From positions 4,226,881 through 4,290,880 of the forward strand of contig NZ_FXAM01000001.1 of assembly GCF_900155475.1 (NCBI RefSeq): DNA of 64,000 nucleotides, read 5' to 3'. Below, piece after piece: positions 1 through 64,000 of this stretch (position 1 is the first letter of the stretch; each line of letters starts with the position of its first letter). The notes beneath the pieces are model-generated. The model was not told where the DNA came from, searched no databases, and was given only the letters and a program-made list of their open reading frames with translations. Made by a program: the position numbers and the translations under genes. The DNA comes from Methylomagnum ishizawai (lineage in GTDB: Bacteria > Pseudomonadota > Gammaproteobacteria > Methylococcales > Methylococcaceae).

Positions 1-2
1 CG

Positions 3-1070
3 GTGGAAATCACCGACCGCATCATCGGCTTCGTCAATAACCTCGACGTAGGGGTGTTGGGCTTCACCGGCTTCGCCCTGTTGTTCTACACGGTGCTGTC
101 GCTGTTGCAGAAGATCGAGGATTGCTTCAACCAGATTTGGCGGGTGGGCCAATCGCGGGGTTTCCGCCGCAGGTTCAGCGAATACCTCAGCGTCCTCCTG
201 GTCGGGCCGGTTTTGGTGTTCTCGGCGCTGGGGCTGATGGCCTCGCTGAGCAGCCACGAGATCGTGAAAGCCATCATCTCGCTGGAACCGTTCGGGACGC
301 TGTATTACCTCCTGGTCCGCTTGCTGCCCAACCTCCTGATGATCGCGGCCTTCACCTTCCTCTATCTGTTCATCCCCAACACCCGCGTGCGGCTCAAAGC
401 GGCCTTGGCGGGCGGGATCGCCGCTGGGCTGGGTTGGCGCTTGGTGGGCTGGCTGTTCGGCCTGTTCGTGGCGGGTTCGGCGCAGTATCAGGCGATCTAT
501 TCCAGTTTCGCCATCCTGATCGTGTTCATGATCTGGCTCTACGTGAATTGGCTGATCCTGCTGGTGGGGGTGGATATTTCGTTCTATGTCCAGCATCCGG
601 CGCATCCCCGGCTGGAACGGCGCGGTTTCCGACTGGGCTATGCCTCGTCGCGGCGGGTGGGGCTGACGGTGATGTATCTTTTGGCGGAACGCTTCCAGCG
701 GGGCGCGCCGCCCTGGACCTTGGACGCGCTGGCGACCACCTTGGGCCTGCCTTGCCGCTGCGTGGAGGAGGTGCTGGAAGCCCTGCGGCGGCGCGGACTC
801 GTCATCGCGGTGGACCCGGACAACACGGCCTACCTGCCCGCCCGCGAACTGGGCTCCGTGACCCTGTTGGACATCCTGGACGCCCTCGACGCCGAGTCCG
901 GCCCCGCCGACGCGCCCCACGATCCGGCCTTGAAGCCACCCGTGGTCGAGGAAGTGATGCGCCGCCTACAGGCAGCCCGCAGCGGCGCGGTGGATGGGAT
1001 GAGCTTGCGGGATTGGCTGGGGACCGCCGATGGCGACCGGCGGACCCCAGCCACGGAAGAGCGGCCTTAA
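3..1070 (+). CDS. YihY/BrkB-family inner membrane protein (5' truncated)
   Basis: The gene is cut by the left window edge; the GTG at position 3 is only the first in-frame codon, and family members are usually over 400 residues. The visible part has about five hydrophobic membrane spans in its first 200 residues, including the YihY-type segment around FALLFYTVLSLLQKIEDCFNQIW. The remaining 150 residues are soluble and look like a winged-helix tail (LAERFQRGAPPWTLDALATTLGLP, then an EEVLEALRRRGL helix), as in the long YihY members. The family was once called ribonuclease BN, but it is an integral membrane family of unknown function. The 3' end overlaps the convergent cytochrome gene by 4 bp. 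Confidence 0.85.
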   Translation: MEITDRIIGFVNNLDVGVLGFTGFALLFYTVLSLLQKIEDCFNQIWRVGQSRGFRRRFSEYLSVLLVGPVLVFSALGLMASLSSHEIVKAIISLEPFGTLYYLLVRLLPNLLMIAAFTFLYLFIPNTRVRLKAALAGGIAAGLGWRLVGWLFGLFVAGSAQYQAIYSSFAILIVFMIWLYVNWLILLVGVDISFYVQHPAHPRLERRGFRLGYASSRRVGLTVMYLLAERFQRGAPPWTLDALATTLGLPCRCVEEVLEALRRRGLVIAVDPDNTAYLPARELGSVTLLDILDALDAESGPADAPHDPALKPPVVEEVMRRLQAARSGAVDGMSLRDWLGTADGDRRTPATEERP

Positions 1071-1837
1071 CCGCCCTGGGTGTCGGACGTGGCGGCGGTT
1101 TCCTCGGAAGTCCAGTAGGCCGGCCATTGCTCCTGGGGTAGCCACATCTGGGCCAGGGCGGTGAAGATCATCGCCGTCGAGGCCAGGCTATAGCCGATAC
1201 CGCCGATCATGGTCAGCCAGGCGAACACCGGCATGTACTTGGTCAGCCACCAGGACAGGATATCCAGCAGCAGGAACACGAAGGGCGTGGCGATCAAGAT
1301 CAACTTGGTGCGCAGGGGATGCTGCGCCAAGCCGAAAATCCAGCCCACGAACAAGAAGATGAAGGCGATGCCGAACAAATGGATATGGGAGACGCGGGTC
1401 AATTGGGAGACGCTCTGGCCCTCGTCCACCTCGGCCACTTTCTTCACGTTCTCGAACTTGGCGAAATCGGGCAGCGTGGAACCGGCGTTATGGCAGGACA
1501 CGCAGTATTGCTGCATGATCGGCTCGACCTGGGACGACCATTGGGTGATCTGGCCACCATCCCGCGCCCATTGGATCAACTCGAAACGCACGTCGTCCGG
1601 GGCCATGGGCTTCATCTGGCCGTTGAGCATGGCTTCCAGCTTGGAGCCGGAGCGGTTGCCGTAATAGCTATAAACGATGTCGTTGATCGAAAGGCCGGGT
1701 TTGCCGTCGGCCATGCCGTGGGTGAGCATGATTTGCGCCCCGGCCATCATCAGGCCGACGCCGATGACCAGCAGGAACCCGGTGTAAAGCACCTTGTAGG
1801 CCAAGGGCAAACGGGCGAGGGTGTTGATTTGGATCAT
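1067..1837 (-). CDS. membrane-anchored monoheme cytochrome c
   Basis: The protein has 256 residues. An N-terminal membrane span (about 15-35) is followed by a periplasmic region with one CXXCH heme c site (CVSCH, about residue 112), and then by three or four further membrane spans (about 150-240). An aromatic and acidic tail ends it. The layout suggests a quinone- or electron-transfer-linked membrane protein, but I cannot name its partner. A clear Shine-Dalgarno sequence (GGAGGAGCC) precedes the ATG. It stands alone, downstream of gspD on the same strand across a 279-bp gap. Similar proteins occur in methanotrophs; that is recollection, not something shown here. Confidence 0.7.
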   Translation of the reverse strand: MIQINTLARLPLAYKVLYTGFLLVIGVGLMMAGAQIMLTHGMADGKPGLSINDIVYSYYGNRSGSKLEAMLNGQMKPMAPDDVRFELIQWARDGGQITQWSSQVEPIMQQYCVSCHNAGSTLPDFAKFENVKKVAEVDEGQSVSQLTRVSHIHLFGIAFIFLFVGWIFGLAQHPLRTKLILIATPFVFLLLDILSWWLTKYMPVFAWLTMIGGIGYSLASTAMIFTALAQMWLPQEQWPAYWTSEETAATSDTQGG

Positions 1838-2116
1838 GTGGCTCCTCCGGGGCGGTCCCCGTTATGAAAAAGATGGACCGATTAGACCCCGCCCGCCGGG
1901 GCCGTTCAACAGCGGAAGAGCGGCATGGAATGTCACCCGCCGGGAAAAAATCCCCCGCCCGTAGGACGGGGATGGCCGGGAAACCGCCGGAACCTCCGGC
2001 AATCCAAGGCTTCCGGCGTTCCGGGGCGGTGGCTTCCGGTGTGGTACCGGAAGTCAAGGGTCTGGTGGCGGATGGGCTATTTCGGGCGGAAGCCGGGGAG
2101 TCCGGCCCATCCCAGG
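1838..2116. other. gspD-cytochrome intergenic region
   Basis: I see no gene in this 279-bp gap. It is rich in short inverted repeats, for example CTTCCGGT and ACCGGAAG around 2033-2053 and GCCGG/CCGGC pairs near 1985-2000. These could end gspD transcription, although no T-tract follows. The promoter of the cytochrome gene should also lie here. Confidence 0.4.
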
Positions 2117-4627
2117 TCATTGCGGCGCATTGATGATGGCGGTTTCCCCATCTATCCGCATCGGCCTGCTTTCATAAAGCCCCGTTAGCTTGCGGCGGAA
2201 TTCGTTGGTGATTTCCCGCGCCTTGGGGCGGCTTTCCACCACCCTGGGCGTCAGCAGGATCACCAATTCCTGGCGGCTCAAGTTCTTGGTGGTCTGGCCG
2301 AACAAATCGCCGATGATCGGCAGTTCGAACAACAGCGGAACGCCGCTGCGGTTGTTGGTGATGTTCTCCTTAATCAGGCCACCCAACACCAAGGTTTCGC
2401 CATTGGCGACCGCGACCGAGCTTTTGATCTGGCGCTGGGTGATGGTCGGGGAGTTGATGTTGCCGGAAGTCTGTTCCTTCACATCGTCCACCGCCTGGGC
2501 GATGTCCATGATGACCAAGCCGCCGGCGTTGACCCTGGGCCGGATATTGAGCAAGACGCCGGTATCGCGGTATTGCACCGAGTTGTAGGACGAATACACC
2601 GGGTTGTTGTTGATGATGCCGGTACTGGTGCTACCGCTGAAATTGCCGTACTGGCCGGTCAGGATCGGCACCTGGTCGCCCACCTTGATGCTGGCTTCCT
2701 GGTTGTTCAGCACCATCAAGGATGGCGAGGACAGGATATTGACCTTGTTCTTGTCGGCCTGGGCGCTCAATAGCAACCGGACATCCTTGCCCGCCATCAC
2801 CAAGGAGTATTGGAAGGACGAACTGCCCAAGGCATTGGACACATTGTCGCCCACATTCCTGCCGGGCACTTCGAACAAGCCTTCGGCGTTGGAACCCTGT
2901 TGGAAATACCATTTGACGCCATATTTCAGGTTGTCGGTCAGGGTGATCTCGGCGATGGTGGCGTCGATCAAGACCTGCAAGGGCAGCACGTCCAATTCCT
3001 TGATGACCGATTCGATCTCTTTGTAATCCTGGGCGCGGGCGGTGATGATGAGGGCGTTGTTGGCGGGGTCGGCCACGATGCGGATATTACCGAGATCGGC
3101 GGCCGCGCTGCCGCGCCCGCGCTGCCCGCCGCCGGAACCACCCCGGCCTATGCCGCCACCGAAACCGCCGCCACTGCCACCGAAGCTACCGCTACCACTG
3201 CCGCTGCCGCTGCTGCCGCTTCCGCCCAACCCGCTGCTGGAACTGCCGCCCAAGCCGCCACTGCCGCTGGAACTGCCGCTCGAACCCAGGCTGCCCATCG
3301 AGCCGCTGGACCCGAACGAGGATGAACTTCCGCTCCCGGACGACGAGCTGCCCAGGTCGCTGGAACTGCTGGTCAAGCCGCCGCCACTCCCGGAAGAACC
3401 ACCGAACGCGCCGCCGCCGCTGCCGTAGTTCCCCCCGAAGGAGCCGCCACCGCCGCCGAGTTGGCTACCCTGCGAACCCGGCGTCAACGAAGGCCGACCA
3501 CCGCGCCCACCGCCCTGGCCGAAAATATTGCTCAGGGTATTGGCCAATTCCATCGCGTCCACGTTCTGCACCCGGTAGACATGGATGCCACCAGCCCGGT
3601 TGGTGGTATAGCGGTCGAGGCGCTCGATCCAGGTTTCCACCTCGTCGAGATAGCGCGGCTGCGGCGTCACCACCAGGATGGCGTTGAGCCGCTCGATAGG
3701 CATCATCCGCACCACCCCGGCCAGCGGCCCCTTGGCGGTATCGCCCAGCACCTTGTCGAGTTCCTCGGCCACGATGGCGGGCTCGACATTCTTCAAGGGA
3801 AACACGCCCACCGACATACCGCGCATGAAATCCACATCGAACAGCCGGATGGTTTCCAACACGGCTTCCAATTCTTCCGCCGTGCCGGCCAGCATCAGCA
3901 TATTGCGCGGCATGTCGGCGCGGACCACGGCCTTGGGTGGCATCAGGGGTTCCAACACCTTTTGCATTTCCCCGACCCCGACATAGCGCAGGGGCACCAC
4001 CCGCAGTTGATAACCCGGCGGCATGGCCTGCCCCGACAGGCCGAGTTTCGGCCCCGGCGCATCGATCAAGGCGTTGGCGTCGGGTTCGATGCGGTACATG
4101 TCGTGGTCCTTGATGAGGACCGCGCCGTTCATCCTGAGCAGCATTTCCAGGGTGGGGATGAGTTCGTCCTCGGCCAGGGGGCGGGTGGTTTGCAGCGTCA
4201 CCTTGCCCGTCACCTTGGGACTCAACACGTAGTTGATCTTCAAAGTCTCGTCGAGGATGGTCTTGGCCACCTCGTTGAGGTCGGCGTCGTCGAAATTGAG
4301 GGTGTATTTGCCCTCCTTGCGACTGGGGGCGCGTTTCCCGGTGGGGGCCGGGCCGACCGGAGCGTAGCGCTCGGGGGCGGCATAGGAACCCTCCACCGGC
4401 CCCAGTGTGCTGCCGGTGGCGGGATAGATTTCGGGAGGCCGGGTGGGCGTGGCGGCCAAGGCTTCGCTCTGCATCGGGCGCGAATCGGGAGCATTGGGGT
4501 TCTCGAGGACGAGATTGGCCGGTAGCCGGATTTTTTGCGCCGCCTTGGACCCCAATTGCTGGCAACCGGACATTCCCAGTGCGGCCAACACCGAGACGGC
4601 CACGAATCGGTTTCTCTTGTTATGCAT
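2117..4627 (-). CDS. gspD: type II secretion secretin GspD
   Basis: GspD forms the outer-membrane channel of the type II secretion system. I place the start at the ATG at 4627 (836 residues), because it gives a lipoprotein-type signal peptide (LAALGMSGC lipobox near residue 20); the open frame continues upstream but without signal features. The N0 domain follows (KYTLNFDDADLNEVAKTIL), then N1-N2 repeats. A very long Gly/Ser linker spans roughly residues 370-507 and is encoded by degenerate GGC/AGC repeats. The C-terminal secretin domain has the VPILTGQYG and RRQLVILLTPRV-like segments. It is the last gene of the gsp operon. Secretins are usually about 650-750 residues; the excess here is mostly the linker. 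Confidence 0.93.
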   Translation of the reverse strand: MHNKRNRFVAVSVLAALGMSGCQQLGSKAAQKIRLPANLVLENPNAPDSRPMQSEALAATPTRPPEIYPATGSTLGPVEGSYAAPERYAPVGPAPTGKRAPSRKEGKYTLNFDDADLNEVAKTILDETLKINYVLSPKVTGKVTLQTTRPLAEDELIPTLEMLLRMNGAVLIKDHDMYRIEPDANALIDAPGPKLGLSGQAMPPGYQLRVVPLRYVGVGEMQKVLEPLMPPKAVVRADMPRNMLMLAGTAEELEAVLETIRLFDVDFMRGMSVGVFPLKNVEPAIVAEELDKVLGDTAKGPLAGVVRMMPIERLNAILVVTPQPRYLDEVETWIERLDRYTTNRAGGIHVYRVQNVDAMELANTLSNIFGQGGGRGGRPSLTPGSQGSQLGGGGGSFGGNYGSGGGAFGGSSGSGGGLTSSSSDLGSSSSGSGSSSSFGSSGSMGSLGSSGSSSGSGGLGGSSSSGLGGSGSSGSGSGSGSFGGSGGGFGGGIGRGGSGGGQRGRGSAAADLGNIRIVADPANNALIITARAQDYKEIESVIKELDVLPLQVLIDATIAEITLTDNLKYGVKWYFQQGSNAEGLFEVPGRNVGDNVSNALGSSSFQYSLVMAGKDVRLLLSAQADKNKVNILSSPSLMVLNNQEASIKVGDQVPILTGQYGNFSGSTSTGIINNNPVYSSYNSVQYRDTGVLLNIRPRVNAGGLVIMDIAQAVDDVKEQTSGNINSPTITQRQIKSSVAVANGETLVLGGLIKENITNNRSGVPLLFELPIIGDLFGQTTKNLSRQELVILLTPRVVESRPKAREITNEFRRKLTGLYESRPMRIDGETAIINAPQ

Positions 4628-4673
4628 GGATGTGTTCTTAAAAGTGCGATGATCGAAACTGCCTACGCCGCCG

Positions 4674-5372
4674 CTAATCCCCTGGACCGCCGCTGTATTC
4701 TTCCTCGACGCCCGTGTCCTCCTCCTCGGGAGGCATGGGTTCTTCCTCCGGCTCTTCCACGGGTTGGGGAACCGGCATGGGAGGCCGCCCCGGCCGGGGC
4801 GGCTGGCCCGGCGCGGGCTGGACCTGGGGTTGGCCCGGCGGGCCGGGTTGGCCCGGTGGTACCGCCGCCTTGGGTTTCTTCTTGAGCAAGGGCAGTTCCT
4901 GGTTATCCTGGCCCTGCTGCATAACCACCCGGTCCACACCCACATCGACCAGGGTCCAACTGTCGAGGGTATCTTGTGCCTTGAGCCGCTTATATTTGCC
5001 CTTGGCATCGACCAATAGCGCTTTCTTGCCTTCGGGCGTATGCACGATGCCCACGAGTTTGAGGGTCATGGGCATCTTGCGAACCTCGGGCGGTGGCGGC
5101 GGTTCGTTCATGTCGATGCCGGGACGGCGGCTTTCCATGAACAAGGGCCGGTCGGCGATTTGCCGGTAATCGTCCAGCGGTGGCAATTCCAGGCTGGCGG
5201 GGCCGCCGCTGCCGGTTTCCATCGGGGGCGCGGCCTGGGATTGGTGCTGGACCAGGGCGGCCTGGCGCTTGCGGTCCAGCACCAGCGCCTCCAACGCCAC
5301 GATGAAGCCCAGGACCAAGGCGATCCCGGCCAGGATCGCGGGTAATACGTATTCGCGCGGCAGTTTCAGCAT
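4674..5372 (-). CDS. GspC-like (or GspN-like) inner-membrane T2SS protein
   Basis: The protein has 232 residues: a short cytoplasmic start, one membrane helix (about 10-32), and a periplasmic homology-region-like domain (DRPLF, then LKLVGIVHTPEGKKALLVD and DSWTLVDVGVDRVVMQQ). A Pro/Glu-rich acidic tail of about 70 residues ends it, with no PDZ domain. GspC homology regions contact the N0 domain of GspD, and the gene lies 46 bp upstream of gspD. Compact versions are sometimes annotated GspN, so the family name is less certain than the role. The Pro/Glu tail is unusual and could extend across the periplasm. Confidence 0.7.
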   Translation of the reverse strand: MLKLPREYVLPAILAGIALVLGFIVALEALVLDRKRQAALVQHQSQAAPPMETGSGGPASLELPPLDDYRQIADRPLFMESRRPGIDMNEPPPPPEVRKMPMTLKLVGIVHTPEGKKALLVDAKGKYKRLKAQDTLDSWTLVDVGVDRVVMQQGQDNQELPLLKKKPKAAVPPGQPGPPGQPQVQPAPGQPPRPGRPPMPVPQPVEEPEEEPMPPEEEDTGVEEEYSGGPGD

Positions 5373-5374
5373 GT

Positions 5375-6037
5375 CTATTGTGTCCGCATATAACCGACCA
5401 CGTCGAAATCGACGCTCAGCTTGTCGGGGAGGGTTTGCGGGCCTTTGGCCATGGGGTTGCGCGGCACCCGGATCGGCCTGATGTTGAGGTTCTCGATGAA
5501 CAGCGAGGGCTTGGCCGACTCGAAATTGTGCAAAACCTGCCGCAGCACATTGGTGCCGCCGTTCATCCGCACCTTGACCGCGACGCGGGTGAAGTTCTCC
5601 TCGATGTGTTCGGGGATCACCTGGGTGCTGGTCAATTCGCCGCCGGCCTCGCTCACCGCGCCCTTGATCTGGGTTTGCAATTCGGCGGAGGCCAGGGCAG
5701 CGGTGGAACGCGCCAGGAAACTGTCGTCCTGCTCGCCCTCGGCCCGGATGACTTCCAGGCGCTTGACCAAGCCTTCCTTTTCCGCCGCGATCTTGGACAG
5801 CCGCGTCAGGCGGAATTGCAATTCCTCGATGTTCTCGCCGTATTCGCGGGCCAGGCCGAGCAAGGGAGCCAGGCAGGCGAAATACACCACGGCCAGCACG
5901 CCGAACAACAAACCCAGCGCCGCGAGGCGGGATTTATTGATCCTGATCGGCTGGTTCAGATTCAAGTTCAGGTTCAGGTTGAACTTGAGGTTCGGGCGCT
6001 GATTTTTCAGGAGCGGGGTTTTCAGAGAACCTCCCAT
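5375..6037 (-). CDS. gspM: GspM/PilO-like T2SS inner-membrane protein
   Basis: One membrane helix (LAALGLLFGVLAVVYFACLAP) is followed by a coiled coil (EYGENIEELQFRLTRLSKIAAEK) and a ferredoxin-like periplasmic domain, which is the PilO/GspM plan. GspM pairs with GspL in the inner-membrane platform. The listed ATG start overlaps gspL by 104 bp. The overlap encodes an Asn-Leu repeat (NLNLNLNLN) that looks like an out-of-frame reading of the gspL tail, so the true start may be a TTG nearer 5960. It is followed 2 bp later by the GspC-like gene. Confidence 0.75.
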   Translation of the reverse strand: MGGSLKTPLLKNQRPNLKFNLNLNLNLNQPIRINKSRLAALGLLFGVLAVVYFACLAPLLGLAREYGENIEELQFRLTRLSKIAAEKEGLVKRLEVIRAEGEQDDSFLARSTAALASAELQTQIKGAVSEAGGELTSTQVIPEHIEENFTRVAVKVRMNGGTNVLRQVLHNFESAKPSLFIENLNIRPIRVPRNPMAKGPQTLPDKLSVDFDVVGYMRTQ

Positions 6038-7106
6038 TGACCACGTCGCTGGCGATTTGAAAGCGTTCCAACCCGCTGCCGGTGTCCTTGGTCACCGGGG
6101 AAACGAAGCTGGTGTTCTTGAAGTGACCGGACGCCTCGATCACCTCGATGAGGCTGGAGGCGGAAGGCGATTGCCCCTGGATCACGATATGCCGGTCCTT
6201 GTACTGCAAGCCGTTGAGCCAGGTGTTGTCGGGGATCACCCGGCTGAGTTCTTCCAGCATGTCGATCAAGACCGGCTCGCTGCGTTTCTTGTCCTGGAGG
6301 AACCGGGTCTGGTGCAGGAGTTTGTCGGTTTCCTGGCGCAGCGCCTCGACTTCCTTGGCGGTCTTGTTGGCCTTCCTGACCCGCTCCTCCAAATCCTCGG
6401 CGACCGAACCGGCGCTCAGGATGGGCTGGACCAACAGCGCCCCGACCAGCAATAGGATGAGGGTTCCCAGGGCGATATTGGCGATGCGCGGCCAGCGGCT
6501 GCCGGAGGTCCGGTATTTTTCCGGCAGGAGATTATAAGTGCCCGGCGGCGCGTGGCCCGCCAAATCCACCCAATCGGGCCGCCAACCCCACACCGCCAGA
6601 TCGTCCAGCGCGGCGTCGAGTTTGGCCTTGGGGGTCAGGATCAATTCCACGCCGATTTGGCGGGTGGCCTGCCAGCGCGAGACGATGCGGTAGCCGTAAT
6701 AGACCTGGTCGCTTTTGAACGGCGTCAGGCGGTCCATCTCGAAGGCCAAGACCTGCCCCAAGTTCTCCTCGACCGCCATGGGGAATTTCAGGGTCTTGCA
6801 CAGCGCCTGCCCCGGTGCCAAGCGCAGTAGCACCTGGGTTTCGGCCAGTTCGGGCCGGGCTTCCAACAAGCGCTCCCGCGACCGCGACCCGTCCTCGTCC
6901 AGGGCGTAATGGCCCAGGGGGCGCTCGCCCTCGGGACCGAGATGGGCGATGGACAAGCCGTCGTCGCCCCGCCGCAGCACCACGTATTCGGTGGCGGCCC
7001 CCAGCAGCTTTTGCACCGGGGTGGGCACCAGGAACGCCAGTTCGCCGGTCCACCAGCGGATGAACTTATGGAAATCCCAATCTATGGCGGTGTCGAGTTT
7101 CAGCAT
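5934..7106 (-). CDS. gspL: T2SS protein GspL (actin-like/PilN-type)
   Basis: The protein has 390 residues. A cytoplasmic actin-like region takes up the first half (VVLRRGDDGLSIAHLG, FEMDRLTPFKSDQVYYGYR), followed by one membrane helix (IALGTLILLLVGALLVQPIL, about 210-230). A periplasmic PilN-like domain follows a coiled coil (EERVRKANKTAKEVEALRQE). GspL binds the GspE ATPase and GspM. The last 30 residues are a Pro/Glu-rich tail that overlaps the start of gspM. A 91-bp gap with two hairpins separates it from gspK, unlike the tight spacing elsewhere in this operon. Confidence 0.85.
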   Translation of the reverse strand: MLKLDTAIDWDFHKFIRWWTGELAFLVPTPVQKLLGAATEYVVLRRGDDGLSIAHLGPEGERPLGHYALDEDGSRSRERLLEARPELAETQVLLRLAPGQALCKTLKFPMAVEENLGQVLAFEMDRLTPFKSDQVYYGYRIVSRWQATRQIGVELILTPKAKLDAALDDLAVWGWRPDWVDLAGHAPPGTYNLLPEKYRTSGSRWPRIANIALGTLILLLVGALLVQPILSAGSVAEDLEERVRKANKTAKEVEALRQETDKLLHQTRFLQDKKRSEPVLIDMLEELSRVIPDNTWLNGLQYKDRHIVIQGQSPSASSLIEVIEASGHFKNTSFVSPVTKDTGSGLERFQIASDVVNGRFSENPAPEKSAPEPQVQPEPELESEPADQDQ

Positions 7107-7138
7107 GGTATCGCGCTAGCAGGCTGTTTCCAGATTGC

Positions 7139-7197
7139 GCCGGTTCCCGAGCGGCGCTTGGGAACCGGCGGACGGTGGGCATGAATACATGCCCACC
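7139..7197. repeat. double hairpin, REP-like, inside the gsp operon
   Basis: Two perfect inverted repeats lie back to back between gspK and gspL. At 7139-7169 GCCGGTTCCC pairs with GGGAACCGGC. At 7174-7197 GGTGGGCAT pairs with ATGCCCACC. The second belongs to a family: almost the same palindrome (GGCGGGCATG and CATGCCCGC with a similar flank) occurs at 50472-50493. This suggests a small REP-like element family in the genome. In the operon mRNA it could stabilise or attenuate the transcript. Confidence 0.6.
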
Positions 7198-8136
7198 CTA
7201 CTCCCCGGCCGGGTTGGGTTCTTGGCCCAGCTTGGGTGGCGGCGTGGTCCTGGCCCGCCACGTCAGATAGGTGAACGGCGAGCCATCCATGCCCCGCCCC
7301 CGCTTGATCGTGGCCCGCACCCCGGACCCCGGTTGGTCGGCGAATTCCGACGCCGCCTCGACCGTGTAGGACATATCCCCGACCTGATGGAATTTGAGGC
7401 CGGGCGGCGGCGGCGGTGGGGGGGGCGGCGGTGCGCCGACCTGGGCCTGGGAGCGCTGCATGAGATAGGTTTCCAGCGCCCCCTGGTCGCCGTTCAGCAA
7501 GGCCGACAGCACTTCCCGCGAGGCCTTGGCCGGATTCAGGCCATCCTGGCTCGAATACAGGGTCAGCCAGGGTTGCAGCTTGCGGTACAGTTCCGGCGTC
7601 ATCCCCAGCACCCCGCGCAATTCCTCCAACACCAGGAAATTGCGGTTCTGCGGCAAGGTCTTCAGGCCCGCCGCCTCGTATTCGGGCGCTTCGGCCCCGT
7701 GCATCCCTTTCAAATCGTCCGGGTCGCGCCAATCCTGGATGGCGTCGGCCAGGGCCATGGCCTTGTCGTCGTCGTGCAGCAGCAGGTTGAACAGGCCGCG
7801 CAAAGTGGTCGGGGTCGCGGCGTTGAGATCGACCTTGCCGCCCTCGTCGTAGACGCGGATCCGCACCCTGGCCTGCTCCGAACCCCACACATACTCGGTG
7901 CCATCGGCCCGCCAGCGCAGCTTGGGATTGGGCAACATCAGCATCAGCATGGCGTAATGGACGCCGCCATCGGCCAGGGCCACGGCCTTGGCGCGTTCGT
8001 GGGCATGGGTCAGCAACGCCGCCTCGCGCCGGGTGCTGAGGGCGTAGCTCCCCGCCATGATGGTCATCAGGGTGATGACCCATAGCACCAGGATCAGGGC
8101 CAGACCCCGCTGGCGGAGGGGAGGAACATGCGGCAC
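7198..8136 (-). CDS. gspK: T2SS minor pseudopilin GspK
   Basis: The protein has 312 residues. A prepilin-like N-terminus (RQRGLALILVLWVITLMTIM) lacks the Glu at position 5 after cleavage, as is normal for GspK. The large GspK alpha-domain follows, with IQDWRDPDDLKGMHGAEAPEY and the helix-rich VNLNAATPTTLRGL-type segment. GspK caps the pseudopilus tip with GspI and GspJ. A proline run (about 227-236) interrupts the C-terminal third. It starts 4 bp after gspJ ends. Confidence 0.88.
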   Translation of the reverse strand: MPHVPPLRQRGLALILVLWVITLMTIMAGSYALSTRREAALLTHAHERAKAVALADGGVHYAMLMLMLPNPKLRWRADGTEYVWGSEQARVRIRVYDEGGKVDLNAATPTTLRGLFNLLLHDDDKAMALADAIQDWRDPDDLKGMHGAEAPEYEAAGLKTLPQNRNFLVLEELRGVLGMTPELYRKLQPWLTLYSSQDGLNPAKASREVLSALLNGDQGALETYLMQRSQAQVGAPPPPPPPPPPGLKFHQVGDMSYTVEAASEFADQPGSGVRATIKRGRGMDGSPFTYLTWRARTTPPPKLGQEPNPAGE

Positions 8137-8140
8137 CCGG

Positions 8141-8782
8141 CTACCTCAACATCTGGATTTTGGGGGCGATGACCAAGGCCGGCCAGGGGTCTTCGTTCTC
8201 GGGCGTGATTTCCAGCCGGACCAGCGCGGGCAATTGCGGCTCCTGCCATTCGAAGTTCCATTTCACGGCGATCCGCTCCCCCAAGGGATTGTTGTTTTGG
8301 ACCACCAGGGGCAGGTAGGACAGCTTGACCGCCTCGACCTTCTCCACCAAGGGCAGGTCGTCCAGCGGCTCGGCCTTGCTGTCCTGCTCGCCGCCGACCT
8401 TGTGCGGGATGATGGCGACCCGGAGGTCTTTATGCCCTCCCGCGCTGGACACATACAAGCGGAAGCGGTACAGCCCGCCCACCTTGACCTGCTCGGGCAA
8501 GGCCGCCACATATTCCAAGGAATCCGGCCCGCCCTTGAAGGCGAAATCGATCTCGCCATCCTTGCGGGTACCCGCCACCGGCAACAAACCGCCCATATGG
8601 CCGCGCAGGAAATTCAGCACCACGAACATGCGGCTGGCCTTGGCCATGCGCTCCTCGCCCGCGTCCCAGCTTTCCGCGCTGATCCTGAGGCTCCCGGTCA
8701 GGAGCAGCATCATGATCGACAGCAAGGTCGCGCCGATGATGACTTCGAGCAGGGTGAAACCGGCCTGTCGCCGCGCGTTCAT
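8141..8782 (-). CDS. gspJ: T2SS minor pseudopilin GspJ
   Basis: The start at 8782 gives a 213-residue protein with a short leader and a class III prepilin site (RRQAGFTLLEVIIGATLLS: G then F, Glu at +5). The first helix is followed by a beta-rich GspJ domain. The start overlaps the gspI stop by 4 bp (ATGA). A longer open frame reaching 8884 would place a non-leader sequence before the prepilin site, so I reject that start. GspJ forms the tip complex with GspI and GspK. Confidence 0.88.
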   Translation of the reverse strand: MNARRQAGFTLLEVIIGATLLSIMMLLLTGSLRISAESWDAGEERMAKASRMFVVLNFLRGHMGGLLPVAGTRKDGEIDFAFKGGPDSLEYVAALPEQVKVGGLYRFRLYVSSAGGHKDLRVAIIPHKVGGEQDSKAEPLDDLPLVEKVEAVKLSYLPLVVQNNNPLGERIAVKWNFEWQEPQLPALVRLEITPENEDPWPALVIAPKIQMLR

Positions 8783-9189
8783 CGCACGCTCCCGGCGGGC
8801 TTGTCCTGCAACAAGCGCAAGGTGGTGAGATCGAAGGCGCGGGGATCGTTTTCGTCGCCCCATTCGATGCTCAGCGTCACCCAATAGGGCTTGAAACCGA
8901 TATTGACGTTCTCGCCTTCGAAGGGATAGGGCTCGACCTTCAAGGTCCAGTGGTAGGCTTCGCCGATTTCGCCCTGGGTTTCGCCCGGCTCCAGGGGCGT
9001 CTCGATCCCGAGGCCGGCAAACATCGATTCCGCCACCACGATGGCCCGCGAATATTCATCCGCCGTGGCGGCGATGCGCCCGGCCCCGCCGAAGATGCGC
9101 AGCAAGACGCCCAAGGTCAGCGCCATGATCGAGAACGCCACCAAAATCTCGATCAGGGAAAAGCCGCGCTGGCCGCGCTCAATCCTCAT
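8779..9189 (-). CDS. gspI: T2SS minor pseudopilin GspI
   Basis: The protein has 136 residues, with leader and prepilin site MRIERGQRGFSLIEILVAFS (cleavage after Gly, Glu at +5), then a hydrophobic helix and a small beta domain (AYHWTLKVEPYPF). The length is normal for GspI. It overlaps gspH by 11 bp upstream and gspJ by 4 bp downstream, which implies translational coupling in the pseudopilin block. Confidence 0.88.
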   Translation of the reverse strand: MRIERGQRGFSLIEILVAFSIMALTLGVLLRIFGGAGRIAATADEYSRAIVVAESMFAGLGIETPLEPGETQGEIGEAYHWTLKVEPYPFEGENVNIGFKPYWVTLSIEWGDENDPRAFDLTTLRLLQDKPAGSVR

Positions 9190-9658
9190 CGTCGGCGTCC
9201 TCGCGGATTTTCACCTCGCCGGTCAGCCAACTGACATCGACATAGCGCTTCTGCCCGCCGCCCACCAGGGTGACACGCCCGCCGGTGGCCGAGCCATCCG
9301 GGAAGAAACGGATGCGCCCGGTGCCCTCGTCCAGGGTTTCGCTCGCGGTGGTGTAGAGGCTGAGATCGACCGTGCCCGGCAGGCTATAGGACTTGTTGCG
9401 CCCCGTGACCCGGTAGCGGTGGTTGTCGATTTCCAGTTCGAACGTGGCTTCCTTGCCCCGGATCAAAGCTTGCCCCCGCGCATGGCGCAAGGCCGAAGCC
9501 ACGTCGCGGGCGGCGGAATAAAGCTGCGCCCGCCCCAGCAGCGGCGCGAAATTGGGCAGGACCACGGCCATCAGCAAACCGGCGATGACCAGGGCCAGCA
9601 GCATTTCCAGCAGGGTGAAGCCCCAAGCCACCGGGCCGGAGCCACGCCGCCTAGCCAC
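9179..9658 (-). CDS. gspH: T2SS pseudopilin GspH
   Basis: The protein has 159 residues. The prepilin site is VAWGFTLLEMLLALVIAGLL (cleavage after Gly, Glu at +5). The globular part carries GspH-like features (DVASALRHARGQALIRGKEA, then IRFFPDGSATGGRV near the end). The FFPDGS segment is characteristic of GspH/FimT pseudopilins. The gene lies between gspG (83 bp upstream) and gspI (overlapping). The C-terminal tail is acidic (REDADDED). Confidence 0.88.
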   Translation of the reverse strand: MARRRGSGPVAWGFTLLEMLLALVIAGLLMAVVLPNFAPLLGRAQLYSAARDVASALRHARGQALIRGKEATFELEIDNHRYRVTGRNKSYSLPGTVDLSLYTTASETLDEGTGRIRFFPDGSATGGRVTLVGGGQKRYVDVSWLTGEVKIREDADDED

Positions 9659-9741
9659 ACGCGGGTACCCGCCGGGAACGCCGGGCCGCTGTCGCGATAG
9701 TGGGGCGGGAACGCATCGGAATCATCACGGGAACCGGAGGG

Positions 9742-10179
9742 CTATTCCCAACTCACGATGTCCTGGTCTTCGCCATCTCCACCCTCGGCCCCATCCGAAC
9801 CCAAGCTGAACACATCGAACTTGCCGCCGTGCTGGCCGGGAGCCACATAGTGGAAGGGGTTGTTCCAGGGATCGAGCGGGACTTTCTTTTTGCGGAGATA
9901 GGGACCGTTCCAGAACTTGGCGCTAGCGGGCTGTTCGACCAGGGCCGCCAGTCCTTCGTCGGTGGGCGGATAACGGCCCACGTCCAGGCGGTACATATCC
10001 AGGGCCGAGGACAATTCCTCGATCTGCAAGCGGGCGGTCTTGGTCTTGGATTCGCCCAGGTGCTTGATCACCTGCGGCCCCACCAAACCGGCCAACAAGC
10101 CGATGATGGCCAGCACCACCAAGAGTTCGATCAGGGTGAAACCGCGCTGAAAGCGCTTTTGTCGCGAAGGCTTGTGCAT
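9742..10179 (-). CDS. gspG: T2SS major pseudopilin GspG
   Basis: The 145-residue form starting at 10179 has a 13-residue basic leader and the site QRGFTLIELLVVLAIIGLLA. The GspG signature follows: YRLDVGRYPPTDEGLAALVE, then WNGPYLRKKKVPLDPWNNPFHY, with the calcium-loop region near the C-terminus (SLGSDGAEGGDGEDQDI). It is the major subunit of the pseudopilus. Another ATG lies nine bases upstream at 10188, and neither has a strong Shine-Dalgarno sequence. A 201-bp gap separates it from gspF, so it may have its own promoter, consistent with the higher amounts a major subunit needs. Confidence 0.9.
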   Translation of the reverse strand: MHKPSRQKRFQRGFTLIELLVVLAIIGLLAGLVGPQVIKHLGESKTKTARLQIEELSSALDMYRLDVGRYPPTDEGLAALVEQPASAKFWNGPYLRKKKVPLDPWNNPFHYVAPGQHGGKFDVFSLGSDGAEGGDGEDQDIVSWE

Positions 10180-10333
10180 AGGAATCATGGATGAACTGAA
10201 GAAGACTGAACGATGGAAACAGTCCGCGCAAAAACCGCGGGGCGGGCAGTCCGACCGGCTGGCTATACGTCCGGGGCGGCGGGCCACATCGAACGCAACT
10301 AGGCAAAATACCTAAGGATTAAAAGCCGGACAA

Positions 10334-10354
10334 ACTTAAAGGACACTTAAACAG
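10334..10354 (-). promoter_or_regulatory. candidate promoter/operator upstream of gspG
   Basis: The gspF-gspG gap contains TGTTTAAGTGTCCTTTAAG (minus strand). A very similar string, TGTTTTAAGTCCACTTTAAA, lies at 13451-13470 upstream of gspE. These are the two places in the operon with room for a promoter, so a shared promoter or regulator site is plausible. I have not matched it to a known consensus. Confidence 0.35.
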
Positions 10355-10380
10355 ACCCGCTATTGTCAATCAGCGCCCAT

Positions 10381-11598
10381 TTAAAAAGCTAGATCGTTGA
10401 CGCTCAAGATCGCCATCAGGATCGAGACGATGATCCCGCCGATCATGATCCCCAGGCCCACGATCAACACCGGCTCCAACAAGGCCAAGAGCCGCTGGAT
10501 GGAAATCTTGATTTCCTTGTCGTAGGTGGTCGCCACCCGTTCCAGCATCTCGGCCAGATGGCCGGATTCCTCGCCCAGCTTGATCATCTGCATCGCCAGC
10601 GAGGGGAATAATTCGGCCTCCATCAAGGGCGCGGTGAGTCCGCCGCCGCGTTTCAGGCTTTCGGCGGCGAGGCCGAGTTTTTCCGCCACCAGCCGGTTAT
10701 CCAGGGTATCGCGCACGATGGTCAACGCTCCCAGCAAGGGCACGCCGTTGGTGAGCAGGGTCGAGAGCGTGCGACTGAAACTCGCGACCTGGAATTTGAT
10801 GATCAAATCGCCGAACAGCGGTAGCCGTAACATCCAACCATCCCACACCAAGCGCCGCACCGGGTCGGCCTTTTGATAGCGCACAAAACTGGTGGCCCCG
10901 AAAACCAGCGGCACCAAGGTCCACCAATAGCCCCGGATGAAATCCGCCGCCCCCACCACGATCTGGGTCGGCACCGGCAATTCCTTGCCCGCGCTCTCGA
11001 ACATCTCGGTGAACTGCGGCACCACGAAAGCCAGCAACAACAGCAGGGAACCCATCGCCATCAGCACCAGGATGGCGGGATAGATCATCGCCGTGGTGAC
11101 GGTATCGCGCAGTTCCTTGGAGCGGTCCAGGTATTCGGTCAGGCGCTCCAACACCACTTCCAAGGCACCGCCCGCTTCGCCCGCCCGGATCAGGTTGAGA
11201 TAAAACCGCGAGAACACGCCGTTCTGGGCTTCCAGCGCGTCGGAAAGCTGTTTGCCGCCCTTCACCGCGTCCAACACTTTGCCGAGCATGGCGTTGAGGT
11301 CGGGTTCGCTGGACGTAAGTTCGAGCAGGACCACCAAGGCGCGGTCGAGCGGGAGGCCGGCTTGCAGCAAGGTCAGCAACTCGCGGGTCATCAAGCCGAT
11401 TTGCTTCTGCGAGATGCGCGAGCGGCTGCGCCCGAGTTTGAGCCAAGCCAAGGGCCGCGATTTGGCCGGGGAAATGCGGATGGGCAACAAGCCCTCGTTT
11501 TGCAAGAGCATGAGCAGCGCGGTTTCGTCGGCGGCTTCGCGCTCCATTTCGATGGTTTCGCCTTCGCGGTTGACGGCTTTGTAGATGTAGAGGGGCAT
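10381..11598 (-). CDS. gspF: T2SS inner-membrane platform protein GspF
   Basis: The protein has 405 residues, the usual GspF length. It has two GspF/PilC-type cytoplasmic domains separated by membrane helices: TRELLTLLQAGLPLDRALVV begins the first and FSRTLSTLLTNGVPLLGALT begins the second. Helices lie near 170-195, 220-240 and 375-400. GspF is the polytopic platform that couples GspE to the pseudopilus. It follows gspE with a 4-bp gap. Confidence 0.93.
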   Translation of the reverse strand: MPLYIYKAVNREGETIEMEREAADETALLMLLQNEGLLPIRISPAKSRPLAWLKLGRSRSRISQKQIGLMTRELLTLLQAGLPLDRALVVLLELTSSEPDLNAMLGKVLDAVKGGKQLSDALEAQNGVFSRFYLNLIRAGEAGGALEVVLERLTEYLDRSKELRDTVTTAMIYPAILVLMAMGSLLLLLAFVVPQFTEMFESAGKELPVPTQIVVGAADFIRGYWWTLVPLVFGATSFVRYQKADPVRRLVWDGWMLRLPLFGDLIIKFQVASFSRTLSTLLTNGVPLLGALTIVRDTLDNRLVAEKLGLAAESLKRGGGLTAPLMEAELFPSLAMQMIKLGEESGHLAEMLERVATTYDKEIKISIQRLLALLEPVLIVGLGIMIGGIIVSILMAILSVNDLAF

Positions 11599-11602
11599 GG
11601 GT

Positions 11603-13375
11603 TTAAGTATCCGAAGTCACCCGCAACACCTCCTCCACCGTGGTCAAGCCCATGACCGCCTTCCGCAAACCATCCTCGTAGATGGTATGCATCCCCTCGG
11701 TCAAAGCCTGTTCCTCGATCTGGCGGGCCTGGGCGTGGTTCATCACCAAGCGGCGCAGGGCATCGGTCATCACCAGGAATTCCTGGATCGCCAAACGGCC
11801 CCGGTAGCCGGTGTTATCGCAAGCCTCGCAGCCCTTGCCGCGATACAGCATCACCCGGCCCCCGGACGAAAACCGCTGCAAGCGCATTTCCTGCACCATC
11901 TCCGGCAGGGCCGGATAGCTTTCCTTGCAATGCTGGCACAAGCGCCGCACCAAACGCTGGCCCAGGATGCCGTTGACGGTGGAGGAAATCAGGTAATCCT
12001 CCAGCCCCATATCCATCAAACGGGTGACGCCGCCGGCCGCGTCGTTGGTGTGCAGCGTCGAAAGCACCAAATGCCCGGTCAGGGCCGATTGCACCGCGAT
12101 GCGGGCGGTTTCGAGGTCGCGCATTTCGCCGATCATGATGACATCGGGGTCTTGGCGCATGATCGAGCGCAGGGCGCTGGCGAAGGTCAGGCCGATCTGC
12201 GGCTTGACCTGGATTTGGTTGATGCCCTCCAACTGATATTCCACCGGGTCTTCCACGGTGATGATCTTGCGTTCGGGGGTGTTGATCTTATGCAGGGCGG
12301 TGTAGAGCGTGGTGCTTTTGCCGCTGCCGGTGGGGCCGGTGATGAGCAGGATGCCGTGGGGCATTTCCAAGACATCGATGAAACGCTTGAGCGATTCGCC
12401 CTCGAAACCCAAGGCGCCGAAATCGAACTTAATGCTTTCCTTGTGCAGCAAGCGGATCACCACGCTTTCGCCGTACATGGTCGGCACGGTCGAAATACGC
12501 AAGTCCAACTCCTTGCCCACCACTTGCAGCTTGATCCGGCCATCCTGCGGCAACCGGCGCTCGGCGATGTTGAGCTTGGCCATGATCTTGATGCGCGAAA
12601 TCACGGCTGCGGTCGAACGCACCGGCGGGGCTTGCTCCTCGCGCAGCACGCCATCGATGCGGAACCTGACCTTCAAGCGTTCCTCGAACGGCTCGACATG
12701 GATATCCGAGGCCCGCGATTCCACTGCCCGCTGCATGATGAGGTTCACCATGCGGATCACCGGCGCTTCCGAGGCCAAATCCTTGAGATGCTCGACATCG
12801 GCCTCGTCGATATCCTCGTCGCTGCCGAAATGCTCGACGATCTCGCCCATCAGGGTTTTGCCGGGACCATGCTGGGTTTCGAGGGCGCGGTCGATTTCCG
12901 ATTGCAGGCCGACATGGGGCAGGATCGGGCGGTCGCAGGCCAGGGCCAGGGCGTCCAGCAATTCCTGATCGAACGGATCGATCACCGCCACCGCCAAACC
13001 CTCGTCGCGAACGGCGATGCCAGCCACATGGTTTTCCTTGAGGAAGCGGATCGAAACCGTCTCCGGCATCAGCGAAGCCTCCGGGAAATCGACCGGAGCC
13101 ACCAGCGGGCAACCGCTCACTTCGGCCAGCGCCTCCGCCGCGTCGCGCTCCGACACCACGCCCAGTTTGACCAACAAGGCCGGGATACGCTGCTCGTCGG
13201 TCTGGGCCGCGAGACGTTTGGCGCGGACGATCTCGGCCTCGCGCACCTTGCCGCGGCCCACCAACTCGCGGGCGAAGCGGTCGTAGGGATGGGCCTGCCC
13301 GGTTTCGGGGGGGAGTTCGGCCGGGATTTCCGGCAAGGTTTCGGCGGGTTCGGGAAGCGGGGTCGCGATGGCCAC
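11603..13375 (-). CDS. gspE: T2SS ATPase GspE
   Basis: The protein has 590 residues. An N-terminal T2SSE domain is followed by the ATPase core with Walker A GPTGSGKSTTLY (about 345), an Asp box region, Walker B-type IMIGEMRDLETA, and a His box (LSTLHTNDA). Two CXXC pairs (CQHC and CEAC, about 40 residues apart near 477-517) form the zinc-binding C domain. It powers pseudopilus assembly from the cytoplasm. It is the first gene of the operon; the 259 bp to the divergent lpxD should hold both promoters. Confidence 0.94.
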   Translation of the reverse strand: MAIATPLPEPAETLPEIPAELPPETGQAHPYDRFARELVGRGKVREAEIVRAKRLAAQTDEQRIPALLVKLGVVSERDAAEALAEVSGCPLVAPVDFPEASLMPETVSIRFLKENHVAGIAVRDEGLAVAVIDPFDQELLDALALACDRPILPHVGLQSEIDRALETQHGPGKTLMGEIVEHFGSDEDIDEADVEHLKDLASEAPVIRMVNLIMQRAVESRASDIHVEPFEERLKVRFRIDGVLREEQAPPVRSTAAVISRIKIMAKLNIAERRLPQDGRIKLQVVGKELDLRISTVPTMYGESVVIRLLHKESIKFDFGALGFEGESLKRFIDVLEMPHGILLITGPTGSGKSTTLYTALHKINTPERKIITVEDPVEYQLEGINQIQVKPQIGLTFASALRSIMRQDPDVIMIGEMRDLETARIAVQSALTGHLVLSTLHTNDAAGGVTRLMDMGLEDYLISSTVNGILGQRLVRRLCQHCKESYPALPEMVQEMRLQRFSSGGRVMLYRGKGCEACDNTGYRGRLAIQEFLVMTDALRRLVMNHAQARQIEEQALTEGMHTIYEDGLRKAVMGLTTVEEVLRVTSDT

Positions 13376-13634
13376 AGGGGGAAATCTCTCGGTTGGTGCC
13401 GACGCTCGGGGCGGGCATGGGAACGGGGTCGGTATTTTCCGGGATGGCGATTTAAAGTGGACTTAAAACACCCAAACACCGGGACAGGGTAGCGGACGAT
13501 TATTAAACCACATCCCGCCCCGGAAACCCGCCCGCGACGCCATGCCGCAGGCCCGCCGGACGAAAACGGTTGCCCATGCCTCTTGGGGCTACTTATCATT
13601 GCCGCCGTCGCCAACGAACCCAACCCAGGTCATC
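13376..13634. promoter_or_regulatory. divergent gspE/lpxD promoter region
   Basis: This gap between divergently transcribed genes has no convincing gene. It holds the TGTTTTAAGTCCACTTTAAA string (13451-13470, minus strand) that recurs upstream of gspG, and an AT-rich patch (ATTATTAAACC, 13499-13509). lpxD has a modest Shine-Dalgarno sequence (CCCAGGTCATC) just before its ATG. Confidence 0.4.
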
Positions 13635-14696
13635 ATGAACATACTGCCTTCGGCCATCTTCCAGGAATTCCAGGCGCGGGGACTCATCGCCGAACACCGG
13701 GGCGGGGACCGGCCCATCCGCCGCATCGCCCCCATCGAGGAATGCGCGGCGGGCGATCTGGTGTTCGTGGACCATGCCAAATACCTGCCCAGGGTGCGCC
13801 AGCAACCGCCTTCCGCCGTGGTCGCGCCCGCCGCCATCGCCGATGAGTTGGGGGATATCGAGGGACTCGCCGTCCTGGTCGCGCCCAATGTCCGGCTCGC
13901 CATCGCCCTTCTGAAACAAGCCTACGCCGACCGCGATGTGCGCGACAGCGAATGGCCGCGCATCCACCCGAACGCGGTCATCCATGACAGCGTGGCCGTG
14001 CCCGAGGACGCCTTGATCGGTCCCGGCGTGGTGGTGGGCAAGGATGTGGAATTGGGGGGTCGGGTGGTCTTGATGGCGAACGTGGTCATCGAGCGCGGGG
14101 CCAAGATCGGGGCCAACACCGTGCTGCATCCCGGCTGCACCGTGGGCTACAACTGCGAAATCGGCAGCGATGTGATCCTCAAGGCGGGCTGCGTGATCGG
14201 CTCGGAAGGTTTCGGCTTCGCCCAGGACGAGAAGCGCCGCAATCACCGCATCCCCCATACCGGCAAGGTGATCGTCGAGGACCGGGTGGTGATCGGGGCC
14301 AACACCAATATCGACCGCGCCACCTATGGGGCCACGCTCATCCGGGCCGGGGCGGTGATCGACGCCATGTGCCATATCGGCCATAACGTCGAGATCGGCG
14401 AGGACTGCATCCTCTGCGCCCATACCGGGATTTCCGGTTCCACCAAGTTCGGGAAGCGGGTCATCGCCTCGGGCCAAACCGGGACACTGGACCATATTAC
14501 CGTGGCCGACGACGTGGTGTTGCTGCACCGGGCGGGGCTTAACAGCAGCATCAAACAGCCCGGCATGTATGCGGGCGGCCCGGCCCAGCCGTTGCAGCAG
14601 TACCTCAAGAACATGGCCGTCGCCGCCCGTTTGCATGAGGTGTGGTCGCGGTTGAAGGCGGTGGAGAAAAAGTTGGCGGAGTTGACTAAACCGTAA
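13635..14696 (+). CDS. lpxD: UDP-3-O-(3-hydroxyacyl)glucosamine N-acyltransferase LpxD
   Basis: The protein has 353 residues and is a trimeric left-handed beta-helix acyltransferase of lipid A synthesis in the cytoplasm. An N-terminal uridine-binding domain (about 1-100) precedes the hexapeptide repeats (VVVGKDVELGGRVVLMANV onward). The catalytic-His region is CHIGHNVEIGEDC, followed by SGSTKFGKRVIASGQTG. A C-terminal helix ends it. I chose the start at 13635 because it matches family length; the open frame extends upstream without homology. It is not beside lpxA or fabZ, so it may be a second copy of lpxD. Confidence 0.9.
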   Translation: MNILPSAIFQEFQARGLIAEHRGGDRPIRRIAPIEECAAGDLVFVDHAKYLPRVRQQPPSAVVAPAAIADELGDIEGLAVLVAPNVRLAIALLKQAYADRDVRDSEWPRIHPNAVIHDSVAVPEDALIGPGVVVGKDVELGGRVVLMANVVIERGAKIGANTVLHPGCTVGYNCEIGSDVILKAGCVIGSEGFGFAQDEKRRNHRIPHTGKVIVEDRVVIGANTNIDRATYGATLIRAGAVIDAMCHIGHNVEIGEDCILCAHTGISGSTKFGKRVIASGQTGTLDHITVADDVVLLHRAGLNSSIKQPGMYAGGPAQPLQQYLKNMAVAARLHEVWSRLKAVEKKLAELTKP

Positions 14697-14721
14697 GCCA
14701 GCAACGGCGGAATACGCTGCG

Positions 14722-15492
14722 CTATTCCGCCCCCACCCGGAGTTCCGCCACCACCGGCGCATGGTCCGAAGGCCGCTCCAAACCACGCGGCCCGGTATCC
14801 ACCCGGCAAGATAAACACTCCAATCCCCCACTCGCCAGGATATGGTCGATGCGCAGCCCCAAATTGCGCTTGAAGCCATTCATCCGGTAATCCCACCAGG
14901 AAAAGCTCTTCTCGGGCTGCTCGAACTGCCGGAAGGTATCGCGCAGGCCCAAATCCAGCCAAGCCCGGAACGCCGCCCGCTCCGGCCCACTGCACAGGAT
15001 TTTGTCGCGCCACGCCTCGGGGTCGTGCACGTCGCGGTCTTCCGGGGCGATGTTGAAATCGCCCAGCACCACCAAGCGCGGATGGCGCGCCAACTCGGCC
15101 TCCAGCCACGCCCCCACCTTCGCCAGCCAATCCAGCTTATAGGCGTATTTGTCGGAACCGACCTCGCTGCCATTCGGCACGTACAAATCCACGATCCTGA
15201 CGCCATCGACGGTCACGGCCAGGATGCGCCGCTGTGGATCGTCCAGCCCCTCGATATCGGTCACCGGGTCCAACATATCGGAACGGCTCAGCACCGCCAC
15301 GCCGTTATAGGTCTTCTGCCCGCTGTAGACCGAGCGATAACCGGCCCCGGCCACAGCGGCGACGGGAAAGTTGGCGTTTTCAGTCTTGGTTTCCTGCAAG
15401 GCCAGCACATCGGGCTGTTCCCGCGCCAGCCAGTCGAGGACGTGGGGCAGGCGCACGCGGAGGGAGTTCACGTTCCAGGCCGCTATTTTCAT
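14722..15492 (-). CDS. xth: exodeoxyribonuclease III
   Basis: The protein has 256 residues of the AP endonuclease/Xth family, acting in base excision repair. Motifs seen are AAWNVNSLRVRL, LQETKTEN (metal-binding Glu), LYVPNGSEVGSDKY, LGDFNIAPEDRDV, and DHILASGG with SDHAPV near the end. Length is standard. Its start codon lies inside the attL core, so the region upstream of codon 1 now belongs to the integrated island. The element supplies a Shine-Dalgarno sequence (AGGTGATAG) that matches the one at attR, so expression may survive integration. Confidence 0.95.
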   Translation of the reverse strand: MKIAAWNVNSLRVRLPHVLDWLAREQPDVLALQETKTENANFPVAAVAGAGYRSVYSGQKTYNGVAVLSRSDMLDPVTDIEGLDDPQRRILAVTVDGVRIVDLYVPNGSEVGSDKYAYKLDWLAKVGAWLEAELARHPRLVVLGDFNIAPEDRDVHDPEAWRDKILCSGPERAAFRAWLDLGLRDTFRQFEQPEKSFSWWDYRMNGFKRNLGLRIDHILASGGLECLSCRVDTGPRGLERPSDHAPVVAELRVGAE

Positions 15493-15606
15493 CTATCACC
15501 TAAATAATTGATTTATAAAAATTTATTTCCAAATGATTTTTTCTAGCTACGCATCTAGCTACACAGAAACGGGGCGGTGGGGTGCCAGGAAAGCCCCGGC
15601 CAGCGC
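15475..15606. mobile_element. attL: left junction repeat
   Basis: The core CCAGGCCGCTATTTTCATC (15475-15493) is the reverse complement of the xth start. Similarity to attR continues through ATCACCTAAATAATTGATT and, with small gaps, to about 15606 (ACGGGGCGGTGGGGTGCCAGGAAAG here; a version with several mismatches at attR). The homology beyond the core means that the element carries its own copy of the xth upstream region. Confidence 0.8.
15543..15566 (+). repeat. 12-bp iterons at the left island end
   Basis: CTAGCTAC occurs at 15543 and 15555, a period of exactly 12 bp. The same unit occurs three times with the same period inside the right end (45482, 45494, 45506). These are candidate arm-type sites for the integrase or sites for a directionality factor such as the AlpA-like protein. 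Confidence 0.6.
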
Positions 15607-15622
15607 CCACGGTTCCGCCCCC

Positions 15623-18600
15623 TCACGCCCGTTCCAGGTTGAGCTTCAAGAGCCGCCCCAGGATTTCCGCGTCGGGCATGGCCTCCGTGTAGTCGGTCCA
15701 GCCGTAGGCAGCGGCCACGGCTTGATCCAAGGCTTTATGGGCGTTATCCAGCCAAGCGGGGCGGGTGTTGTAGAGGTTGGTCAGGGTGCGCTTTTTCAGG
15801 TCGGCTGCGTGGCCCGGCTTGGGGAGGATGCGGTCGGGATAGCCCGGCACCACTTCCGGCACGCGCTCGGTCCATTCGGGCGGGTTGAGCCAGCTTTCCC
15901 GCAATGCGTGCAGGCGCTTGGCGGCTTCGGCGATGGCGGGGAAAGCGGCGTCCGGGTTTTCGTGGGTTAGGACGCCTTCGGGGAAGGGGAAGGTTTCAAA
16001 GGTGGTGGTGGGGGTATAGCGTGGGTCGTTGCCGACGCCGTGCCAAGTACATACCGCTAACGACCATAACTCATGGAATCTTGAATGTAAAACCCCGAAA
16101 ATCGCATCGTCGGCGCGGGCGATGGCATATAATTTTTGATCCGGGAGAACAGCGGAATTCATCCAGGCGAATAAGCGATATTTTGCAACCTCTGGCGTTG
16201 CAATATACCTGGATAATCCACGCAAGGCGTCCCGCAAATCCGGGCGTGGACGGGCCAATCGCCACCAGCTCCGTGCTACGACCGCATCCCGGTTTTTTTC
16301 GCTGATGGGCTTTACAGTTCTGAGGACGTATTCATATGGAGCTTCATATAAAACCGCATTTCGCTCGTCCATGTTCACGCCGAAATCGATAACCCAAATA
16401 TCTCTGGGCCGTCGGGTTAAATCCAATCCATTCCATAATGGCCGTAAAACATCGCTATTTGGTTGACTATGAGGATTGGGCTGTTCGAGCCATGTGCGGG
16501 CTAATTCCCCTGGAATATCGAATGGCCCTTTTTTTGAGGCACCCATGAAGCATATTCTAAAATTTGTGCTGATGGGTTTGGCTTGAGTTAAATCCAGGTT
16601 TTCAGTCCCTTCCGATGCCGCCGTCAAATCGGAGTAGATTTCTTCGGCATATTTTCCATTTAAGCTTATTTTGGAAGCTTCTAGTTTGCGGCAAAACCCA
16701 ATCAGACTCACCCGCACCGCCGCGCCTTCGTTAATCCAAGGCTCATCGCTCCAAGCGTTGAAAATCGCCAGCCGGTTCAGAAGTAAGCCTTCAGCACCAG
16801 CGACGCCACGCCCGCCAGCAACATCCCCAGCATCCATTTCAGCACCGCCAAGTCGGTGCGGATCGGAGCCAGCGCCGAATCCAGGTCCGTTTTCGTGACC
16901 AGTTGATCCTGGGCTTTGGCGATGGCCCGCACCACCGCCTCGGCTTGCTCCTGCGGAATCCCGGCTTTTTTGAGCGATTCCGTCAATTCCAAGGTGTCGA
17001 AAGTTACCGTCGCCATAACGTCCTCCGTTGTGTTCCGCTTCGATTGTACCGTATAAAATCCGCTCCAAAACCTTCCGGTTCGCCCCGCCCCGGATACTAT
17101 TGGTCGAAACCAACCCGGCCCGCTGGGTTTTCCCCGCCGCGATCTGCGCCCGTGCCTTCTCGAACCAATAACAAACCAAATCGGCCCCACCCGGAACCCG
17201 GCCTTGATAACACGCCCGCAAACGGTGGGTATATTCCTCGCCAAGTGAACCCAACAATTTGGAACCACCCAAAAACGGCGGATTCCCGATAATCACATCC
17301 GCTTCCGGCCATGCCGCTTCGGTCCCGTCCGCGTTCAATACCGCGTCCCGCTGTTCGATGGTATCCAGCGGGCGCAGAATCGGATTCTTGGTCAGGTTAT
17401 AGCCATGCTGGATCATCCATTGGATTTCCCCAATCCACACCGTGACGCGGGCCAATTCCGCCGCATAGGGGTTCAATTCGATCCCGTGGACCGCTTCCGG
17501 CCCCACGGCGGGAAACTGCCGGGGCAAACCCAAGGTTTCCGCTTCCAAAATGGCTTGGTGTTCCAAGTCCTTCAAGGTTTGCAAAGCCAGATACAGGAAA
17601 TTCCCCGAGCCACAAGCCGGGTCGAGTACCCGGAAATTCTTCAAGCGTTCCAGGAAACCGATATAGGCTTTCTGCGCCTTGGTCCGGGCTTTGGTTTTGT
17701 CCTTCTGGATGTCCGCCTTGACCGCTTCCCATTCGGCCAATAAGGGTTCCCGGATCACCGGATCGACCAAGCGCATAATGGATGCCCGGTCGGTATAGTG
17801 CGCCCCCAACTGCGAACGCTTGGCCGGGTCCAAGCCCCGTTCAAACAGGGTGCCGAAAATCGCCGGTTCGATGGCGCTCCAATCCAGGCGCGACAAGGCC
17901 GATAGCTGCTTGAACTCCGCCCCGGTCAAGGGCAGGGTGTCGGCATCGTTGAACAGCCCGCCGTTGAACCAATCGATGATGTCCACCCCGAAATCCCCGC
18001 CTTCCGCCATGGCCTGGAACAGGTTCTTCAACAGCGAAGTTCCACGGTCTGGATGCTTGGCGGCATTTTCCAACAACCGGGAAAACAAAGCCTTGGGCAA
18101 CAGGTCGCAATCTTCCGCGAACAGGCAGAACAACAGCCGGTTGAGGAAATGCGCCACCCGGTGCGGCTCGAAACCGCGCTGGTGCAGCGCCAGGGCCAGC
18201 GCCGCGAATTGTTCCGCCGCCGCCCGCGTCAAGCCTTCGCGGGTTTGGCCGGGCCGCAGGCGTTCCGGGTCGGTGAAGGCCCATTTCAGCTTTTGCCGGG
18301 CTTCCGGCTGCCGCAGATCGTCCAGGGCGATGGCGTGGGTTTCCTGTACCGCGTTGGTGAAGGCGGTATGGATCACGAGGGTTTCCAGGTCGGACACGAT
18401 CAACAGCGGCGGCGATTGCAAGGCCAGCGCGTAGCCCTGCAACTGCTTCAGGGCCGCTTGCAGGTCTTTCCCCTTGCCCTTGTACTCCCAGCCGAAACAC
18501 CCCTTCCGCCACACATCGGCCCAACCATCGCCGCCCCCGGTTTTCTTCGCGCCCTTCTCGAAACAAAACCACAGCCCGTCCGGGTCGGCTTCGTTGGGCG

Positions 18601-18727
18601 TGGCTTCGCCCAATAACCGGCACAGGTCGATGAAATGCTCTTGGGCGGCGGATTTTTCCTTGGTCTTGGCGGCTTGCCACTTTTGGATGAAGGCTTCGGG
18701 GGTCATGGTGCCTCGTGCGATGGTCAT
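15623..18727 (-). CDS. MmeI-like fused restriction-modification enzyme, interrupted in frame
   Basis: This is a single-chain type IIL/IIG enzyme. An N-terminal nuclease region has the E-X-K motif in FGWEYKGKGK (about residue 80). A helical linker precedes the adenine methyltransferase with motif I DPACGSGNFL (about 370) and motif IV IIGNPPFLGG (about 480). The target-recognition and C-terminal part ends at 15623. Between GGANRKVLERI and LAIFNAWSDEPW the family runs almost directly on. Here about 93 Gly/Arg-rich residues intervene, encoded by an inserted DUF1640 gene read in another frame. The insert keeps the frame open, so a 1034-residue product is possible, but activity is doubtful. The target-recognition part (16.0-16.7 kb) is visibly more AT-rich. 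A second start is the ATG at 18706. Confidence 0.8.
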   Translation of the reverse strand: MTIARGTMTPEAFIQKWQAAKTKEKSAAQEHFIDLCRLLGEATPNEADPDGLWFCFEKGAKKTGGGDGWADVWRKGCFGWEYKGKGKDLQAALKQLQGYALALQSPPLLIVSDLETLVIHTAFTNAVQETHAIALDDLRQPEARQKLKWAFTDPERLRPGQTREGLTRAAAEQFAALALALHQRGFEPHRVAHFLNRLLFCLFAEDCDLLPKALFSRLLENAAKHPDRGTSLLKNLFQAMAEGGDFGVDIIDWFNGGLFNDADTLPLTGAEFKQLSALSRLDWSAIEPAIFGTLFERGLDPAKRSQLGAHYTDRASIMRLVDPVIREPLLAEWEAVKADIQKDKTKARTKAQKAYIGFLERLKNFRVLDPACGSGNFLYLALQTLKDLEHQAILEAETLGLPRQFPAVGPEAVHGIELNPYAAELARVTVWIGEIQWMIQHGYNLTKNPILRPLDTIEQRDAVLNADGTEAAWPEADVIIGNPPFLGGSKLLGSLGEEYTHRLRACYQGRVPGGADLVCYWFEKARAQIAAGKTQRAGLVSTNSIRGGANRKVLERILYGTIEAEHNGGRYGDGNFRHLGIDGIAQKSRDSAGASRGGGAGHRQSPGSTGHENGPGFGAGSDPHRLGGAEMDAGDVAGGRGVAGAEGLLLNRLAIFNAWSDEPWINEGAAVRVSLIGFCRKLEASKISLNGKYAEEIYSDLTAASEGTENLDLTQAKPISTNFRICFMGASKKGPFDIPGELARTWLEQPNPHSQPNSDVLRPLWNGLDLTRRPRDIWVIDFGVNMDERNAVLYEAPYEYVLRTVKPISEKNRDAVVARSWWRLARPRPDLRDALRGLSRYIATPEVAKYRLFAWMNSAVLPDQKLYAIARADDAIFGVLHSRFHELWSLAVCTWHGVGNDPRYTPTTTFETFPFPEGVLTHENPDAAFPAIAEAAKRLHALRESWLNPPEWTERVPEVVPGYPDRILPKPGHAADLKKRTLTNLYNTRPAWLDNAHKALDQAVAAAYGWTDYTEAMPDAEILGRLLKLNLERA
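16777..17016 (-). CDS. DUF1640-type small coiled-coil membrane protein inside the RM gene
   Basis: The 79-residue product starts ATVTFDTLELTESLKKAGI, continues with a coiled coil (QEQAEAVVRAIAKAQDQLVTKTDLDSALAPIRTDL region), and ends in one membrane helix (MLGMLLAGVASLVLKAYF). This is the usual DUF1640/CCDC90-like plan. A strong Shine-Dalgarno sequence (GGAGGACGTT) precedes the ATG, so it is a real gene with its own initiation signal. It lies wholly within the MmeI-like gene on the same strand in another frame. The foreign segment spans roughly 16772-17062. How it entered is not visible; I see no terminal repeats of an insertion sequence. Confidence 0.75.
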   Translation of the reverse strand: MATVTFDTLELTESLKKAGIPQEQAEAVVRAIAKAQDQLVTKTDLDSALAPIRTDLAVLKWMLGMLLAGVASLVLKAYF

Positions 18728-19096
18728 GGGGGCGGGGTGTAGCGGTGGGATACGATAGCACGGGGGCGGTGCGGGACTTTGGGCGGTGCGGTGCCCGTCC
18801 CAGGAAGCCAGCGGGCGGGGCCGGTGTCTTGGAGCCGCCCCGGTGGCTTCCCGGAACTGTTGGAAAAGGGTGTTATTTATTTTTGCCTGTCAGAAATGAA
18901 AAACCCTATATTTACAACACCTAAAAACGGCCCTTTTCAGACTGTTGGAAAACGAACGTTTTCTAACGGGTAGGGCGGGTTCGCTTTATTGCGCTATGGC
19001 CGCTTGGCGGTGGCGGGAGGGACGCGGGCGCGGGGCAAATTGCGGAGTACAGTTCGGAGCGGCCCCAGGAAACCCACGGCCAGCGCCGGACGCGCC
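18728..19096. promoter_or_regulatory. intergenic region between RM gene and CRISPR locus, with near-palindrome
   Basis: There is no gene in this 369-bp gap. A 24-bp near-perfect palindrome at 18944-18967 (GTTGGAAAACGA/ACGTTTTCTAAC, 10 of 12 pairs) and a second ACTGTTGGAAAA copy near 18857 lie in an AT-rich patch upstream of the RM gene. They are candidate operator or terminator elements. The right part (19012-19089) is one of the direct repeats that flank the CRISPR locus. Confidence 0.45.
19012..19089 (+). repeat. direct repeat flanking the CRISPR-Cas locus (left copy)
   Basis: A 78-bp segment beginning GGCGGGAGGGACGCGGGCGC matches 32861-32938 in direct orientation. The first 26 bases are identical and roughly four fifths match overall by eye. 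The two copies lie just outside the first and last CRISPR-locus genes, as expected of a module moved or duplicated by recombination. Confidence 0.6.
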
Positions 19097-20326
19097 TCAG
19101 CCCGGCAAATCCCGGAAGCACGCCGTCAGCCAGTCCCGCAACTTGGCCTCGTCCCCGAGCAGGTGTTCGATGAACTCGGCGGTCTTCCGGGTTGCGAAAC
19201 CCGGCGCGTCCACCTTGGCCCGCAATCCGTGCGACAGGGCGTTGCGGAGGTTCTTGAGGGTGATGAAGTTGCCGGGGGCTTGGGGGTTCAGGCGGTCGTC
19301 CTTGGTGCGTTGCTCCAATTCCATCTCGGCGTCCTGCCGGTCCCGGTCGTAGTGGCCGGGATCGCCCCGGTTCCCGATCACCCGCCCGGAAATCCGCGCC
19401 TCGAAGCCGAATTGCGCGGCGCGGAGGTAGTCGCCGCGTTCCAGGTAGTTCCGGGCCAGCCGTCCCTCCCAGGCGGCGCGGTCGCGACCCCTGCGCCAGT
19501 CGATGCGCTGTTCGAGGACCGGCAGGAACAGCCGCCCCGCCGGGCTGGCCGGTTCGCCCTGGTCCTGCATGAAGGAATCCAGCTTGCGCTTGGCGTTGGG
19601 GGCGACCGCCACCCGTTCCAGGAACGCCGCCTCGGTCAGTAGATCGCCGCGCAGCCCGTCGGCTTGCAGCAGTCCGCCGAACACCCCGTAATCCCCGTCC
19701 TTGTTGAAGCATTCCAGCGCCCTGAGCCATTCATACAGGTTCATCAGGCCGTCCAGTCGCAGCGCCGGGGTAGCACCTTCGCGTTCGCGCTCGTAGGGCG
19801 CGTAGTAGATGCCGCCGACCTCCGCTCCCGCCACCGCCCGCAGGTAGAACGCGCTGATGAGCCCCAGCATCGGCAGGTGGCGCAGGCCGTGGGTCACGTC
19901 CAGCAACAGGCGGTCGCCCGGCCCGAAGCCCTCGGCCAGGATGCGGAGGATTTCGACCTGTCCGCGCTCGTCCGCGCCGTAGGGGATCAGCCGCAGTTGG
20001 TGGCGGGGTCGGCCCGGACGGTCCAGCAACGGGGCCACGGCATCCAGGTGGTCCTGGGTCACGGCGTCGGCGGCCACGGCCCGTTCCAGGGCGTCCCAGG
20101 CCGGGGAATCGATGGAATCCGGTTCCAGCTCGACCGACAACACGTCCCACATGCTCCCGGCGGTGCCGAGGATGCGGAGGGTGTCGGCGGCGTGGTGGCG
20201 GGTCAGGGCCAGGGCGAAGAACGGGGTTGCGTAGGTTTGGCCGTCCAGGTCGTAGGCGGTGGTTTTATAAGTGCCGCCTTTGTCCTTGGCGACCTTGCCG
20301 AGGAAGCTGACGAGGATTCGGGCCAT
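19097..20326 (-). CDS. CARF-HEPN ribonuclease of the TM1812/TIGR02221 (Csx1/Csx2) type
   Basis: The 409-residue protein starts MARILVSFLGKVAKDKGG, the typical start of the TM1812 family. The N-terminal CARF domain (about 1-210) includes a cyclic-oligoadenylate pocket region (LLLDVTHGLRHLPMLGLIS). The C-terminal part carries the HEPN R-X4-H motif in LRNALSHGL (about 360). Such proteins are RNases switched on by cyclic oligoadenylate from Cas10. I chose the ATG at 20326; the longer open frame has no matching features. It lies 4 bp after a small membrane protein gene and is the last gene of the locus. Confidence 0.85.
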   Translation of the reverse strand: MARILVSFLGKVAKDKGGTYKTTAYDLDGQTYATPFFALALTRHHAADTLRILGTAGSMWDVLSVELEPDSIDSPAWDALERAVAADAVTQDHLDAVAPLLDRPGRPRHQLRLIPYGADERGQVEILRILAEGFGPGDRLLLDVTHGLRHLPMLGLISAFYLRAVAGAEVGGIYYAPYEREREGATPALRLDGLMNLYEWLRALECFNKDGDYGVFGGLLQADGLRGDLLTEAAFLERVAVAPNAKRKLDSFMQDQGEPASPAGRLFLPVLEQRIDWRRGRDRAAWEGRLARNYLERGDYLRAAQFGFEARISGRVIGNRGDPGHYDRDRQDAEMELEQRTKDDRLNPQAPGNFITLKNLRNALSHGLRAKVDAPGFATRKTAEFIEHLLGDEAKLRDWLTACFRDLPG

Positions 20327-20330
20327 GGGG

Positions 20331-20543
20331 TCACTCCGGGGTGGAATCGTCGCGGTCCTGGAACTCGGCGTCCAGGAAGTCGCCGACGCGGACCCGCTTG
20401 AGCGGGGCTTTCTGGGTCGCGATCTTGCAGGCCAGGGCACCGGCCACAGTCACGACGCTGAGCGCCAAGGCGGCGGCGGGATTGAGCGGGATGACGACGA
20501 TACGGGCGGCTTGCAGCAGCAAGGGGACGGCGGGAACGGGCAT
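20331..20543 (-). CDS. small membrane protein upstream of the CARF-HEPN nuclease
   Basis: The 70-residue product is hydrophobic over its first 45 residues (LLLQAARIVVI, then AAALALSVVTVAGALACKIA), enough for one or two membrane helices. It has a charged C-terminus (RVRVGDFLDAEFQDRDD). A good Shine-Dalgarno sequence (GGAGGACTCC) precedes the ATG and the stop is 4 bp before the nuclease start, so the two are likely co-translated. It has its own palindromic operator 64 bp upstream. I do not recognise the family. A membrane-linked helper of the signalling arm is possible. Confidence 0.6.
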   Translation of the reverse strand: MPVPAVPLLLQAARIVVIPLNPAAALALSVVTVAGALACKIATQKAPLKRVRVGDFLDAEFQDRDDSTPE

Positions 20544-20606
20544 TGTGGAGTCCTCCGGTGTGGCGATGGGGAGATTGTCCGCGTTCCTGCCCGTCGTGGC
20601 TGGGTA

Positions 20607-20618
20607 CACAAGCTTGTG
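20607..20618. promoter_or_regulatory. palindromic operator CACAAGCTTGTG (site 1)
   Basis: A 12-bp perfect palindrome lies in the 84-bp gap between crn2 and the small membrane protein gene, about 70 bp upstream of the latter's ATG. The same core occurs at 22521-22536 and 32728-32741 at similar distances from starts. Confidence 0.6.
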
Positions 20619-20627
20619 GGGATGGGT

Positions 20628-20948
20628 TCAGGCGAGGCGGGACAGCAGGCCGAGTTGCCAGGGCAGGCGGGCCAGGGCGGCGTGGTCCAGCGCGGCCCCT
20701 TCCGGGAGGCGTCCGAGCAGGCGGAACACCAGGGCTTGGTCGCCCGGTGCCAGGGCCACCTGGACCCGGCGGGCTTCGACCGGATGGCCCAGCAGTTCGC
20801 CCAGCAGCGCCGCCGTGGCCGCGTGGCCGATGGCCGACACCACCTCCGGCCCGGCCCAGGCGCGGGCTTGGTCCAGCGACAGCGGCCCCTCGAACCGCCA
20901 CAGGCCGAAATCCGTCAAGACCGGGCTGTTGAGCAAATATTTCCGCAT
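20628..20948 (-). CDS. crn2: ring nuclease Crn2 (DUF1874, AcrIII-1 family)
   Basis: The 106-residue protein starts MRKYLLNSPVLTDFGLWRF and carries the family signature SAIGHAATAALLGELLG, whose His corresponds to the catalytic His of AcrIII-1 enzymes, then VEARRVQVALAPGDQALVF. This family (STIV B116, viral AcrIII-1, host Crn2) degrades cyclic tetra-adenylate. Its presence in a Cas10 locus with a CARF-HEPN nuclease fits a host off-switch; a viral anti-CRISPR captured by the island is the alternative. The ATG at 20948 lies 14 bp beyond a degenerate CRISPR repeat, with Shine-Dalgarno AAGGGA between. The gene therefore appears to be read from the array 1 leader. Confidence 0.88.
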   Translation of the reverse strand: MRKYLLNSPVLTDFGLWRFEGPLSLDQARAWAGPEVVSAIGHAATAALLGELLGHPVEARRVQVALAPGDQALVFRLLGRLPEGAALDHAALARLPWQLGLLSRLA

Positions 20949-20962
20949 TTTGCTATTCCCTT

Positions 20963-21068
20963 CGGTTAATCCCTTCAATAACAGGACATCATTCAGACAA
21001 TCCATTTCCACCCGCTTCGCCGACAGCAACCAGTCTTAATCCCTTCAATAACAGGGCATCATTCAGAC
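20963..21068 (-). CRISPR. CRISPR array 1: two repeats, one spacer
   Basis: The repeats lie at 20963-20998 and 21033-21068 (36 nt each) around a 34-nt spacer. The second is identical to the array 2 consensus. The first, distal to the leader, is degenerate in four bases at its crRNA-handle end and has GGACATC for GGGCATC. Transcribed from the leader on the right, the repeat begins GTCTGAATGATGCCC and ends GAAGGGATTAAGAC, giving an 8-nt handle ATTAAGAC of the usual type III kind. crn2 follows directly. Confidence 0.93.
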
Positions 21069-21200
21069 CGACCCCCCCTAAAAACCCGCCTGGAATCAAC
21101 GACTTACAGAGGGGGTTCACACTCGTCCCGGCCCGCTTGCCGGAACTTTTTTCACGCCATCCCTTGACTTTTGCCATCTCCTTGATTTTGTTGGCGAGGT
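21069..21200 (-). promoter_or_regulatory. CRISPR leader 1
   Basis: About 130 bp to the right of array 1 match the sequence to the right of array 2 (23488-23617) at nearly every position. Examples are ACCCCCCCTAAAAACCCGCC next to the repeat and TTTTTTCACGCCATCCCTTG further out. Such conservation beside two arrays identifies the leader and its promoter, so both arrays are transcribed leftward. cas2 ends just beyond it at 21223. Confidence 0.85.
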
Positions 21201-21222
21201 CGCCACCTCCCGCCCGCATAGC

Positions 21223-21501
21223 TTACACCACCCAGGTATCCGCCAAGGCCACCGCCCGCCCGAGGCTCCGGGGCCGGGCGGCATCGCGCAGGGCGAAGGC
21301 TTGCAGCTTGTCCTCGGCGGGGTCCAGGTATTCCCCCAACCGCCGCCACACCCGGTCCAGCTCGGCCTGGGTCAAGTCCGCCACGAACACCGACTTCTGC
21401 ACCGGCAAGGCCACGTCCCGCAGGTCGCGGAACGCCCGCCGCAAACGTTTGGGGTCGGCGATGTCGTAGCAGATCAAGACCGGGCGGCGCTCCCGGCTCA
21501 T
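21223..21501 (-). CDS. cas2: CRISPR adaptation protein Cas2
   Basis: The 92-residue protein carries the Cas2 start VLICYDIADPKRLRRAFRDL with the conserved Asp, then VQKSVFVADLTQAELDRVW, and a ferredoxin-like fold ending in DTWVV. Cas2 is the structural partner of Cas1 in spacer integration. Its start overlaps the cas1 stop by 4 bp (ATGA). Confidence 0.95.
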   Translation of the reverse strand: MSRERRPVLICYDIADPKRLRRAFRDLRDVALPVQKSVFVADLTQAELDRVWRRLGEYLDPAEDKLQAFALRDAARPRSLGRAVALADTWVV

Positions 21502-22448
21502 GGCGCGGACTCCGCCGGGGCGGGCAACAGGGCCGCGAACCGCCGGGCGTAGCCCCGCAACACCCGCCGCCAGACCCGCAGTTTTTCATGGGCCGCCTCG
21601 TAGAACACCGCCTGGGCGTGGTGCCGCAGCAGGCAAGCGCCGTCCTCGACCTGGAAATGCTCGCGGCGCAGGGTTTGGGCGCGGAACAACTCCCACACCC
21701 AGCCCTCGACCGCCGGGCGCAAGGGTTCCACCAGGTCCGAGGCCAGGGCGTCCTGGCCGTGGCTGGGTTCGTGGAAACCGCCCAGCATCGGATCGAGCCC
21801 CGCCACCCGCGCCGCCCCGGACGCTTCCGCGTGCAGCAGGGTGTAGCCCAGCGACAGGCAGGCGTTGACCGGATCGGGCGGCGGACGCCGCCGCCGTCCC
21901 TCGAAGCCCAGGGCCGGGGCGAACAACTGGCCATAGCCCTCGAAAAACGCCGCGCCCGCCGCCCCCTCGATACCGCGCAAGGAAGCCAAGGACCGGCCTT
22001 CCGTTTCCGTGGCGAGGCGCTGTTCCAGGGCTTCCAGCCGCCGCAGCACCGGACCCAGCCGCAGGCCGGGACGTTCCTCCCGCGCCCGCGCCAGCAAGGC
22101 CCGTTGGCGCTGGACCTTGAGCGCCACCACGCCCCGCGCCCAGCGTTCCCGCAGTTGCGGCTGCTGGAACAGGGCGTATTGGGCGAGGCGGCGGCGGGCG
22201 TCGCCGTGGCGGTAGGCGACCAGTTCCGCCGTGCGTTCCGGGTGGCGGTGGTTGAGAACCAGCAGCGGCACGCCGTGCTGGGCCAGGAGGCCGAGGACTC
22301 CCGCGCCCAATTCCAGCCGTGGCCCCACCACCACCCGCTCCAGTTGCCGGACCGGGACCGAGCGTTTGCGCCCGTCCTCGTCGCGGATCAATAGCGAAGC
22401 CCGCTCGTAGCCGAGCGACAAACCGGGACGGTCCAGGATCAACAACAT
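21498..22448 (-). CDS. cas1: CRISPR integrase Cas1
   Basis: The 316-residue protein has an N-terminal beta domain (LLILDRPGLSLGYERASLLI) and a helical catalytic domain. Candidate metal ligands are the Glu in RGIEGAAGAAFFEGY and the His and Asp in GGFHEPSHGQDALASDLVEP. Length and motifs are typical. A strong Shine-Dalgarno sequence (GGAGGTAAAC) and an upstream palindrome (22521-22536) suggest that cas1-cas2 has its own promoter, separate from the effector operon. Confidence 0.95.
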   Translation of the reverse strand: MLLILDRPGLSLGYERASLLIRDEDGRKRSVPVRQLERVVVGPRLELGAGVLGLLAQHGVPLLVLNHRHPERTAELVAYRHGDARRRLAQYALFQQPQLRERWARGVVALKVQRQRALLARAREERPGLRLGPVLRRLEALEQRLATETEGRSLASLRGIEGAAGAAFFEGYGQLFAPALGFEGRRRRPPPDPVNACLSLGYTLLHAEASGAARVAGLDPMLGGFHEPSHGQDALASDLVEPLRPAVEGWVWELFRAQTLRREHFQVEDGACLLRHHAQAVFYEAAHEKLRVWRRVLRGYARRFAALLPAPAESAP

Positions 22449-22520
22449 GTTTACCTCCGCATTTTGCCGTGATGGAAACCACGGGGCTTATTAGACGCCT
22501 ATCGGGGGCGGGCGGGAGGT

Positions 22521-22536
22521 TTCACAAGCTTGTGAA
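22521..22536. promoter_or_regulatory. palindromic operator TTCACAAGCTTGTGAA (site 2)
   Basis: This 16-bp perfect palindrome is centred about 80 bp upstream of the cas1 ATG. It is the longest of three sites sharing ACAAGCTTGT in promoter regions of this locus. Confidence 0.65.
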
Positions 22537-22628
22537 CGGTGGGGAGGTATTCCTGCGGGTTAGGGCAGCCTCCGGGCCAAAATCCATTCCAGACCGAAAG
22601 CAGCCCTCTTGGCAGAGATGCGGGGCGT

Positions 22629-22652
22629 GTCTTAATCCCTTCAATAACAGGG
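22629..22652 (-). repeat. truncated CRISPR repeat behind the HTH gene
   Basis: The 24 bases match the handle-side two thirds of the array repeat exactly; the other 12 bases are absent. It lies 11 bp after the stop of the HTH gene. With the full repeat at 22964 it brackets that gene, so the gene sits inside what was once array sequence. Confidence 0.8.
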
Positions 22653-22663
22653 AACCAAAAAGC

Positions 22664-22951
22664 TCACGCCGCGCTATTCAATTCCAAACGGAAATGCAGC
22701 CCGGTTTTTGCGGCCAAGGTCAATAGTCTATCCAAGGTGAATTTCTTCCATTTGCCGCGCACGAGATCGGCTATCCGCGCCGGGGTCACGCCCAGGCGCT
22801 CGGCGGCTTCGGCCTCGGTCAAGCCGCTATCCCGGACCCAAAGCGCCAAATGGTTCATCAGGTCGGAGCGCAGTTGCAGGATTTCCGCCTCGTGGGGTGG
22901 GAAACCCAAGGCCAGGAATAGGTTTTCACCGGCTTTGACGGTTTCGGTCAT
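22664..22951 (-). CDS. XRE/HigA-like HTH protein at the tail of array 2
   Basis: The 95-residue protein contains a Cro/C1-type helix-turn-helix (LTEAEAAERLGVTPARIADL, then VRGKWKKFTLDRLLTLAAKTG), as in HigA-2-type antitoxins and small XRE regulators. No toxin gene adjoins it. Its ATG at 22951 lies 12 bp beyond the degenerate last repeat of array 2, and its Shine-Dalgarno sequence (AAAGGGGAAG) partly overlaps that repeat. It is the obvious candidate, untested, for binding the ACAAGCTTGT palindromes in this locus. An orphan antitoxin is the alternative. Confidence 0.8.
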   Translation of the reverse strand: MTETVKAGENLFLALGFPPHEAEILQLRSDLMNHLALWVRDSGLTEAEAAERLGVTPARIADLVRGKWKKFTLDRLLTLAAKTGLHFRLELNSAA

Positions 22952-22963
22952 GGCTTATCTTCC

Positions 22964-23487
22964 CCTTTAATCCCTTCAATAACAGGGCATCATTCAGACT
23001 CATTCTAAGAATTCAAATGGATATGAATATTGGTCTTAATCCCTTCAATAACAGGGCATCATTCAGACTAAAGCAAGAAGAAACATCGGTGGTATCTTTA
23101 CAGTCTTAATCCCTTCAATAACAGGGCATCATTCAGACCCAACGTCACCTTGAGTGCCTTGAGTACCTTGGTCTTAATCCCTTCAATAACAGGGCATCAT
23201 TCAGACGCCTACGATGCGCTGAACATGACGGGAGTGGTGCGTCTTAATCCCTTCAATAACAGGGCATCATTCAGACAGGTCGTCATGGTGATAAGCGGCG
23301 GAGTGTGGTTGTCTTAATCCCTTCAATAACAGGGCATCATTCAGACCTGATTGTGCTGGACTATGTGTTAGAACAGATAGGTCTTAATCCCTTCAATAAC
23401 AGGGCATCATTCAGACACTAGCTGATAAAAACCTTGTTGCAGAATTAATTCGTCTTAATCCCTTCAATAACAGGGCATCATTCAGAC
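22964..23487 (-). CRISPR. CRISPR array 2: eight repeats, seven spacers
   Basis: The 36-nt repeats start at 22964, 23033, 23103, 23171, 23241, 23311, 23381 and 23452, with spacers of 32-35 nt. The leader-distal repeat (22964) is degenerate at its handle end (reading ATTAAAGG instead of ATTAAGAC); the others are identical. The array is transcribed leftward from the leader at 23488 onward. The HTH gene follows the distal end. Confidence 0.97.
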
Positions 23488-23617
23488 CGACCCCCCCTAA
23501 AAACCCGCCTGGAATCAACGGTTTACAGAGGGGGTTCACACTCGTTCCGGCGATCTTGTCGGAACTTTTTTCACGCCATCCCTTGACTTTCGCCATCTCC
23601 TTGATTTTCCTGGCACA
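23488..23617 (-). promoter_or_regulatory. CRISPR leader 2, overlapping the 3' end of cas6
   Basis: It is nearly identical to leader 1. Its outer 47 bp form the last 16 codons of cas6 (ENQGDGESQGMA), so the two features share DNA. This suggests that the leader and array were joined onto cas6 by recombination and altered the Cas6 C-terminus. Confidence 0.8.
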
Positions 23618-24536
23618 GCCGATAACGGCCCAAGCCGAAACTGGCATTCTTCCCCAGGTGCGTCCACTGCCCGGCGGCTAGCAGCCCCGCGAACGGGGCC
23701 AACGCTCCCCGCAGTGTAACCCGTCCCAGCACGCCCCCCAACACCATCTCTTGCCGCTGCCGACTGGAAAAGCGCCGCCAATCCCGCCAGCGCAATTCCC
23801 CCGTCAACTCCACCGCCCCCGCCAGCCCGCCCAGCCCGGCGAAATCCACGGCGGGCTCCGCCGCCTGGTGGAACTCGGCCAGCAGCCAATAGCGCCGCGC
23901 CAGGGCCATCAACACATCGCGGGCGGTCATGGCGTGGCCGCGCACCCCGCCCGCCGCTTGCAGCCGCAGCGGGGTCTCGAACTCGACCACCGCCCTGTCC
24001 GCCAACGCGGGCACCGGCACCGGAGCCACCGCCGGGGCCGACAGCCCACCCTCCGCGTACACCCGTTGCTCGCTCCCGTCCGGCCCCACATAGGTCACGG
24101 CATCCAAGCGGACATGCCCCCCGCCCAAACCGCCGGGCCGTTCCAGGGCGCGTTTCCAGGCGTACACCACCAAGGGCAGATGGCGCAGGGCGCGGCCCAT
24201 CAGCACGCAATGGAACCCCAGCGCCGCGCCCGCCGGATAGTCCCGCGCCCCTAGCGGCGGCGGCTCCACCACATACGGGTTCGGCACCTGGCTGAAGCGC
24301 TGCAAGCGGTGCCGCTCCGGCGCGGGGGTCTCGAAAATCTCGGGATAGGCGCAACTGCGGTACAGCGGGCAGGCGTGGCAATCCTGCTGCCGGGTCACGC
24401 AGGCCGTGCGCCGCAGGGCATGGCCGAACGCCCCCCGCAATTGCGATCCGGCGTAATAGTGCAGGTGGATCGGCGCTTCCACCGTGCAATCCAGGCGGAA
24501 ACGGGCCAGTTTCAGGGGCAGGGGTAGGTCGGTCAT
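23571..24536 (-). CDS. cas6: CRISPR endoribonuclease Cas6
   Basis: The 321-residue Cas6/RAMP-type protein is expected to cut pre-crRNA within the repeats. An N-terminal ferredoxin-like part (FRLDCTVEAPIHLHYYAGSQ, LRGAFGHALRR) includes a Cys cluster (CVTRQQDCHACPLYRSCAY). The C-terminal Gly-rich loop is NASFGLGRYRL, characteristic of Cas6 with this Cys cluster. The final residues after GRYRL are encoded by leader sequence and are probably not ancestral. It overlaps csm5 by 4 bp. Confidence 0.88.
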   Translation of the reverse strand: MTDLPLPLKLARFRLDCTVEAPIHLHYYAGSQLRGAFGHALRRTACVTRQQDCHACPLYRSCAYPEIFETPAPERHRLQRFSQVPNPYVVEPPPLGARDYPAGAALGFHCVLMGRALRHLPLVVYAWKRALERPGGLGGGHVRLDAVTYVGPDGSEQRVYAEGGLSAPAVAPVPVPALADRAVVEFETPLRLQAAGGVRGHAMTARDVLMALARRYWLLAEFHQAAEPAVDFAGLGGLAGAVELTGELRWRDWRRFSSRQRQEMVLGGVLGRVTLRGALAPFAGLLAAGQWTHLGKNASFGLGRYRLCQENQGDGESQGMA

Positions 24537-26296
24537 GGTTTGAGTTTGTTCAGCAGTTTCTTGATGTGGTCATTCTTCTTGGGCGACAGCTTGGCATCGA
24601 GTTGACTTACCCCCTGGACCAAGGCCAACAGCGCGGCCTTGTCGGCGGCGGACCAGGAAACCGCCGCCTGTTCCGCCAGGGAACGCAATTCCTGGAACCA
24701 TTGGCCGCTGATGCCCAGCCTGATCCATTCGGCTTTCTCGCGGGCCATGCGCTCGTGGAACCGTTCGACCCGCTGGCTTTCCTCGCTCATCGCCGCCCAG
24801 CGGGCTTGCCGTTCGGCTTCCTCGTGGGCCAGCCGGGCCGCTTCTTCGGCCTGTCGCCGGGCGCGTTCCGCTTCCTCGCGGCGCTGAACCTCGGCCTCGG
24901 TGCGGGTTTTCGCCTGGGCTTCGCGCTGGCGTTCCAGCTTGGCCGCGCAGGCGCGGGCGGCGGCAAGATGCGGTTCGCACAGGGCGGCGAGTTCCGGCCA
25001 GTCCCGCGCCGGTGCTTCCCACGGCTCGGCCTCGACCAGCAGCCAGCCGAACGGCAACAGGCCGGTGCGCTGGTCCTTGTCGTGGGCGGCGAGCCAGAGG
25101 GTGCGGGTTTTAGCTTCATAGGTATATGGTTGCTTGTCTGTATCCTTGTCCTTTTCCAGTAGGATTTTGATATTCCGCACGCCGTCAAGTGTTACCGATT
25201 CGGCCCCGGAATGGCGTCCAACACGCAATAAGAAGGCTCGACCTTCATCCAATTTGCCACGGGCGAATTCCAAAAGTTTTCGCATGGATTCATCCCAAAG
25301 CGGATCGAGAAAACCACGCTGGCGTAGGATGTCGCATTCGGTCAGCAGGATGGGCCAATAGAAGGCGTTGCAAGCCTGGGCTATTTGCAATATGTCGAAG
25401 TGCAAGCCAGCGGCGGGTATTTGGCGTTTACCTCCCCGGCCAGTCCTTGGAATACCTGTAAGACTTTGAATATTAAGCTGACCGGAAAAGGCTCTATACC
25501 GCCAGCCATAAATACATTCTAGGGCTTGATAAATTTCCTTTTTATCTGCCGTAGATTGGCGATAAGTCCCTTGATTATCAAAAGGATGTTTTTTCCGATT
25601 TACCGCAAAGCAAACATGCATCGCAGGCAAATCATCCTCAGCTTGCCAAGATGCGTCGGATAATTGCAAAAGGCGCAATGGATCAAGCTCGAAGCCACCT
25701 TCGAATATCTCTTCATTACGCTTTTTAAAGATGCCCGGCTGTCGTTTCTCGCGTTTTTTCTTCTCGTAATCAGGCAAGCCTTCGGTCTGGAATAATTCAG
25801 CATCCCATTTGCTAAGTGGCATCCGATTATTCACTTTATCCAAAAGCACTGTTCGTATCGCTCCTTTGATCGATGACCCGAACAATATAGGCTTATTGGT
25901 TATCTGGTTATAAGGAAGGCGTTGGATAGCCAAACGGTTAATATCCTTTTTTCCATCACCCTTATATTGGGTAGTCTGGCCAACTCGGCTAGCGTAAAAC
26001 TCCGCCACGCCCGGCAACACCGGAACCCGGTTGACCGCCTGCGCCTGCAAAATCCCGCGCCGCTCGAAGAAAAACCGCTGCACCGCCTTGAGCATATCGG
26101 CATCGGGCTTGGCGCTGGCGATCCGCAACAATTCCTTGCGGTCCCCGTCCAGCAGCACATCCAGGGCCGAAATATCGAACTCGTGCAAAACGCCGTCCTC
26201 GATGACGTAATTCGTCGGTTCGTAGCTGTCCCCGGTGCCGATGTGGATGGGCGACAGGGGCGTGAAATGCAGCCGGTAGCTCTGGAACGGATTCAT
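24533..26296 (-). CDS. csm5: type III-A effector subunit Csm5 with coiled-coil extension
   Basis: The 587-residue protein begins with the Csm5 RAMP signature YRLHFTPLSPIHIGTGDSY, then TNYVIEDGVLHEFD and a Gly-rich region (ILFGSSIKGAIRTVLLD). Csm5 caps the 3' end of the crRNA. The last 170 or so residues are unusual: an Ala/Glu/Arg coiled coil (EAEVQRREEAERARRQAEEA) followed by a small helical domain ending KKNDHIKKLLNKLKP. Typical Csm5 proteins are 350-450 residues. I chose the ATG at 26296 because it overlaps the csm4 stop (ATGA). The middle of the gene is more AT-rich than its neighbours. Confidence 0.85.
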   Translation of the reverse strand: MNPFQSYRLHFTPLSPIHIGTGDSYEPTNYVIEDGVLHEFDISALDVLLDGDRKELLRIASAKPDADMLKAVQRFFFERRGILQAQAVNRVPVLPGVAEFYASRVGQTTQYKGDGKKDINRLAIQRLPYNQITNKPILFGSSIKGAIRTVLLDKVNNRMPLSKWDAELFQTEGLPDYEKKKREKRQPGIFKKRNEEIFEGGFELDPLRLLQLSDASWQAEDDLPAMHVCFAVNRKKHPFDNQGTYRQSTADKKEIYQALECIYGWRYRAFSGQLNIQSLTGIPRTGRGGKRQIPAAGLHFDILQIAQACNAFYWPILLTECDILRQRGFLDPLWDESMRKLLEFARGKLDEGRAFLLRVGRHSGAESVTLDGVRNIKILLEKDKDTDKQPYTYEAKTRTLWLAAHDKDQRTGLLPFGWLLVEAEPWEAPARDWPELAALCEPHLAAARACAAKLERQREAQAKTRTEAEVQRREEAERARRQAEEAARLAHEEAERQARWAAMSEESQRVERFHERMAREKAEWIRLGISGQWFQELRSLAEQAAVSWSAADKAALLALVQGVSQLDAKLSPKKNDHIKKLLNKLKP

Positions 26297-27279
26297 GCGG
26301 CGTCCTTGGGTTCGGGTAAACGGATGGCCAAGGCTGGGGCATAGCCTTGGTGGACGGTTTTCTCGATGGTCTTGGACAGCGAGCCATCGCCGCCCAGCCC
26401 GCGCCCGACGAACAGCCTGGGCGCGAATTCCCGTGGCGTCAGGACCGCGCCGGTCTGGGCCAGCAACACCGGAGCCTTGAACGGCCCGCCCGGCAGATGC
26501 ACGCCGATATCGCCATGCCGCCCGAACCGGGTGAAGGGCTGGTAGAAACTGCGCCCAGGATCGAAGCCGCACCCCTGTGGCGCGGACGGCGCGAGCGTCA
26601 GCCAGGCGTCGGCGTCGGGCTGGCCGGGCAGTTCGACCGGCTCCAAGCTTTCCACCGCGAATTTACCCAGCCCGATGCTGGCGTCCCGCCCGAAACCCAC
26701 CGCGCCGATATCGTCCAGCAGGGTCCGCAACTCGGCGTCGGACAGCCGGCTTTCATCCAGGACCACATAAATATCCAGCCGGATGCCGGGCGGCGGGTCG
26801 CCCGCCTGCTTGGGTTTCTGGTCGAACCACCATTGATCCATGGCGTAGGGTGCGAACTGGCCCGTCCCCGTGGTGCCGGTTTCCCGGTTCAGGGCGTTGT
26901 GTGGCTGTGGATGGGAAGCGGGGGCCGCACCGGGCACCACGCCCGGCGGCAGGCTGTGCAGCAGCCACGTCCCAACCGGATCGGCGAAGCGCCCGGCGGG
27001 CAGCCAAGCCAGTTTCTTCACCGCCTTGCGGTCCTCGCCCTCCACCTTGAAACAGGCAACCGGCAGGCTGGGACGCGGCCAATAACCCGGCGGCAGGGCA
27101 TCCGAAACCACGGCGTAGGGGCGGCCTTGGGTGTAGCCGTCCAGGACTTGCCCCAAGCGGTCCACGCCGTGGCGGTTGCGGAACGCCCAGCACAATTGGC
27201 CGAACAAGGTATCGCCCAGCGGGCGGGTGCCGAAGGCGGACAGCGGGCGGATACGGACACGGTAGGGCGTCATATTCAT
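26293..27279 (-). CDS. csm4: type III-A effector subunit Csm4
   Basis: The 328-residue RAMP protein has the Csm4 start YRVRIRPLSAFGTRPLGDTL followed by FGQLCWAFRN, and a later Gly-rich loop (GFGRDASIGLGKF). Csm4 binds the 5' handle of the crRNA and contacts Cas10. Shine-Dalgarno AAGGA precedes the ATG at 27279; a second ATG lies two codons on. It is followed directly by csm5. Confidence 0.87.
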   Translation of the reverse strand: MNMTPYRVRIRPLSAFGTRPLGDTLFGQLCWAFRNRHGVDRLGQVLDGYTQGRPYAVVSDALPPGYWPRPSLPVACFKVEGEDRKAVKKLAWLPAGRFADPVGTWLLHSLPPGVVPGAAPASHPQPHNALNRETGTTGTGQFAPYAMDQWWFDQKPKQAGDPPPGIRLDIYVVLDESRLSDAELRTLLDDIGAVGFGRDASIGLGKFAVESLEPVELPGQPDADAWLTLAPSAPQGCGFDPGRSFYQPFTRFGRHGDIGVHLPGGPFKAPVLLAQTGAVLTPREFAPRLFVGRGLGGDGSLSKTIEKTVHQGYAPALAIRLPEPKDAA

Positions 27280-27298
27280 ATTTCCTTGGCGGCGGCTG

Positions 27299-27532
27299 TT
27301 ATTCGAGTTCCAAGCGCTTTTCATATTCGCCTTGCGGCTCACGGGTTAGGGGTTCGCCTTCCCGGGCGCCTGCGGTGGCCTCGAAGAAGCCGACCGGCCA
27401 GCCATTGGCATCGCGTTCCGGTTCCGGTTTTTCCAAGGTCCAGAAGATGATTTCCACCCGGTGGTGGCGGAGTTCCGGGGGCACCGGGATGGAATCCGGG
27501 GCGTCTTCGACGATTTGGCGTATGGGGTTCAT
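27299..27532 (-). CDS. orphan antitoxin-like small protein between csm4 and csm3
   Basis: The 77-residue acidic protein begins MNPIRQIVEDAPDSIPVPP and then has RVEIIFWTLEKPE and FFEATAGAREGEPLTREPQG. It resembles VapB-like/DUF2281 antitoxins that normally precede a VapC toxin, but no toxin is nearby. A near-perfect Shine-Dalgarno sequence (AGGAGG) supports translation. It lies inside the effector operon, 19 bp before csm4 and 30 bp after csm3. The family match is from memory of sequence patterns. Confidence 0.65.
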   Translation of the reverse strand: MNPIRQIVEDAPDSIPVPPELRHHRVEIIFWTLEKPEPERDANGWPVGFFEATAGAREGEPLTREPQGEYEKRLELE

Positions 27533-27562
27533 AAAACGGCCTCCTGGGTGGGAATCGGTGAA

Positions 27563-28294
27563 TTACGCCGCAGCGCTGAAAGGGGCTTGCTTGATGGCTT
27601 CGATAACATCCAAATCTTCCTTGCCTTCGAGCTTCAGCGCGGTGAATTTGACCTTGCCATAACCCCGCGAACCGGACCCGCCCAGGCCGGTGAGTTCCAG
27701 CAATTTCAGGCCGCGCCACAGGGTGGGCAGCAATTCCTCGCCGTCGTGGACGCGCAAGGTCAGGTTGAAGTCGAACCGCGCCCCGGCAGGCACCCGCTCG
27801 GTGTTGCGGGGATGCTCGGCCACACCCCGGATGCGGTCGATCATGTTTTCCATCTTGGTTTCGGTGAACAGCAGGTTGCGCTCCCGCATCATGACTTTCC
27901 AGGTGGCTTCCAGGGCGCAATCCCAGAACGCCAGCCGGGTCGGGCCGATTTCCTTGACCAAGGTTTCGTGGGCACCGTTGCCTTCCGGGGCACCGCCGAA
28001 CAGGCGGAGGATGTCCTTCGCCCGTTGCCTATCCGCTTCCGGCACGTCCTTGATGTGCTTGAAGCCCAGCGGACTGCCTTGGGTCAAGGCAACCACGCCG
28101 AGTTCCCATTCCAATAGGCTGCGGATTTTGCCCTTGAGGCTGGAGCCGGGTATGTAGGGTTCCAGGGTCACGGGGTTCTTGATGACCGGGTTGTCGGTGC
28201 CGCCGATGTGCATTTCGGTATTGCCGGAGCCGATATGCAGCCCCGAAACCAGTTCCAGAGTGCCGGTGAGTTTTTGGATCGCGGTGAGTTTCAT
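27563..28294 (-). CDS. csm3: type III-A backbone RNase subunit Csm3
   Basis: The 243-residue RAMP protein has TGTLELVSGLHIGSGNTE, then GGTDNPVIKNPVT with the catalytic Asp (about residue 34) that cuts target RNA at 6-nt intervals in this family. YIPGSSLKGKIRSLLEWE and the Gly-rich GLGGSGSRGYGKV follow. Several copies form the crRNA-binding filament. The catalytic Asp is present, so target RNA cleavage should be intact. Confidence 0.93.
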   Translation of the reverse strand: MKLTAIQKLTGTLELVSGLHIGSGNTEMHIGGTDNPVIKNPVTLEPYIPGSSLKGKIRSLLEWELGVVALTQGSPLGFKHIKDVPEADRQRAKDILRLFGGAPEGNGAHETLVKEIGPTRLAFWDCALEATWKVMMRERNLLFTETKMENMIDRIRGVAEHPRNTERVPAGARFDFNLTLRVHDGEELLPTLWRGLKLLELTGLGGSGSRGYGKVKFTALKLEGKEDLDVIEAIKQAPFSAAA

Positions 28295-28313
28295 CGGGAT
28301 GTTTCCTTGGCTT

Positions 28314-28700
28314 TCAATCTTTTGGGCGCACTTGCTTGTAAAAGCCCATGAAGGCTTCCCAGAACAGTTTGCAGTGGGTCAGGGTCTTGGCGTCCTGTAC
28401 TTGGCCGAGAGTGTGGCCCATCAAGGCCACGAAATCCGGGTTCACAAGCTTGCGTCCCTCGGCATAGGCGGCTTTGGCGTTCACCATGCGGATGAACGGC
28501 AAATATTCGGCGAACTTATCGGGTTGCTGGCCGACACGGGTTTCCCACAGCACGATTTCATCGTAGAAACGGCGTAGTTGGGTGGGTTTATTGGTGCGCT
28601 CATCCCCGGCTATTTTTTCGGCTTTCTCTTTTGCCACATCGCTGAACAATCCGGGATTCAATGAACCGCCGAATTGAACGTCATCGGTAATCTTTGCCAT
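28314..28700 (-). CDS. csm2: type III-A small subunit Csm2
   Basis: The 128-residue, mostly helical protein contains the Csm2 pattern TNKPTQLRRFYDEIVLWE, a middle helix with a Lys (VNAKAAYAEGRKLVNPDFV), and the C-terminal FWEAFMGFYKQVRPKD. Csm2 forms the inner filament of the complex. A good Shine-Dalgarno sequence (GAGGGGAAAAC) precedes the start. It follows cas10 by 9 bp. Confidence 0.92.
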   Translation of the reverse strand: MAKITDDVQFGGSLNPGLFSDVAKEKAEKIAGDERTNKPTQLRRFYDEIVLWETRVGQQPDKFAEYLPFIRMVNAKAAYAEGRKLVNPDFVALMGHTLGQVQDAKTLTHCKLFWEAFMGFYKQVRPKD

Positions 28701-28709
28701 GTTTTCCCC

Positions 28710-31523
28710 TCAATCGCGTTGCAGATACAGGTAAGTGAATAAGGCGATCCTGTAGGCCGCCCCGTGTTTTTTGATGCCGTCTTCGGCGATACGCTGGGCT
28801 AGCTCGGATTGCAGGTCGCGGCGCAAGGCTTCCCGCTGCTTCGGGTCTTCAATATCCCGGAACCGGGTCTCCACCAGCCGCCGGGTTTGATAGGCGAAAT
28901 GCGAATGCCACAGGGCGTTCTCGATGGCGATGTTCGGGGTTTCGCCCCGTGCGATGGCCGCTTGATACGCCTTTTCCTGCTCCGCCATGTCGATGTATCG
29001 CAGCAGGCCGTAGAGGTAGCCCGTGGACAAGCCTTGTCCACCCGCAAGGTCGGCCAGCTTCTTTTCCAGCTTCATCAGTTCATCGAAATCCGCCCAGGCC
29101 ACCGATTCCCCGAAGGCGGTGGCGGCGTTCTTGGGCACGGGATGGGTCTGTTCCGGGTTGTGGGTCTTGGCCGCGTCCAGGGCGTCCTCCGCCAATTCGG
29201 CCAATTGCCGGATGGGCAGGCCCGGCTTGGTCATGGAGAGGCCAGCCGAGAAATGAATCTCCTGGTTCCCGGCCACATAGCGGGCGAATTCGGTTTTCAT
29301 GGTCTGCGCCAGCCCGAGCGTCGAATGCCACGGGCCGACCAGGAAAAAATCATCCCCGCCCGCGAACACGGTGTAGGTGTCGGGATAGTCCGTCGCGCAC
29401 AGCCACGGCAGGTATACGGCGAAAAAGGCGTTCATCTGCCGCGATAGCGCGGCCATCTTGGCGAAGCTGGGCCGCTCCATCCCCTTCTGGAAAATCCGGC
29501 CCAGGTTGTCCACGTCGCCCTTGAGGGTCGTCAGGGCTTCCGCGCCGACCCAGCGGCCTGGATTTTTCTCGTCTGGCTGCCGGTCGTCGCGGGCCAAATG
29601 GTTGAGGGTCTTGGGCAAATCCAAGCTTTCGTTGTCCCGGTCCTCCGGATCCAGGCCGTCGTATTTGCCCAGCGCGGCCTCGTCCAAGTCGGTGGCGCGG
29701 AAACGCGGGATGTAGGCGTTGATGTGGCGGCGGGCGTAGCCGTGCCACAACGCCGCGCCGCCGGACTCGGGTAGCGAGAAATCCCAGGCGCGGCGCAGGT
29801 TGTAGGTTTTAGCTTCCTGGCCGAACTTGCCGGTTTCGTCCTCGGTGGCCGTGAACAGGACATGGAAGCCGAAAATATCCAGCCGCAACTGGTTGAGATT
29901 CTGGCCTTCGTACAACGGCTGGACGCGCTCGCTGGTGACGAGCAGGCGATTCCGATTCGCCAGCCAATGGCCGATGTCGATCTGGTCGGCGGCTAGCCGG
30001 TTCATCCAGACGCCGCCTTCCTTCACCTCGGCGGGGGAACGCCCGTCGATCTTGCATTCGCCTTCTTTGAATCGCTCCAGAAAATCATCGAACACCGCCG
30101 GGGCTGGCGCCTCGCCGCACAGGCCGAAACGGCGCAGCTTGGCGGTTTCCAAAGCTCTGAACAGGCGTTCCATCAAGCCACGGAACGGGCTGGGTTCATC
30201 CTTTCCGCCCGCCCGGAAATCGTCGCAACGGGCCGGGACGCAGGCGATGCCGATGCCCGACTGGCCGAAGCTGTGCCGCAAAAACCAGCGGTCGAATTCC
30301 GCCCGCACCGCGTCGAGTGTCGCCAGGGTCTCCGGCGTGTTCGGCGCGACGATCAGGAACTTGCCCGCCGCGTTGACGACCTGGCTGGTGGCGGGCAGGC
30401 CCAGCGCTTCCAGAATCCTGAGCGCGGCCAATTCGGTCAGCAGGGACACGTAGAACGAACGGCCCCGCAGCAGCTTGGCGGCGCGTTTCTGGGTCTCGCC
30501 GCCGGTCGCGAAGATGAAGTCCTGAATGCCGAACAAATCGCCCTGGACCAGCAGGAATTTTTCTTCCTCCCACGCTTGCCGCGACAGGTCGAGGCTTTCC
30601 CGTTCCCGGTCCCATTGGGCGCGAAGCCGTTCCCGGACCTGCGCGGGATCATCCTCGCGGTCGGCGTGGTAGCGCCATAGGGCCACGGCCAGCGCCGCTG
30701 TGGTCTTGGAGTGGTCGTACAGGGACACCTCGGGCCGCACCTTCCCCCCGATGCCCGCCGTCGCGGCGGGGATGGCGTGGGTGTAGGCGAGCCACAGGCT
30801 GTCGAAGTGGTCGAGCCAGAGGGGCAGGTTTGCGCGGTGTGGCTCCGGTATCCGTTCCAAGCCCTCGCGGAATCCATCCCACAGCGCGAGATATTCGGCC
30901 TGCGCCGCAGTTTTGCCGACGTTTTCGCATTGCTCGGCCCGCATCGGAAAGATGGCTGCGGGCGACAGCGGCCTGAGCTGATAGCGCCAAGCCGGTGTTT
31001 CTGCCCGGTCTTCCGGGCGGTCCAGGCAGATGCTTTCCAGCAGGGTCCATTGCCGGGTGGTGTAGTGGTCGAGCTTGCGGCCCGGCTCCTCGTCCGCCGC
31101 CTGGTTGTAGGCCGCGAACTCCTCCCGCTCGAACCCGGACGCCAGCCGGTCGGCGGTGGCGACGATCCATTGCAAGTGGGTTTCCGGTTTGTGGTGGCGG
31201 GCGGCGGCGTTGATGAGAGAATCGTCGGCGTCCCGTGTCCGCCAAGGCGCGAACGGGGCCATGTCCCCGCCGACCAGCCGGGGCAGGTGCTTTTCGAGCA
31301 GGTCGAAGCCTATCGCCGTATAGGCCGCGTGGACATGGGTATGCCGCCCATTGAAAAAAGGGCAATAGTTCTGCTTTTCGAGGTCGGCGCGGGTGTTGTT
31401 CTGGCCATCGGCGCTGTCCAGGGCTTCCGGTATCCGGGCGCGTTCGGCGAACTTGCCCAGGTCGTGGAGGTACGCGGCCAGGGCAACCCGGCAGGCGGCG
31501 GCGAGGCGGGGGTGGTCGGTCAT
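28710..31523 (-). CDS. cas10: type III-A signature protein Cas10/Csm1
   Basis: The 937-residue protein carries an HD nuclease motif at residues 20-21 (LAAYLHDLGKF), a first Palm domain, a zinc-type middle region and the second Palm with the cyclase motif GGDD (VFAGGDDFFLVGP, about 720). The D4 helical domain follows. With HD and GGDD both present, single-stranded DNA cleavage and cyclic oligoadenylate synthesis should both be possible. I chose the ATG at 31523, which has Shine-Dalgarno AAGGGAAG. The open frame extends 69 bp upstream into the preceding gene. Confidence 0.95.
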   Translation of the reverse strand: MTDHPRLAAACRVALAAYLHDLGKFAERARIPEALDSADGQNNTRADLEKQNYCPFFNGRHTHVHAAYTAIGFDLLEKHLPRLVGGDMAPFAPWRTRDADDSLINAAARHHKPETHLQWIVATADRLASGFEREEFAAYNQAADEEPGRKLDHYTTRQWTLLESICLDRPEDRAETPAWRYQLRPLSPAAIFPMRAEQCENVGKTAAQAEYLALWDGFREGLERIPEPHRANLPLWLDHFDSLWLAYTHAIPAATAGIGGKVRPEVSLYDHSKTTAALAVALWRYHADREDDPAQVRERLRAQWDRERESLDLSRQAWEEEKFLLVQGDLFGIQDFIFATGGETQKRAAKLLRGRSFYVSLLTELAALRILEALGLPATSQVVNAAGKFLIVAPNTPETLATLDAVRAEFDRWFLRHSFGQSGIGIACVPARCDDFRAGGKDEPSPFRGLMERLFRALETAKLRRFGLCGEAPAPAVFDDFLERFKEGECKIDGRSPAEVKEGGVWMNRLAADQIDIGHWLANRNRLLVTSERVQPLYEGQNLNQLRLDIFGFHVLFTATEDETGKFGQEAKTYNLRRAWDFSLPESGGAALWHGYARRHINAYIPRFRATDLDEAALGKYDGLDPEDRDNESLDLPKTLNHLARDDRQPDEKNPGRWVGAEALTTLKGDVDNLGRIFQKGMERPSFAKMAALSRQMNAFFAVYLPWLCATDYPDTYTVFAGGDDFFLVGPWHSTLGLAQTMKTEFARYVAGNQEIHFSAGLSMTKPGLPIRQLAELAEDALDAAKTHNPEQTHPVPKNAATAFGESVAWADFDELMKLEKKLADLAGGQGLSTGYLYGLLRYIDMAEQEKAYQAAIARGETPNIAIENALWHSHFAYQTRRLVETRFRDIEDPKQREALRRDLQSELAQRIAEDGIKKHGAAYRIALFTYLYLQRD

Positions 31524-31536
31524 GGGCTTCCCTTCA

Positions 31537-32667
31537 TCAGGCGATATGGATTTGGATAGTGTTCGGGTCGATGCCGTAGTCGCTGTAACCACGCCTACCC
31601 CGATTATTAATTCGGAAATTTTGGGCTAGGCGCTCGCCGAGTTCGTTGTTCAAAATCCCGTTGATGCGGGCGATTTTTTCATTGAAGAACCCCGTTTTCA
31701 TGCCGTCCTTCATGGCATCGTCGGTTTTCTCCGTGCCCCGCTCATCGCCAACCACGCCTTCGTAGATACTCTGGAATTCTGCGGCGTACTCATAGCGGTT
31801 GCGCCTGTCCGCTTCCGGCTTTGGCAGCGGCTTTTCGTTCAGCACGGTGCGAGTAACGACCCAGAGATAAAAAGCGAACAGGCTGGGCGGCAAGGCGACG
31901 GCGATTCCGTTGGCGCGTAATTCACGGGCGGCGCGGTCGATGACCAATTCCGGCGCTTCGTGGGCGCGGCGGGCGAGGTCGATGGTTTCGCTGAAACCGG
32001 CCTGCCCATTGAGCAAGCGCCCTGGAATGTCGTCGCGCAGCCGGATGAAGGGGATTTCCGCCAGGATGACCTCGGCCTGTGAGGTGTCCAGGGGCCGGGG
32101 ATGGTCCCCGCGTGTATGGATGATCTGGCTGGCGGGGGTCGGGTAGAAGAATTCCGGGTGGCTTTCGTAGTCCGGCGTCACCAGCACATGGGAGAGGCGG
32201 TCCTGCCGCCGCCCGAACAGGGAAAGCGCGTAGCCCGCGTAATAGCCCATGGTCTTGCGCCCCCCGGCGATGGAGACATGCAGCGCCGCGTCCGGGTCCA
32301 GCGTGTACTGGCGGATGGCCTGGGCGATGTGGTCGGCCAGCCATTCGTTTTCCTGGGGGGTGCGGATGTCGTCCAATCCGTTGCCCTCGCGGTCGTGGAC
32401 GACATGGATGTTCCCGGCGTCGAAGGCGATTGCGGGCAATCCGTAATCCTCGCACAGCCGGTGGAACTTGCCGGTTTCCGGTTGGAGCAGGCTGAGGCGT
32501 GCCCGGTGGGCACCTTCCCGCGTGGTCAACAGGTGGATTTCGGTGGGCACGAATCGCGGCTCGCCCGCGACCGCCAGCGCGTACAGGGTCTCGGTCAATA
32601 TCTGGGGGCTGAGGCCGCACACGGCGACCAGGATGCGGCGGGGGAAATCTTTGGGTGAATGGTACAT
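31537..32667 (-). CDS. CARF protein of the Cas_NE0113 (TIGR02584, Csm6-like) family
   Basis: The 376-residue protein has a Rossmann-like CARF domain: ILVAVCGLSPQILTETLYAL, then VHDREGNGLDDIRTPQEN and the ligand-pocket segment HVSIAGGRKTMGYYAGYAL. The C-terminal half (about 200-376) is helical and basic, but I find no R-X4-6-H HEPN motif in it. It may therefore be a ring nuclease or a sensor rather than an RNase, although the family is often annotated Csm6. It is the first gene of the effector operon, 13 bp before cas10, with Shine-Dalgarno CAGGAA and an operator 60-75 bp upstream. Confidence 0.82.
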   Translation of the reverse strand: MYHSPKDFPRRILVAVCGLSPQILTETLYALAVAGEPRFVPTEIHLLTTREGAHRARLSLLQPETGKFHRLCEDYGLPAIAFDAGNIHVVHDREGNGLDDIRTPQENEWLADHIAQAIRQYTLDPDAALHVSIAGGRKTMGYYAGYALSLFGRRQDRLSHVLVTPDYESHPEFFYPTPASQIIHTRGDHPRPLDTSQAEVILAEIPFIRLRDDIPGRLLNGQAGFSETIDLARRAHEAPELVIDRAARELRANGIAVALPPSLFAFYLWVVTRTVLNEKPLPKPEADRRNRYEYAAEFQSIYEGVVGDERGTEKTDDAMKDGMKTGFFNEKIARINGILNNELGERLAQNFRINNRGRRGYSDYGIDPNTIQIHIA

Positions 32668-32727
32668 CGCTACGTTCCTGTGTGGGGTGGGTGGAAGTGT
32701 AGCGATTCAGCGGCGTGGCGCGGTATA

Positions 32728-32741
32728 TGACAAGCTTGTCA
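32728..32741. promoter_or_regulatory. palindromic operator TGACAAGCTTGTCA (site 3)
   Basis: A 14-bp perfect palindrome is centred about 67 bp upstream of the first gene of the effector operon. It shares ACAAGCTTGT with sites 1 and 2. Confidence 0.65.
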
Positions 32742-32860
32742 GTATTTTTGCGTCACTCCGGGCGTGGTTTGGATCGTCCCTCTTGCTTTATATCCGGGGT
32801 GATCCGCTGTGGATGGAAAGGGCCGATCTTTACCACCAGAATGCGTAAAGAGTCGGAAGC

Positions 32861-32938
32861 GGCGGGAGGGACGCGGGCGCGGGGCATATTTCGGCGCACG
32901 GATCGGAACGGTCCCAGGAAGCCATCGGCCAGGACCGG
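32861..32938 (+). repeat. direct repeat flanking the CRISPR-Cas locus (right copy)
   Basis: It matches 19012-19089 in the same orientation; the first 26 bases are identical. It ends 23 bp before the first 433-bp tandem unit. A shorter CCCAGGAAG motif within it recurs at several places in the island, so it may be one member of a wider repeat family. Confidence 0.6.
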
Positions 32939-32960
32939 GCACGGATCGAAGCGAAGGGCG

Positions 32961-34117
32961 GGCCGGTGCCCTGGTGCGGTGCCAGGAAGTAAGCCTTGCC
33001 GGAAGTAGCCGATGAAGGTTCCCTTGGTTCCCTGGAATGGAAGAATTCGATACTTCCCCATTTTGACTTTCCACCTCCGAACGCTGTCCACCCGGCTATC
33101 GGCTTGCGTGTTTTTGCTTCGCGGCTGGATTTCGCTTTTTTCGGAGGGAACCGGGGGAACCCAGGGAACCGCCTTGATTGGCGCGGCTTCCGGCGGTTCC
33201 CTCTGATTTTCGAGTGAGGGAACCCAGGGAACCACGCAGCGGAACCTGGACGACGGGGCGGGCTTGGTGCCGGGCTGGAAACCAGCGGCCCAGCGCCGGG
33301 CGTTCCGCCGTGGTTGTAAGCGCGGGTCGAGGTGGAAGGCGGGCGGGTTTGCTCCTGGTGCTGGCCGATGAAGCTCTGGCCGGGTGAACCGTGGGCCGGT
33401 GCCCTGGTGCGGTGCCAGGAAGTAAGCCTTGCCGGAAGTAGCCGATGAAGGTTCCCTTGGTTCCCTGGAATGGAAGAATTCGATACTTCCCCATTTTGAC
33501 TTTCCACCTCCGAACGCTGTCCACCCGGCTATCGGCTTGCGTGTTTTTGCTTCGCGGCTGGATTTCGCTTTTTTCGGAGGGAACCGGGGGAACCCAGGGA
33601 ACCGCCTTGATTGGCGCGGCCTCCGGCGGTTCCCTCTGATTTTCGAGTGAGGGAACCCAGGGAACCACGCAGCGGAACCTGGACGACGGGGCGGGCTTGG
33701 TGCCGGGCTGGAAACCAGCGGCCCAGCGCCGGGCGTTCCGCCGTGGTTGTAAGCGCGGGTCGAGGTGGAAGGCGGGCGGGTTTGCTCCTGGTGCTGGCCG
33801 ATGAAGCTCTGGCCGGGTGAACCGTGGGCCGGTGCCCTGGTGCGGTGCCAGGAAGTAAGCCTTGCCGGAAGTAGCCGATGAAGGTTCCCTTGGTTCCCTG
33901 GAATGGAAGAATTCGATACTTCCCCATTTTGACTTTCCACCTCCGAACGCTGTCCACCCGGCTATCGGCTTGCGTGTTTTTGCTTCGCGGCTGGATTTCG
34001 CTTTTTTCGGAGGGAACCGGGGGAACCCAGGGAACCGCCTTGATTGGCGCGGCCTCCGGCGGTTCCCTCTGATTTTCGAGTGAGGGAACCCAGGGAACCA
34101 CGCGGCGGAACCTGGAC
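32961..34117. repeat. 433-bp tandem repeats (two full copies and a partial third)
   Basis: Units start at 32961, 33394 and 33827, with a period of exactly 433 bp. The copies are almost identical (for example GCGGCTTCC against GCGGCCTCC). The third diverges after about 34106. Each unit contains one GGTTCCC hairpin module (33142-33235, 33575-33668, 34008-34101) and a CCTGGTGCGGTGCCAGG motif. Long open frames run through on both strands, but 433 is not a multiple of 3, so any frame changes from unit to unit. I treat this as non-coding repeat DNA. Confidence 0.85.
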
Positions 34118-34216
34118 GGCGGGGATGGGCTTGGTGTCGATGCCGGTCAGGAGGCCAATGGCTAGCGCCGGGCGGGCCGGTCTCGTTGTCAATCTCCTTG
34201 GCGCTGAGGAGATTGG

Positions 34217-34483
34217 CTAGGACTCAGGCCGATCTTTCGGACGGGATTCGGGGAATAGCCGCCGGTATTGCGCCGTGGTGGGCGTCCTGGCGGTGGCCTC
34301 CACCCGGCCCGTCAGCACGAACACCGCGAAATCCCGGCAGGCTTTCCCGGTCCCACAGTCGGGCAGGTGGGCGCAACCGTCGCAAGGGTGGGGATCGCGC
34401 AGGACTTGGACGAGATCGGCGACGGCTTCCCGGTCGAGGAAGGCCGTCGCCTCGATGTCTGGAGCCTCGGTGTCGGGGATCAT
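34217..34483 (-). CDS. small Cys-rich phage/plasmid-type protein
   Basis: The 88-residue product has the four-Cys cluster DPHPCDGCAHLPDCGTGKAC followed by RDFAVFVLTGRVE and TTAQYRRLFPE. This C-X2-C-X5-C-X5-C pattern with a downstream YRRLF is common in small hypothetical proteins of phages and islands and probably binds zinc. The start is uncertain: the ATG at 34483 has a weak Shine-Dalgarno sequence and the frame is open to 34549. It lies after the terminator of the primase operon, so it is probably transcribed separately. Confidence 0.55.
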   Translation of the reverse strand: MIPDTEAPDIEATAFLDREAVADLVQVLRDPHPCDGCAHLPDCGTGKACRDFAVFVLTGRVEATARTPTTAQYRRLFPESRPKDRPES

Positions 34484-34561
34484 CGGAGTTTTGGCGAGGA
34501 AAAAACCACGGTTCCGCCCTGCTATCGGGCTTCGGCCCCGGCTTTCCACCTGGGCGGGATC

Positions 34562-34595
34562 GGAAAAAACAAAAAGGCGGTTTTAGAGTCCGCCT
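34562..34595 (-). terminator. rho-independent terminator of the primase operon
   Basis: On the minus strand GGCGG and CCGCC enclose a 9-nt loop and are followed by TTTTTGTTTTTT. It lies 150 bp after the last gene (stop at 34741). Confidence 0.75.
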
Positions 34596-34740
34596 ATCTT
34601 AGGTTCATTTTACCATAAATCCTTTTTATATCAAAAACTTATGCATGGTGAAGCCTTGATTCTGGCCGGATTTTGCCCACCGTTTAAGCCCGGCCAAGCC
34701 TGGTTTGCAAACCGGGAACGAACTCCGCGATAACCTCCAC

Positions 34741-35328
34741 CTATTCCGGCATCCACGGATTCCCCTGGAACCCCCGGCAATACCTTTCCACCCTCGGGAA
34801 CAGCGGTCCGCCGCCGGGTTCGATGCCCCGGCCACAGCGCCCGATGCCGGTGCCGTCGCCGATGGTATCGGGCTGGAAAGCCGCGCAGTCGCCACAGCGT
34901 ACCGGCTGCAAGCCCCCGGTGGGTTCCACGGTTCCAGTCCCAGGAAAGGGAGCATCGTGCCCGCCGCCCGTGCGGTCGCCCGTGAGGCTGCGGGATTCGG
35001 CGAAGGCCCACAGCGCCCCCGGCAGGTCCGGTGCCCCCGCCTGTAGGGCCGCGATGTCGTCCAGGCTCAGGAAGGCCCACAGGTCGGCGGGGTCCAGCCC
35101 ATGATGCCGTGCCGCCTTGGCGACGAGCGCGGCCAGGGCTTCGACGGTCAGCGGTTGGGCGTTTTCGTTTCGTGGCTGGATTCCGCTTTTTTCCGAGGGA
35201 ACCGGGGGAACCCAGGGAACCGCCACGGCTGGCAAGGCTTCCGGCGGTTCCCTCCGATTTTCGGCTGAGGGAACCCAGGGAACCGGAACCGCCTTGCGTA
35301 GGGCTTGGATCGCTTCGGACAGGCTCAC
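34741..35328 (-). CDS. unknown zinc-ribbon-type protein carrying an in-frame repeat insertion
   Basis: The 195-residue product starts with a GTG that overlaps the preceding stop (GTGA). Residues about 14-55 (PVPWVPSAENRREPPEALP to PSEKSGIQPR) are encoded by a GGTTCCC hairpin module and look like an insertion. The rest is ordinary protein: EALAALVAKAARHHGLDPAD, then a C-terminal CGDCAAFQPD..GIGRCG..YCRGF cluster typical of small island-encoded proteins. I do not recognise a function. It is the last gene of an operon in which every gene overlaps the next. Confidence 0.65.
   Translation of the reverse strand: MSLSEAIQALRKAVPVPWVPSAENRREPPEALPAVAVPWVPPVPSEKSGIQPRNENAQPLTVEALAALVAKAARHHGLDPADLWAFLSLDDIAALQAGAPDLPGALWAFAESRSLTGDRTGGGHDAPFPGTGTVEPTGGLQPVRCGDCAAFQPDTIGDGTGIGRCGRGIEPGGGPLFPRVERYCRGFQGNPWMPE
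35194..35284 (-). repeat. GGTTCCC hairpin module inside a coding sequence
   Basis: It has the same structure as the modules in the 433-bp units: two GGTTCCC-type heptamers, a long hairpin (GAGGGAACCGCC arm type) and further heptamers. Here it is read in frame by the gene at 34741-35328. Confidence 0.75.
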
Positions 35329-35450
35329 GGGTCGGCCCCCCTTGGATTTTTTTGCGCGGAATTTCCGCCCTGGCGCACCCGCCCCGCCCGCGCATTCCGG
35401 GCTTGCCATTCCTCCAAGGGCATCCAGGGAACCACGGTCGGGCCGTTCAT
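35325..35450 (-). CDS. 41-residue protein coupled to the primase gene
   Basis: The product starts MNGPTVVPWMPLEEWQARNA and ends NSAQKNPRGADP. Its ATG overlaps the primase stop (ATGA), and its stop overlaps the GTG start of the next gene (GTGA). Coupling on both sides is the main evidence that it is translated. I do not recognise it. Confidence 0.5.
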   Translation of the reverse strand: MNGPTVVPWMPLEEWQARNARAGRVRQGGNSAQKNPRGADP

Positions 35451-38355
35451 TCGTCCAGGTCTCCGGGCAGAATCCAGTACAGCCACAGCTTGCGTTTGCC
35501 GATGGCGGTTTTCTTGGACCGCTTGCCTTCCTTGTTGCGGTCGCGGCCCTGAATCCAGCCCGCCGCGTCCAGCGCGGCCAGCGCCCGGTTGAAATCGTGG
35601 CCTTGCGTGGCCTCGTGCAGCCCTTGGGCGGTGAACAAGAACACCCGGCCCGCGTCTTCCAAGTCGATCCACCAGCCCGCCCGCTGCATGACAACCGGCT
35701 GCTTCTGGTCCAATGGATCGGCGGACTTCTCGCTGAACCGGGCGTCCCCGTGCTTCGACACGAAGTCCGCGACGGCCTGTAGAATCTGGCGGTCCTCGGT
35801 GGAGCCGCCGCCCCGCGCCTCCTTCCACAGGCGGAACCCCTCCGCCGCCGCCTTGAGCCCTTCGCCCACCGGCCAGGGCAGGATGCCCCATTCGACGGCC
35901 AATTCGCCCGCCAGCCCGTACAGCGCGAACCGGGACGCGCCCCGCGCCTCCTGGCTGTTCCCGGCCTGGAAATGTTCCAGCGCTTCCACCACGGCCAGGG
36001 CCGCGCCGAAGTCGCGCCCGTCCTTGAGCATGGCCGCGATGAAGGCCGGTCCCGCATGGCCATGGTGCCGCCCGGATTGGGTCTTGATGTGGTCGGCCAG
36101 CGCCCGGCCATCGGCGAACCCGTGCAATTCGTCGAACGCCCCGTGCTTCCGGCCCGCTGGCAGGTTCAGCAGGCGGACCAACTGCCCGGCCTTGGGCTGC
36201 TTGCCGCCTTCCGCCATCTGCGCCGCCAGGGTGCGTTCCCCGGTCGATAGCAGGGTCAGACGCCAGCGGAACACATGCCGGGCCGCGCCCGTCCGGCTCG
36301 CCCGGCTCTTGCCGGTGCCGTTGCCCAGCGCATAGATGATGCTGCCGATCTCGCGGGGGTCGGCCTCGTTGATTTCGTCCAGGCACAGGCAGGTGTCGTT
36401 GAGCGCCGCCGCCGCGCTTTCCAGGCCGTTCGAGGTGGCCCGCCAGGTCCGGCGGAAGGTGTCGCCGCCCCACACGGAACAGCCCACGTTCAGGGCCGTG
36501 GTCTTGCCGGTGCTGGAATCGCCCACCCAGTGGACCCCGCCGGAATCGCGGTGGACCTTGGCGAGCAACGGCCCGGCCAGGGCCACGCAGAGGGACAGCC
36601 CCAGGACCGGATTCCCGACGCACCGCGCCGCGACTTCGGTTTTCCAGGTCTCGAAGTCGCCGCCCCGTTCCGCCGTGCCGTCCTGGTGCATCTGCTCGGC
36701 CTGGAAAAAGACATCCTCCGAGCCGATGACTTCCTCCGGCAGGACGAAGGCCCGCCCGTCGCGGGTCCATCCGGTGCGGATCGCCGCCGTGATGCGGCGC
36801 TTGGGCACGCGCCATTGCAGGTAGTCGGCCAGCCGCGCCCGTTCGTTGTAGTCGATCATGACGCCAGCGGCCAGCAGTTCGCCCCGTAGTTCCTCGCAGG
36901 AGCCGCGCAGGAGCCGCGCAGCATCTCCATGGGCATGGCCCATTCCCGCCAGCGCCCGAACGTGTCCCGGAACCGCAGGAAGCGCCCGAAATAGCGGCCA
37001 TCGTCGGTGCAGGTCACGGCCTCGACCCGCAGGGGCGAACACAGCCACAGGTTGAGTGGTTCGGGTTCGCCCTTGCGGGCATTCCGATAGCCGTGATACC
37101 AGACACCCGGCGGGCCGTAGCGGCCCCAATCCTCGCGGACCACGTAGGAGGGCCGGGCCGGTTCGTCTTCATCGTCGCCACCGCCCGGCGGGGTGGGCGG
37201 TTTGCCCTTGGGGGGTTGCTTGGGAGTGCCAGGGAAGGGAACCCCGGTGTCCGGCTTGGCCCCCGCCACCGCTGTCGATGCTCCTGGCCCAGGTCCAGCG
37301 GCCAGCAGCTTCCCGAGTTGGTCCCGCACCGCGTCCAGCCCGGCCAAGTGGTGCAGATCGTTCCAATCGGTCGGCGGTTTGCCTTGCCGGTCCTGGAATG
37401 CCTGGATTTGCTCGGGCGTGAACACGGGTACGGCCAAGATGCCGCCCACGGCCCGCGCCGCCTGCCCGGCATATTTCAGCCCGCCGCCGATGTCTCCCAA
37501 GACCACAAGCCGCGCCTTCGGGTAGCGCCCGTGTAGGGTCTGGACGATGGCGGGTAAATTGCCCGCCATCAATGCGGCGAACACCGGCCATTTCATCGCC
37601 TCCCGGCACGATAGGACGGTGGCCACGCCTTCCCCCAGGGCCAGGGCCAACCCGTCGCCATCGCCCTTGGGCGCGGATTGGGCGGCCCAAAAGCCGCCCG
37701 ACTTCGACCCGCCCGCGATGGCGGTCTTCCGGCCCGCCTCGTCGATGAGTTCCGCCGTGGTGGGCTTGCCGTCGATCTTGACCGGCACCACCAGCACGCG
37801 CCCGGCCAGTGGTTCCCCGTCGCTCCGGGGCGGGTAGCCCAGGATCGAAGCGGCCTGTTCCGCCGTGGTTTCCCGTACGGTGGGCACCGGGTGGACTCGC
37901 TTGCGTTCGAGGTAGGGGTGGTCGAATGCCGCTGGGGCCGATGCCTTCCACAAGGCGGAGGCTTTGGCCGCGGCTTTTCTCGCGGCCTCCGCCTGTTGTT
38001 CCGCCGCCTGTCCGGCCCGCGCCCGCTGTTTCCGTTCGCGCTCCAGGCGTTCCGCTTCGGTTTCCTGGCGCTCTCCGCCGTCCGGTCGCCATCCGTTGTC
38101 GAGGGCCAATCTCCAAAGGGTTCCGACAGCGACTTTCCCGCCGGGCTTGACGCTTTTCCAAGCGTCCCGGAAATCCGTCTTGCCGTAGCTGTCGCCCTGT
38201 TGGCTCCATTCGTCGGCGATGGCCCGGCCATCCTCGCCCAGGGCGTCCTTGATCGCGGCCAGCACGCGCACCCAGGTTTCGCGGTCGCAGCTTGGCGAAA
38301 CATGGGAAAGCGCCGACCGGATGTTGCTTTCTGTCGGGGGGATTCGCCGCTTCAT
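35447..38355 (-). pseudogene. primase-helicase split by an 11-bp tandem duplication
   Basis: The reading frame from 38355 encodes a PriCT-like N-terminus (ALSHVSPSCDRETWVRVLAAI), an Arg/Ala-rich linker and a Toprim region (LALALGEGVATVLSC, VVLGDIGGGLKYA). It then runs into PMEMLRGSC. GCAGGAGCCGC is present twice in tandem (36896-36906 and 36907-36917), which shifts the frame; that product ends at 36856. The other frame continues GSCEELRGELLAAGVMIDY into a DUF927-like helicase with Walker A GDSSTGKTT and Walker B LCLDEINE, ending at 35447. Removing one copy restores one protein of about 965 residues. This is the replication protein of satellite-like islands, and it is probably inactive here. 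Confidence 0.85.
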
Positions 38356-38603
38356 GGGGCACCCCCGCCGCCGATGCGCGGCATCGCGATGGGGGAAGCC
38401 CGCCCGTCCCGGTATCCAATCCCCCCGGTACCGGGGGGATTGGGGGGGCCTTTCTTCGCCAAATCATCCAAAGGGCGAAGCGCCTTGCCGTGCCGCCGCC
38501 CGGACCCCGCCGCGACGATCATCGATGCTGTCCAGGGCTGGCCGTGGTCGATATGGACGATTCCGCCCGCTTCCGGGCCGGGCGTCGTGGATTTCCTAGC
38601 CAT
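38352..38603 (-). CDS. small island protein, MARK-IDHGQPWT family
   Basis: The 83-residue product starts MARKSTTPGPEAGGIVHIDH followed by GQPWTASMIVA. A related N-terminus (MARKPMMLTPRAGTIAYIDQ, GQPWTISVIVA) is encoded at 41246, so the island has two copies of the family. Its stop overlaps the primase start (ATGA), and its start overlaps the preceding gene. The function is unknown. Confidence 0.55.
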   Translation of the reverse strand: MARKSTTPGPEAGGIVHIDHGQPWTASMIVAAGSGRRHGKALRPLDDLAKKGPPNPPGTGGIGYRDGRASPIAMPRIGGGGAP

Positions 38604-38886
38604 GGCCGCCGCCCCCGAGCCTGCCGATCACCGGCCATACGCCGTCCAGGCGGAGGGTGATGGCTTCCAGCTTTTCCAGCGCGAGCGCACTCACGCGGGC
38701 CCGGTCGTCGGCGTCCACCCCGATCCGGTCGGGATCGCGGGCGGCGATGGTTTCGAGGCTGAAATGGCTGAGGCGCAGCAGGGCCTGGACATCGAACAGT
38801 TCGGAAATCATCTGGCCGACGCTGGCCTGGATTTCGGTCGGGGTGGCGGGGTTGGGCGGGATGCCCAGGTCGGGGGTGGATTTCAT
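38596..38886 (-). CDS. small helical protein of the replication operon
   Basis: The 96-residue product contains SVGQMISELFDVQALLRLSH and ARVSALALEKLEAITLRLDG. The plan resembles the 107-residue product at 39885-40208 (a helix pair ending in a LEAI/LEDI-type segment and a Gly-rich tail), so the two may be paralogues. It overlaps both neighbours by a few bases. The function is unknown. Confidence 0.55.
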   Translation of the reverse strand: MKSTPDLGIPPNPATPTEIQASVGQMISELFDVQALLRLSHFSLETIAARDPDRIGVDADDRARVSALALEKLEAITLRLDGVWPVIGRLGGGGHG

Positions 38887-39227
38887 AGCAGTTGCTCCAA
38901 GGTCGAATGGATCGAACCCGAAGCCGCCACCCGTGGGGATGGGAGGCAGACTCCGGCGGCAACTACCGCATACAAACGGCCCCGGTTATTCGCGCAGGCG
39001 GTCGAAACCGCCGCCTTATCTCCCGATGTAGGCCGAAGTCTGCCAATTCCGAAAACTGGCGTGGTGCCCTGGTCCTGGTGCCGGGTTAGTAGCCCGGAAC
39101 GCTGGACGCGAGGCACAAAAATACCGGAATGCTCGCGGGGTCCGGTGTTCCCGTTGTATGTAGTAGTTTTTCCAGCATGGGCGAAGAGGGACGGGCGTGT
39201 CAATCCCCAAGGCGTGAAGCCGGTCAT
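38883..39227 (-). CDS. Ash-like regulatory phage protein (tentative)
   Basis: The 114-residue product starts at the ATG overlapping the KilA-N stop (ATGA). Its C-terminal half (RRTSGDKAAVSTACANNRGR-like, then LYAVVAAGVCLPSPRVAASG) resembles Ash-family proteins of P4-like elements. The match is from memory and the N-terminal half is not recognisable, so the family name is tentative. The stop overlaps the next start (ATGA). Confidence 0.45.
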   Translation of the reverse strand: MTGFTPWGLTRPSLFAHAGKTTTYNGNTGPREHSGIFVPRVQRSGLLTRHQDQGTTPVFGIGRLRPTSGDKAAVSTACANNRGRLYAVVAAGVCLPSPRVAASGSIHSTLEQLL

Positions 39228-39892
39228 GCGGCCCTCCCGATTTTGGCTTGATGCCCGGCCCGCCAATCCAGGGCGTGCTGTTCGAGCATCTTTTTCCGGT
39301 CGTCGTAGCCGATCCCCCGGCCCAGCAACACCGCGTTGCGCTCCTCCAGACTCGCCAACAAGGCCAGTTCGTCGAGTGCCAGGGAACCCCGGTCCAATCC
39401 CTTGAATTCCCCGGACACCGCCCAGTTCACGAGCTTGGCTTCCTTCATGTAATGGTGCGGCCCGGTGGTCTTGCCTTCATCCAACCGGACCAGCCTCAAA
39501 ACTTCACGCATCACTTTGGTGGTGGAGGTCGTCTCGCTCCTCGTCCGTTTCCAATCGAAATGGGCGTGTTCACCCCGGAGAATGGCGTCGATCTGTTCAT
39601 CGCACCAGACGGCGAAATCCACGTTCAGCCATTGGGCGAAGCGGACGGCCAACCGGGGATGGAGCCACGTACCGCCGCCCCGGTCCAACCGGGCTTTGCT
39701 GGTCCGTACATAAGGGATTTTCCCGTATCTACGCTCGATGGCTTCGAGGTATTCCCTGGTGGCCGGAAGCCTCAGCCATTCATGCGGAGACTTGCCGAAC
39801 CGTTCCGCCTCCTTGGTGGCGTTGAACCAACCGTCCTCCGTGAAGCCCACCGGGACACCCTGGTACTCGGCCTCAACTAACGATCTAGCCAT
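39224..39892 (-). CDS. KilA-N domain DNA-binding protein
   Basis: The 222-residue product has an N-terminal KilA-N domain: GVPVGFTEDGWFNATKEAER, the LRLPATREYLEAIERRYG helix, then GGTWLHPRLAVRFAQWLNVD and FAVWCDEQIDAIL. A basic linker and a helical C-terminal region (ALLASLEERNAVLLGRGIGY) follow. KilA-N proteins are DNA-binding regulators of phages and phage-like islands. It overlaps the upstream gene by 8 bp and the downstream gene by 4 bp. Confidence 0.85.
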   Translation of the reverse strand: MARSLVEAEYQGVPVGFTEDGWFNATKEAERFGKSPHEWLRLPATREYLEAIERRYGKIPYVRTSKARLDRGGGTWLHPRLAVRFAQWLNVDFAVWCDEQIDAILRGEHAHFDWKRTRSETTSTTKVMREVLRLVRLDEGKTTGPHHYMKEAKLVNWAVSGEFKGLDRGSLALDELALLASLEERNAVLLGRGIGYDDRKKMLEQHALDWRAGHQAKIGRAA

Positions 39893-40208
39893 GGTCGCCA
39901 CCCGCGTTGACTTCGGTTTGCCGCCCTTCCGTCCCGAACTTACCCACGGCCATTTCCAGCCGGTCCAGGTGGCTGGCGATGTCCTCAAGCCGGTTGATCG
40001 CAAGGTCGTTCACATGGGCCAAGTCAGCGGCCCCGATGTTGTTCGTGGTCCTGCCGTTTACAAGATCGCTCAGGGCGCAACCGGCAACGCGCAGCAAGCC
40101 CACGACGGCGAAAACTTCGCCCAGGGTGTTGTTGATGTTGGATTGAACGTCGGCCAGGAAAAGGGAAAATTCGGGCGCAACTGGGGCGCGGGGGGGCGTG
40201 GAAGACAT
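39885..40208 (-). CDS. first gene of the replication operon, unknown helical protein
   Basis: The 107-residue product (MSSTPPRAPVAPEFSLFLAD, NNTLGEVFAVVGLLRVAGCA, NRLEDIASHLDRLEMAVG) is helical and lacks a recognisable domain. The ATG at 40208 has a clean AGGAG Shine-Dalgarno sequence. The open frame runs much further upstream through structured leader and repeat DNA, which I do not regard as coding. It is likely the first gene of a chain of overlapping genes that ends at 34741. Confidence 0.65.
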   Translation of the reverse strand: MSSTPPRAPVAPEFSLFLADVQSNINNTLGEVFAVVGLLRVAGCALSDLVNGRTTNNIGAADLAHVNDLAINRLEDIASHLDRLEMAVGKFGTEGRQTEVNAGGDHG

Positions 40209-40470
40209 GGGAAGGCTCCTGTTTTGAGGTTTGGAGCCACCAAGCCGCTTTCCTACGGCGGAATTGGTGGCGACTGGTTCGGGGGTAGGAAATACCGGCA
40301 AACAGGAACCGGCCAGGCCGAAGCCTGCCCCGCACCAGCCGCCATAGGTGAACGCCGGGCAAAGAAAAAGCGCCCGGCTATGGCGCTTGTGCGCCTGTTT
40401 AAAAGCGGGTTTCCTACGCCCGGCCCCGGATGCGTCCGAAGCGCGGATAGGTTGCCGTGCCGGGAACTGG
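40209..40470 (-). ncRNA. structured leader upstream of the replication operon (candidate)
   Basis: This AGGAG-proximal leader contains several hairpins on the minus strand, including GCCGGGC..GCCCGGC around 40343-40369 with a T-rich loop and AGGCTTCGGCCT around 40315-40326. P4-like elements regulate their replication operon by a structured leader or CI-type RNA in this position. The analogy is inference; no transcript boundary can be read from the sequence. Confidence 0.35.
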
Positions 40471-41152
40471 GCTGTCAAGCTACGCATCGCCGCCGCCCAT
40501 TTCCAGGTAGGCGCGGGTGGCCTCGCGTATCCGGTTTTCGCAAACCATTTCCGCCCGTTCGAGATCGCGGTAAGTGTTATGCAGGTGCCGTGGCCCGCGC
40601 CCTGGTGCTGTCCCAGGAAGGGAAACCAGCGCCCGCAAGCCCGACCCGTGGTTCCCTCGGTTCCCTCTCCTGAAAAACAGAGGGAACCGCCAGAGGCCGC
40701 GCCAATCAAGGCGGTTCCCTCGGTTCCCTTGGTTCCCTCGCGAAAAAGCAAAATCCAGCCGCGAAGCAAAAACACGCAAGCCGGTAGCCGGGCGGACGGC
40801 GTTCGGGGATGGAAAGTCAAAATGGGGAGGTATCGAATCCTTCCATTCCAGGGAACCAAGGGAACCTTCATCGGCTTTTCCGGCAAGGCTGGCTTCCTGG
40901 CACAGCACCAGGGCACCGGCCCGTCCTGCGCTTCGGTCCGAGCCATGACCAAGGCAGAGTACCCGGCCCTGGCCGTTGGCCTCCTGCTCGGCACCGACAC
41001 CAAGCCCGTCCCCGCCGTCCAGGTTCCGCCCGTGGTTCCCTGGGTTCCCTCACCCGAAAAATGGAGGGAACCGCCGGAAGCCGCGCCAATCAAGGCGGTT
41101 CCCTTGGTTCCCCCGGTTCCCTCGCGAAAAAGCAAAATCCAGCGCACACGCA
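40471..41152. repeat. repeat-filled region with two GGTTCCC modules
   Basis: Modules at 40650-40740 and 41033-41124 face the opposite way from those at 33-35 kb. Between them lies a segment that matches the 433-bp unit in inverted orientation (the CTTTCCACC/GGTGG-side sequence, the GAATGGAAG area and CCTGGTGC/GCACCAGG motifs). Open frames here are made of module translations (VPWVPS..REPPEA) and I do not call them genes. A short frame ending at 40480 (ERAEMVCENRIREATRAYLE) could be a gene remnant. Confidence 0.6.
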
Positions 41153-41246
41153 CAGCGACGATCACCGATATTGTCCACGGCTGGCCCTGGTCGATATAGG
41201 CGATTGTCCCCGCTCTCGGGGTGAGCATCATGGGTTTTCTAGCCAT
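41153..41246 (-). pseudogene. truncated MARK-family gene interrupted by a repeat module
   Basis: The N-terminus MARKPMMLTPRAGTIAYIDQ, then GQPWTISVIVAV, matches the start of the gene at 38603. After about 31 codons the frame enters hairpin-module sequence (FREGTGGTKGTALIG). The Shine-Dalgarno sequence (CAGGAG) is intact, and the start overlaps the stop of the upstream gene. The module therefore seems to have displaced the rest of the gene. Confidence 0.5.
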
Positions 41247-41604
41247 TCCCATCTCCTGGCTTACCGCCCAAATCCCGGAATCTCCAAACCTCCGGGGAAA
41301 ACAACAGCCCGTGCGCCAATTCATACGGGCACTCGCAGGTTTCCCAGGATTTTCCGTTGAATTTTCGGAAGGTTATATCCTTGCAGAATAAATGCCTGAG
41401 GAGGCTGGTCTTCAGCTTGGCGTAAACCGGCTTGCCATCGACCAGCCGCCGGTAAACCAAGCGGTTATTTCTTTGGAAGATGGGCGCACCGTCGCCAATC
41501 AACTTGGCTTGCAGGAAAACCACAGCCTCAAGCAGGTTCGCGCCGTACCATGGCACGTCGCCCGGCTTGGGGTCCGGGTGTATCTCGTAGAATTTAGCGC
41601 TCAT
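41239..41604 (-). CDS. hypothetical island protein downstream of AlpA
   Basis: The 121-residue product (MSAKFYEIHPDPKPGDVPWY, NLLEAVVFLQAKLIGDGAP, WETCECPYELAHGLLFSPEV) has no domain I recognise. Its ATG overlaps the AlpA stop by one base (TAATG), so it is probably translated with AlpA. Confidence 0.55.
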   Translation of the reverse strand: MSAKFYEIHPDPKPGDVPWYGANLLEAVVFLQAKLIGDGAPIFQRNNRLVYRRLVDGKPVYAKLKTSLLRHLFCKDITFRKFNGKSWETCECPYELAHGLLFSPEVWRFRDLGGKPGDGNG

Positions 41605-41915
41605 TATTCGCCACCCTTGCCGAGAATCGACCGAAGCTGGCCGACGTTCCAAACAGTAGTACCTCCTAACCGTATGGGCGTTGGCAATAAGCCGTTTTTT
41701 GATCTGCGCCACACCGTCGTGGCGCTGATCCCGAATAATGCTTCTACGACCGGCTGGCGGACATTGGCGGAATTCGGCAGGGAATCAAAATCCCTTAATG
41801 CGGCGGGTATGGCTTTCTCGCTTTTGGCTTTGAGCCTATCGGAGGTGGGGCTGTTGTGGGTATGGGGCACGCCCTTTTTATCGGGCTTGGATTGTGTTGC
41901 GCTATAACGCGGCAT
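41604..41915 (-). CDS. AlpA-family DNA-binding regulator
   Basis: The 103-residue product has a winged-helix AlpA/MerR-like domain at its C-terminus: VRQPVVEALFGISATTVWRR, then NGLLPTPIRLGGTTVWNVGQ and LRSILGKG. AlpA proteins act as transcription regulators or excisionase-like directionality factors in P4-like islands. Shine-Dalgarno GGGAGAG precedes the ATG at 41915. A cluster of GGACGCGAA-type repeats lies just upstream. Confidence 0.75.
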   Translation of the reverse strand: MPRYSATQSKPDKKGVPHTHNSPTSDRLKAKSEKAIPAALRDFDSLPNSANVRQPVVEALFGISATTVWRRSKNGLLPTPIRLGGTTVWNVGQLRSILGKGGE

Positions 41916-41983
41916 GGTTCGCTCTCCCGTAGGACGGAATGAAAGGGAGTGCAAATATTAAGCGGGACTAGAAGGCATACTAA

Positions 41984-42061
41984 GGACGCGAAACCTACCG
42001 AAAAAAGGCGGATTCGTGTCCATGGACGCGGAATGGCGGGAAAAGTAGCGGATTCGCGTCC
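41984..42061. promoter_or_regulatory. cluster of four GGACGCGAA-type sites upstream of alpA
   Basis: Related 12-13-bp sites occur at 41984 (GGACGCGAAACC), 42009 (CGGATTCGTGTCC, inverted), 42024 (GGACGCGGAATGG) and 42049 (CGGATTCGCGTCC, inverted). Alternating orientation and close spacing in the promoter region of alpA suggest binding sites of a regulator or initiator. Confidence 0.5.
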
Positions 42062-42101
42062 AAGTCGGACGCATTGCTGCGTCAAAAAAAGCAAAAAACT
42101 T

Positions 42102-42923
42102 TCAAGCGCTTGAAGCTTGCTTAGATTGACCGCAAAAAGGGCAAGGATCGTTATCTGTCGAAAGCTGACGAGCCACAAGCATTGCGGCCTCGGCCTGCAT
42201 TTCCAAACGGTTGGCCTTGAACTCCAGCCCAAGCTTTGACATCACGCGCTGGAATGCTTTTTCGATGTCCTTGCCCTCCGTTGGAGCAATAATGGAAACA
42301 AGGAGACAAATGATGTTTTTATAATTTCTTGCGCCTGTCTCCTTAAATTCAGGTTCGATTAGATAATCACTTGCGACTAGAAAATATCTTATCAACATTG
42401 CTCGCGGGGCATCTATACCATTTCTACTCAAACTGAGGCTTGAAATATCACCAGATATTAGGCGTTTTTGTAACTCATCTAGTAGTTGAGTCAGACGCAC
42501 ACCTTTAACGTGTTCAAGGATATGAACGTATTTGATTTCTTTTGAGAGTTTGGCGGCTAACTCCACAATTCGATCTTTTTTATCGGAATCCAAAATTAGG
42601 TACTCAGACAGATTTTGTTGCACACTAAGGTAAATATAGAACCCCTTGGCTACGACCGTCTTAAACTGAATCCACCAATGGTCGGCCCAAGCTCTATTAT
42701 TAACCGCTTTTTTATAATAAACGGTCCCCCTTATTTTTGCCTGAGCAAGCTTAAACCCGTCCTGCTTTTCCAACCATTGTATGAAGCCGTGCTTTTTAGC
42801 CACCTCGATGACTTGCAAATCATCTGCTCCCAATTCATCAGGTGCTATTTTTTGAATCCTCTCAAAAAGCTTTTCAAACTTTTGTAAATAATCATGTAAA
42901 TCGGCTTTTGGAAAGTCGCCCAT
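42102..42923 (-). CDS. AT-rich accessory gene of unknown function
   Basis: The 273-residue product (MGDFPKADLHDYLQKFEKLF, HHW-type aromatic patch NNRAWADHWWIQFKTVVAKG, LEHVKGVRLTQLLDELQKRL) is largely helical and ends with a CPFCG zinc-knuckle-like motif. Its base composition is clearly lower in GC than its neighbours, a sign of recent acquisition. Shine-Dalgarno GAGGGG precedes the ATG. Its place beside other defence genes makes a defence role possible, but nothing in the sequence shows one. Confidence 0.65.
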   Translation of the reverse strand: MGDFPKADLHDYLQKFEKLFERIQKIAPDELGADDLQVIEVAKKHGFIQWLEKQDGFKLAQAKIRGTVYYKKAVNNRAWADHWWIQFKTVVAKGFYIYLSVQQNLSEYLILDSDKKDRIVELAAKLSKEIKYVHILEHVKGVRLTQLLDELQKRLISGDISSLSLSRNGIDAPRAMLIRYFLVASDYLIEPEFKETGARNYKNIICLLVSIIAPTEGKDIEKAFQRVMSKLGLEFKANRLEMQAEAAMLVARQLSTDNDPCPFCGQSKQASSA

Positions 42924-43320
42924 GGTGTGCCCCTCGCAAGGCCCAATCCCGCAATAAAGGAGCCGCGCCACTGGGTTGCGAGTGTTCCCAGGTTCGCCCG
43001 GCCAAAGGCTAGGCGCGGCTGTTCGGTGGAATCGGTGTGTGTTCGGTAAACCTCTGTTTCGTGTGTGCGGCCCGCGCCCTGGCGCAGCCCCAGGAAGGCT
43101 AACCATCCCCGACCCATGGTTTCCTCGGTTCCCTCAGCCGAAAATCGGAGGGAACCGCTGGAAGCCTTGCCAGCCGTGGCGGTTCCCTTGGTTCTCCCGG
43201 TTCCCTCGCGAAAAAGCAAAATCCAGCGCACACGCCGGAACCACAAAACCCCATAGGCTGGCTATTGCCATCAGAAGAGGCAACCTATAATTTTTATAGG
43301 TCATAATATGGAATGGTGCC
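42924..43320. other. intergenic region with GGTTCCC module 43117-43208
   Basis: No gene is seen between the divergent unknown gene and the toxin-like gene. It contains one plus-oriented hairpin module (43117-43208) and a CGCCCTGGCGCAGCCCCAGG motif of the same repeat family. The AT-rich end (ATAATTTTTATAGGTCATAA, 43287-43306) looks like the promoter of the gene at 43321. Confidence 0.55.
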
Positions 43321-43632
43321 ATGAACATCCTCGCTTTTCCAATGCCCGCCAGCCGGGCGCTTGAACTCATCCGGGAAGCCGCCGCCCACGAACGGGTGAT
43401 CTTCCCGGCCCAGGAGGACGAAAGCCCGTGGTATCGGCTCGTGACGCGGCGACAGGCGATGCAATGCTTGAGGGAAGGCGAATTGACGGAACCACCCGTC
43501 ATCAACGCACAGGGCGATGTGGAATGCCAGATGGCGCATTTCAGCGCGGGCGTGAATGTGCGGCTGTGGGTGGCGCTGAAAGACATGGGCGGTTGGACCG
43601 CCCTGATAATCAAGGTGGAGAACAAGCTATGA
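43321..43632 (+). CDS. DUF4258-like putative toxin
   Basis: The 103-residue product (MNILAFPMPASRALELIREA, VIFPAQEDESPWYRLVTRRQ, then GVNVRLWVALKDMGG) has the size and layout of DUF4258/RelE-like toxins: a phage-type helix, a WYRLVTRRQAMQC strand, and a final hydrophobic strand (WTALIIKVENKL). It overlaps the next gene by 4 bp (ATGA). The pairing with an HTH protein supports a toxin-antitoxin role; toxicity itself is inference. Confidence 0.65.
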   Translation: MNILAFPMPASRALELIREAAAHERVIFPAQEDESPWYRLVTRRQAMQCLREGELTEPPVINAQGDVECQMAHFSAGVNVRLWVALKDMGGWTALIIKVENKL

Positions 43633-44075
43633 ACCCCTACCACTACCGGGAATGCGGCCTCGACAACATCTGGCTGATGAACGGCTACGAAATACACGAA
43701 ACCGCCTACGGCAAAGGCGTTTCCTTCGACCGCGCCGAAGAACTGGACGCCGCCATAGCCAAGGCGCTGACCGAGAAACCCGCCCCGCTCACCGGCAAGG
43801 AATTCCGGTTCCTGCGGATCATGCTGGACATGTCCCAGAAGACCGTGGGCGAACTGATGGGGAAGGAAGCGCAGACCGTGGCGCTATGGGAGAAGGCCGA
43901 AGCCCTCAAGCCCGATGTGGATTTCCTGTTCCGCCATATCTACCGGCAAATCGCCATCAACAACAGCGACAGCTACCGGGAATTGGTGGAGCGCCTGAAC
44001 CACATGGACCGCCGCGAGAACGACGCTCAGATGATGTTCAAAGCCACCGAAACCGGATGGGACAAGGCCGCTTAG
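43629..44075 (+). CDS. HTH antitoxin paired with the DUF4258-like gene
   Basis: The 148-residue product starts MNPYHYRECGLDNIWLMNGY, an N-terminal region typical of MqsA-like antitoxins without the zinc Cys pairs. A Cro/C1-type HTH follows (LRIMLDMSQKTVGELMGKEA, QTVALWEKAEALKPDVDFL). It would bind the toxin and repress its own promoter. Translation is coupled to the toxin gene. A GGTTCCC module follows the stop. Confidence 0.75.
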   Translation: MNPYHYRECGLDNIWLMNGYEIHETAYGKGVSFDRAEELDAAIAKALTEKPAPLTGKEFRFLRIMLDMSQKTVGELMGKEAQTVALWEKAEALKPDVDFLFRHIYRQIAINNSDSYRELVERLNHMDRRENDAQMMFKATETGWDKAA

Positions 44076-44082
44076 GCCGTGA

Positions 44083-44175
44083 TGGTTCCCTTGGTTCCCT
44101 CACTCCAAAATCGGAGGGAACCGCTGGAAGCCGCGCCAGCCGTGGCGGTTCCCTGGGTTCCCCCGGTTCCCTCGG
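44083..44175 (+). repeat. GGTTCCC hairpin module at convergent gene ends
   Basis: It has two GGTTCCC heptamers, a hairpin with GAGGGAACCGC and GCGGTTCCC arms, then two more heptamers. It fills the space between the antitoxin and integrase 3' ends and could serve as a bidirectional terminator there. Confidence 0.7.
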
Positions 44176-44212
44176 ATTTTTCAATGATGGACCGAACAGC
44201 GCGATTCAATCA

Positions 44213-45457
44213 TCAAGCGCCCTTCCGAATCGGCACCACGTTGAACCCCTGCCCGGACTCACAAGCCAGCAGGAACGCCGTCCAACGCTCCAAAGCCGCC
44301 CGCCGTTCGTTCAGGTAGTCGTGTTGGTCGTAGACCGCCACCAGCCCGCCCAGCGAATGGTTCAAGCAGCGTTCCGCCACAACCACGGGAACGCCAAGCT
44401 CGGCCAGATGGCTCCGGGCCGTGGAACGCAAATCATGCGGCGAGAACCGCCTAACCCGCCCATCCAGGCGCTTGCAGAGCTTCACCAGCATGGCGTTCAA
44501 AGCCCGTTGCTCGAACGGCGCGTCCCCGCCCTGGTTGCCCACCCGCCGCGATTGCCGCGCCGGAAGCACGTAGCGCGAACCACAGGCGTAAACCTCCAAC
44601 TGGCGGAACCAATCGGCCACGGCGGGCACCAAAGGCACCGCGAAACCCTGCCGCGTCTTGGAATTGGCGTCCGGGATGAACCATTCGGCCCGCTCGAAAT
44701 CCACGTCCCCCCATTCGGCCTTGGCGAGTTCGCCCAGGCGGACACAGGTAGCCAATAGGATTTTCACGGCCAGGGCGTTCGACGCCCCGATGGAAGGCAG
44801 TTCCGGCAGGACCGCCCGCAATTCGTCGGCGGTCAGCTTGAGCCGTTGCCGCTTGGGTTCCAGCCTCCCGCACACCGCCGCGACGGTGATCCCCCCGCAA
44901 GGGTTCCCGGTCACCACATGCCGGGCGATGCCGTGCTTGAAAATCTCGGATAGCGCGGTCAAGACCTGGTGCGCCGTGCTTTTCGACTTCGTGCCCACCG
45001 CTTCGACGATGGACACCACGTCCGCCGTGGAAACCTCCCTGGCGGGCAACGGCCCGAGCTTGGGCAGGATAAGGCGCTCTATGTGCCGCCTGCGCTGTTG
45101 CGCCGTGGTGGCCGACAGCCCCGGAAACACCTTATCCATATAGTCCTTGGCCAGCTTGTCGAAAGTCTCCATGGCCGCAGCCTGGACCCTGGCCCGCTGC
45201 TTCTCCCGCGCCACGTCGGTTCCCTGGTAAACCTTGACGCGGTTCTCGGTCGCCAGCTTGCGGGCCTCCATCAAGGGAATATCGGGGTAACGCCCCAAGC
45301 TCAACTCCCGGACTCCGCCGCCGAACCGATAACGCAGCACCCATGCCGCCGTACCCTTCGCCGACAAGGTGAACGTCAAGCCCCCGCCGTCCGCCCGTGC
45401 GATGGGCTTCCCGGCCTTTACCCAGTTCCGAATTTGAATGTCCGTCAGCTTGCCCAT
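44213..45457 (-). CDS. P4-type tyrosine integrase
   Basis: The 414-residue product has an N-terminal DUF4102 arm-binding domain (ADGGGLTFTLSAKGTAAWVL, ELSLGRYPDIPLMEARKLA), a core-binding domain, and a catalytic domain. Catalytic residues seen are Arg in CVRLGELAKAEWGD, the HDLRSTARSHLAELG box, and Tyr in VAVYDQHDYLNERR. It reads inward from the right end of the island, 179 bp from attR, and should catalyse integration at xth. P4-type integrases usually target tRNA genes; a protein-gene 5' end is less common. Confidence 0.93.
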   Translation of the reverse strand: MGKLTDIQIRNWVKAGKPIARADGGGLTFTLSAKGTAAWVLRYRFGGGVRELSLGRYPDIPLMEARKLATENRVKVYQGTDVAREKQRARVQAAAMETFDKLAKDYMDKVFPGLSATTAQQRRRHIERLILPKLGPLPAREVSTADVVSIVEAVGTKSKSTAHQVLTALSEIFKHGIARHVVTGNPCGGITVAAVCGRLEPKRQRLKLTADELRAVLPELPSIGASNALAVKILLATCVRLGELAKAEWGDVDFERAEWFIPDANSKTRQGFAVPLVPAVADWFRQLEVYACGSRYVLPARQSRRVGNQGGDAPFEQRALNAMLVKLCKRLDGRVRRFSPHDLRSTARSHLAELGVPVVVAERCLNHSLGGLVAVYDQHDYLNERRAALERWTAFLLACESGQGFNVVPIRKGA

Positions 45458-45481
45458 GGTCCCCGCCCCTACGTTAATTCC

Positions 45482-45513
45482 GTAGCTACGTTTCTAGCTA
45501 CACACCTAGCTAC
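45482..45513 (+). repeat. 12-bp iterons at the right island end
   Basis: Units at 45482 (GTAGCTAC), 45494 and 45506 (CTAGCTAC) recur every 12 bp just upstream of the integrase gene. They match the pair inside the left end. They may bind the integrase arm domain or regulate its promoter. Confidence 0.6.
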
Positions 45514-45635
45514 ACAAATTATAGGGGATGGGATGCAATAGGCTGAAATGGCATGAAAGAATAAATCTATCAAATACAATGACTTATGACGTAATCATGA
45601 AACCGGTGAAAGCCCCTGAAACCCCAATTAACATC

Positions 45636-45744
45636 CCAGGCCGCTATTTTCATCCATCACCTAAATAATTGATTTAAAAAATTTATTTCCAAATTATTTT
45701 CTCCAGCCACACCAAAACGGGGTGATGGAATGCCAAGAAAGTCA
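45636..45744. mobile_element. attR: right junction repeat
   Basis: It holds the same 19-bp core as attL, followed by ATCACCTAAATAATTGATT and a more diverged stretch. To the left of the core the minus strand reads ATGAAAATAGCGGCCTGG and then GATGTTAAT. This encodes MKIAAWDVN, close to the xth start MKIAAWNVN. Element DNA therefore preserves extra xth codons, a trace of a previous host xth. Confidence 0.8.
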
Positions 45745-45819
45745 CGGTCGAACGGCAGGTATGGAAATTCTCGATGCGGATACTTTCCAAGCCCATGGGT
45801 TTTTCTTGCTTGTCAAAAT

Positions 45820-45847
45820 GGAAACGCGGCCTCGGGGCCGCGCTTCC
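45820..45847 (-). terminator. sucCD terminator
   Basis: On the minus strand GGAAGCGCGGCC pairs with GGCCGCGTTTCC (one mismatch) just after the sucD stop, followed by ATTTTG. Confidence 0.65.
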
Positions 45848-45854
45848 GTTGGGT

Positions 45855-46724
45855 TCAACTCAACAATTCTGTCATCCGCCGCCCCATCTCGGTCGGCGTA
45901 TCCACCACCGCCACGCCCGCCGCCTTGAGCGCCGCGACCTTGCCGGCCCCGGTGCCCTTGCCGCCGGTGACGATGGCCCCGGCATGGCCCATGCGCTTGC
46001 CGGGCGGCGCGGTCAACCCCGCGATATAGCCCACCACCGGCTTGGTGACATTTTCCTTGATGTACTCGGCGGCTTCCTCCTCGGCGCTGCCGCCGATCTC
46101 GCCCACCATGATGATGCCCCGTGTCCCAGGGTCGGCCTGGAAGCGCGACAGCACGTCGATGAAGTCCATGCCCTTGATGGGATCGCCGCCGATGCCGACG
46201 CAGGTGCTTTGGCCCAGCCCGGCGCGGGTGGTCTGGTATACGGCCTCATAGGTCAAGGTGCCCGAGCGCGACACGATGCCGATGCCGCCCGGTTGGTGGA
46301 TGAAACCCGGCATGATGCCGATCTTGCACTGGCCGGGGGTGATGACGCCGGGGCAGTTGGGGCCAACCAGCAACGCGCCGGTATCGCGCAAAGCCGCCTT
46401 CGCCCGCAGCATATGCAGGACCGGGATGCCTTCGGTGATGCAGACGATCAGGCCGATCCCCGCGTCCGCCGCTTCCAGGATGGCGTCGGCGGCGAAGGGC
46501 GGCGGCACATAGATCATGCTGGCCGTGGCCCCGGTTGCCCGCACCGCGTCCTTCACCGTGTTGAATACCGGCAGGCCCAGATGTTCCTGCCCGCCGCGTC
46601 CAGGGGTCACGCCGCCCACCAAGCGGGTGCCGTAGTCCAGGCATTGCTGGGAGTGGAAAGTCGCCTGCTTGCCGGTGAAGCCCTGGCAGATCAGTTGGGT
46701 GTTGTTGTCGATCAAAATACTCAT
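45855..46724 (-). CDS. sucD: succinate--CoA ligase subunit alpha
   Basis: The 289-residue product has the CoA-binding Rossmann start ([20 protein letters not shown]), [19 protein letters not shown], the [20 protein letters not shown] segment and the phosphohistidine site [11 protein letters not shown]. With sucC it interconverts succinyl-CoA and succinate in the TCA cycle. The sucC stop overlaps the start (ATGA). In methylotrophs close relatives act as malate thiokinase; no serine-cycle gene is nearby to support that here. Confidence 0.93.
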
Positions 46725-47881
46725 TGCGCAGCCTCCACCGCCTTTTTCGCCGCCTCGTCCAAATCACCCGCCGTCAAGACCGCCAGCCCCGATTGTTCCA
46801 GCAAGGCCCGGCCTTCCGCGGCATTGGTGCCTTCCAGCCGCACCACCACCGGCACCTTCACGCCCACCTCGGTCACGGCGGCGATCACGCCCTCGGCGAT
46901 CAGGTTGCAACGCACGATGCCGCCGAAGATGTTGATGAGTACCGCCTTGACCTTGCTGTCGGCCAAAATCAGCTTGAAGGCTTCGGCCACTTTCGCCGCC
47001 GTGGTGCCGCCGCCCACGTCCAGGAAGTTGGCGGGTTTGCCGCCGTAAAGTTGGATGACATCCACCGTCGCCATCGCCAAACCAGCCCCGTTCACCATGC
47101 AGCCGATATTGCCGTCGAGGGTGACGTAGCTCAGGTCGTGCTGGCGGGCGGCGGTCTCGGTGGCGTCTTCCTGGGAGATATCGCGCAGCGCCGTCAGGTC
47201 CGGGTGGGCGAACAAGGCGTTGTCGTCGATGTTGATCTTGGCGTCCAGGGCCATCAACTGGCCGTCGCCGGTCACGACCAGCGGGTTGATTTCGATCTGG
47301 CTCAAATCCTGGTCCAGCAGCAGGCGGTACATGGCCTGCATGATTTTGGTCAGCATTCCGGCCTGGACGGCGTCCAGGCCCATGGCGAAGGCCAAGTCCC
47401 GGCATTGATAGGGCTGGATACCGGCGGCGGGATCGGCGATGCAGGTGAGGATTTGTTCGGGGGTGTGGGCCGCGACTTCCTCGATATCCATGCCGCCCGC
47501 CTCCGAAGCCATGAACAGCACCCGGGCCGTGCCGCGGTCCACCAAGGCGCTCAGGTACAATTCGCGGGCCAGGGGGCGGACTTCCTCGACCAGCACGGCG
47601 TTGATGGGCAAACCGCCGGGCCCGGTCTGGACCGTGGTCAGGCGTGCGCCTAGCAAGCGCTCGGCGGCGGCCCGCACCGCGTCCAGGCTGTCGGCCAGCA
47701 CCACGCCGCCCGCCTTGCCGCGTCCGCCGCTATGGACCTGGGCCTTCACCACCCAGCGTCCGCCGCCCAGGGCTTGCGCGGCCTCCACGGCGGCTTGGCC
47801 GCTGGTGGCGGGCTGGCCCTTGGGCACGGGAATGCCGTAGGCCGCGAACAACTGCTTGGCTTGATATTCATGTAGGTTCAT
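46721..47881 (-). CDS. sucC: succinate--CoA ligase subunit beta (ADP-forming)
   Basis: The 386-residue product begins [20 protein letters not shown] (ATP-grasp domain), followed by [35 protein letters not shown] and the C-terminal ligase domain with [20 protein letters not shown] and [10 protein letters not shown]. Length equals the usual 386-388. I chose the ATG at 47881 by homology; the frame extends upstream. It is the first gene of a two-gene operon. Confidence 0.94.
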
Positions 47882-48005
47882 TGGGGATACTCCGTCTCGG
47901 AAGCTGAATCCGGCCCGGCGGACGAATCGGCTAGGCCGGTCCGGTCCGTTCGGGATTGAGGGGTATTCTAGCGAGTGATGGCGGCGCGTGGTCGATGACG
48001 GACCC

Positions 48006-48416
48006 TCACACGGCACCGGCCTTGCCGCCGTGGCCCAAGCGCTCCAACAAAGCCGCCAGTTTGGTCCTGGCCTGCTCGAAATCCGGCTTCCGCGCCAAAG
48101 CCTCGCGGTAGGCCCGCTCGGCCCCGGCTTCGTCCCCGACGCTTTCCAATGCGCCCCCCAGGTGGTAATAGATCGCGTGGGATAAAGGCGACAGGGTATT
48201 TTCCAACCATAGCCGATATAAGGCTATGGACCCATGGATTTGGTTTTCGGCGTTAAGATGCTCCACCGCGTGGATCAATTCGATAACCCCCAAAGCCCCG
48301 CGGCCCGCCAAGGCGAATAGATACGCCGAGGTTTCCAGGGTATCCGCCTGCGTGCGGCCAGGCGGTGCGCCGGGCGAGGGTTCCCCCGCCCGGCCTTGTA
48401 TATGCTGATGATTCAT
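48006..48416 (-). CDS. TPR-containing protein of unknown role
   Basis: The 136-residue product has a C-terminal TPR-like pair: [20 protein letters not shown], then [20 protein letters not shown]. The N-terminal part also looks helical ([20 protein letters not shown]). The ATG at 48416 has Shine-Dalgarno GGGGA. It ends 124 bp before the sucC start and is probably unrelated to it. Confidence 0.6.
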
Positions 48417-48492
48417 AAATCGATTCCCCATAAAAAAATACTCATTTCCAGGCATTGGCATCGCGCCCAAGCCCCCCGTCATGTGAACTTCC

Positions 48493-49025
48493 CTATTTAT
48501 CCAAGGCCCGCTGGTAGGCTTCGCACACCCGTTCCAGCCCTTGCAGCCGTCCATGATATTTATTTTGCGCGGATATCAACCGCCAGGGCGCGTATGGAAA
48601 CGCCGTAATGGTTCGTCCCGGTCGATATGCAACCAGAACTTCAGGAGGATAATCCCATGGCCCGGTCAATTGTTCCTCGAAATCTTGATCTCCGAATAAG
48701 CCCGGCCCCATTTGGCGGGTTCAGCGAAACCCTCCACCCGCGCCACCAAAATCCGGCCATACCCACCGCGGTCGTACAGGGTGACTTTGCCGCCCCGCGG
48801 CAAATGCCGCCAGAACCGCATATAACGCGGGTCCAGCCATTGGTTCGGCGTACCGATCACCACCGCCCTTGCCCGCGAAATCCACCCCCGCCACACCGAG
48901 AACCACCACTCCCCCGCCGTGTCCAAGCGTTGCTGGACCTCCAAGAGGCGCATACGTAGATCATCGACTTGTTGGTCGTAATTCTCCTTCGCTAATTTGC
49001 TTTTCAGCGCGACCGCTTCAAACAT
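48493..49025 (-). pseudogene. decayed polyphosphate:AMP phosphotransferase (PPK2/PAP family)
   Basis: The frame from 49025 starts MFEAVALKSKLAKENYDQQV, the usual PAP N-terminus, then jumps past the Walker A region to NQWLDPRYMRFWRHLPRGGK and GFAEPAKWGRAYSEI. The frame then shifts (stop at 48666). The second frame continues DFEEQLTGPW and, after a deletion of about 50 residues, YAPWRLISAQNKYHGRLQGL and ERVCEAYQRAL, the PAP C-terminus. Loss of the P-loop, a frameshift and an internal deletion show that it is not functional. Confidence 0.7.
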
Positions 49026-49872
49026 ACGGCCTTCGGCGGGACGATATCCAAGATGGGTGTATAGTTTACCGACGGAGCCCGTCCGGGGCGCGGCGGCGGT
49101 ATCGCCTGTGCGGCGCGGACCGGTCCCGGTCGCCATGGGGCCGACCCGGCAGACTTGATAAAGCACAGCGGAATCCGGGCCACGGGATTCCCCGAATCCG
49201 GCACGGAACCGCCCGCCAGCGGCCTCTCCATAATCAAAACTTTCATGGCTCCCCTCTTGTAAACGCGGAATCCGCCGCTAATAACAACAGGGACAAAACT
49301 ACCAGGTGGCTCCCATGTACAAACCCAAAGCTTATCGACGCATCTCCATGTTGTGGTTCGTTTCTGGCGTGGGCTTGACCCAGGTCTGGTCCCCTTACGA
49401 CCGGCAACGGCATGGTGCGAATTGCGAAATGGTCGCCTTCACCCCCCGCAAAGGCGACGACGATCAATGGGCCGACCTTTATACGCCCGGCTACCAGCAC
49501 CATGGTCAGAAAAACCGTGTGGTATACCTGAATTGATGGGCACGCCCTCCCAGGAGGACGCTCCTATTCCCGGCGCGGACCCTTCCATCCGCCGGGAATC
49601 CAATCCACGGCGCGGCCCGGTACCGGGATATTCCGGGCGAAAACCGTTCTTCCAACCCCCCAGGCCAGCGCGGTAATTCCGCCCCGATAACCGGCATCGG
49701 CCAATGCCTTGCCCGTCCCCGCGGAAGCATCCCCGACCACCCCAAGCATTCCTTCATGTTCGTGGCGCAAAATAAAGTGTCGCCACCACGGCAACCCTTG
49801 CCGCCACGGAAGCGTCATACAATTTATTTCCGTCCATCGATCCACCGACAAACCCCAGATCAGGAGACCAGC
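49026..49872. other. intergenic region without a supported gene
   Basis: About 850 bp lie between the PAP remnant and the DUF2934 gene. Open frames exist (for example a 73-codon frame at 49315-49536 on the plus strand, MYKPKAYRRISMLWFVSGVG), but none has a clear Shine-Dalgarno sequence together with a recognisable family. It may contain further gene remnants. Confidence 0.4.
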
Positions 49873-50325
49873 ATGGCCGAGTCCAAATCCGCCAAGCCCG
49901 CCAAATCCAGCAAACCCACCGGGGGTGCCAAAGCCGCCCCGCCCGCCGTGCCGACCGGCCTGCTCGATACCGCCACACCCACCACAACGGCGGCGGCTCC
50001 CGTGCAAGAGCCGGAAGTCCCCGCAGCCTCCCCGGTAGAACCCGAAATGCCCCCCACCGCAGTCGCCGATCCCGCGGCGCCGCAACCGGAATCACCCGCC
50101 GCCAAGGCCGCGAAGTCCCGCAAAACCACCGTCAAGCCCACCAAAGAACCGGTCGAAGAAGACCCCGCCGCGCCGCCCCGGCCCGGCCCCGAGGCCATCC
50201 AGAAGATGATCGAGGAAGCCGCGTATTATCTGGCCGAGAAGCGCAATTTCGAGCCGGGTTTCGAGCAAGAGGACTGGGAGGCCGCCAAGGCCGCCGTAAT
50301 GGCGCAACTCGGCCAGGACCGATAA
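49873..50325 (+). CDS. DUF2934 domain protein with disordered Ala/Pro N-terminus
   Basis: The 150-residue product has about 100 residues rich in Ala, Pro, Lys and Glu (KSAKPAKSSKPTGGAKAAPP). A DUF2934-like motif follows: IEEAAYYLAEKRNFEPGFEQ, then EDWEAAKAAVMAQ. The family is of unknown function and typically ends with this AYYLAE..PG...DW pattern. Shine-Dalgarno CAGGAG precedes the ATG. Confidence 0.7.
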   Translation: MAESKSAKPAKSSKPTGGAKAAPPAVPTGLLDTATPTTTAAAPVQEPEVPAASPVEPEMPPTAVADPAAPQPESPAAKAAKSRKTTVKPTKEPVEEDPAAPPRPGPEAIQKMIEEAAYYLAEKRNFEPGFEQEDWEAAKAAVMAQLGQDR

Positions 50326-50413
50326 GCGAGAACAACTGTCCCGAATGCCTGGGTTGCGTGCGGACTTCGGGAAGTTGTTTTTTGCCGCGGTCCTTCCCGG
50401 CACCGAAACACCC

Positions 50414-50440
50414 CAGCCGGTTCCCCAGAGGAACCGGCTG
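50414..50440. terminator. hairpin after the DUF2934 gene
   Basis: CAGCCGGTTCC and GGAACCGGCTG form a perfect 11-bp stem with a 5-nt loop, followed by TGTTCT. It is a plausible terminator, although the T-tract is weak. Confidence 0.6.
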
Positions 50441-50471
50441 TGTTCTAAAGTATTTTCACGTTATCTGTAGG

Positions 50472-50493
50472 GCGGGCATGAGTACATGCCCGC
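50472..50493. repeat. REP-like palindrome
   Basis: GCGGGCATG and CATGCCCGC pair around AGTA. With the flank TAGGG it matches the palindrome at 7174-7197, so the window holds two members of the family. Confidence 0.55.
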
Positions 50494-50548
50494 GCCGGAC
50501 GTACACCCAAACCGAAAACGCTCTATCCGGTGCTGGGGACCGTCCCGC

Positions 50549-51412
50549 TCAAAGCCTCACTTCTTCCCCCCGCTCCATGAACACCACCAAGGCCACCCGC
50601 CGGTTGTCGGCCCGGCCTTGCGGCGTGAGGTTGTCGCCCTTGGGCTGGGTGTCGGCCAAACCCACGGCCCGCAGGTGTTCCGCCGGGACGCCGCGCTCGA
50701 TCAAAGCCCGCGCCACCGTGCTGGCCCGCGCCGAGGACAATTCCCAGTTGGAACGATAACGCCCGCTGGCGATAGGTTGGTTATCGGTATGACCCTCGAC
50801 CGCGAGGGTGCCCGGATGGCCGCGCAACCAACGCGCCAGCCGGTCCAGGACGGCACCGCCGTCCGCCTTCAAATCGGCGCTGGCCGGATCGAACAGGATG
50901 CTCGCGCCGATTTCCAAACGGACTTGGCCAGGTGCGGTGGATACCTCGATATCGCCGCCCAACAGCGCGTCGGCACCGGAATCGGGCCGCGCCTCGGACG
51001 GGGCCGCATCCGGGACCGATAGCCAGCGCGGTTCTGCCGGGACCGGGGTTTCGTTCCCGGTGGGATCGGGCGCGGCGGCGGACGGCGGCGAGGAGGCCGC
51101 GTCATCGACCACCGGCGGCGGCTCCGGGACGTGGGCGATGGGCCGGGCCGTCGGCGGGGGTGGCTGTGGCAGCGCCGGGGCCGCGACAACCGGCGGGGGT
51201 GCGGCCCCGGCCTTGCCGGGCAAGGCTTTCTGATAGGCGAACAGCACCACGAAGAAGGTGAACAGCAAGGTCATCAGGTCCGAATAGCTGAGCAGCCAAT
51301 TCCCCGCAGTGTCCTGGGCGGTTTCGGATTGCGCCGTTTGCCAAGGATCGGGCGGCGGGACCGGGCTGGTTTTCACAGCGGGACCGGGGCGGGAATAGGA
51401 AGGCGAAATCAT
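50549..51412 (-). CDS. motB: MotB-like stator protein with OmpA domain
   Basis: The 287-residue product has one membrane helix with the essential Asp region (GNWLLSYSDLMTLLFTFFVV). A long Pro/Ala linker precedes the OmpA-type peptidoglycan-binding domain (LEIGASILFDPASADLKADG, LAVEGHTDNQPIASGRYRSN). With MotA it forms an ion-driven stator. I chose the ATG at 51412 for its AGGTGG Shine-Dalgarno sequence; a GTG at 51421 is the alternative. No flagellar gene is adjacent. Confidence 0.85.
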   Translation of the reverse strand: MISPSYSRPGPAVKTSPVPPPDPWQTAQSETAQDTAGNWLLSYSDLMTLLFTFFVVLFAYQKALPGKAGAAPPPVVAAPALPQPPPPTARPIAHVPEPPPVVDDAASSPPSAAAPDPTGNETPVPAEPRWLSVPDAAPSEARPDSGADALLGGDIEVSTAPGQVRLEIGASILFDPASADLKADGGAVLDRLARWLRGHPGTLAVEGHTDNQPIASGRYRSNWELSSARASTVARALIERGVPAEHLRAVGLADTQPKGDNLTPQGRADNRRVALVVFMERGEEVRL

Positions 51413-51421
51413 GGCGTCCAC

Positions 51422-52228
51422 CTAGGGCGAGGATTTGGAGGGGGCCAGTTCCAAGGCTTGCGCGGATTCGGGACCGGCCAAGCGCTCCTGGAACGCCTGC
51501 CAATAATCCCGGATCAAGGAAGGATGGCCGCGCTCGTGCAGCAACCGGAGGATTTCCGCCTGCACATGCCGCCACGCCAATTGCTCGCGGGCGGTGTCCT
51601 CCAAGCGCACGGCGATGGGCTTCAACACCAAGTTGGCGGCCACCAGCCCATACACCGTGGACAACAGCGCGAAGCCCATGGCCGTGCCGATATGGGCCAT
51701 CTGGTTGGCATCCAGGGCGTACATCATCTCGATCAAGCCGATCAAGGTACCCAGCATCCCCAGCGCCGGGGCGAACCCGGCCATGGTCAGGACGATCTTG
51801 ATATCATCCTGGTCGCGTTCGCGCTGTGCCCCGATCTTCCAGGACAGCATCCGGCCCAATTCGGCCTCCGGGGTGCGGCCGATCACCATCTCGGCCCCGC
51901 CGCGCAGGATCGGGTCGCGCAGTTTCTTGGCGGTCTGTTCGGCGATTTGCATCCGGCCCAGGCGGTGCCATTCCGCCACCCGCAACAAGGTCTCCAATTC
52001 CTCCCGGTCTACGGCGGGACGGCCTTTGAGCTTGACGGGCAGGCGTCCGAGCATCTCGACAACGCCGCGGCGGGAGTGCGCCAGCATCGAGGCCAACAGC
52101 GTGCCCAGCGTCACCAGCAGCAAACCCGGCAGATTGACATAGCGCCCGCCAGGATCGGCCCACAAGGCCAACACCCCCAAGGCGGCCAGCACCAGCCCGC
52201 CGATAGTCGGTACGAGGATTTTTTTCAT
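51422..52228 (-). CDS. motA: MotA-like stator protein
   Basis: The 268-residue product has four membrane helices: PTIGGLVLAALGVLALWADP, PGLLLVTLGTLLASMLAHSR, APALGMLGTLIGLIEMMYAL and GFALLSTVYGLVAANLVLKP. Between the second and third lies the charged cytoplasmic loop. The layout is that of MotA/PomA. I chose the ATG at 52228, which opens with the first helix. It is followed by motB after 9 bp. Confidence 0.88.
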   Translation of the reverse strand: MKKILVPTIGGLVLAALGVLALWADPGGRYVNLPGLLLVTLGTLLASMLAHSRRGVVEMLGRLPVKLKGRPAVDREELETLLRVAEWHRLGRMQIAEQTAKKLRDPILRGGAEMVIGRTPEAELGRMLSWKIGAQRERDQDDIKIVLTMAGFAPALGMLGTLIGLIEMMYALDANQMAHIGTAMGFALLSTVYGLVAANLVLKPIAVRLEDTAREQLAWRHVQAEILRLLHERGHPSLIRDYWQAFQERLAGPESAQALELAPSKSSP

Positions 52229-52419
52229 GGCTGCCCCCGGCAATAGATTCGGTTGGGGGCGGCTATGCAGATTCCGTTCCCGGCGGAACGGCGCGGTAGC
52301 GCCGGGAACAGGGGCGGGAGCCGCCAATTTTCCGGCGGCGGGAGCGCGGTGAGAACGCCGGGAGGGCGTCGAAAACCCGGCGGCGGACCGGAACCGCGGA
52401 GGCATCCGCTAGGGACGGC

Positions 52420-52845
52420 TCATTCCGGCCACTCGATGATATGGTCCTCCAGGCAATCCACCCCGGCTTCGGGCAGGGCGAAACCGCGCACCGACATCCC
52501 GGCCGTGTGGACCGAATCGGCCCGGCCCGACACCAGCGGGTGCCAAGCGGGCAGGTCGTCGCCCTGGGCCAGCAGACGGTAGGCGCAGGTGGCAGGCAAC
52601 CAATGGAATTGGGTAAAACCATCGCGCAGGCTCAGGCAATCCGGCACCAGCTTGCCGCGCTTGGCGTAGTTGCCGCAACGGCAGGTGCCGATATCCAACA
52701 GATGGCAGGCCACCCGCGTGAACAGGATTTCCCCGGTGTCCTCGTCTTCCAGCTTGTGCAGACAGCAGCGCCCGCAGCCATCACAAAGGGATTCCCATTC
52801 CCACTCACTCATCTCGCCCAAGGTTTTCTCGTGCCAAAAGCCCAT
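52420..52845 (-). CDS. YcgN-family Cys-cluster protein (UPF0260)
   Basis: The 141-residue product has the UPF0260 pattern [20 protein letters not shown], then [27 protein letters not shown] and [20 protein letters not shown]. The Cys cluster is likely to bind metal. It is a conserved core protein of unknown function. The frame is open upstream to 52992, but homology begins at MGFWHEKTL (52845). Confidence 0.88.
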
Positions 52846-53050
52846 ATGCCCGCCCCCCGTGGAAAACGGCAGAGCATAAAGCCTGGGCCGAGGAAAATAA
52901 AAGCATGGCCCCGGCGGCGGAACCCCGTCACTCCACGCCGCCATCCGTGCGTTATTAACGCTTGTGCGACGGTTTATTTTCACTATAATCACGCGCTTCG
53001 TTTTCCAGGGCAGTCTCGCGACTGCCCTTTTATTTTCGGAGGGGCTTTCG

Positions 53051-54223
53051 ATGACCGATCAGGTGATGCCGACCTACGCACGGCTGCCCGTCGCGTTCGA
53101 ACGCGGCGAGGGCGTCTGGCTATGGGATACCCAGGGCCGCCGCTATTTCGACGCGATTTCCGGGATCGCCGTGTGCGGCCTGGGCCACGCGCATCCGGCC
53201 CTGGCCCGCGCCCTGGCCGAACAGGCCGCGACCCTGCTGCATACCTCGAACATCTACCATATCGGGCTACAGCAACGCCTCGCCGCCGAACTCTGCGCCC
53301 TGAGCGGTCTCGACAACGCCTTCTTCTGCAACTCCGGCGCGGAAGCCAACGAGGCCGCGCTCAAGATCGCCCGTCGCTACGGCCACAGCAAGGATATCGA
53401 CGCCCCCGCCGTGGTGGTTATGGAGAACAGCTTCCATGGCCGCACCCTCGCCACCCTCAGCGCCACCGGCAATCCCAAGGTCCAGGAAGGTTTCGAGCCT
53501 TTGGTCGGCGGCTTCGTGCGGGTGCCGCATGGCGATGCGGCAGCGGTGGCGGCGGTGGACGATTCCAACGTGGTCGCGGTGCTGGTCGAACCGGTGCAGG
53601 GCGAAGGCGGGGTGCGGGTACCGCCGCCGGATTATTTGTCCGCCTTGCGGAAAATCTGCGACGAGCGCGGCTGGTTGTTGATGCTGGACGAGGTGCAAAC
53701 CGGCATGGGCCGCACCGGAACCTGGTTCGCCTTCCAGCATGGCGACGGCCTGCCCGACGTGATGAGCCTCGCCAAGGCGCTGGGCAACGGGATGCCCATC
53801 GGCGCCTGTCTGGCGCGGGGCGTGGCGGCGCAAATGCTGACGGCGGGCAAGCACGGCTCCACCTTCGGCGGCAACCTGCTGGCCTGCCGGGCCGGGCTGG
53901 CCGTCATCGACACCCTGCGCGAACAGGGCCTCGTGGCGCGGGCGGGCGAACTGGGCCGCCGCCTCCTGGCCGGGTTCCGCGAAACACTCGCGGACCAGCC
54001 CGGCGTGGTCGAGGTGCGCGGCCACGGCTTGATGCTCGGCATCGAACTGGACCGGCCCTGCGCCGATCTGGTCGGGCTGGCCCTGGACCAAGGGTTCCTC
54101 ATCAACGTCACCGCCGACCGCACCGTCCGCCTATTGCCCCCGCTCATCATGAGCGACGCCGAAGCCGATCAACTGGTGGACGGCGTCGCCGCGCTCATCG
54201 CCGGATACACGACCCCCCCATAG
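53051..54223 (+). CDS. argD: acetylornithine aminotransferase
   Basis: The 390-residue PLP-dependent class III aminotransferase of arginine synthesis carries [55 protein letters not shown] (PLP Asp) and the Lys segment [39 protein letters not shown] follows. Length is standard. Shine-Dalgarno GGAGGGG precedes the ATG. argF follows 11 bp later, so the two form an operon. Confidence 0.93.
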
Positions 54224-54234
54224 GAAGTCACCCC

Positions 54235-55149
54235 ATGAAACCGCGCCATTTGGTCACCTTATCCGACCTCAGCCCCCAGGAATTCCGGGGCTTGATCCAC
54301 AGGGCCATCGAACTCAAACACCTGAAAGGGATTTACGAGCCGCTCAAGAACCGCGTGCTGGGCATGTTGTTCGAGAAATCCTCGACCCGGACCCGTATTT
54401 CCTTCGAGGCCGGGATGGCCCAGTTCGGCGGCAGCGCGATCTTCCTCTCACCCCGCGACACCCAACTCGGGCGCGGCGAGCCCATCGAGGATTCGGCGCG
54501 GGTGATTTCGCGGATGGTGGATGGCATCATGCTCCGTACCCACGCCCACCGCACCGTGGAAATCTTCGCCGAATATTCCAGGGTGCCGGTCATCAACGGC
54601 CTGAGCGACCGTTTCCATCCCTGCCAATTGCTGGCGGACATGCAGACCTGGTTCGAGCGGCGCGGCGATATCGCCGGGCGCAGCGTGGCCTGGATCGGCG
54701 ATGGCAATAACATGTGCCAATCCTATATCGAGACGGCGGGCCTTCTGGGGTTCGAGCTACGGATCGCCTGCCCGGAAGGCTACGATCCCGAGCCGGATTT
54801 GCTGAAGACACCGGGCGTCAGCCTGCTGCGCGACCCGGCGGAAGCCGTGCGCGGGGCCGACCTGGTGGTCACCGACGTCTGGGCCAGCATGGGCCAGGAA
54901 GAGGAACAAGCCAAACGGGAGCAGGCGTTCAAGGATTATCAGGTCGATCAAGCCCTGCTGGGCTTGGCGGCGCAAGACGCGCTGTTCATGCATTGCCTGC
55001 CCGCCCATCGCGGCGAGGAAGTCAGCGCGGAAGTCCTGGAAGGCCCGCACAGCGTGGTCTGGGACGAAGCCGAGAACCGGCTGCATTCGCAGAAGGCGCT
55101 GCTGGAATTCCTGCTGGTGGAAAACAGTCCGGTGCGGGCGGCGGGTTGA
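54235..55149 (+). CDS. argF: ornithine carbamoyltransferase
   Basis: The 304-residue product has the carbamoyl phosphate motif [20 protein letters not shown], then [33 protein letters not shown], and the ornithine loop [17 protein letters not shown]. It converts ornithine to citrulline. Length and motifs are typical. A strong terminator follows at 55171. Confidence 0.95.
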
Positions 55150-55170
55150 GCTTCCCGCCGGAACCAATGG

Positions 55171-55199
55171 AAAAGGCCGGGTTCGACCCGGCCTTTTTA
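55171..55199 (+). terminator. argDF rho-independent terminator
   Basis: AAAAGGCCGGG and CCCGGCCTTTT pair around TTCGA, with a T-tract. It lies 22 bp after the argF stop. Confidence 0.9.
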
Positions 55200-55291
55200 T
55201 TTCCATCCCGCCCATGGCCCGGGCCACCGGACCAGTCCGCCCCAATGGGCTGATATACTGCCGACCGATCTTCCTGCAACCGGCTCCCCCC

Positions 55292-55777
55292 ATGAAAACA
55301 CTTCTGCTTTCCCTGCTCGCCGTCTTCCTGCTCGTCGAAGAATGGCTGTGGGACAGCCTCACCGCGCTGGGGCGCATCCTGGCCCGCTGGCTGCGCCTCG
55401 CCAAGTTCGAGGCTTGGCTGTGCCAAACCCCGCCCAAAGTCGCCTTGCTGGCCTTCTCGATCCCGCTCCTGATCGTGACGCCCATCAACCTCCTGGCGTT
55501 CTGGCTGCTGGCCCATGGCCTATTGCTGCAAGCCCTCTTGACCGAGGTGTTCGCCAAGCTGCTGGGCACCTTGCTGGTGGCGCGGGTGTTCGCCCTGACC
55601 AAGCCGCAATTGCTCAGCTTCAAGCGCTTCGCCCAGGTCTATACGGCGATCACCGGCTGGCTGCGCTGGGCCCACGACCGTATCACCCAAACCCGGGTCT
55701 ACCGGCTCGCCCACCAACTCAAGGCGCAAGCCAAGGCCAAATGGGCGGCCTGGACCCAAGCCGGGCGGGCGGGTTAA
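55292..55777 (+). CDS. hypothetical membrane protein
   Basis: The 161-residue product has a hydrophobic start (TLLLSLLAVFLLVEEWLWDS), two close membrane helices (VALLAFSIPLLIVTPINLLA, FWLLAHGLLLQALLTEVF) and a basic helical tail (VYRLAHQLKAQAKAKWAAWT). It does not match a family I can name. It is convergent with the EAL-like gene, ending 6 bp from it. Confidence 0.7.
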   Translation: MKTLLLSLLAVFLLVEEWLWDSLTALGRILARWLRLAKFEAWLCQTPPKVALLAFSIPLLIVTPINLLAFWLLAHGLLLQALLTEVFAKLLGTLLVARVFALTKPQLLSFKRFAQVYTAITGWLRWAHDRITQTRVYRLAHQLKAQAKAKWAAWTQAGRAG

Positions 55778-55783
55778 AGCCGC

Positions 55784-56602
55784 TTATCCCGCCGCCCGCA
55801 GCACCGGCGTCCGCCCCGCCGCCAGCTCGTACCAATCGCCCTGCACGCAATCGGCGCGGAGGGATTCCGCCAGCGCGGCACCGCTCTCGTCGCGCACCGC
55901 CTCCAGCAACAACCGGGTATCGAGCCGCCGGATCGCCCGCAACAAGGCGGAGCGGCGGCGCTCCTCGCCCAGGACGCGGGCCGGGCTCGCGAAGCGCACG
56001 AAATCGGGTCGGTGGCGGTTCAGGAACTCGACGCAATAGCGTTCGAGGAACACCTCCCCGGCCTGGATATCGAATTTGATGGCGGTGGCATAACCACGGG
56101 CGCGGTAGTTCTTCAAGCGCTCCAGCAAGAGTCCGACCTGGGCCGTATAGCCCGGATTCACCGTCAGCGAGATGACCACCCGCCGCGGCGACAAACCGCA
56201 AGCCACGATGATCTCCTCGAAATAAGCGCCGTGGTCGCGCTTGACCGCCAGGATATGGCGCGGATGGACATGCACGAACAAATAGCCGCCCTCGTGCGAG
56301 ATCGGCAGGAAATTGAGCATGTGGACCGTGCGGGTCAGCCGGTCCAGGTTGACGATATCGGCGGCCTCGTCGGCGAACAAGCCCGCCGCATCGGCGGGTT
56401 CCTCCACCCGCAGGGCCGCGTCGTAACCCCGGATCACCGACGGCTTGCTGCCTAACCGCACCGGACGCAAGCGGCTGGAGAAGACGGTGCCGCCGGAACG
56501 GCCCAGCACCCGCCCCTCCCGGTAGACCAAAGGCGGCTCGTGCAAACCGCCGTCCTCGACGAAACGCTGGTTGAAACAATCGATCAAGTGTCGCAGGGGC
56601 AT
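55784..56602 (-). CDS. degenerate EAL-like domain protein
   Basis: The 272-residue product follows the EAL barrel order: FVHVHPRHILAVKRDHGAYF, then PRRVVISLTVNPGYTAQVGL, LKNYRARGYATAIKFDIQAG, PDFVRFASPARVLGEERRRS. The EAL signature and most catalytic acidic residues are absent. It probably no longer hydrolyses cyclic di-GMP and may act as a sensor or partner protein. I chose the ATG at 56602 (MPLRHLIDCFNQRFVEDGG), preceded by a weak Shine-Dalgarno sequence. Confidence 0.6.
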   Translation of the reverse strand: MPLRHLIDCFNQRFVEDGGLHEPPLVYREGRVLGRSGGTVFSSRLRPVRLGSKPSVIRGYDAALRVEEPADAAGLFADEAADIVNLDRLTRTVHMLNFLPISHEGGYLFVHVHPRHILAVKRDHGAYFEEIIVACGLSPRRVVISLTVNPGYTAQVGLLLERLKNYRARGYATAIKFDIQAGEVFLERYCVEFLNRHRPDFVRFASPARVLGEERRRSALLRAIRRLDTRLLLEAVRDESGAALAESLRADCVQGDWYELAAGRTPVLRAAG

Positions 56603-57218
56603 GGCTGATTCTCCTCGGCTGCTGCCCGGCCCGGTCCATGGGGTGGGACGCGGGCAGGCCCGCCGACCGGACCCATCCCAAGCCTTCACCGGGTTCGGAA
56701 CTGTACGCCGCTCCGGGACGGGGCGGGACGATCATGGGATCGGGGCCGGGAAACCCCGGCCCTCGACCCGGCCGGGATCATAGCAAGGGCTGTTCCAAAC
56801 AAAAAAGAATGGATCAACAATAATTTATAATCCCAGGTTATAAAAACGCCCTTCCCGAAAGGCAACCCACCGCTGCCGATACGTTTCCCACCTGGGAAAA
56901 CCCCGCCTCCCGAGATAAGCCCCGCCGGGCGCGCCCTGGATCGATACCCAGGTTCGGAGATTCGCCAAGACCGCAAGAGGGGCTAAGTCGACAGGGAGTT
57001 TCCCGGTTGTATATCATTGTCATGTGGGCTTCATAAATCGATCCGGCCAACCGCCAACGCGGAGCGTGGCGCAGGCCCAGGGGCCCATGACAACAACATC
57101 CTATCCAAGCCGGTCTTGCCGAGTGCACGCCCAAGGATGGCGCGGACCGCCCGAAGGCGGGCCGTCGTTCGGGGGGTCGGCCCTATCCCTTCTAGCTTTG
57201 ACAACATTGGGAAAGACC
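56603..57218. other. intergenic region upstream of hpf
   Basis: I see no supported gene in this 616-bp gap between divergent genes. A CCGGGGCTCG/CGGCCGGG-type GC-rich inverted segment lies near 56740-56775, and an AT-rich patch (ACAATAATTTATAATCCC, 56817-56834) may be a promoter. Confidence 0.4.
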
Positions 57219-57590
57219 ATGCAAGTACCACTAGAGATTACGTTCCGGGGCATTCCGCATTCCGACGCCGTGGAAACCCGAATCCGGGAGAAAGCGGCCA
57301 AACTGGAGCAGTTCTGCGACAATATCATCAGTTGCCGGGTCGCCGTCGAAGCCGAACACCGTCATCAACATCAAGGTAATCTCTACAAAGTCCGCATCGA
57401 CCTGAGCGTTCCGAACAAGCACATCGTGGTGAGCCGGGACCACCACGACAAGCAATCCCACGAGGACTTCTACGTCGCCCTGCGCGACGCCTTCGCCGCC
57501 GCCACGCGCCAACTCGAAGAGCATGTCCGCATCCAGCGCGGCCAGGTGAAAGTCCACCGCGCCCCGGTCGCCAGCACCACCGCCGCCTAA
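57219..57590 (+). CDS. ribosome hibernation factor HPF/RaiA family
   Basis: The 123-residue product begins MQVPLEITFRGIPHSDAVET with the S30AE beta-alpha-beta fold: IREKAAKLEQFCDNIISCRV, YKVRIDLSVPNKHIVVSRDH, DFYVALRDAFAAATRQLEEH. It is a short form that stabilises inactive ribosomes. The His-rich patch (EAEHRHQHQGN) is a variant of the usual loop. The ATG at 57219 matches family length. Confidence 0.85.
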   Translation: MQVPLEITFRGIPHSDAVETRIREKAAKLEQFCDNIISCRVAVEAEHRHQHQGNLYKVRIDLSVPNKHIVVSRDHHDKQSHEDFYVALRDAFAAATRQLEEHVRIQRGQVKVHRAPVASTTAA

Positions 57591-57633
57591 ACGCAACGGC
57601 AGGGGCGTTCCCCCCGGAACGCCCCGTCCCCTC

Positions 57634-58083
57634 TCATCGCTCCTGCCAGATCATCCGCGTCCCGGCGAGGCGGTCATGCCAAGCCCGCCGCTGGGGATCG
57701 ATCCAAATCCACAGATACCCCAGGCCGAACAGGCCCAGCGATACCCAGGCGCACACATAGCGCAGCGCCGCCTGGTTCCAGCCCAGCGCCGCGCCGTCGG
57801 CGGATACCAGGCGGATTTTCCAGGCCCGCATCCCCAAGGTCTGGCCACCATGGGTCCAGAACCAACCGAAGAAAGCCCAAACCACCAGCAGCAGATAGGC
57901 GAAGAACAACGGGTCGTGCGGACGGAAAGCCTCCCCGCCGCGCAAGGGCAACACCACCAGGGTCGCGGCGAACAAGACACCGGCCAGCAGCACGGCGTCG
58001 TACAACAAAGCCCCCAAGCGGCGGAACAAACCGGGCGGTGGCGGGCTGGACACGGGATGGATCGGGGAACGGCGGCGGTTCAT
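57634..58083 (-). CDS. RDD-family membrane protein
   Basis: The 149-residue product has the RDD start LFRRLGALLYDAVLLAGVLF, a second helix (FFAYLLLVVWAFFGWFW), then THGGQTLGMRAWKIRLVSAD, and a C-terminal helix before DPQRRAWHDRLAGT. RDD proteins are small inner-membrane proteins of mostly unknown function. Convergent with hpf. Confidence 0.88.
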   Translation of the reverse strand: MNRRRSPIHPVSSPPPPGLFRRLGALLYDAVLLAGVLFAATLVVLPLRGGEAFRPHDPLFFAYLLLVVWAFFGWFWTHGGQTLGMRAWKIRLVSADGAALGWNQAALRYVCAWVSLGLFGLGYLWIWIDPQRRAWHDRLAGTRMIWQER

Positions 58084-58195
58084 GGGCGGGAAAGGGCCGG
58101 GATGGACATCCGGGCGGACAGCCCGGGCGGAACGCGCAAGACCAGGCCGGGGCTATGCGCGATCCGGGCGACCGCCGGAAGGTGGGAACGCTGGC

Positions 58196-58399
58196 TTACG
58201 CGCCGGAAGAACGGGCGTCGGGCGTGGCGCAGACCGCGCCGAAATACATGGACAAGTAGACCAAGCCACCCACCAACAACACGGACAGGAACACCGGCGG
58301 ACGTATCAGGGGCATGAACATCAGCAATCCGAAATCGACCACCAGCAGACTGGCTTGGAGCGGGTGATCGAGGAACTTTTGAGTATCGATCTTGAACAT
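58196..58399 (-). CDS. small two-helix membrane protein
   Basis: The 67-residue product has two hydrophobic segments (ASLLVVDFGLLMFMPLI, VFLSVLLVGGLVYLSMYFGA). A strong Shine-Dalgarno sequence (GGAGGAG) precedes the ATG, so it is likely to be translated. The family is unknown to me. Confidence 0.6.
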   Translation of the reverse strand: MFKIDTQKFLDHPLQASLLVVDFGLLMFMPLIRPPVFLSVLLVGGLVYLSMYFGAVCATPDARSSGA

Positions 58400-58569
58400 G
58401 TCTCTCCTCCTCGCTAAGGCTTATTGTTGAAATTATGCGTCGTGACGCCGGCTCCCCGGACTCCCGGAAATCCCGCGACGGCGCTGCGTTCCGAGGCGGC
58501 CGGAGGCATGGGAACCGCGGGCATGGTAGCACAAAACCCAGGGCCATCCGCGCGGGCCGGACCGCCCGG

Positions 58570-59208
58570 CTAGCCCCGCCACGCCTCCCGCACGATGCGG
58601 CGGATCAAGTGCAATTTGCGATGGAAAAAATGGTCGGCACCGGGGACGACCTGCACCACCAATTCCAAAGGTTCGGCCCAACCCAGCACCTCGGCCAAAG
58701 GCACGGTGGTGTCCTCCGCGCCGTGGATCACCAGGGTGTCGGCGGCTATCGCCCCGCTGGCATAGTCCCGGCTACCGTCGGAAAACCCCGCTGCCGTACC
58801 CACCAACACCAAGCGCCGGGCGGGACTGCCCGCCGCGGCCAGCCGCTCAGCCAATTGGCCCGTCACGAACGCCCCGAAAGAAAACCCGGCCAGATAGACC
58901 GGCAAGCCCCCGCCGAAACGGTCCAGGGCGTAATCATGCGCCGCGAGCAAATCAGCGGTTTCGCCCCGGCCCGCGTCGTAGTGCCCTTCGCTGGACCCAA
59001 CGCCCCGGAAATTGGGCCGCAGGCTATGGCAACCGAGTTCCCGGAAAGTGCGGGCCAGGGTGGTCACCACCTTGTTATCGGCGGTGCCACCAAACAAGGG
59101 ATGCGGATGGGCGATCAAGGCGATGCCGGTGGCGTTGGGGTGGGGCTCGACGAAAACTTCGAGTTTACCGTCGGGACCGTCGATCAAATGGCGTTCGATT
59201 GCAGGCAT
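58570..59208 (-). CDS. alpha/beta hydrolase (dienelactone/YqiA-like)
   Basis: The 212-residue product has IALIAHPHPLFGGTADNKVV (oxyanion region), LRPNFRGVGSSEGHYDAGRG, the nucleophile elbow LAGFSFGAFVTGQLAE with Ser, the acid in HGAEDTTVPLAEV, and the His in GADHFFHRK. This is the compact family that acts on unknown esters. I chose the ATG at 59208 for family fit. Confidence 0.85.
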   Translation of the reverse strand: MPAIERHLIDGPDGKLEVFVEPHPNATGIALIAHPHPLFGGTADNKVVTTLARTFRELGCHSLRPNFRGVGSSEGHYDAGRGETADLLAAHDYALDRFGGGLPVYLAGFSFGAFVTGQLAERLAAAGSPARRLVLVGTAAGFSDGSRDYASGAIAADTLVIHGAEDTTVPLAEVLGWAEPLELVVQVVPGADHFFHRKLHLIRRIVREAWRG

Positions 59209-59448
59209 GGGAAACGGCGGGATGGGTTGGAAAACAAGCGTCCTGGCGGTCATCGGAGACCCGCCCCGGACCCTCGATAGCTTGGCGCAAGCGGCGGGTT
59301 GCGTCCATCGGGGAGGATACGGGACGCGGGATAGGCGGTTTCTCTCATTAACGGATGGGTGCCATGCCAGGATAATGATCGCGTCCGCCGTTTGCCGATG
59401 TCAAAACCGAGGGCCGACAAGGATGTTTTTCATTCCAAGGAGGAAACC

Positions 59449-59556
59449 ATGCGCCGCCAACGTGACAAACCGGCTTTTTCGTGGAAGGACGTGCCAAACC
59501 TGCTCAATAGCATAAAACACGGCTGCCGCCTGACCGGCCACGCCTTGCGCTCTTAG
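59449..59556 (+). CDS. unannotated 35-residue small protein with a perfect Shine-Dalgarno
   Basis: The product MRRQRDKPAFSWKDVPNLLN, then SIKHGCRLTGHALRS, is basic and possibly amphipathic. AAGGAGGAAACC lies directly before the ATG, one of the best ribosome binding sites in the window. An in-frame ATG 51 bp upstream (59398) is an alternative start. The family is unknown. Confidence 0.5.
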   Translation: MRRQRDKPAFSWKDVPNLLNSIKHGCRLTGHALRS

Positions 59557-59666
59557 GCGAGGCTCCCGCCTACTCATGGCGGATCGCCAATATCCGGTTG
59601 GGCGGTTATCCCATAGAATCAGGGGGATAAACCATCCCAGACCTAAGCGGACCGCGTCGCGAACCC

Positions 59667-60269
59667 ATGCTGATTCTGTTCAACAAGCCCTACAACACCC
59701 TGAGCCAGTTCACCGACCGCGCCCAACAGCGCCCCACCCTGGCCGACCACCTCGCCATCCCCCGCATCCGTCCGGCGGGCCGCTTGGACTACGACAGCGA
59801 AGGGCTGTTATTGCTGACCGACGATGGCCGGCTCCAGGCCCGCATCGCCGACCCCCGCCACAAGTTGCCCAAGGTGTATTGGGCGCAGGTGGAAGGGCTC
59901 CCGGACGCGGCGGCGCTGGCGCGGCTCCGCTCGGGAGTGGTGCTGAACGACGGTCCTACCCTGCCGGCGGAGGCCCGCCTCATCGAAGAGCCCGCGAACC
60001 TCTGGCCCCGCGATCCGCCCATCCGCTACCGCGCCGCCATCCCCACCGCCTGGATCGAGCTGGTCTTGCGCGAAGGCCGCAACCGCCAAGTCCGCCGCAT
60101 GACCGCCGCCGTGGGCTATCCCACCCTGCGCCTGATCCGCGGGGCCATCGGTCCCTACCGGCTGGACGGGCTGTTGCCCGGCCAATGGCGCGAGGCCGAA
60201 CCCATAGCGCCGACACCGAACCCCCGGCACTGGCGGAAACCCCCGCCGCGCCATCCCCGCCGCGCCTGA
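59667..60269 (+). CDS. rluE: 23S rRNA pseudouridine synthase, RluE type
   Basis: The 200-residue product begins [18 protein letters not shown], carries the catalytic Asp in [20 protein letters not shown], then [12 protein letters not shown] and the RluE/RsuA-type [20 protein letters not shown]. It lacks an S4 domain, as RluE does. A 17-bp perfect hairpin follows the stop. Confidence 0.88.
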
Positions 60270-60274
60270 CCCGG

Positions 60275-60311
60275 CCCGGACCCCGGAAGCACTGTGCTTC
60301 CGGGGTCCGGG
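60275..60311. terminator. strong hairpin after rluE
   Basis: CCCGGACCCCGGAAGCA pairs perfectly with its complement around a 3-nt loop. There is no T-tract; it could be a terminator or an mRNA-stabilising hairpin. Confidence 0.55.
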
Positions 60312-60375
60312 TGGCGCGTCCGCGCCGGTTTGACGGACAATCGCCGCTTTCCAATCCCCCTGTCACAGGTCTCGC

Positions 60376-61329
60376 GTGGCTTTCCCTCACGGCTATCATT
60401 TCGATCCCACCTATGGCTACGGCCTCGAACGGCTGCTGCAAATCGGCTGTCCCGACGAACCCCCGGATTTCGCCGCGTTCTGGCAGGACCGCTACGCCCG
60501 CGCCCTGGAACTCCGGCCCGAACCCCGGCTGTCCCAGCGCCAGGATTGGCACCCGGCCTACGAGTGCCACGATATCGCCTACCGCTCCACCGACGATTTC
60601 ACCATCCACGGCTGGCTGCTGATCCCCAAGCACGGCCCGGTGCGGCGCGGCGTGGTGGTGGGGCATGGCTACGGCGGGCGGGACGGGCCGGACTACCACC
60701 TGCCGGTCGAAGGCGCGGCCTTCCTGTTCCCCTGTTTCCGGGGCTTGTCGCGCAGCCAGCGCCCCCCTATTTCCAACAACCCGGCCTACCACGTCCTGCA
60801 CGATATCGATAAGCGCGACCGCTATATCCTGGGCGGCTGCGCGGAGGATGTGTGGCTGGGGGTGTCGGCCTTGTTGGCGTTGTTCCCGGACGCGGCGGGG
60901 CATGTGGGTTATATGGGCGCGAGTTTTGGCGGCGGGATCGGGGCGCTGGCCCTGCCTTGGGATGGACGCATCCGTTTGGCCCATCTCGCGGTGCCGACCT
61001 TCGGCCATGTGCCTTTGCGCCTGGGCCTGCCCACGCTCGGCAGCGGCGAGGCCGTGCGCGGCTACGAACAGCGCCACGGTCATGTACTGGCAACACTGCG
61101 CTATTACGATGCCGCCTGCGCCGCCCGCAGGACCGCCATCCCCGTCCATGTAGCGGCGGCGCTGTTCGATCCGGTGGTGGCCCCGCCGGGCCAGTTCGCC
61201 ATCTACAACGCCCTGCCCGGTCCCAAGGAGTTATTCGTGCTGGAGGCCGGCCATTTCGATTATCCCCGCCAGTCCGAACAGGACCACGCATTGCTGCAAA
61301 CCCTCGCCCATTTCTTCTCGCCCCTATGA
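60376..61329 (+). CDS. acetyl xylan esterase-like alpha/beta hydrolase
   Basis: The 317-residue product starts with GTG. It has the AXE1-family layout: GYGLERLLQIGCPDEPPDFA, FTIHGWLLIPKHGPVRRGVV, GHGYGGRDGPDYHL, the elbow VGYMGASFGGGIGALALPWD (Ser), the acid in FDPVVAPPGQFAIYN, and the His in EAGHFDYPRQ. The substrate is unknown. Its stop overlaps the start of the next esterase-like gene. Confidence 0.8.
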   Translation: MAFPHGYHFDPTYGYGLERLLQIGCPDEPPDFAAFWQDRYARALELRPEPRLSQRQDWHPAYECHDIAYRSTDDFTIHGWLLIPKHGPVRRGVVVGHGYGGRDGPDYHLPVEGAAFLFPCFRGLSRSQRPPISNNPAYHVLHDIDKRDRYILGGCAEDVWLGVSALLALFPDAAGHVGYMGASFGGGIGALALPWDGRIRLAHLAVPTFGHVPLRLGLPTLGSGEAVRGYEQRHGHVLATLRYYDAACAARRTAIPVHVAAALFDPVVAPPGQFAIYNALPGPKELFVLEAGHFDYPRQSEQDHALLQTLAHFFSPL

Positions 61330-62054
61330 ACCGCGAATATCACCGCTGGCATAGCCCCCGCCTGCACCGCGATATGGAACTCCTGGTCTTCGGCCACGCC
61401 GGGGCCAAGGTGTTGGTCTTCCCCACCCGCGATGGCCGTTTCTACGAATACGAGAACCTCAGGATCGTGCAATCCATCGCCGACAAGATCAAGGACGGCC
61501 ATTTGCAGCTGTATTGCGTGGAGGGTTTGGCGGACGAGACCTTCTATTGCTGGTGGCGGCAACCCGCCGACCGGATCAAGCGCTATCTGCAATACGAGGA
61601 CTATCTATTGCACGAGGTGTTGCCGTTCATGGCCGACAGGAATCCGCATCCTTGCACCATTTCCCATGGATGCAGCCTGGGCGCGTTCTACGCCGCCAAC
61701 TTCGCCTTCCGCCATCCGCATTTGTTCCAGAAGCTCAGCGCCTTCTCGGGCCGCTACGACCTGACCTTGAACATCGAGCATTTCGGCAACCTGTTCGACG
61801 GCTACTACGACGAGAACATCTACTTCAACACCCCCAACCATTACCTGCCCAACCTGGAATGCCAGTGGCGGCTGGAAGCCCTGCGCAAGATGGACATCAT
61901 CCTGGTGATCGGCAAGGACGATCCCTTCCTCGACAACAACCGCCAACTCAGCCACATCCTGTGGGGCAAGGGCGTGTGGAACGCCCTGCACGAATGGGAT
62001 GGCCGCGCCCACCAGGGCCGGTATTGGCGCAAGATGGCCCCGCTCTATCTGTAA
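61326..62054 (+). CDS. putative esterase (esterase D/antigen 85-like fold)
   Basis: The 242-residue product has [20 protein letters not shown], the nucleophile region [20 protein letters not shown], then [20 protein letters not shown] with the acid, and a C-terminal [18 protein letters not shown]. The pattern S-H-G-C-S-L-G-A departs from the common GXSXG, with the Ser in GCSLG. It is coupled to the preceding gene (ATGA). Confidence 0.75.
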
Positions 62055-62193
62055 GGCCGCGGCCGTAAGCGGGCCGCCCACCGACACCAACCCGTCACAC
62101 GAAGCCTCGCAAACCCGCAACACAGCCTGGGTATCGTCCGCCGCGCCGCCAATCCGGGCGGCAGGCACCACCTTCCCATTCCACGAGGTACCC

Positions 62194-63456
62194 ATGTTGA
62201 AGCCCATCGCGACCCTGGCCCTAGGTTCCCTGTGCGCCGCCCTGCCGGTCTTGTCCCAGGCGGAAGTCATCAATGTGCAAGTGGGCGTGCGCCCTTATTT
62301 CCTGGTGGACGATATGAGTCCCGGCCCGCTGAAGAAGCGCCTGTCCTCGCTATCCTGCCAGGAAGGTCCGTTCCACAAGACCGATTTCTCCATCGGCCAC
62401 CGCGGCGCGGCCCTGCAATTCCCCGAACACACCCGCGAATCCTACGAAGCCGCCGCCCGCATGGGGGCCGGCATCGTCGAGTGCGACGTGACCTTCACCA
62501 AGGACAAGGAACTGGTCTGCCGCCACGCCCAGAACGACCTGCACACCACCACCAACATCCTCACCCTCCCCGAACTCGCGGCCAAATGCACCACGCCGTT
62601 CCAACCGGCCAGCTTCGACGCCGGCGGCAACCTACTGTCCCCGGCCAAGGCCGAATGCCGCACCAGCGATATCACCCTGGCCGAATTCAAGATGCTGCGC
62701 GGCAAGATGGACGCCTCCAACCCCCGTGCCAAAACCCCCGAGGAATACCAGGGCGGCACCGCCAGCTTCCGCACCGACCTCTACGCCGGTCCTTCCAGCG
62801 GCACCTTGATGACCCATAAGGAAAGCATCGCGCTGTTCAAAAAACTGGGCGTGAAGATGACCCCGGAACTGAAATCGCCCGCGGTCGCCATGCCGTTCGA
62901 TGGCTTCAGCCAAGAGCAATACGCCCAGAAAATGATCGACGAATACAAGGAAGCCGGAGTGCCGGCCTCCCAGGTGTTCGCCCAGTCCTTCAACCTTGGC
63001 GACGTGCTGTACTGGGTCCAGAACGAACCCGCGTTCGGTGCCCAGGCGGTCTACCTCGACGACGCCGACCTGACCGCCAACCCGCCGATCCCGGTCCCGA
63101 CCCAGGCCGAGATGCAAAGCTGGGTGGACCAGGGCGTGAAGATTTGGGCACCGCCGACCTGGGTCTTGCTGGCCCCGAACAAGGCGGGCACCGGCTTCGT
63201 ACCCTCCAAGGCAGCCAAAGCCGCCAAGGCGGTCGGACTCGACCTCATCACCTGGACCCTGGAACGTTCCGGCATCCTGGCCGACGGCAGCGGCGGATTC
63301 TATTACCAGAGCGTCGAGAACGTGCTCGCCAACAAGAAAAACGAAGGCGTGGCCCTGGAAGCGCTGGACGTGCTGGGCCGCCAAGTGGGCATCCGGGGCA
63401 TCTTCTCCGACTGGCCGGGCACCGTGACCTATTACGCCAACTGCATGGGCCTCTAA
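62194..63456 (+). CDS. glpQ: secreted glycerophosphodiester phosphodiesterase
   Basis: The 420-residue product has a signal peptide ([20 protein letters not shown]) and the GDPD barrel: [20 protein letters not shown] with the catalytic His-Arg, [20 protein letters not shown] (metal Glu and Asp), [11 protein letters not shown], and [13 protein letters not shown] (metal Glu). It hydrolyses glycerophosphodiesters, probably in the periplasm. It is longer than cytoplasmic UgpQ and similar in length to GlpQ-type enzymes, with a divergent C-terminus. Confidence 0.85.
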
Positions 63457-63513
63457 AGGCGTTTGGCCGTGGCATCGGGGCGGGTTCCGCCTCTCGATCC
63501 GCTGGCCGACGGC

Positions 63514-64000
63514 CTATTCCTCCCCATAGCGCACATCGACGACGAACCAACGTGCCAATCCGCCCGGTGTCGCCACGCTCACCTCGTCGTCGATGGCCTT
63601 CTTGAGCAGCGCCCGCGCCAGGGGCGCGTCCACGCTGATCCAGCCTTGCTGGGTGTCGATCTCGTCCGCGCCGACGATGCGGTAGGTGGTTTCGGCCCCC
63701 GCCGCGTCCTCCAGCGTCACCCAGGCACCGAAGAATACCCGGTCGGCCTGCCTGGGCACTTGGTCCACCACCGTCAACAACGGCAGGCGCTTTTGCAGAT
63801 AACGGATGCGGCGGTCGATGCCGCGCAGTTCCTTCTTGCGGTAGAGGTACTCGGCGTTCTCCGAGCGGTCGCCCTCGGCGGCGGCGGCGGCGAGGTGCTG
63901 GGTCACATCGGCGCGGCGCTCCCACAGTGCCTTGAGTTCGGTTTCGAGGCGGCGGTAGCCGGGAGCGGTGATGTAGGGGGAGGATTTGGGAGAGGCGGGT
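63514..64000 (-). CDS. greB: transcription elongation factor GreB (5' truncated)
   Basis: The window edge cuts the N-terminus. Visible parts are the coiled-coil domain (TAPGYRRLETELKALWERRA, then AAEGDRSENAEYLYRKKELR) and the C-terminal FKBP-like domain (VFFGAWVTLEDAAGAETTYR, PLARALLKKAIDDEVSVATP). GreB rescues backtracked RNA polymerase. The RSENAEYLY-RKKELR order is typical of GreB rather than GreA. Confidence 0.88.
   Translation of the reverse strand, partial: PASPKSSPYITAPGYRRLETELKALWERRADVTQHLAAAAAEGDRSENAEYLYRKKELRGIDRRIRYLQKRLPLLTVVDQVPRQADRVFFGAWVTLEDAAGAETTYRIVGADEIDTQQGWISVDAPLARALLKKAIDDEVSVATPGGLARWFVVDVRYGEE

Follow-up and report, generated by a model that had tools for sequence, protein, structure and literature searches.

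We propose, with a probability of about one half, that the ring nuclease gene crn2 of a type III-A CRISPR locus in Methylomagnum ishizawai is transcribed by read-through of a one-spacer mini-array lying in a cas1-cas2 unit, and that a short palindrome recurring at this locus, here called the CRISPR box, is the operator of an NE0113-family protein or of a related CARF regulator. The evidence comes from a window of 64,000 nt (the whole stretch of DNA that was analysed) and from comparison with other genomes. We regard the box, a prediction from sequence, as a more valuable result than the junction between the array and crn2.

Gene order and the CRISPR box

Read along the minus strand, the locus begins with the NE0113-family gene (31537-32667), which is the first gene of the csm operon and our candidate regulator, and continues with cas10/csm1, csm2, a RAMP gene in the csm3 position, csm4, csm5 (whose profile match falls slightly below its cut-off) and cas6 (23571-24536; PF10040). 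The last codons of cas6 overlap leader 1, behind which come the main array (22964-23487; eight repeats and seven spacers, the final repeat without its GAC), a small HTH_37/XRE gene (22664-22951; PF13744) and a 24-nt 3' repeat fragment (22629-22652). Then follow cas1 (21498-22448; PF01867), cas2 (21223-21501; PF09827; stop at 21223), a second leader (21069-21195), the mini-array, crn2 (20628-20948; PF08960), orf70 (20331-20543) and csx1 (19097-20326; TIGR02221), which encodes a CARF-HEPN effector of the Csx1 type. The presence of Cas10/Csm1, Csm2, RAMP genes, Cas6, Cas1-Cas2 and an array with a leader identifies the locus as type III-A. The product of orf70 is a small hydrophobic protein with no convincing family match; its gene lies 4 nt upstream of csx1, and the protein might serve the effector as a membrane partner. 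A 433-bp tandem repeat (2.7 copies, 99% matches, 32960-34136) lies immediately upstream of the csm operon.

The palindrome CACAAGCTTGTG lies 10 nt past crn2, ahead of orf70-csx1 (20607-20618, minus strand), and 27 nt on from it is a -10-like hexamer, GACAAT (20574-20579). A second copy precedes cas1 (22523-22534, minus strand), again with a -10-like hexamer 27 nt on (TCTAAT, 22490-22495), and the variant GACAAGCTTGTC stands upstream of NE0113-cas10-csm (32729-32740, minus strand), with TACACT (32696-32701) at the same distance. CACAAGCTTGTG occurs at four places in the 5.48-Mb genome, all of them within its two CRISPR loci, whereas the reversed control occurs nowhere. For ACAAGCTTGT there are seven places genome-wide against two for the control; five are in the CRISPR loci, including the one at the csm operon, and the other two are inside ORFs (RimM-like and BatD-like by eye) with no -10 at 27 nt. 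The second CRISPR locus (C1:2305264-2318104; L047, L048) carries the same boxes and contains an NE0113 gene, a DUF1874 gene and two arrays, together with a membrane gene with a CARF motif and Cmr-like ORFs, the latter recognised by eye. A degenerate copy of the box, CACAAGCTTGGG, precedes the CARF-membrane-crn2 pair of that locus, and the searches returned no gene match for the second-locus site at C1:2314374. With the degenerate copy included, five of the six CRISPR box sites have a match of at least 4/6 to TATAAT at 27 or 28 nt and the sixth has 3/6 at 27 nt; the hexamers are weak (3 to 5 of 6), and no -35 is recognisable. One further copy of CACAAGCTTGTG with a single mismatch is found inside csm2 (28443-28454), and both array leaders of the window are free of the box.

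The comparison with relatives extends this pattern. NE0113 matches were obtained in 40 of 151 relatives, 38 of them over the family cut-off (own genome counted), and CACAAGCTTGTG itself occurs once each in five other genomes of 38. Of the 31 loci, 15 (two of them in the own genome) have the core CAAGCTTG no more than 250 nt upstream of NE0113, often within longer palindromes, and the other 16 lack it in that interval. The next-best 8-nt palindrome upstream reaches 3 of 31, but the comparison is inflated: 10 of the 15 boxes lie at a fixed place in the protein, within the last codons of cas6, where they read [A/T]-S-L-P, so that the recurrence is owed in part to common descent and to the protein sequence. 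Within the first 250 nt of the NE0113 gene the core occurs in 1 of 31 loci. Ten of the 15 upstream boxes are followed, at 27 or 28 nt, by a -10-like hexamer. Among the 16 cas6 tails found, 11 bear the box (L095, L096, L099-L101, L103-L107 and L049), and the AGC-TTG codons are identical in all 11 although the genomes belong to more than one family. This identity exceeds what the protein requires, and the box is apparently a regulatory site that has been retained in coding sequence.

A box was called clear when a -10-like hexamer follows it at 26-28 nt and it is not crossed by a same-strand ORF of 100 aa. Clear boxes precede NE0113 in a Rhodoferax (L021), cas10 in G047, cas6 in G540 and cas2 in G512, and the families of all four genes (cas6, cas2, cas10 and NE0113) were confirmed; the degenerate box before the CARF-membrane-crn2 pair of the second locus is another, and G033 has a clear palindrome between divergent cas6 and membrane-protein-crn2 genes. 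Boxes also precede cas6 in G015 and G026, but there longer ORFs span the box. Sites in G026, G540 and G517 were rejected as boxes ahead of Cad1-type genes, as they are inside the genes and are probably coding; they too have a -10-like hexamer, and the Cad1-type gene of G540 was confirmed to combine a deaminase with a CARF domain. In some of the 16 chosen genomes that were searched, GCAAGCTTGCC is frequent outside CRISPR loci; over eight genomes (G067, G033 and six genomes with no NE0113 match being omitted from the count), 20 of 60 sites fall no more than 20 kb from NE0113, where 0.64 would be expected. We give this figure little weight because seven of the 20 had already been known, several are situated in cas6 ends and three or more are inside other ORFs. 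In the open-licence literature, searched by title and abstract, we found no report of CAAGCTTG as a CRISPR operator.

NE0113 as the candidate regulator

The protein encoded by the first gene of the csm operon matches TIGR02584 at 243.4 bits (cut-off 80.65). Its structure model has a mean pLDDT of 87.9, and the C-terminal part modelled alone reaches 89.6. The CARF part aligns with Cad1-CARF (Z 14.7, rmsd 3.0, 163 residues) and with Crn1 ring nucleases (Z about 13). In the full model the C-terminal part aligns with VanR (Z 8.6, rmsd 2.5, 89 residues); searched alone, it retrieves almost exclusively PhoB/OmpR-type DNA-binding domains among the 50 entries listed, with fits to BaeR (Z 9.2, rmsd 3.0, 100 residues) and to PhoB-DNA (Z 8.5, rmsd 2.7, 95 residues). 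NE0113 is thus predicted to join a CARF domain to a PhoB/OmpR-type winged helix, and this predicted architecture is the reason why we consider it a candidate regulator. NCBIfam, unlike this regulator reading, names the family a ring nuclease Csm6. A 2014 paper predicts direct regulation of transcription by Csa3 and NE0113 (PMC4012209); the NE0113 family treated there is that of the window protein, and the passages that deal with it name no operator.

Based on these observations, the most likely role of the box, a CAAGCTTG core followed at 27-28 nt by a -10-like hexamer, is to serve NE0113 or a related CARF regulator as operator, and a cyclic-oligoadenylate signal would then set the transcription of cas1-cas2 (with crn2), of csx1 and of the csm operon. 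That some other regulator binds the box in place of NE0113, either the product of the HTH_37 gene that follows the main array or a different CARF protein, seems to us somewhat unlikely. An HTH_37 gene does lie within the locus, and G033 has boxes without an NE0113 gene among the matches listed, its cas6-end box preceding a CARF gene of family PF09651. Against this stand the occurrence of the box upstream of NE0113 in the 15 loci noted above and in a Rhodoferax, and the predicted DNA-binding domain of NE0113 itself.

The assignment of the box to NE0113 or a related CARF regulator can be taken further, to a bacterial CRISPR regulon in which NE0113 reads cyclic oligoadenylate and binds CAAGCTTG 27-28 nt before the -10 elements of type III genes, with crn2 expressed through an array. 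We put this forward tentatively, at somewhat short of an even chance. The modules of such a regulon would be csm or cmr, cas6, cas1-cas2, csx1 and CARF-membrane-crn2, and the palindrome in the last cas6 codons of many relatives would be an internal promoter element for NE0113. In the window, crn2 would have left the box-controlled unit of the effector and come to be expressed through the CRISPR array behind cas1-cas2. The off-switch and the effector that it silences would then answer to different promoters, orf70-csx1 having a box-bearing candidate promoter of its own and crn2 belonging to a separately controlled unit.

The transcriptional switch-on of bacterial type III immunity is largely an open subject. 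In the passage that bears on this point, a 2022 review gives archaeal Csa3, a transcription regulator, as the sole non-nuclease CARF effector to have been characterised by experiment (PMC9704534). A palindrome at fixed spacing, whose 12-base form occurs nowhere in this genome but in its two CRISPR loci and which precedes a gene predicted to encode a CARF-winged-helix protein, turns the matter into a testable question. According to the portions of a study of Sulfolobales that are drawn on here, a CRISPR-associated promoter palindrome (CAPPa), TCCCN8GGGA, is generally missing from other promoters, and Csa3a bound the palindrome only non-specifically and independently of cA4 (PMC8699464), which weighs against the operator role proposed here. 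The system described here resembles the one outlined in those portions in that a CARF domain is joined to a winged helix (for NE0113, by model only) and a palindrome stands at CRISPR-related promoters. It differs in being bacterial, in its core CAAGCTTG, which does not fit the CAPPa sequence, and in the winged helix of NE0113, which is of the PhoB/OmpR type and is carried on a Crn1/Cad1-like CARF domain. In addition, our box precedes effector, interference and adaptation genes, and is found in neither of the array leaders of the window. The box system may therefore work like a regulon of the Csa3/CAPPa type without being a member of that group.

crn2 and its mini-array

The product of crn2 (106 aa) is a DUF1874/STIV B116-like putative ring nuclease and belongs to the DUF1874/Crn2 family (PF08960, 67.2 bits, cut-off 26). 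Its nearest PDB chain is AFV3-109 (6.1e-10), and STIV B116 is matched at 6.8e-6. H42 and E83 are invariant in all nine aligned proteins, and R80 is also among the invariant residues; we assign H42 and E83 as catalytic on the assumption that H47 and E88 are the catalytic His and Glu of AcrIII-1. The protein is labelled Csx16 by PADLOC (109 bits), which we take as a difference of naming, and has no match in NCBIfam. With the own genome counted in both samples, 15 of 201 relatives carry DUF1874, and a draw of 398 genomes from the phylum gave two that do; a 2025 survey, in the part concerned with this family, reports Crn2 in only seven loci (PMC12409355). The window gene shares with known Crn2 and AcrIII-1 (DUF1874, PF08960) the family match, the GH and E motifs and a place in a type III locus that also encodes a Csx1 effector. 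It differs from known Crn2 and AcrIII-1 loci in standing directly behind a CRISPR array.

The first-pass annotation had read this junction as leader, full repeat, spacer, degenerate repeat, 14 nt with a Shine-Dalgarno sequence and the crn2 ATG, and the order is exact on the minus strand. The full repeat (21033-21068) is identical to the seven full repeats of the main array, the sole spacer (20999-21032) is 34 nt long, and the degenerate terminal repeat (20963-20998, as read from the sequence) has C changed to T at repeat position 13 and its final GAC replaced by CCG. The 14-nt gap (20949-20962) contains the Shine-Dalgarno sequence AAGGGA (20957-20962), 8 nt ahead of the ATG at 20948, and the distance from the cas2 stop to this ATG is 274 nt. 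Two results argue that the repeats of the mini-array are not due to chance: the repeat core occurs in 11 copies in the window (at most two mismatches) against 0.29 expected from shuffles, and the second leader with its repeat is identical at 153 of 163 positions to the segment 23452-23614, which comprises the tail of cas6, leader 1 and the first repeat. As this match reaches into the last cas6 codons, the leader and repeat that stand between cas2 and crn2 are a segmental copy of the cas6-leader-repeat junction; we infer that copying ran from that junction to the place between cas2 and crn2. Leaders resembling those of the window are also found at arrays in G026 and G015.

The arrangement at crn2 was not seen elsewhere. 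At the 24 other DUF1874 loci (19 cellular and five on viral contigs, with only 228 nt of upstream sequence for L062 and 872 nt for L063, and a match without a start codon in L064), no array was detected less than 1 kb upstream, in a scan that misses a lone isolated repeat where no array is detected. The closest arrays upstream were at 1020 nt in G521 and at 1121 nt in the second locus of this genome; in that second locus and in G101, crn2 instead follows a gene with the CARF-type motif DxTGGxK. Within the loci compared, the window has the only array-crn2 junction. No report of an array serving as the 5' UTR of a ring nuclease was found in the open-licence literature searched by title and abstract.

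The main array has a similar junction: its terminal repeat ends in ATTAA without the GAC, and the HTH gene starts 12 nt on. By eye, an ORF of at least 60 aa within 20 nt behind an array is present at both arrays of the window and at none of 13 other arrays, a count in which some array ends are uncertain and which excludes the misoriented minus-strand array of L048, the duplicates L031/L058 and L032/L059, and a contig-end array (L058). Terminal repeats without the GAC occur elsewhere as well (L013, L054). The HTH_37/XRE gene lies between the GAC-less terminal repeat and the 24-nt 3' repeat fragment (22629-22999, minus strand) and has 21 nt of repeat on either side, as if inserted in the last repeat; alternatively, the stretch has the look of one very long spacer.

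Where the crn2 transcript would begin

It had been noted that no separate promoter is visible for crn2. This is literally true and carries little force, as the sigma-70 scan of 20300-23800 found no promoter at all (0.4 expected), missed the box promoters too and, being blind even to the leaders, cannot discriminate. The scan for terminator-like sites, a consensus scan without power in this sequence, lists none on the minus strand from cas2 to crn2. Since no promoter of its own is seen, no terminator-like site is listed and the upstream genes are co-linear, read-through of the mini-array would be the simplest source of the crn2 mRNA. Transcription could equally originate at the candidate promoter ahead of cas1. 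In the window, crn2 sits upstream of the csx1 box and has no box of its own, and the first box met on going back from its ATG, after 1575 nt, belongs to cas1; this supports the membership of crn2 in the cas1-cas2-array unit. We therefore picture crn2 as the putative distal gene of a co-linear unit consisting of cas1, cas2, the leader, the repeat, the spacer and the worn repeat, with its mRNA arising by read-through from the box-bearing candidate promoter before cas1, from the copied leader, or from both. Behind crn2, csx1 has its own candidate promoter, carrying CACAAGCTTGTG.

A more specific proposal is that the leader promoter yields a pre-crRNA that includes crn2 and that Cas6, cutting the last repeat, frees an mRNA with a 22-nt 5' UTR and a 5'-OH, so that crn2 tracks crRNA processing. 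If Cas6 released the mRNA in this way, the off-switch would be tied to crRNA processing, as the first-pass annotation had suggested. The geometry of that suggestion is exact: a cut 8 nt before the repeat end places the RNA start at 20970, 22 nt upstream of the ATG, and both this position of the 8-nt tag and the good Shine-Dalgarno sequence favour the proposal, as does the presence of the same junction, with the HTH gene, at the main array. The proposed tie to Cas6 fares poorly in other respects. For the full repeat, the predicted fold is a two-stem hairpin of -9.2 kcal/mol (z -2.7), and the HTH-side terminal repeat still reaches -7.0 kcal/mol (z -1.3), whereas the crn2-side repeat, at -4.1 kcal/mol and z 0.06 with an unpaired centroid, no longer has the outer GUCU/AGAC stem and keeps the inner one in weakened form, although an inner hairpin could yet form as UCCU/AGGG. 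There is no structural switch at the start site of crn2, as no special structure hides it in the uncut RNA that runs from the worn repeat into crn2 (z +1.0), and the Cas6-cut product shows no special structure either (z -0.2). Furthermore, the 24 other DUF1874 loci are without a detected array within 1 kb (two having less than that available), GAC-less terminal repeats are ordinary here, and not just the off-switch but also the csx1 effector lies downstream of the mini-array, which we count against a specific link between crn2 and Cas6. Some Cas6 enzymes accept weakly structured repeats, and for this reason cleavage of the worn repeat is possible; Cas6 may trim the crn2 transcript, and nothing indicates that crn2 is controlled thereby. 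That such cleavage governs translation of crn2 is possible on geometry, and nothing else predicts it. We thus consider release by Cas6 unlikely, and the junction looks like a local accident of array duplication.

The read-through origin of the crn2 mRNA would also have to yield if crn2 had its own promoter of an unrecognised type, inside the spacer or the terminal repeat. A scan that is powerless here and misses leaders and box promoters leaves room for such an element, but 97% of 500 shuffles contain a hexamer pair at least as good as the best one upstream of crn2, and a spacer is by nature variable; we consider this decidedly improbable. The source of the spacer was sought among phages and plasmids to E 10, where partial matches only were obtained (23 and 30 records, none covering 80%), and no exact 22-mer was found in viral contigs. 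CreR-like elements have a single spacer flanked by a good repeat on one side and a worn one on the other, a shape that the mini-array shares, but a regulatory guide of this kind to a neighbouring promoter or mRNA, with crn2 beside it by function, is scarcely credible here, as the longest exact match of the spacer within the window, on both strands, is 11 nt against 8-12 nt for the seven ordinary spacers.

Two further features were seen elsewhere in the window. Rfam matches to C4 antisense RNA and int-alpA RNA at 40263-40349 and 42948-43019 (both minus strand) suggest a prophage or satellite element. A large ORF resembling a restriction methylase (15623-18727, minus strand) has, by eye, a middle part that looks like another frame, a possible frameshift.
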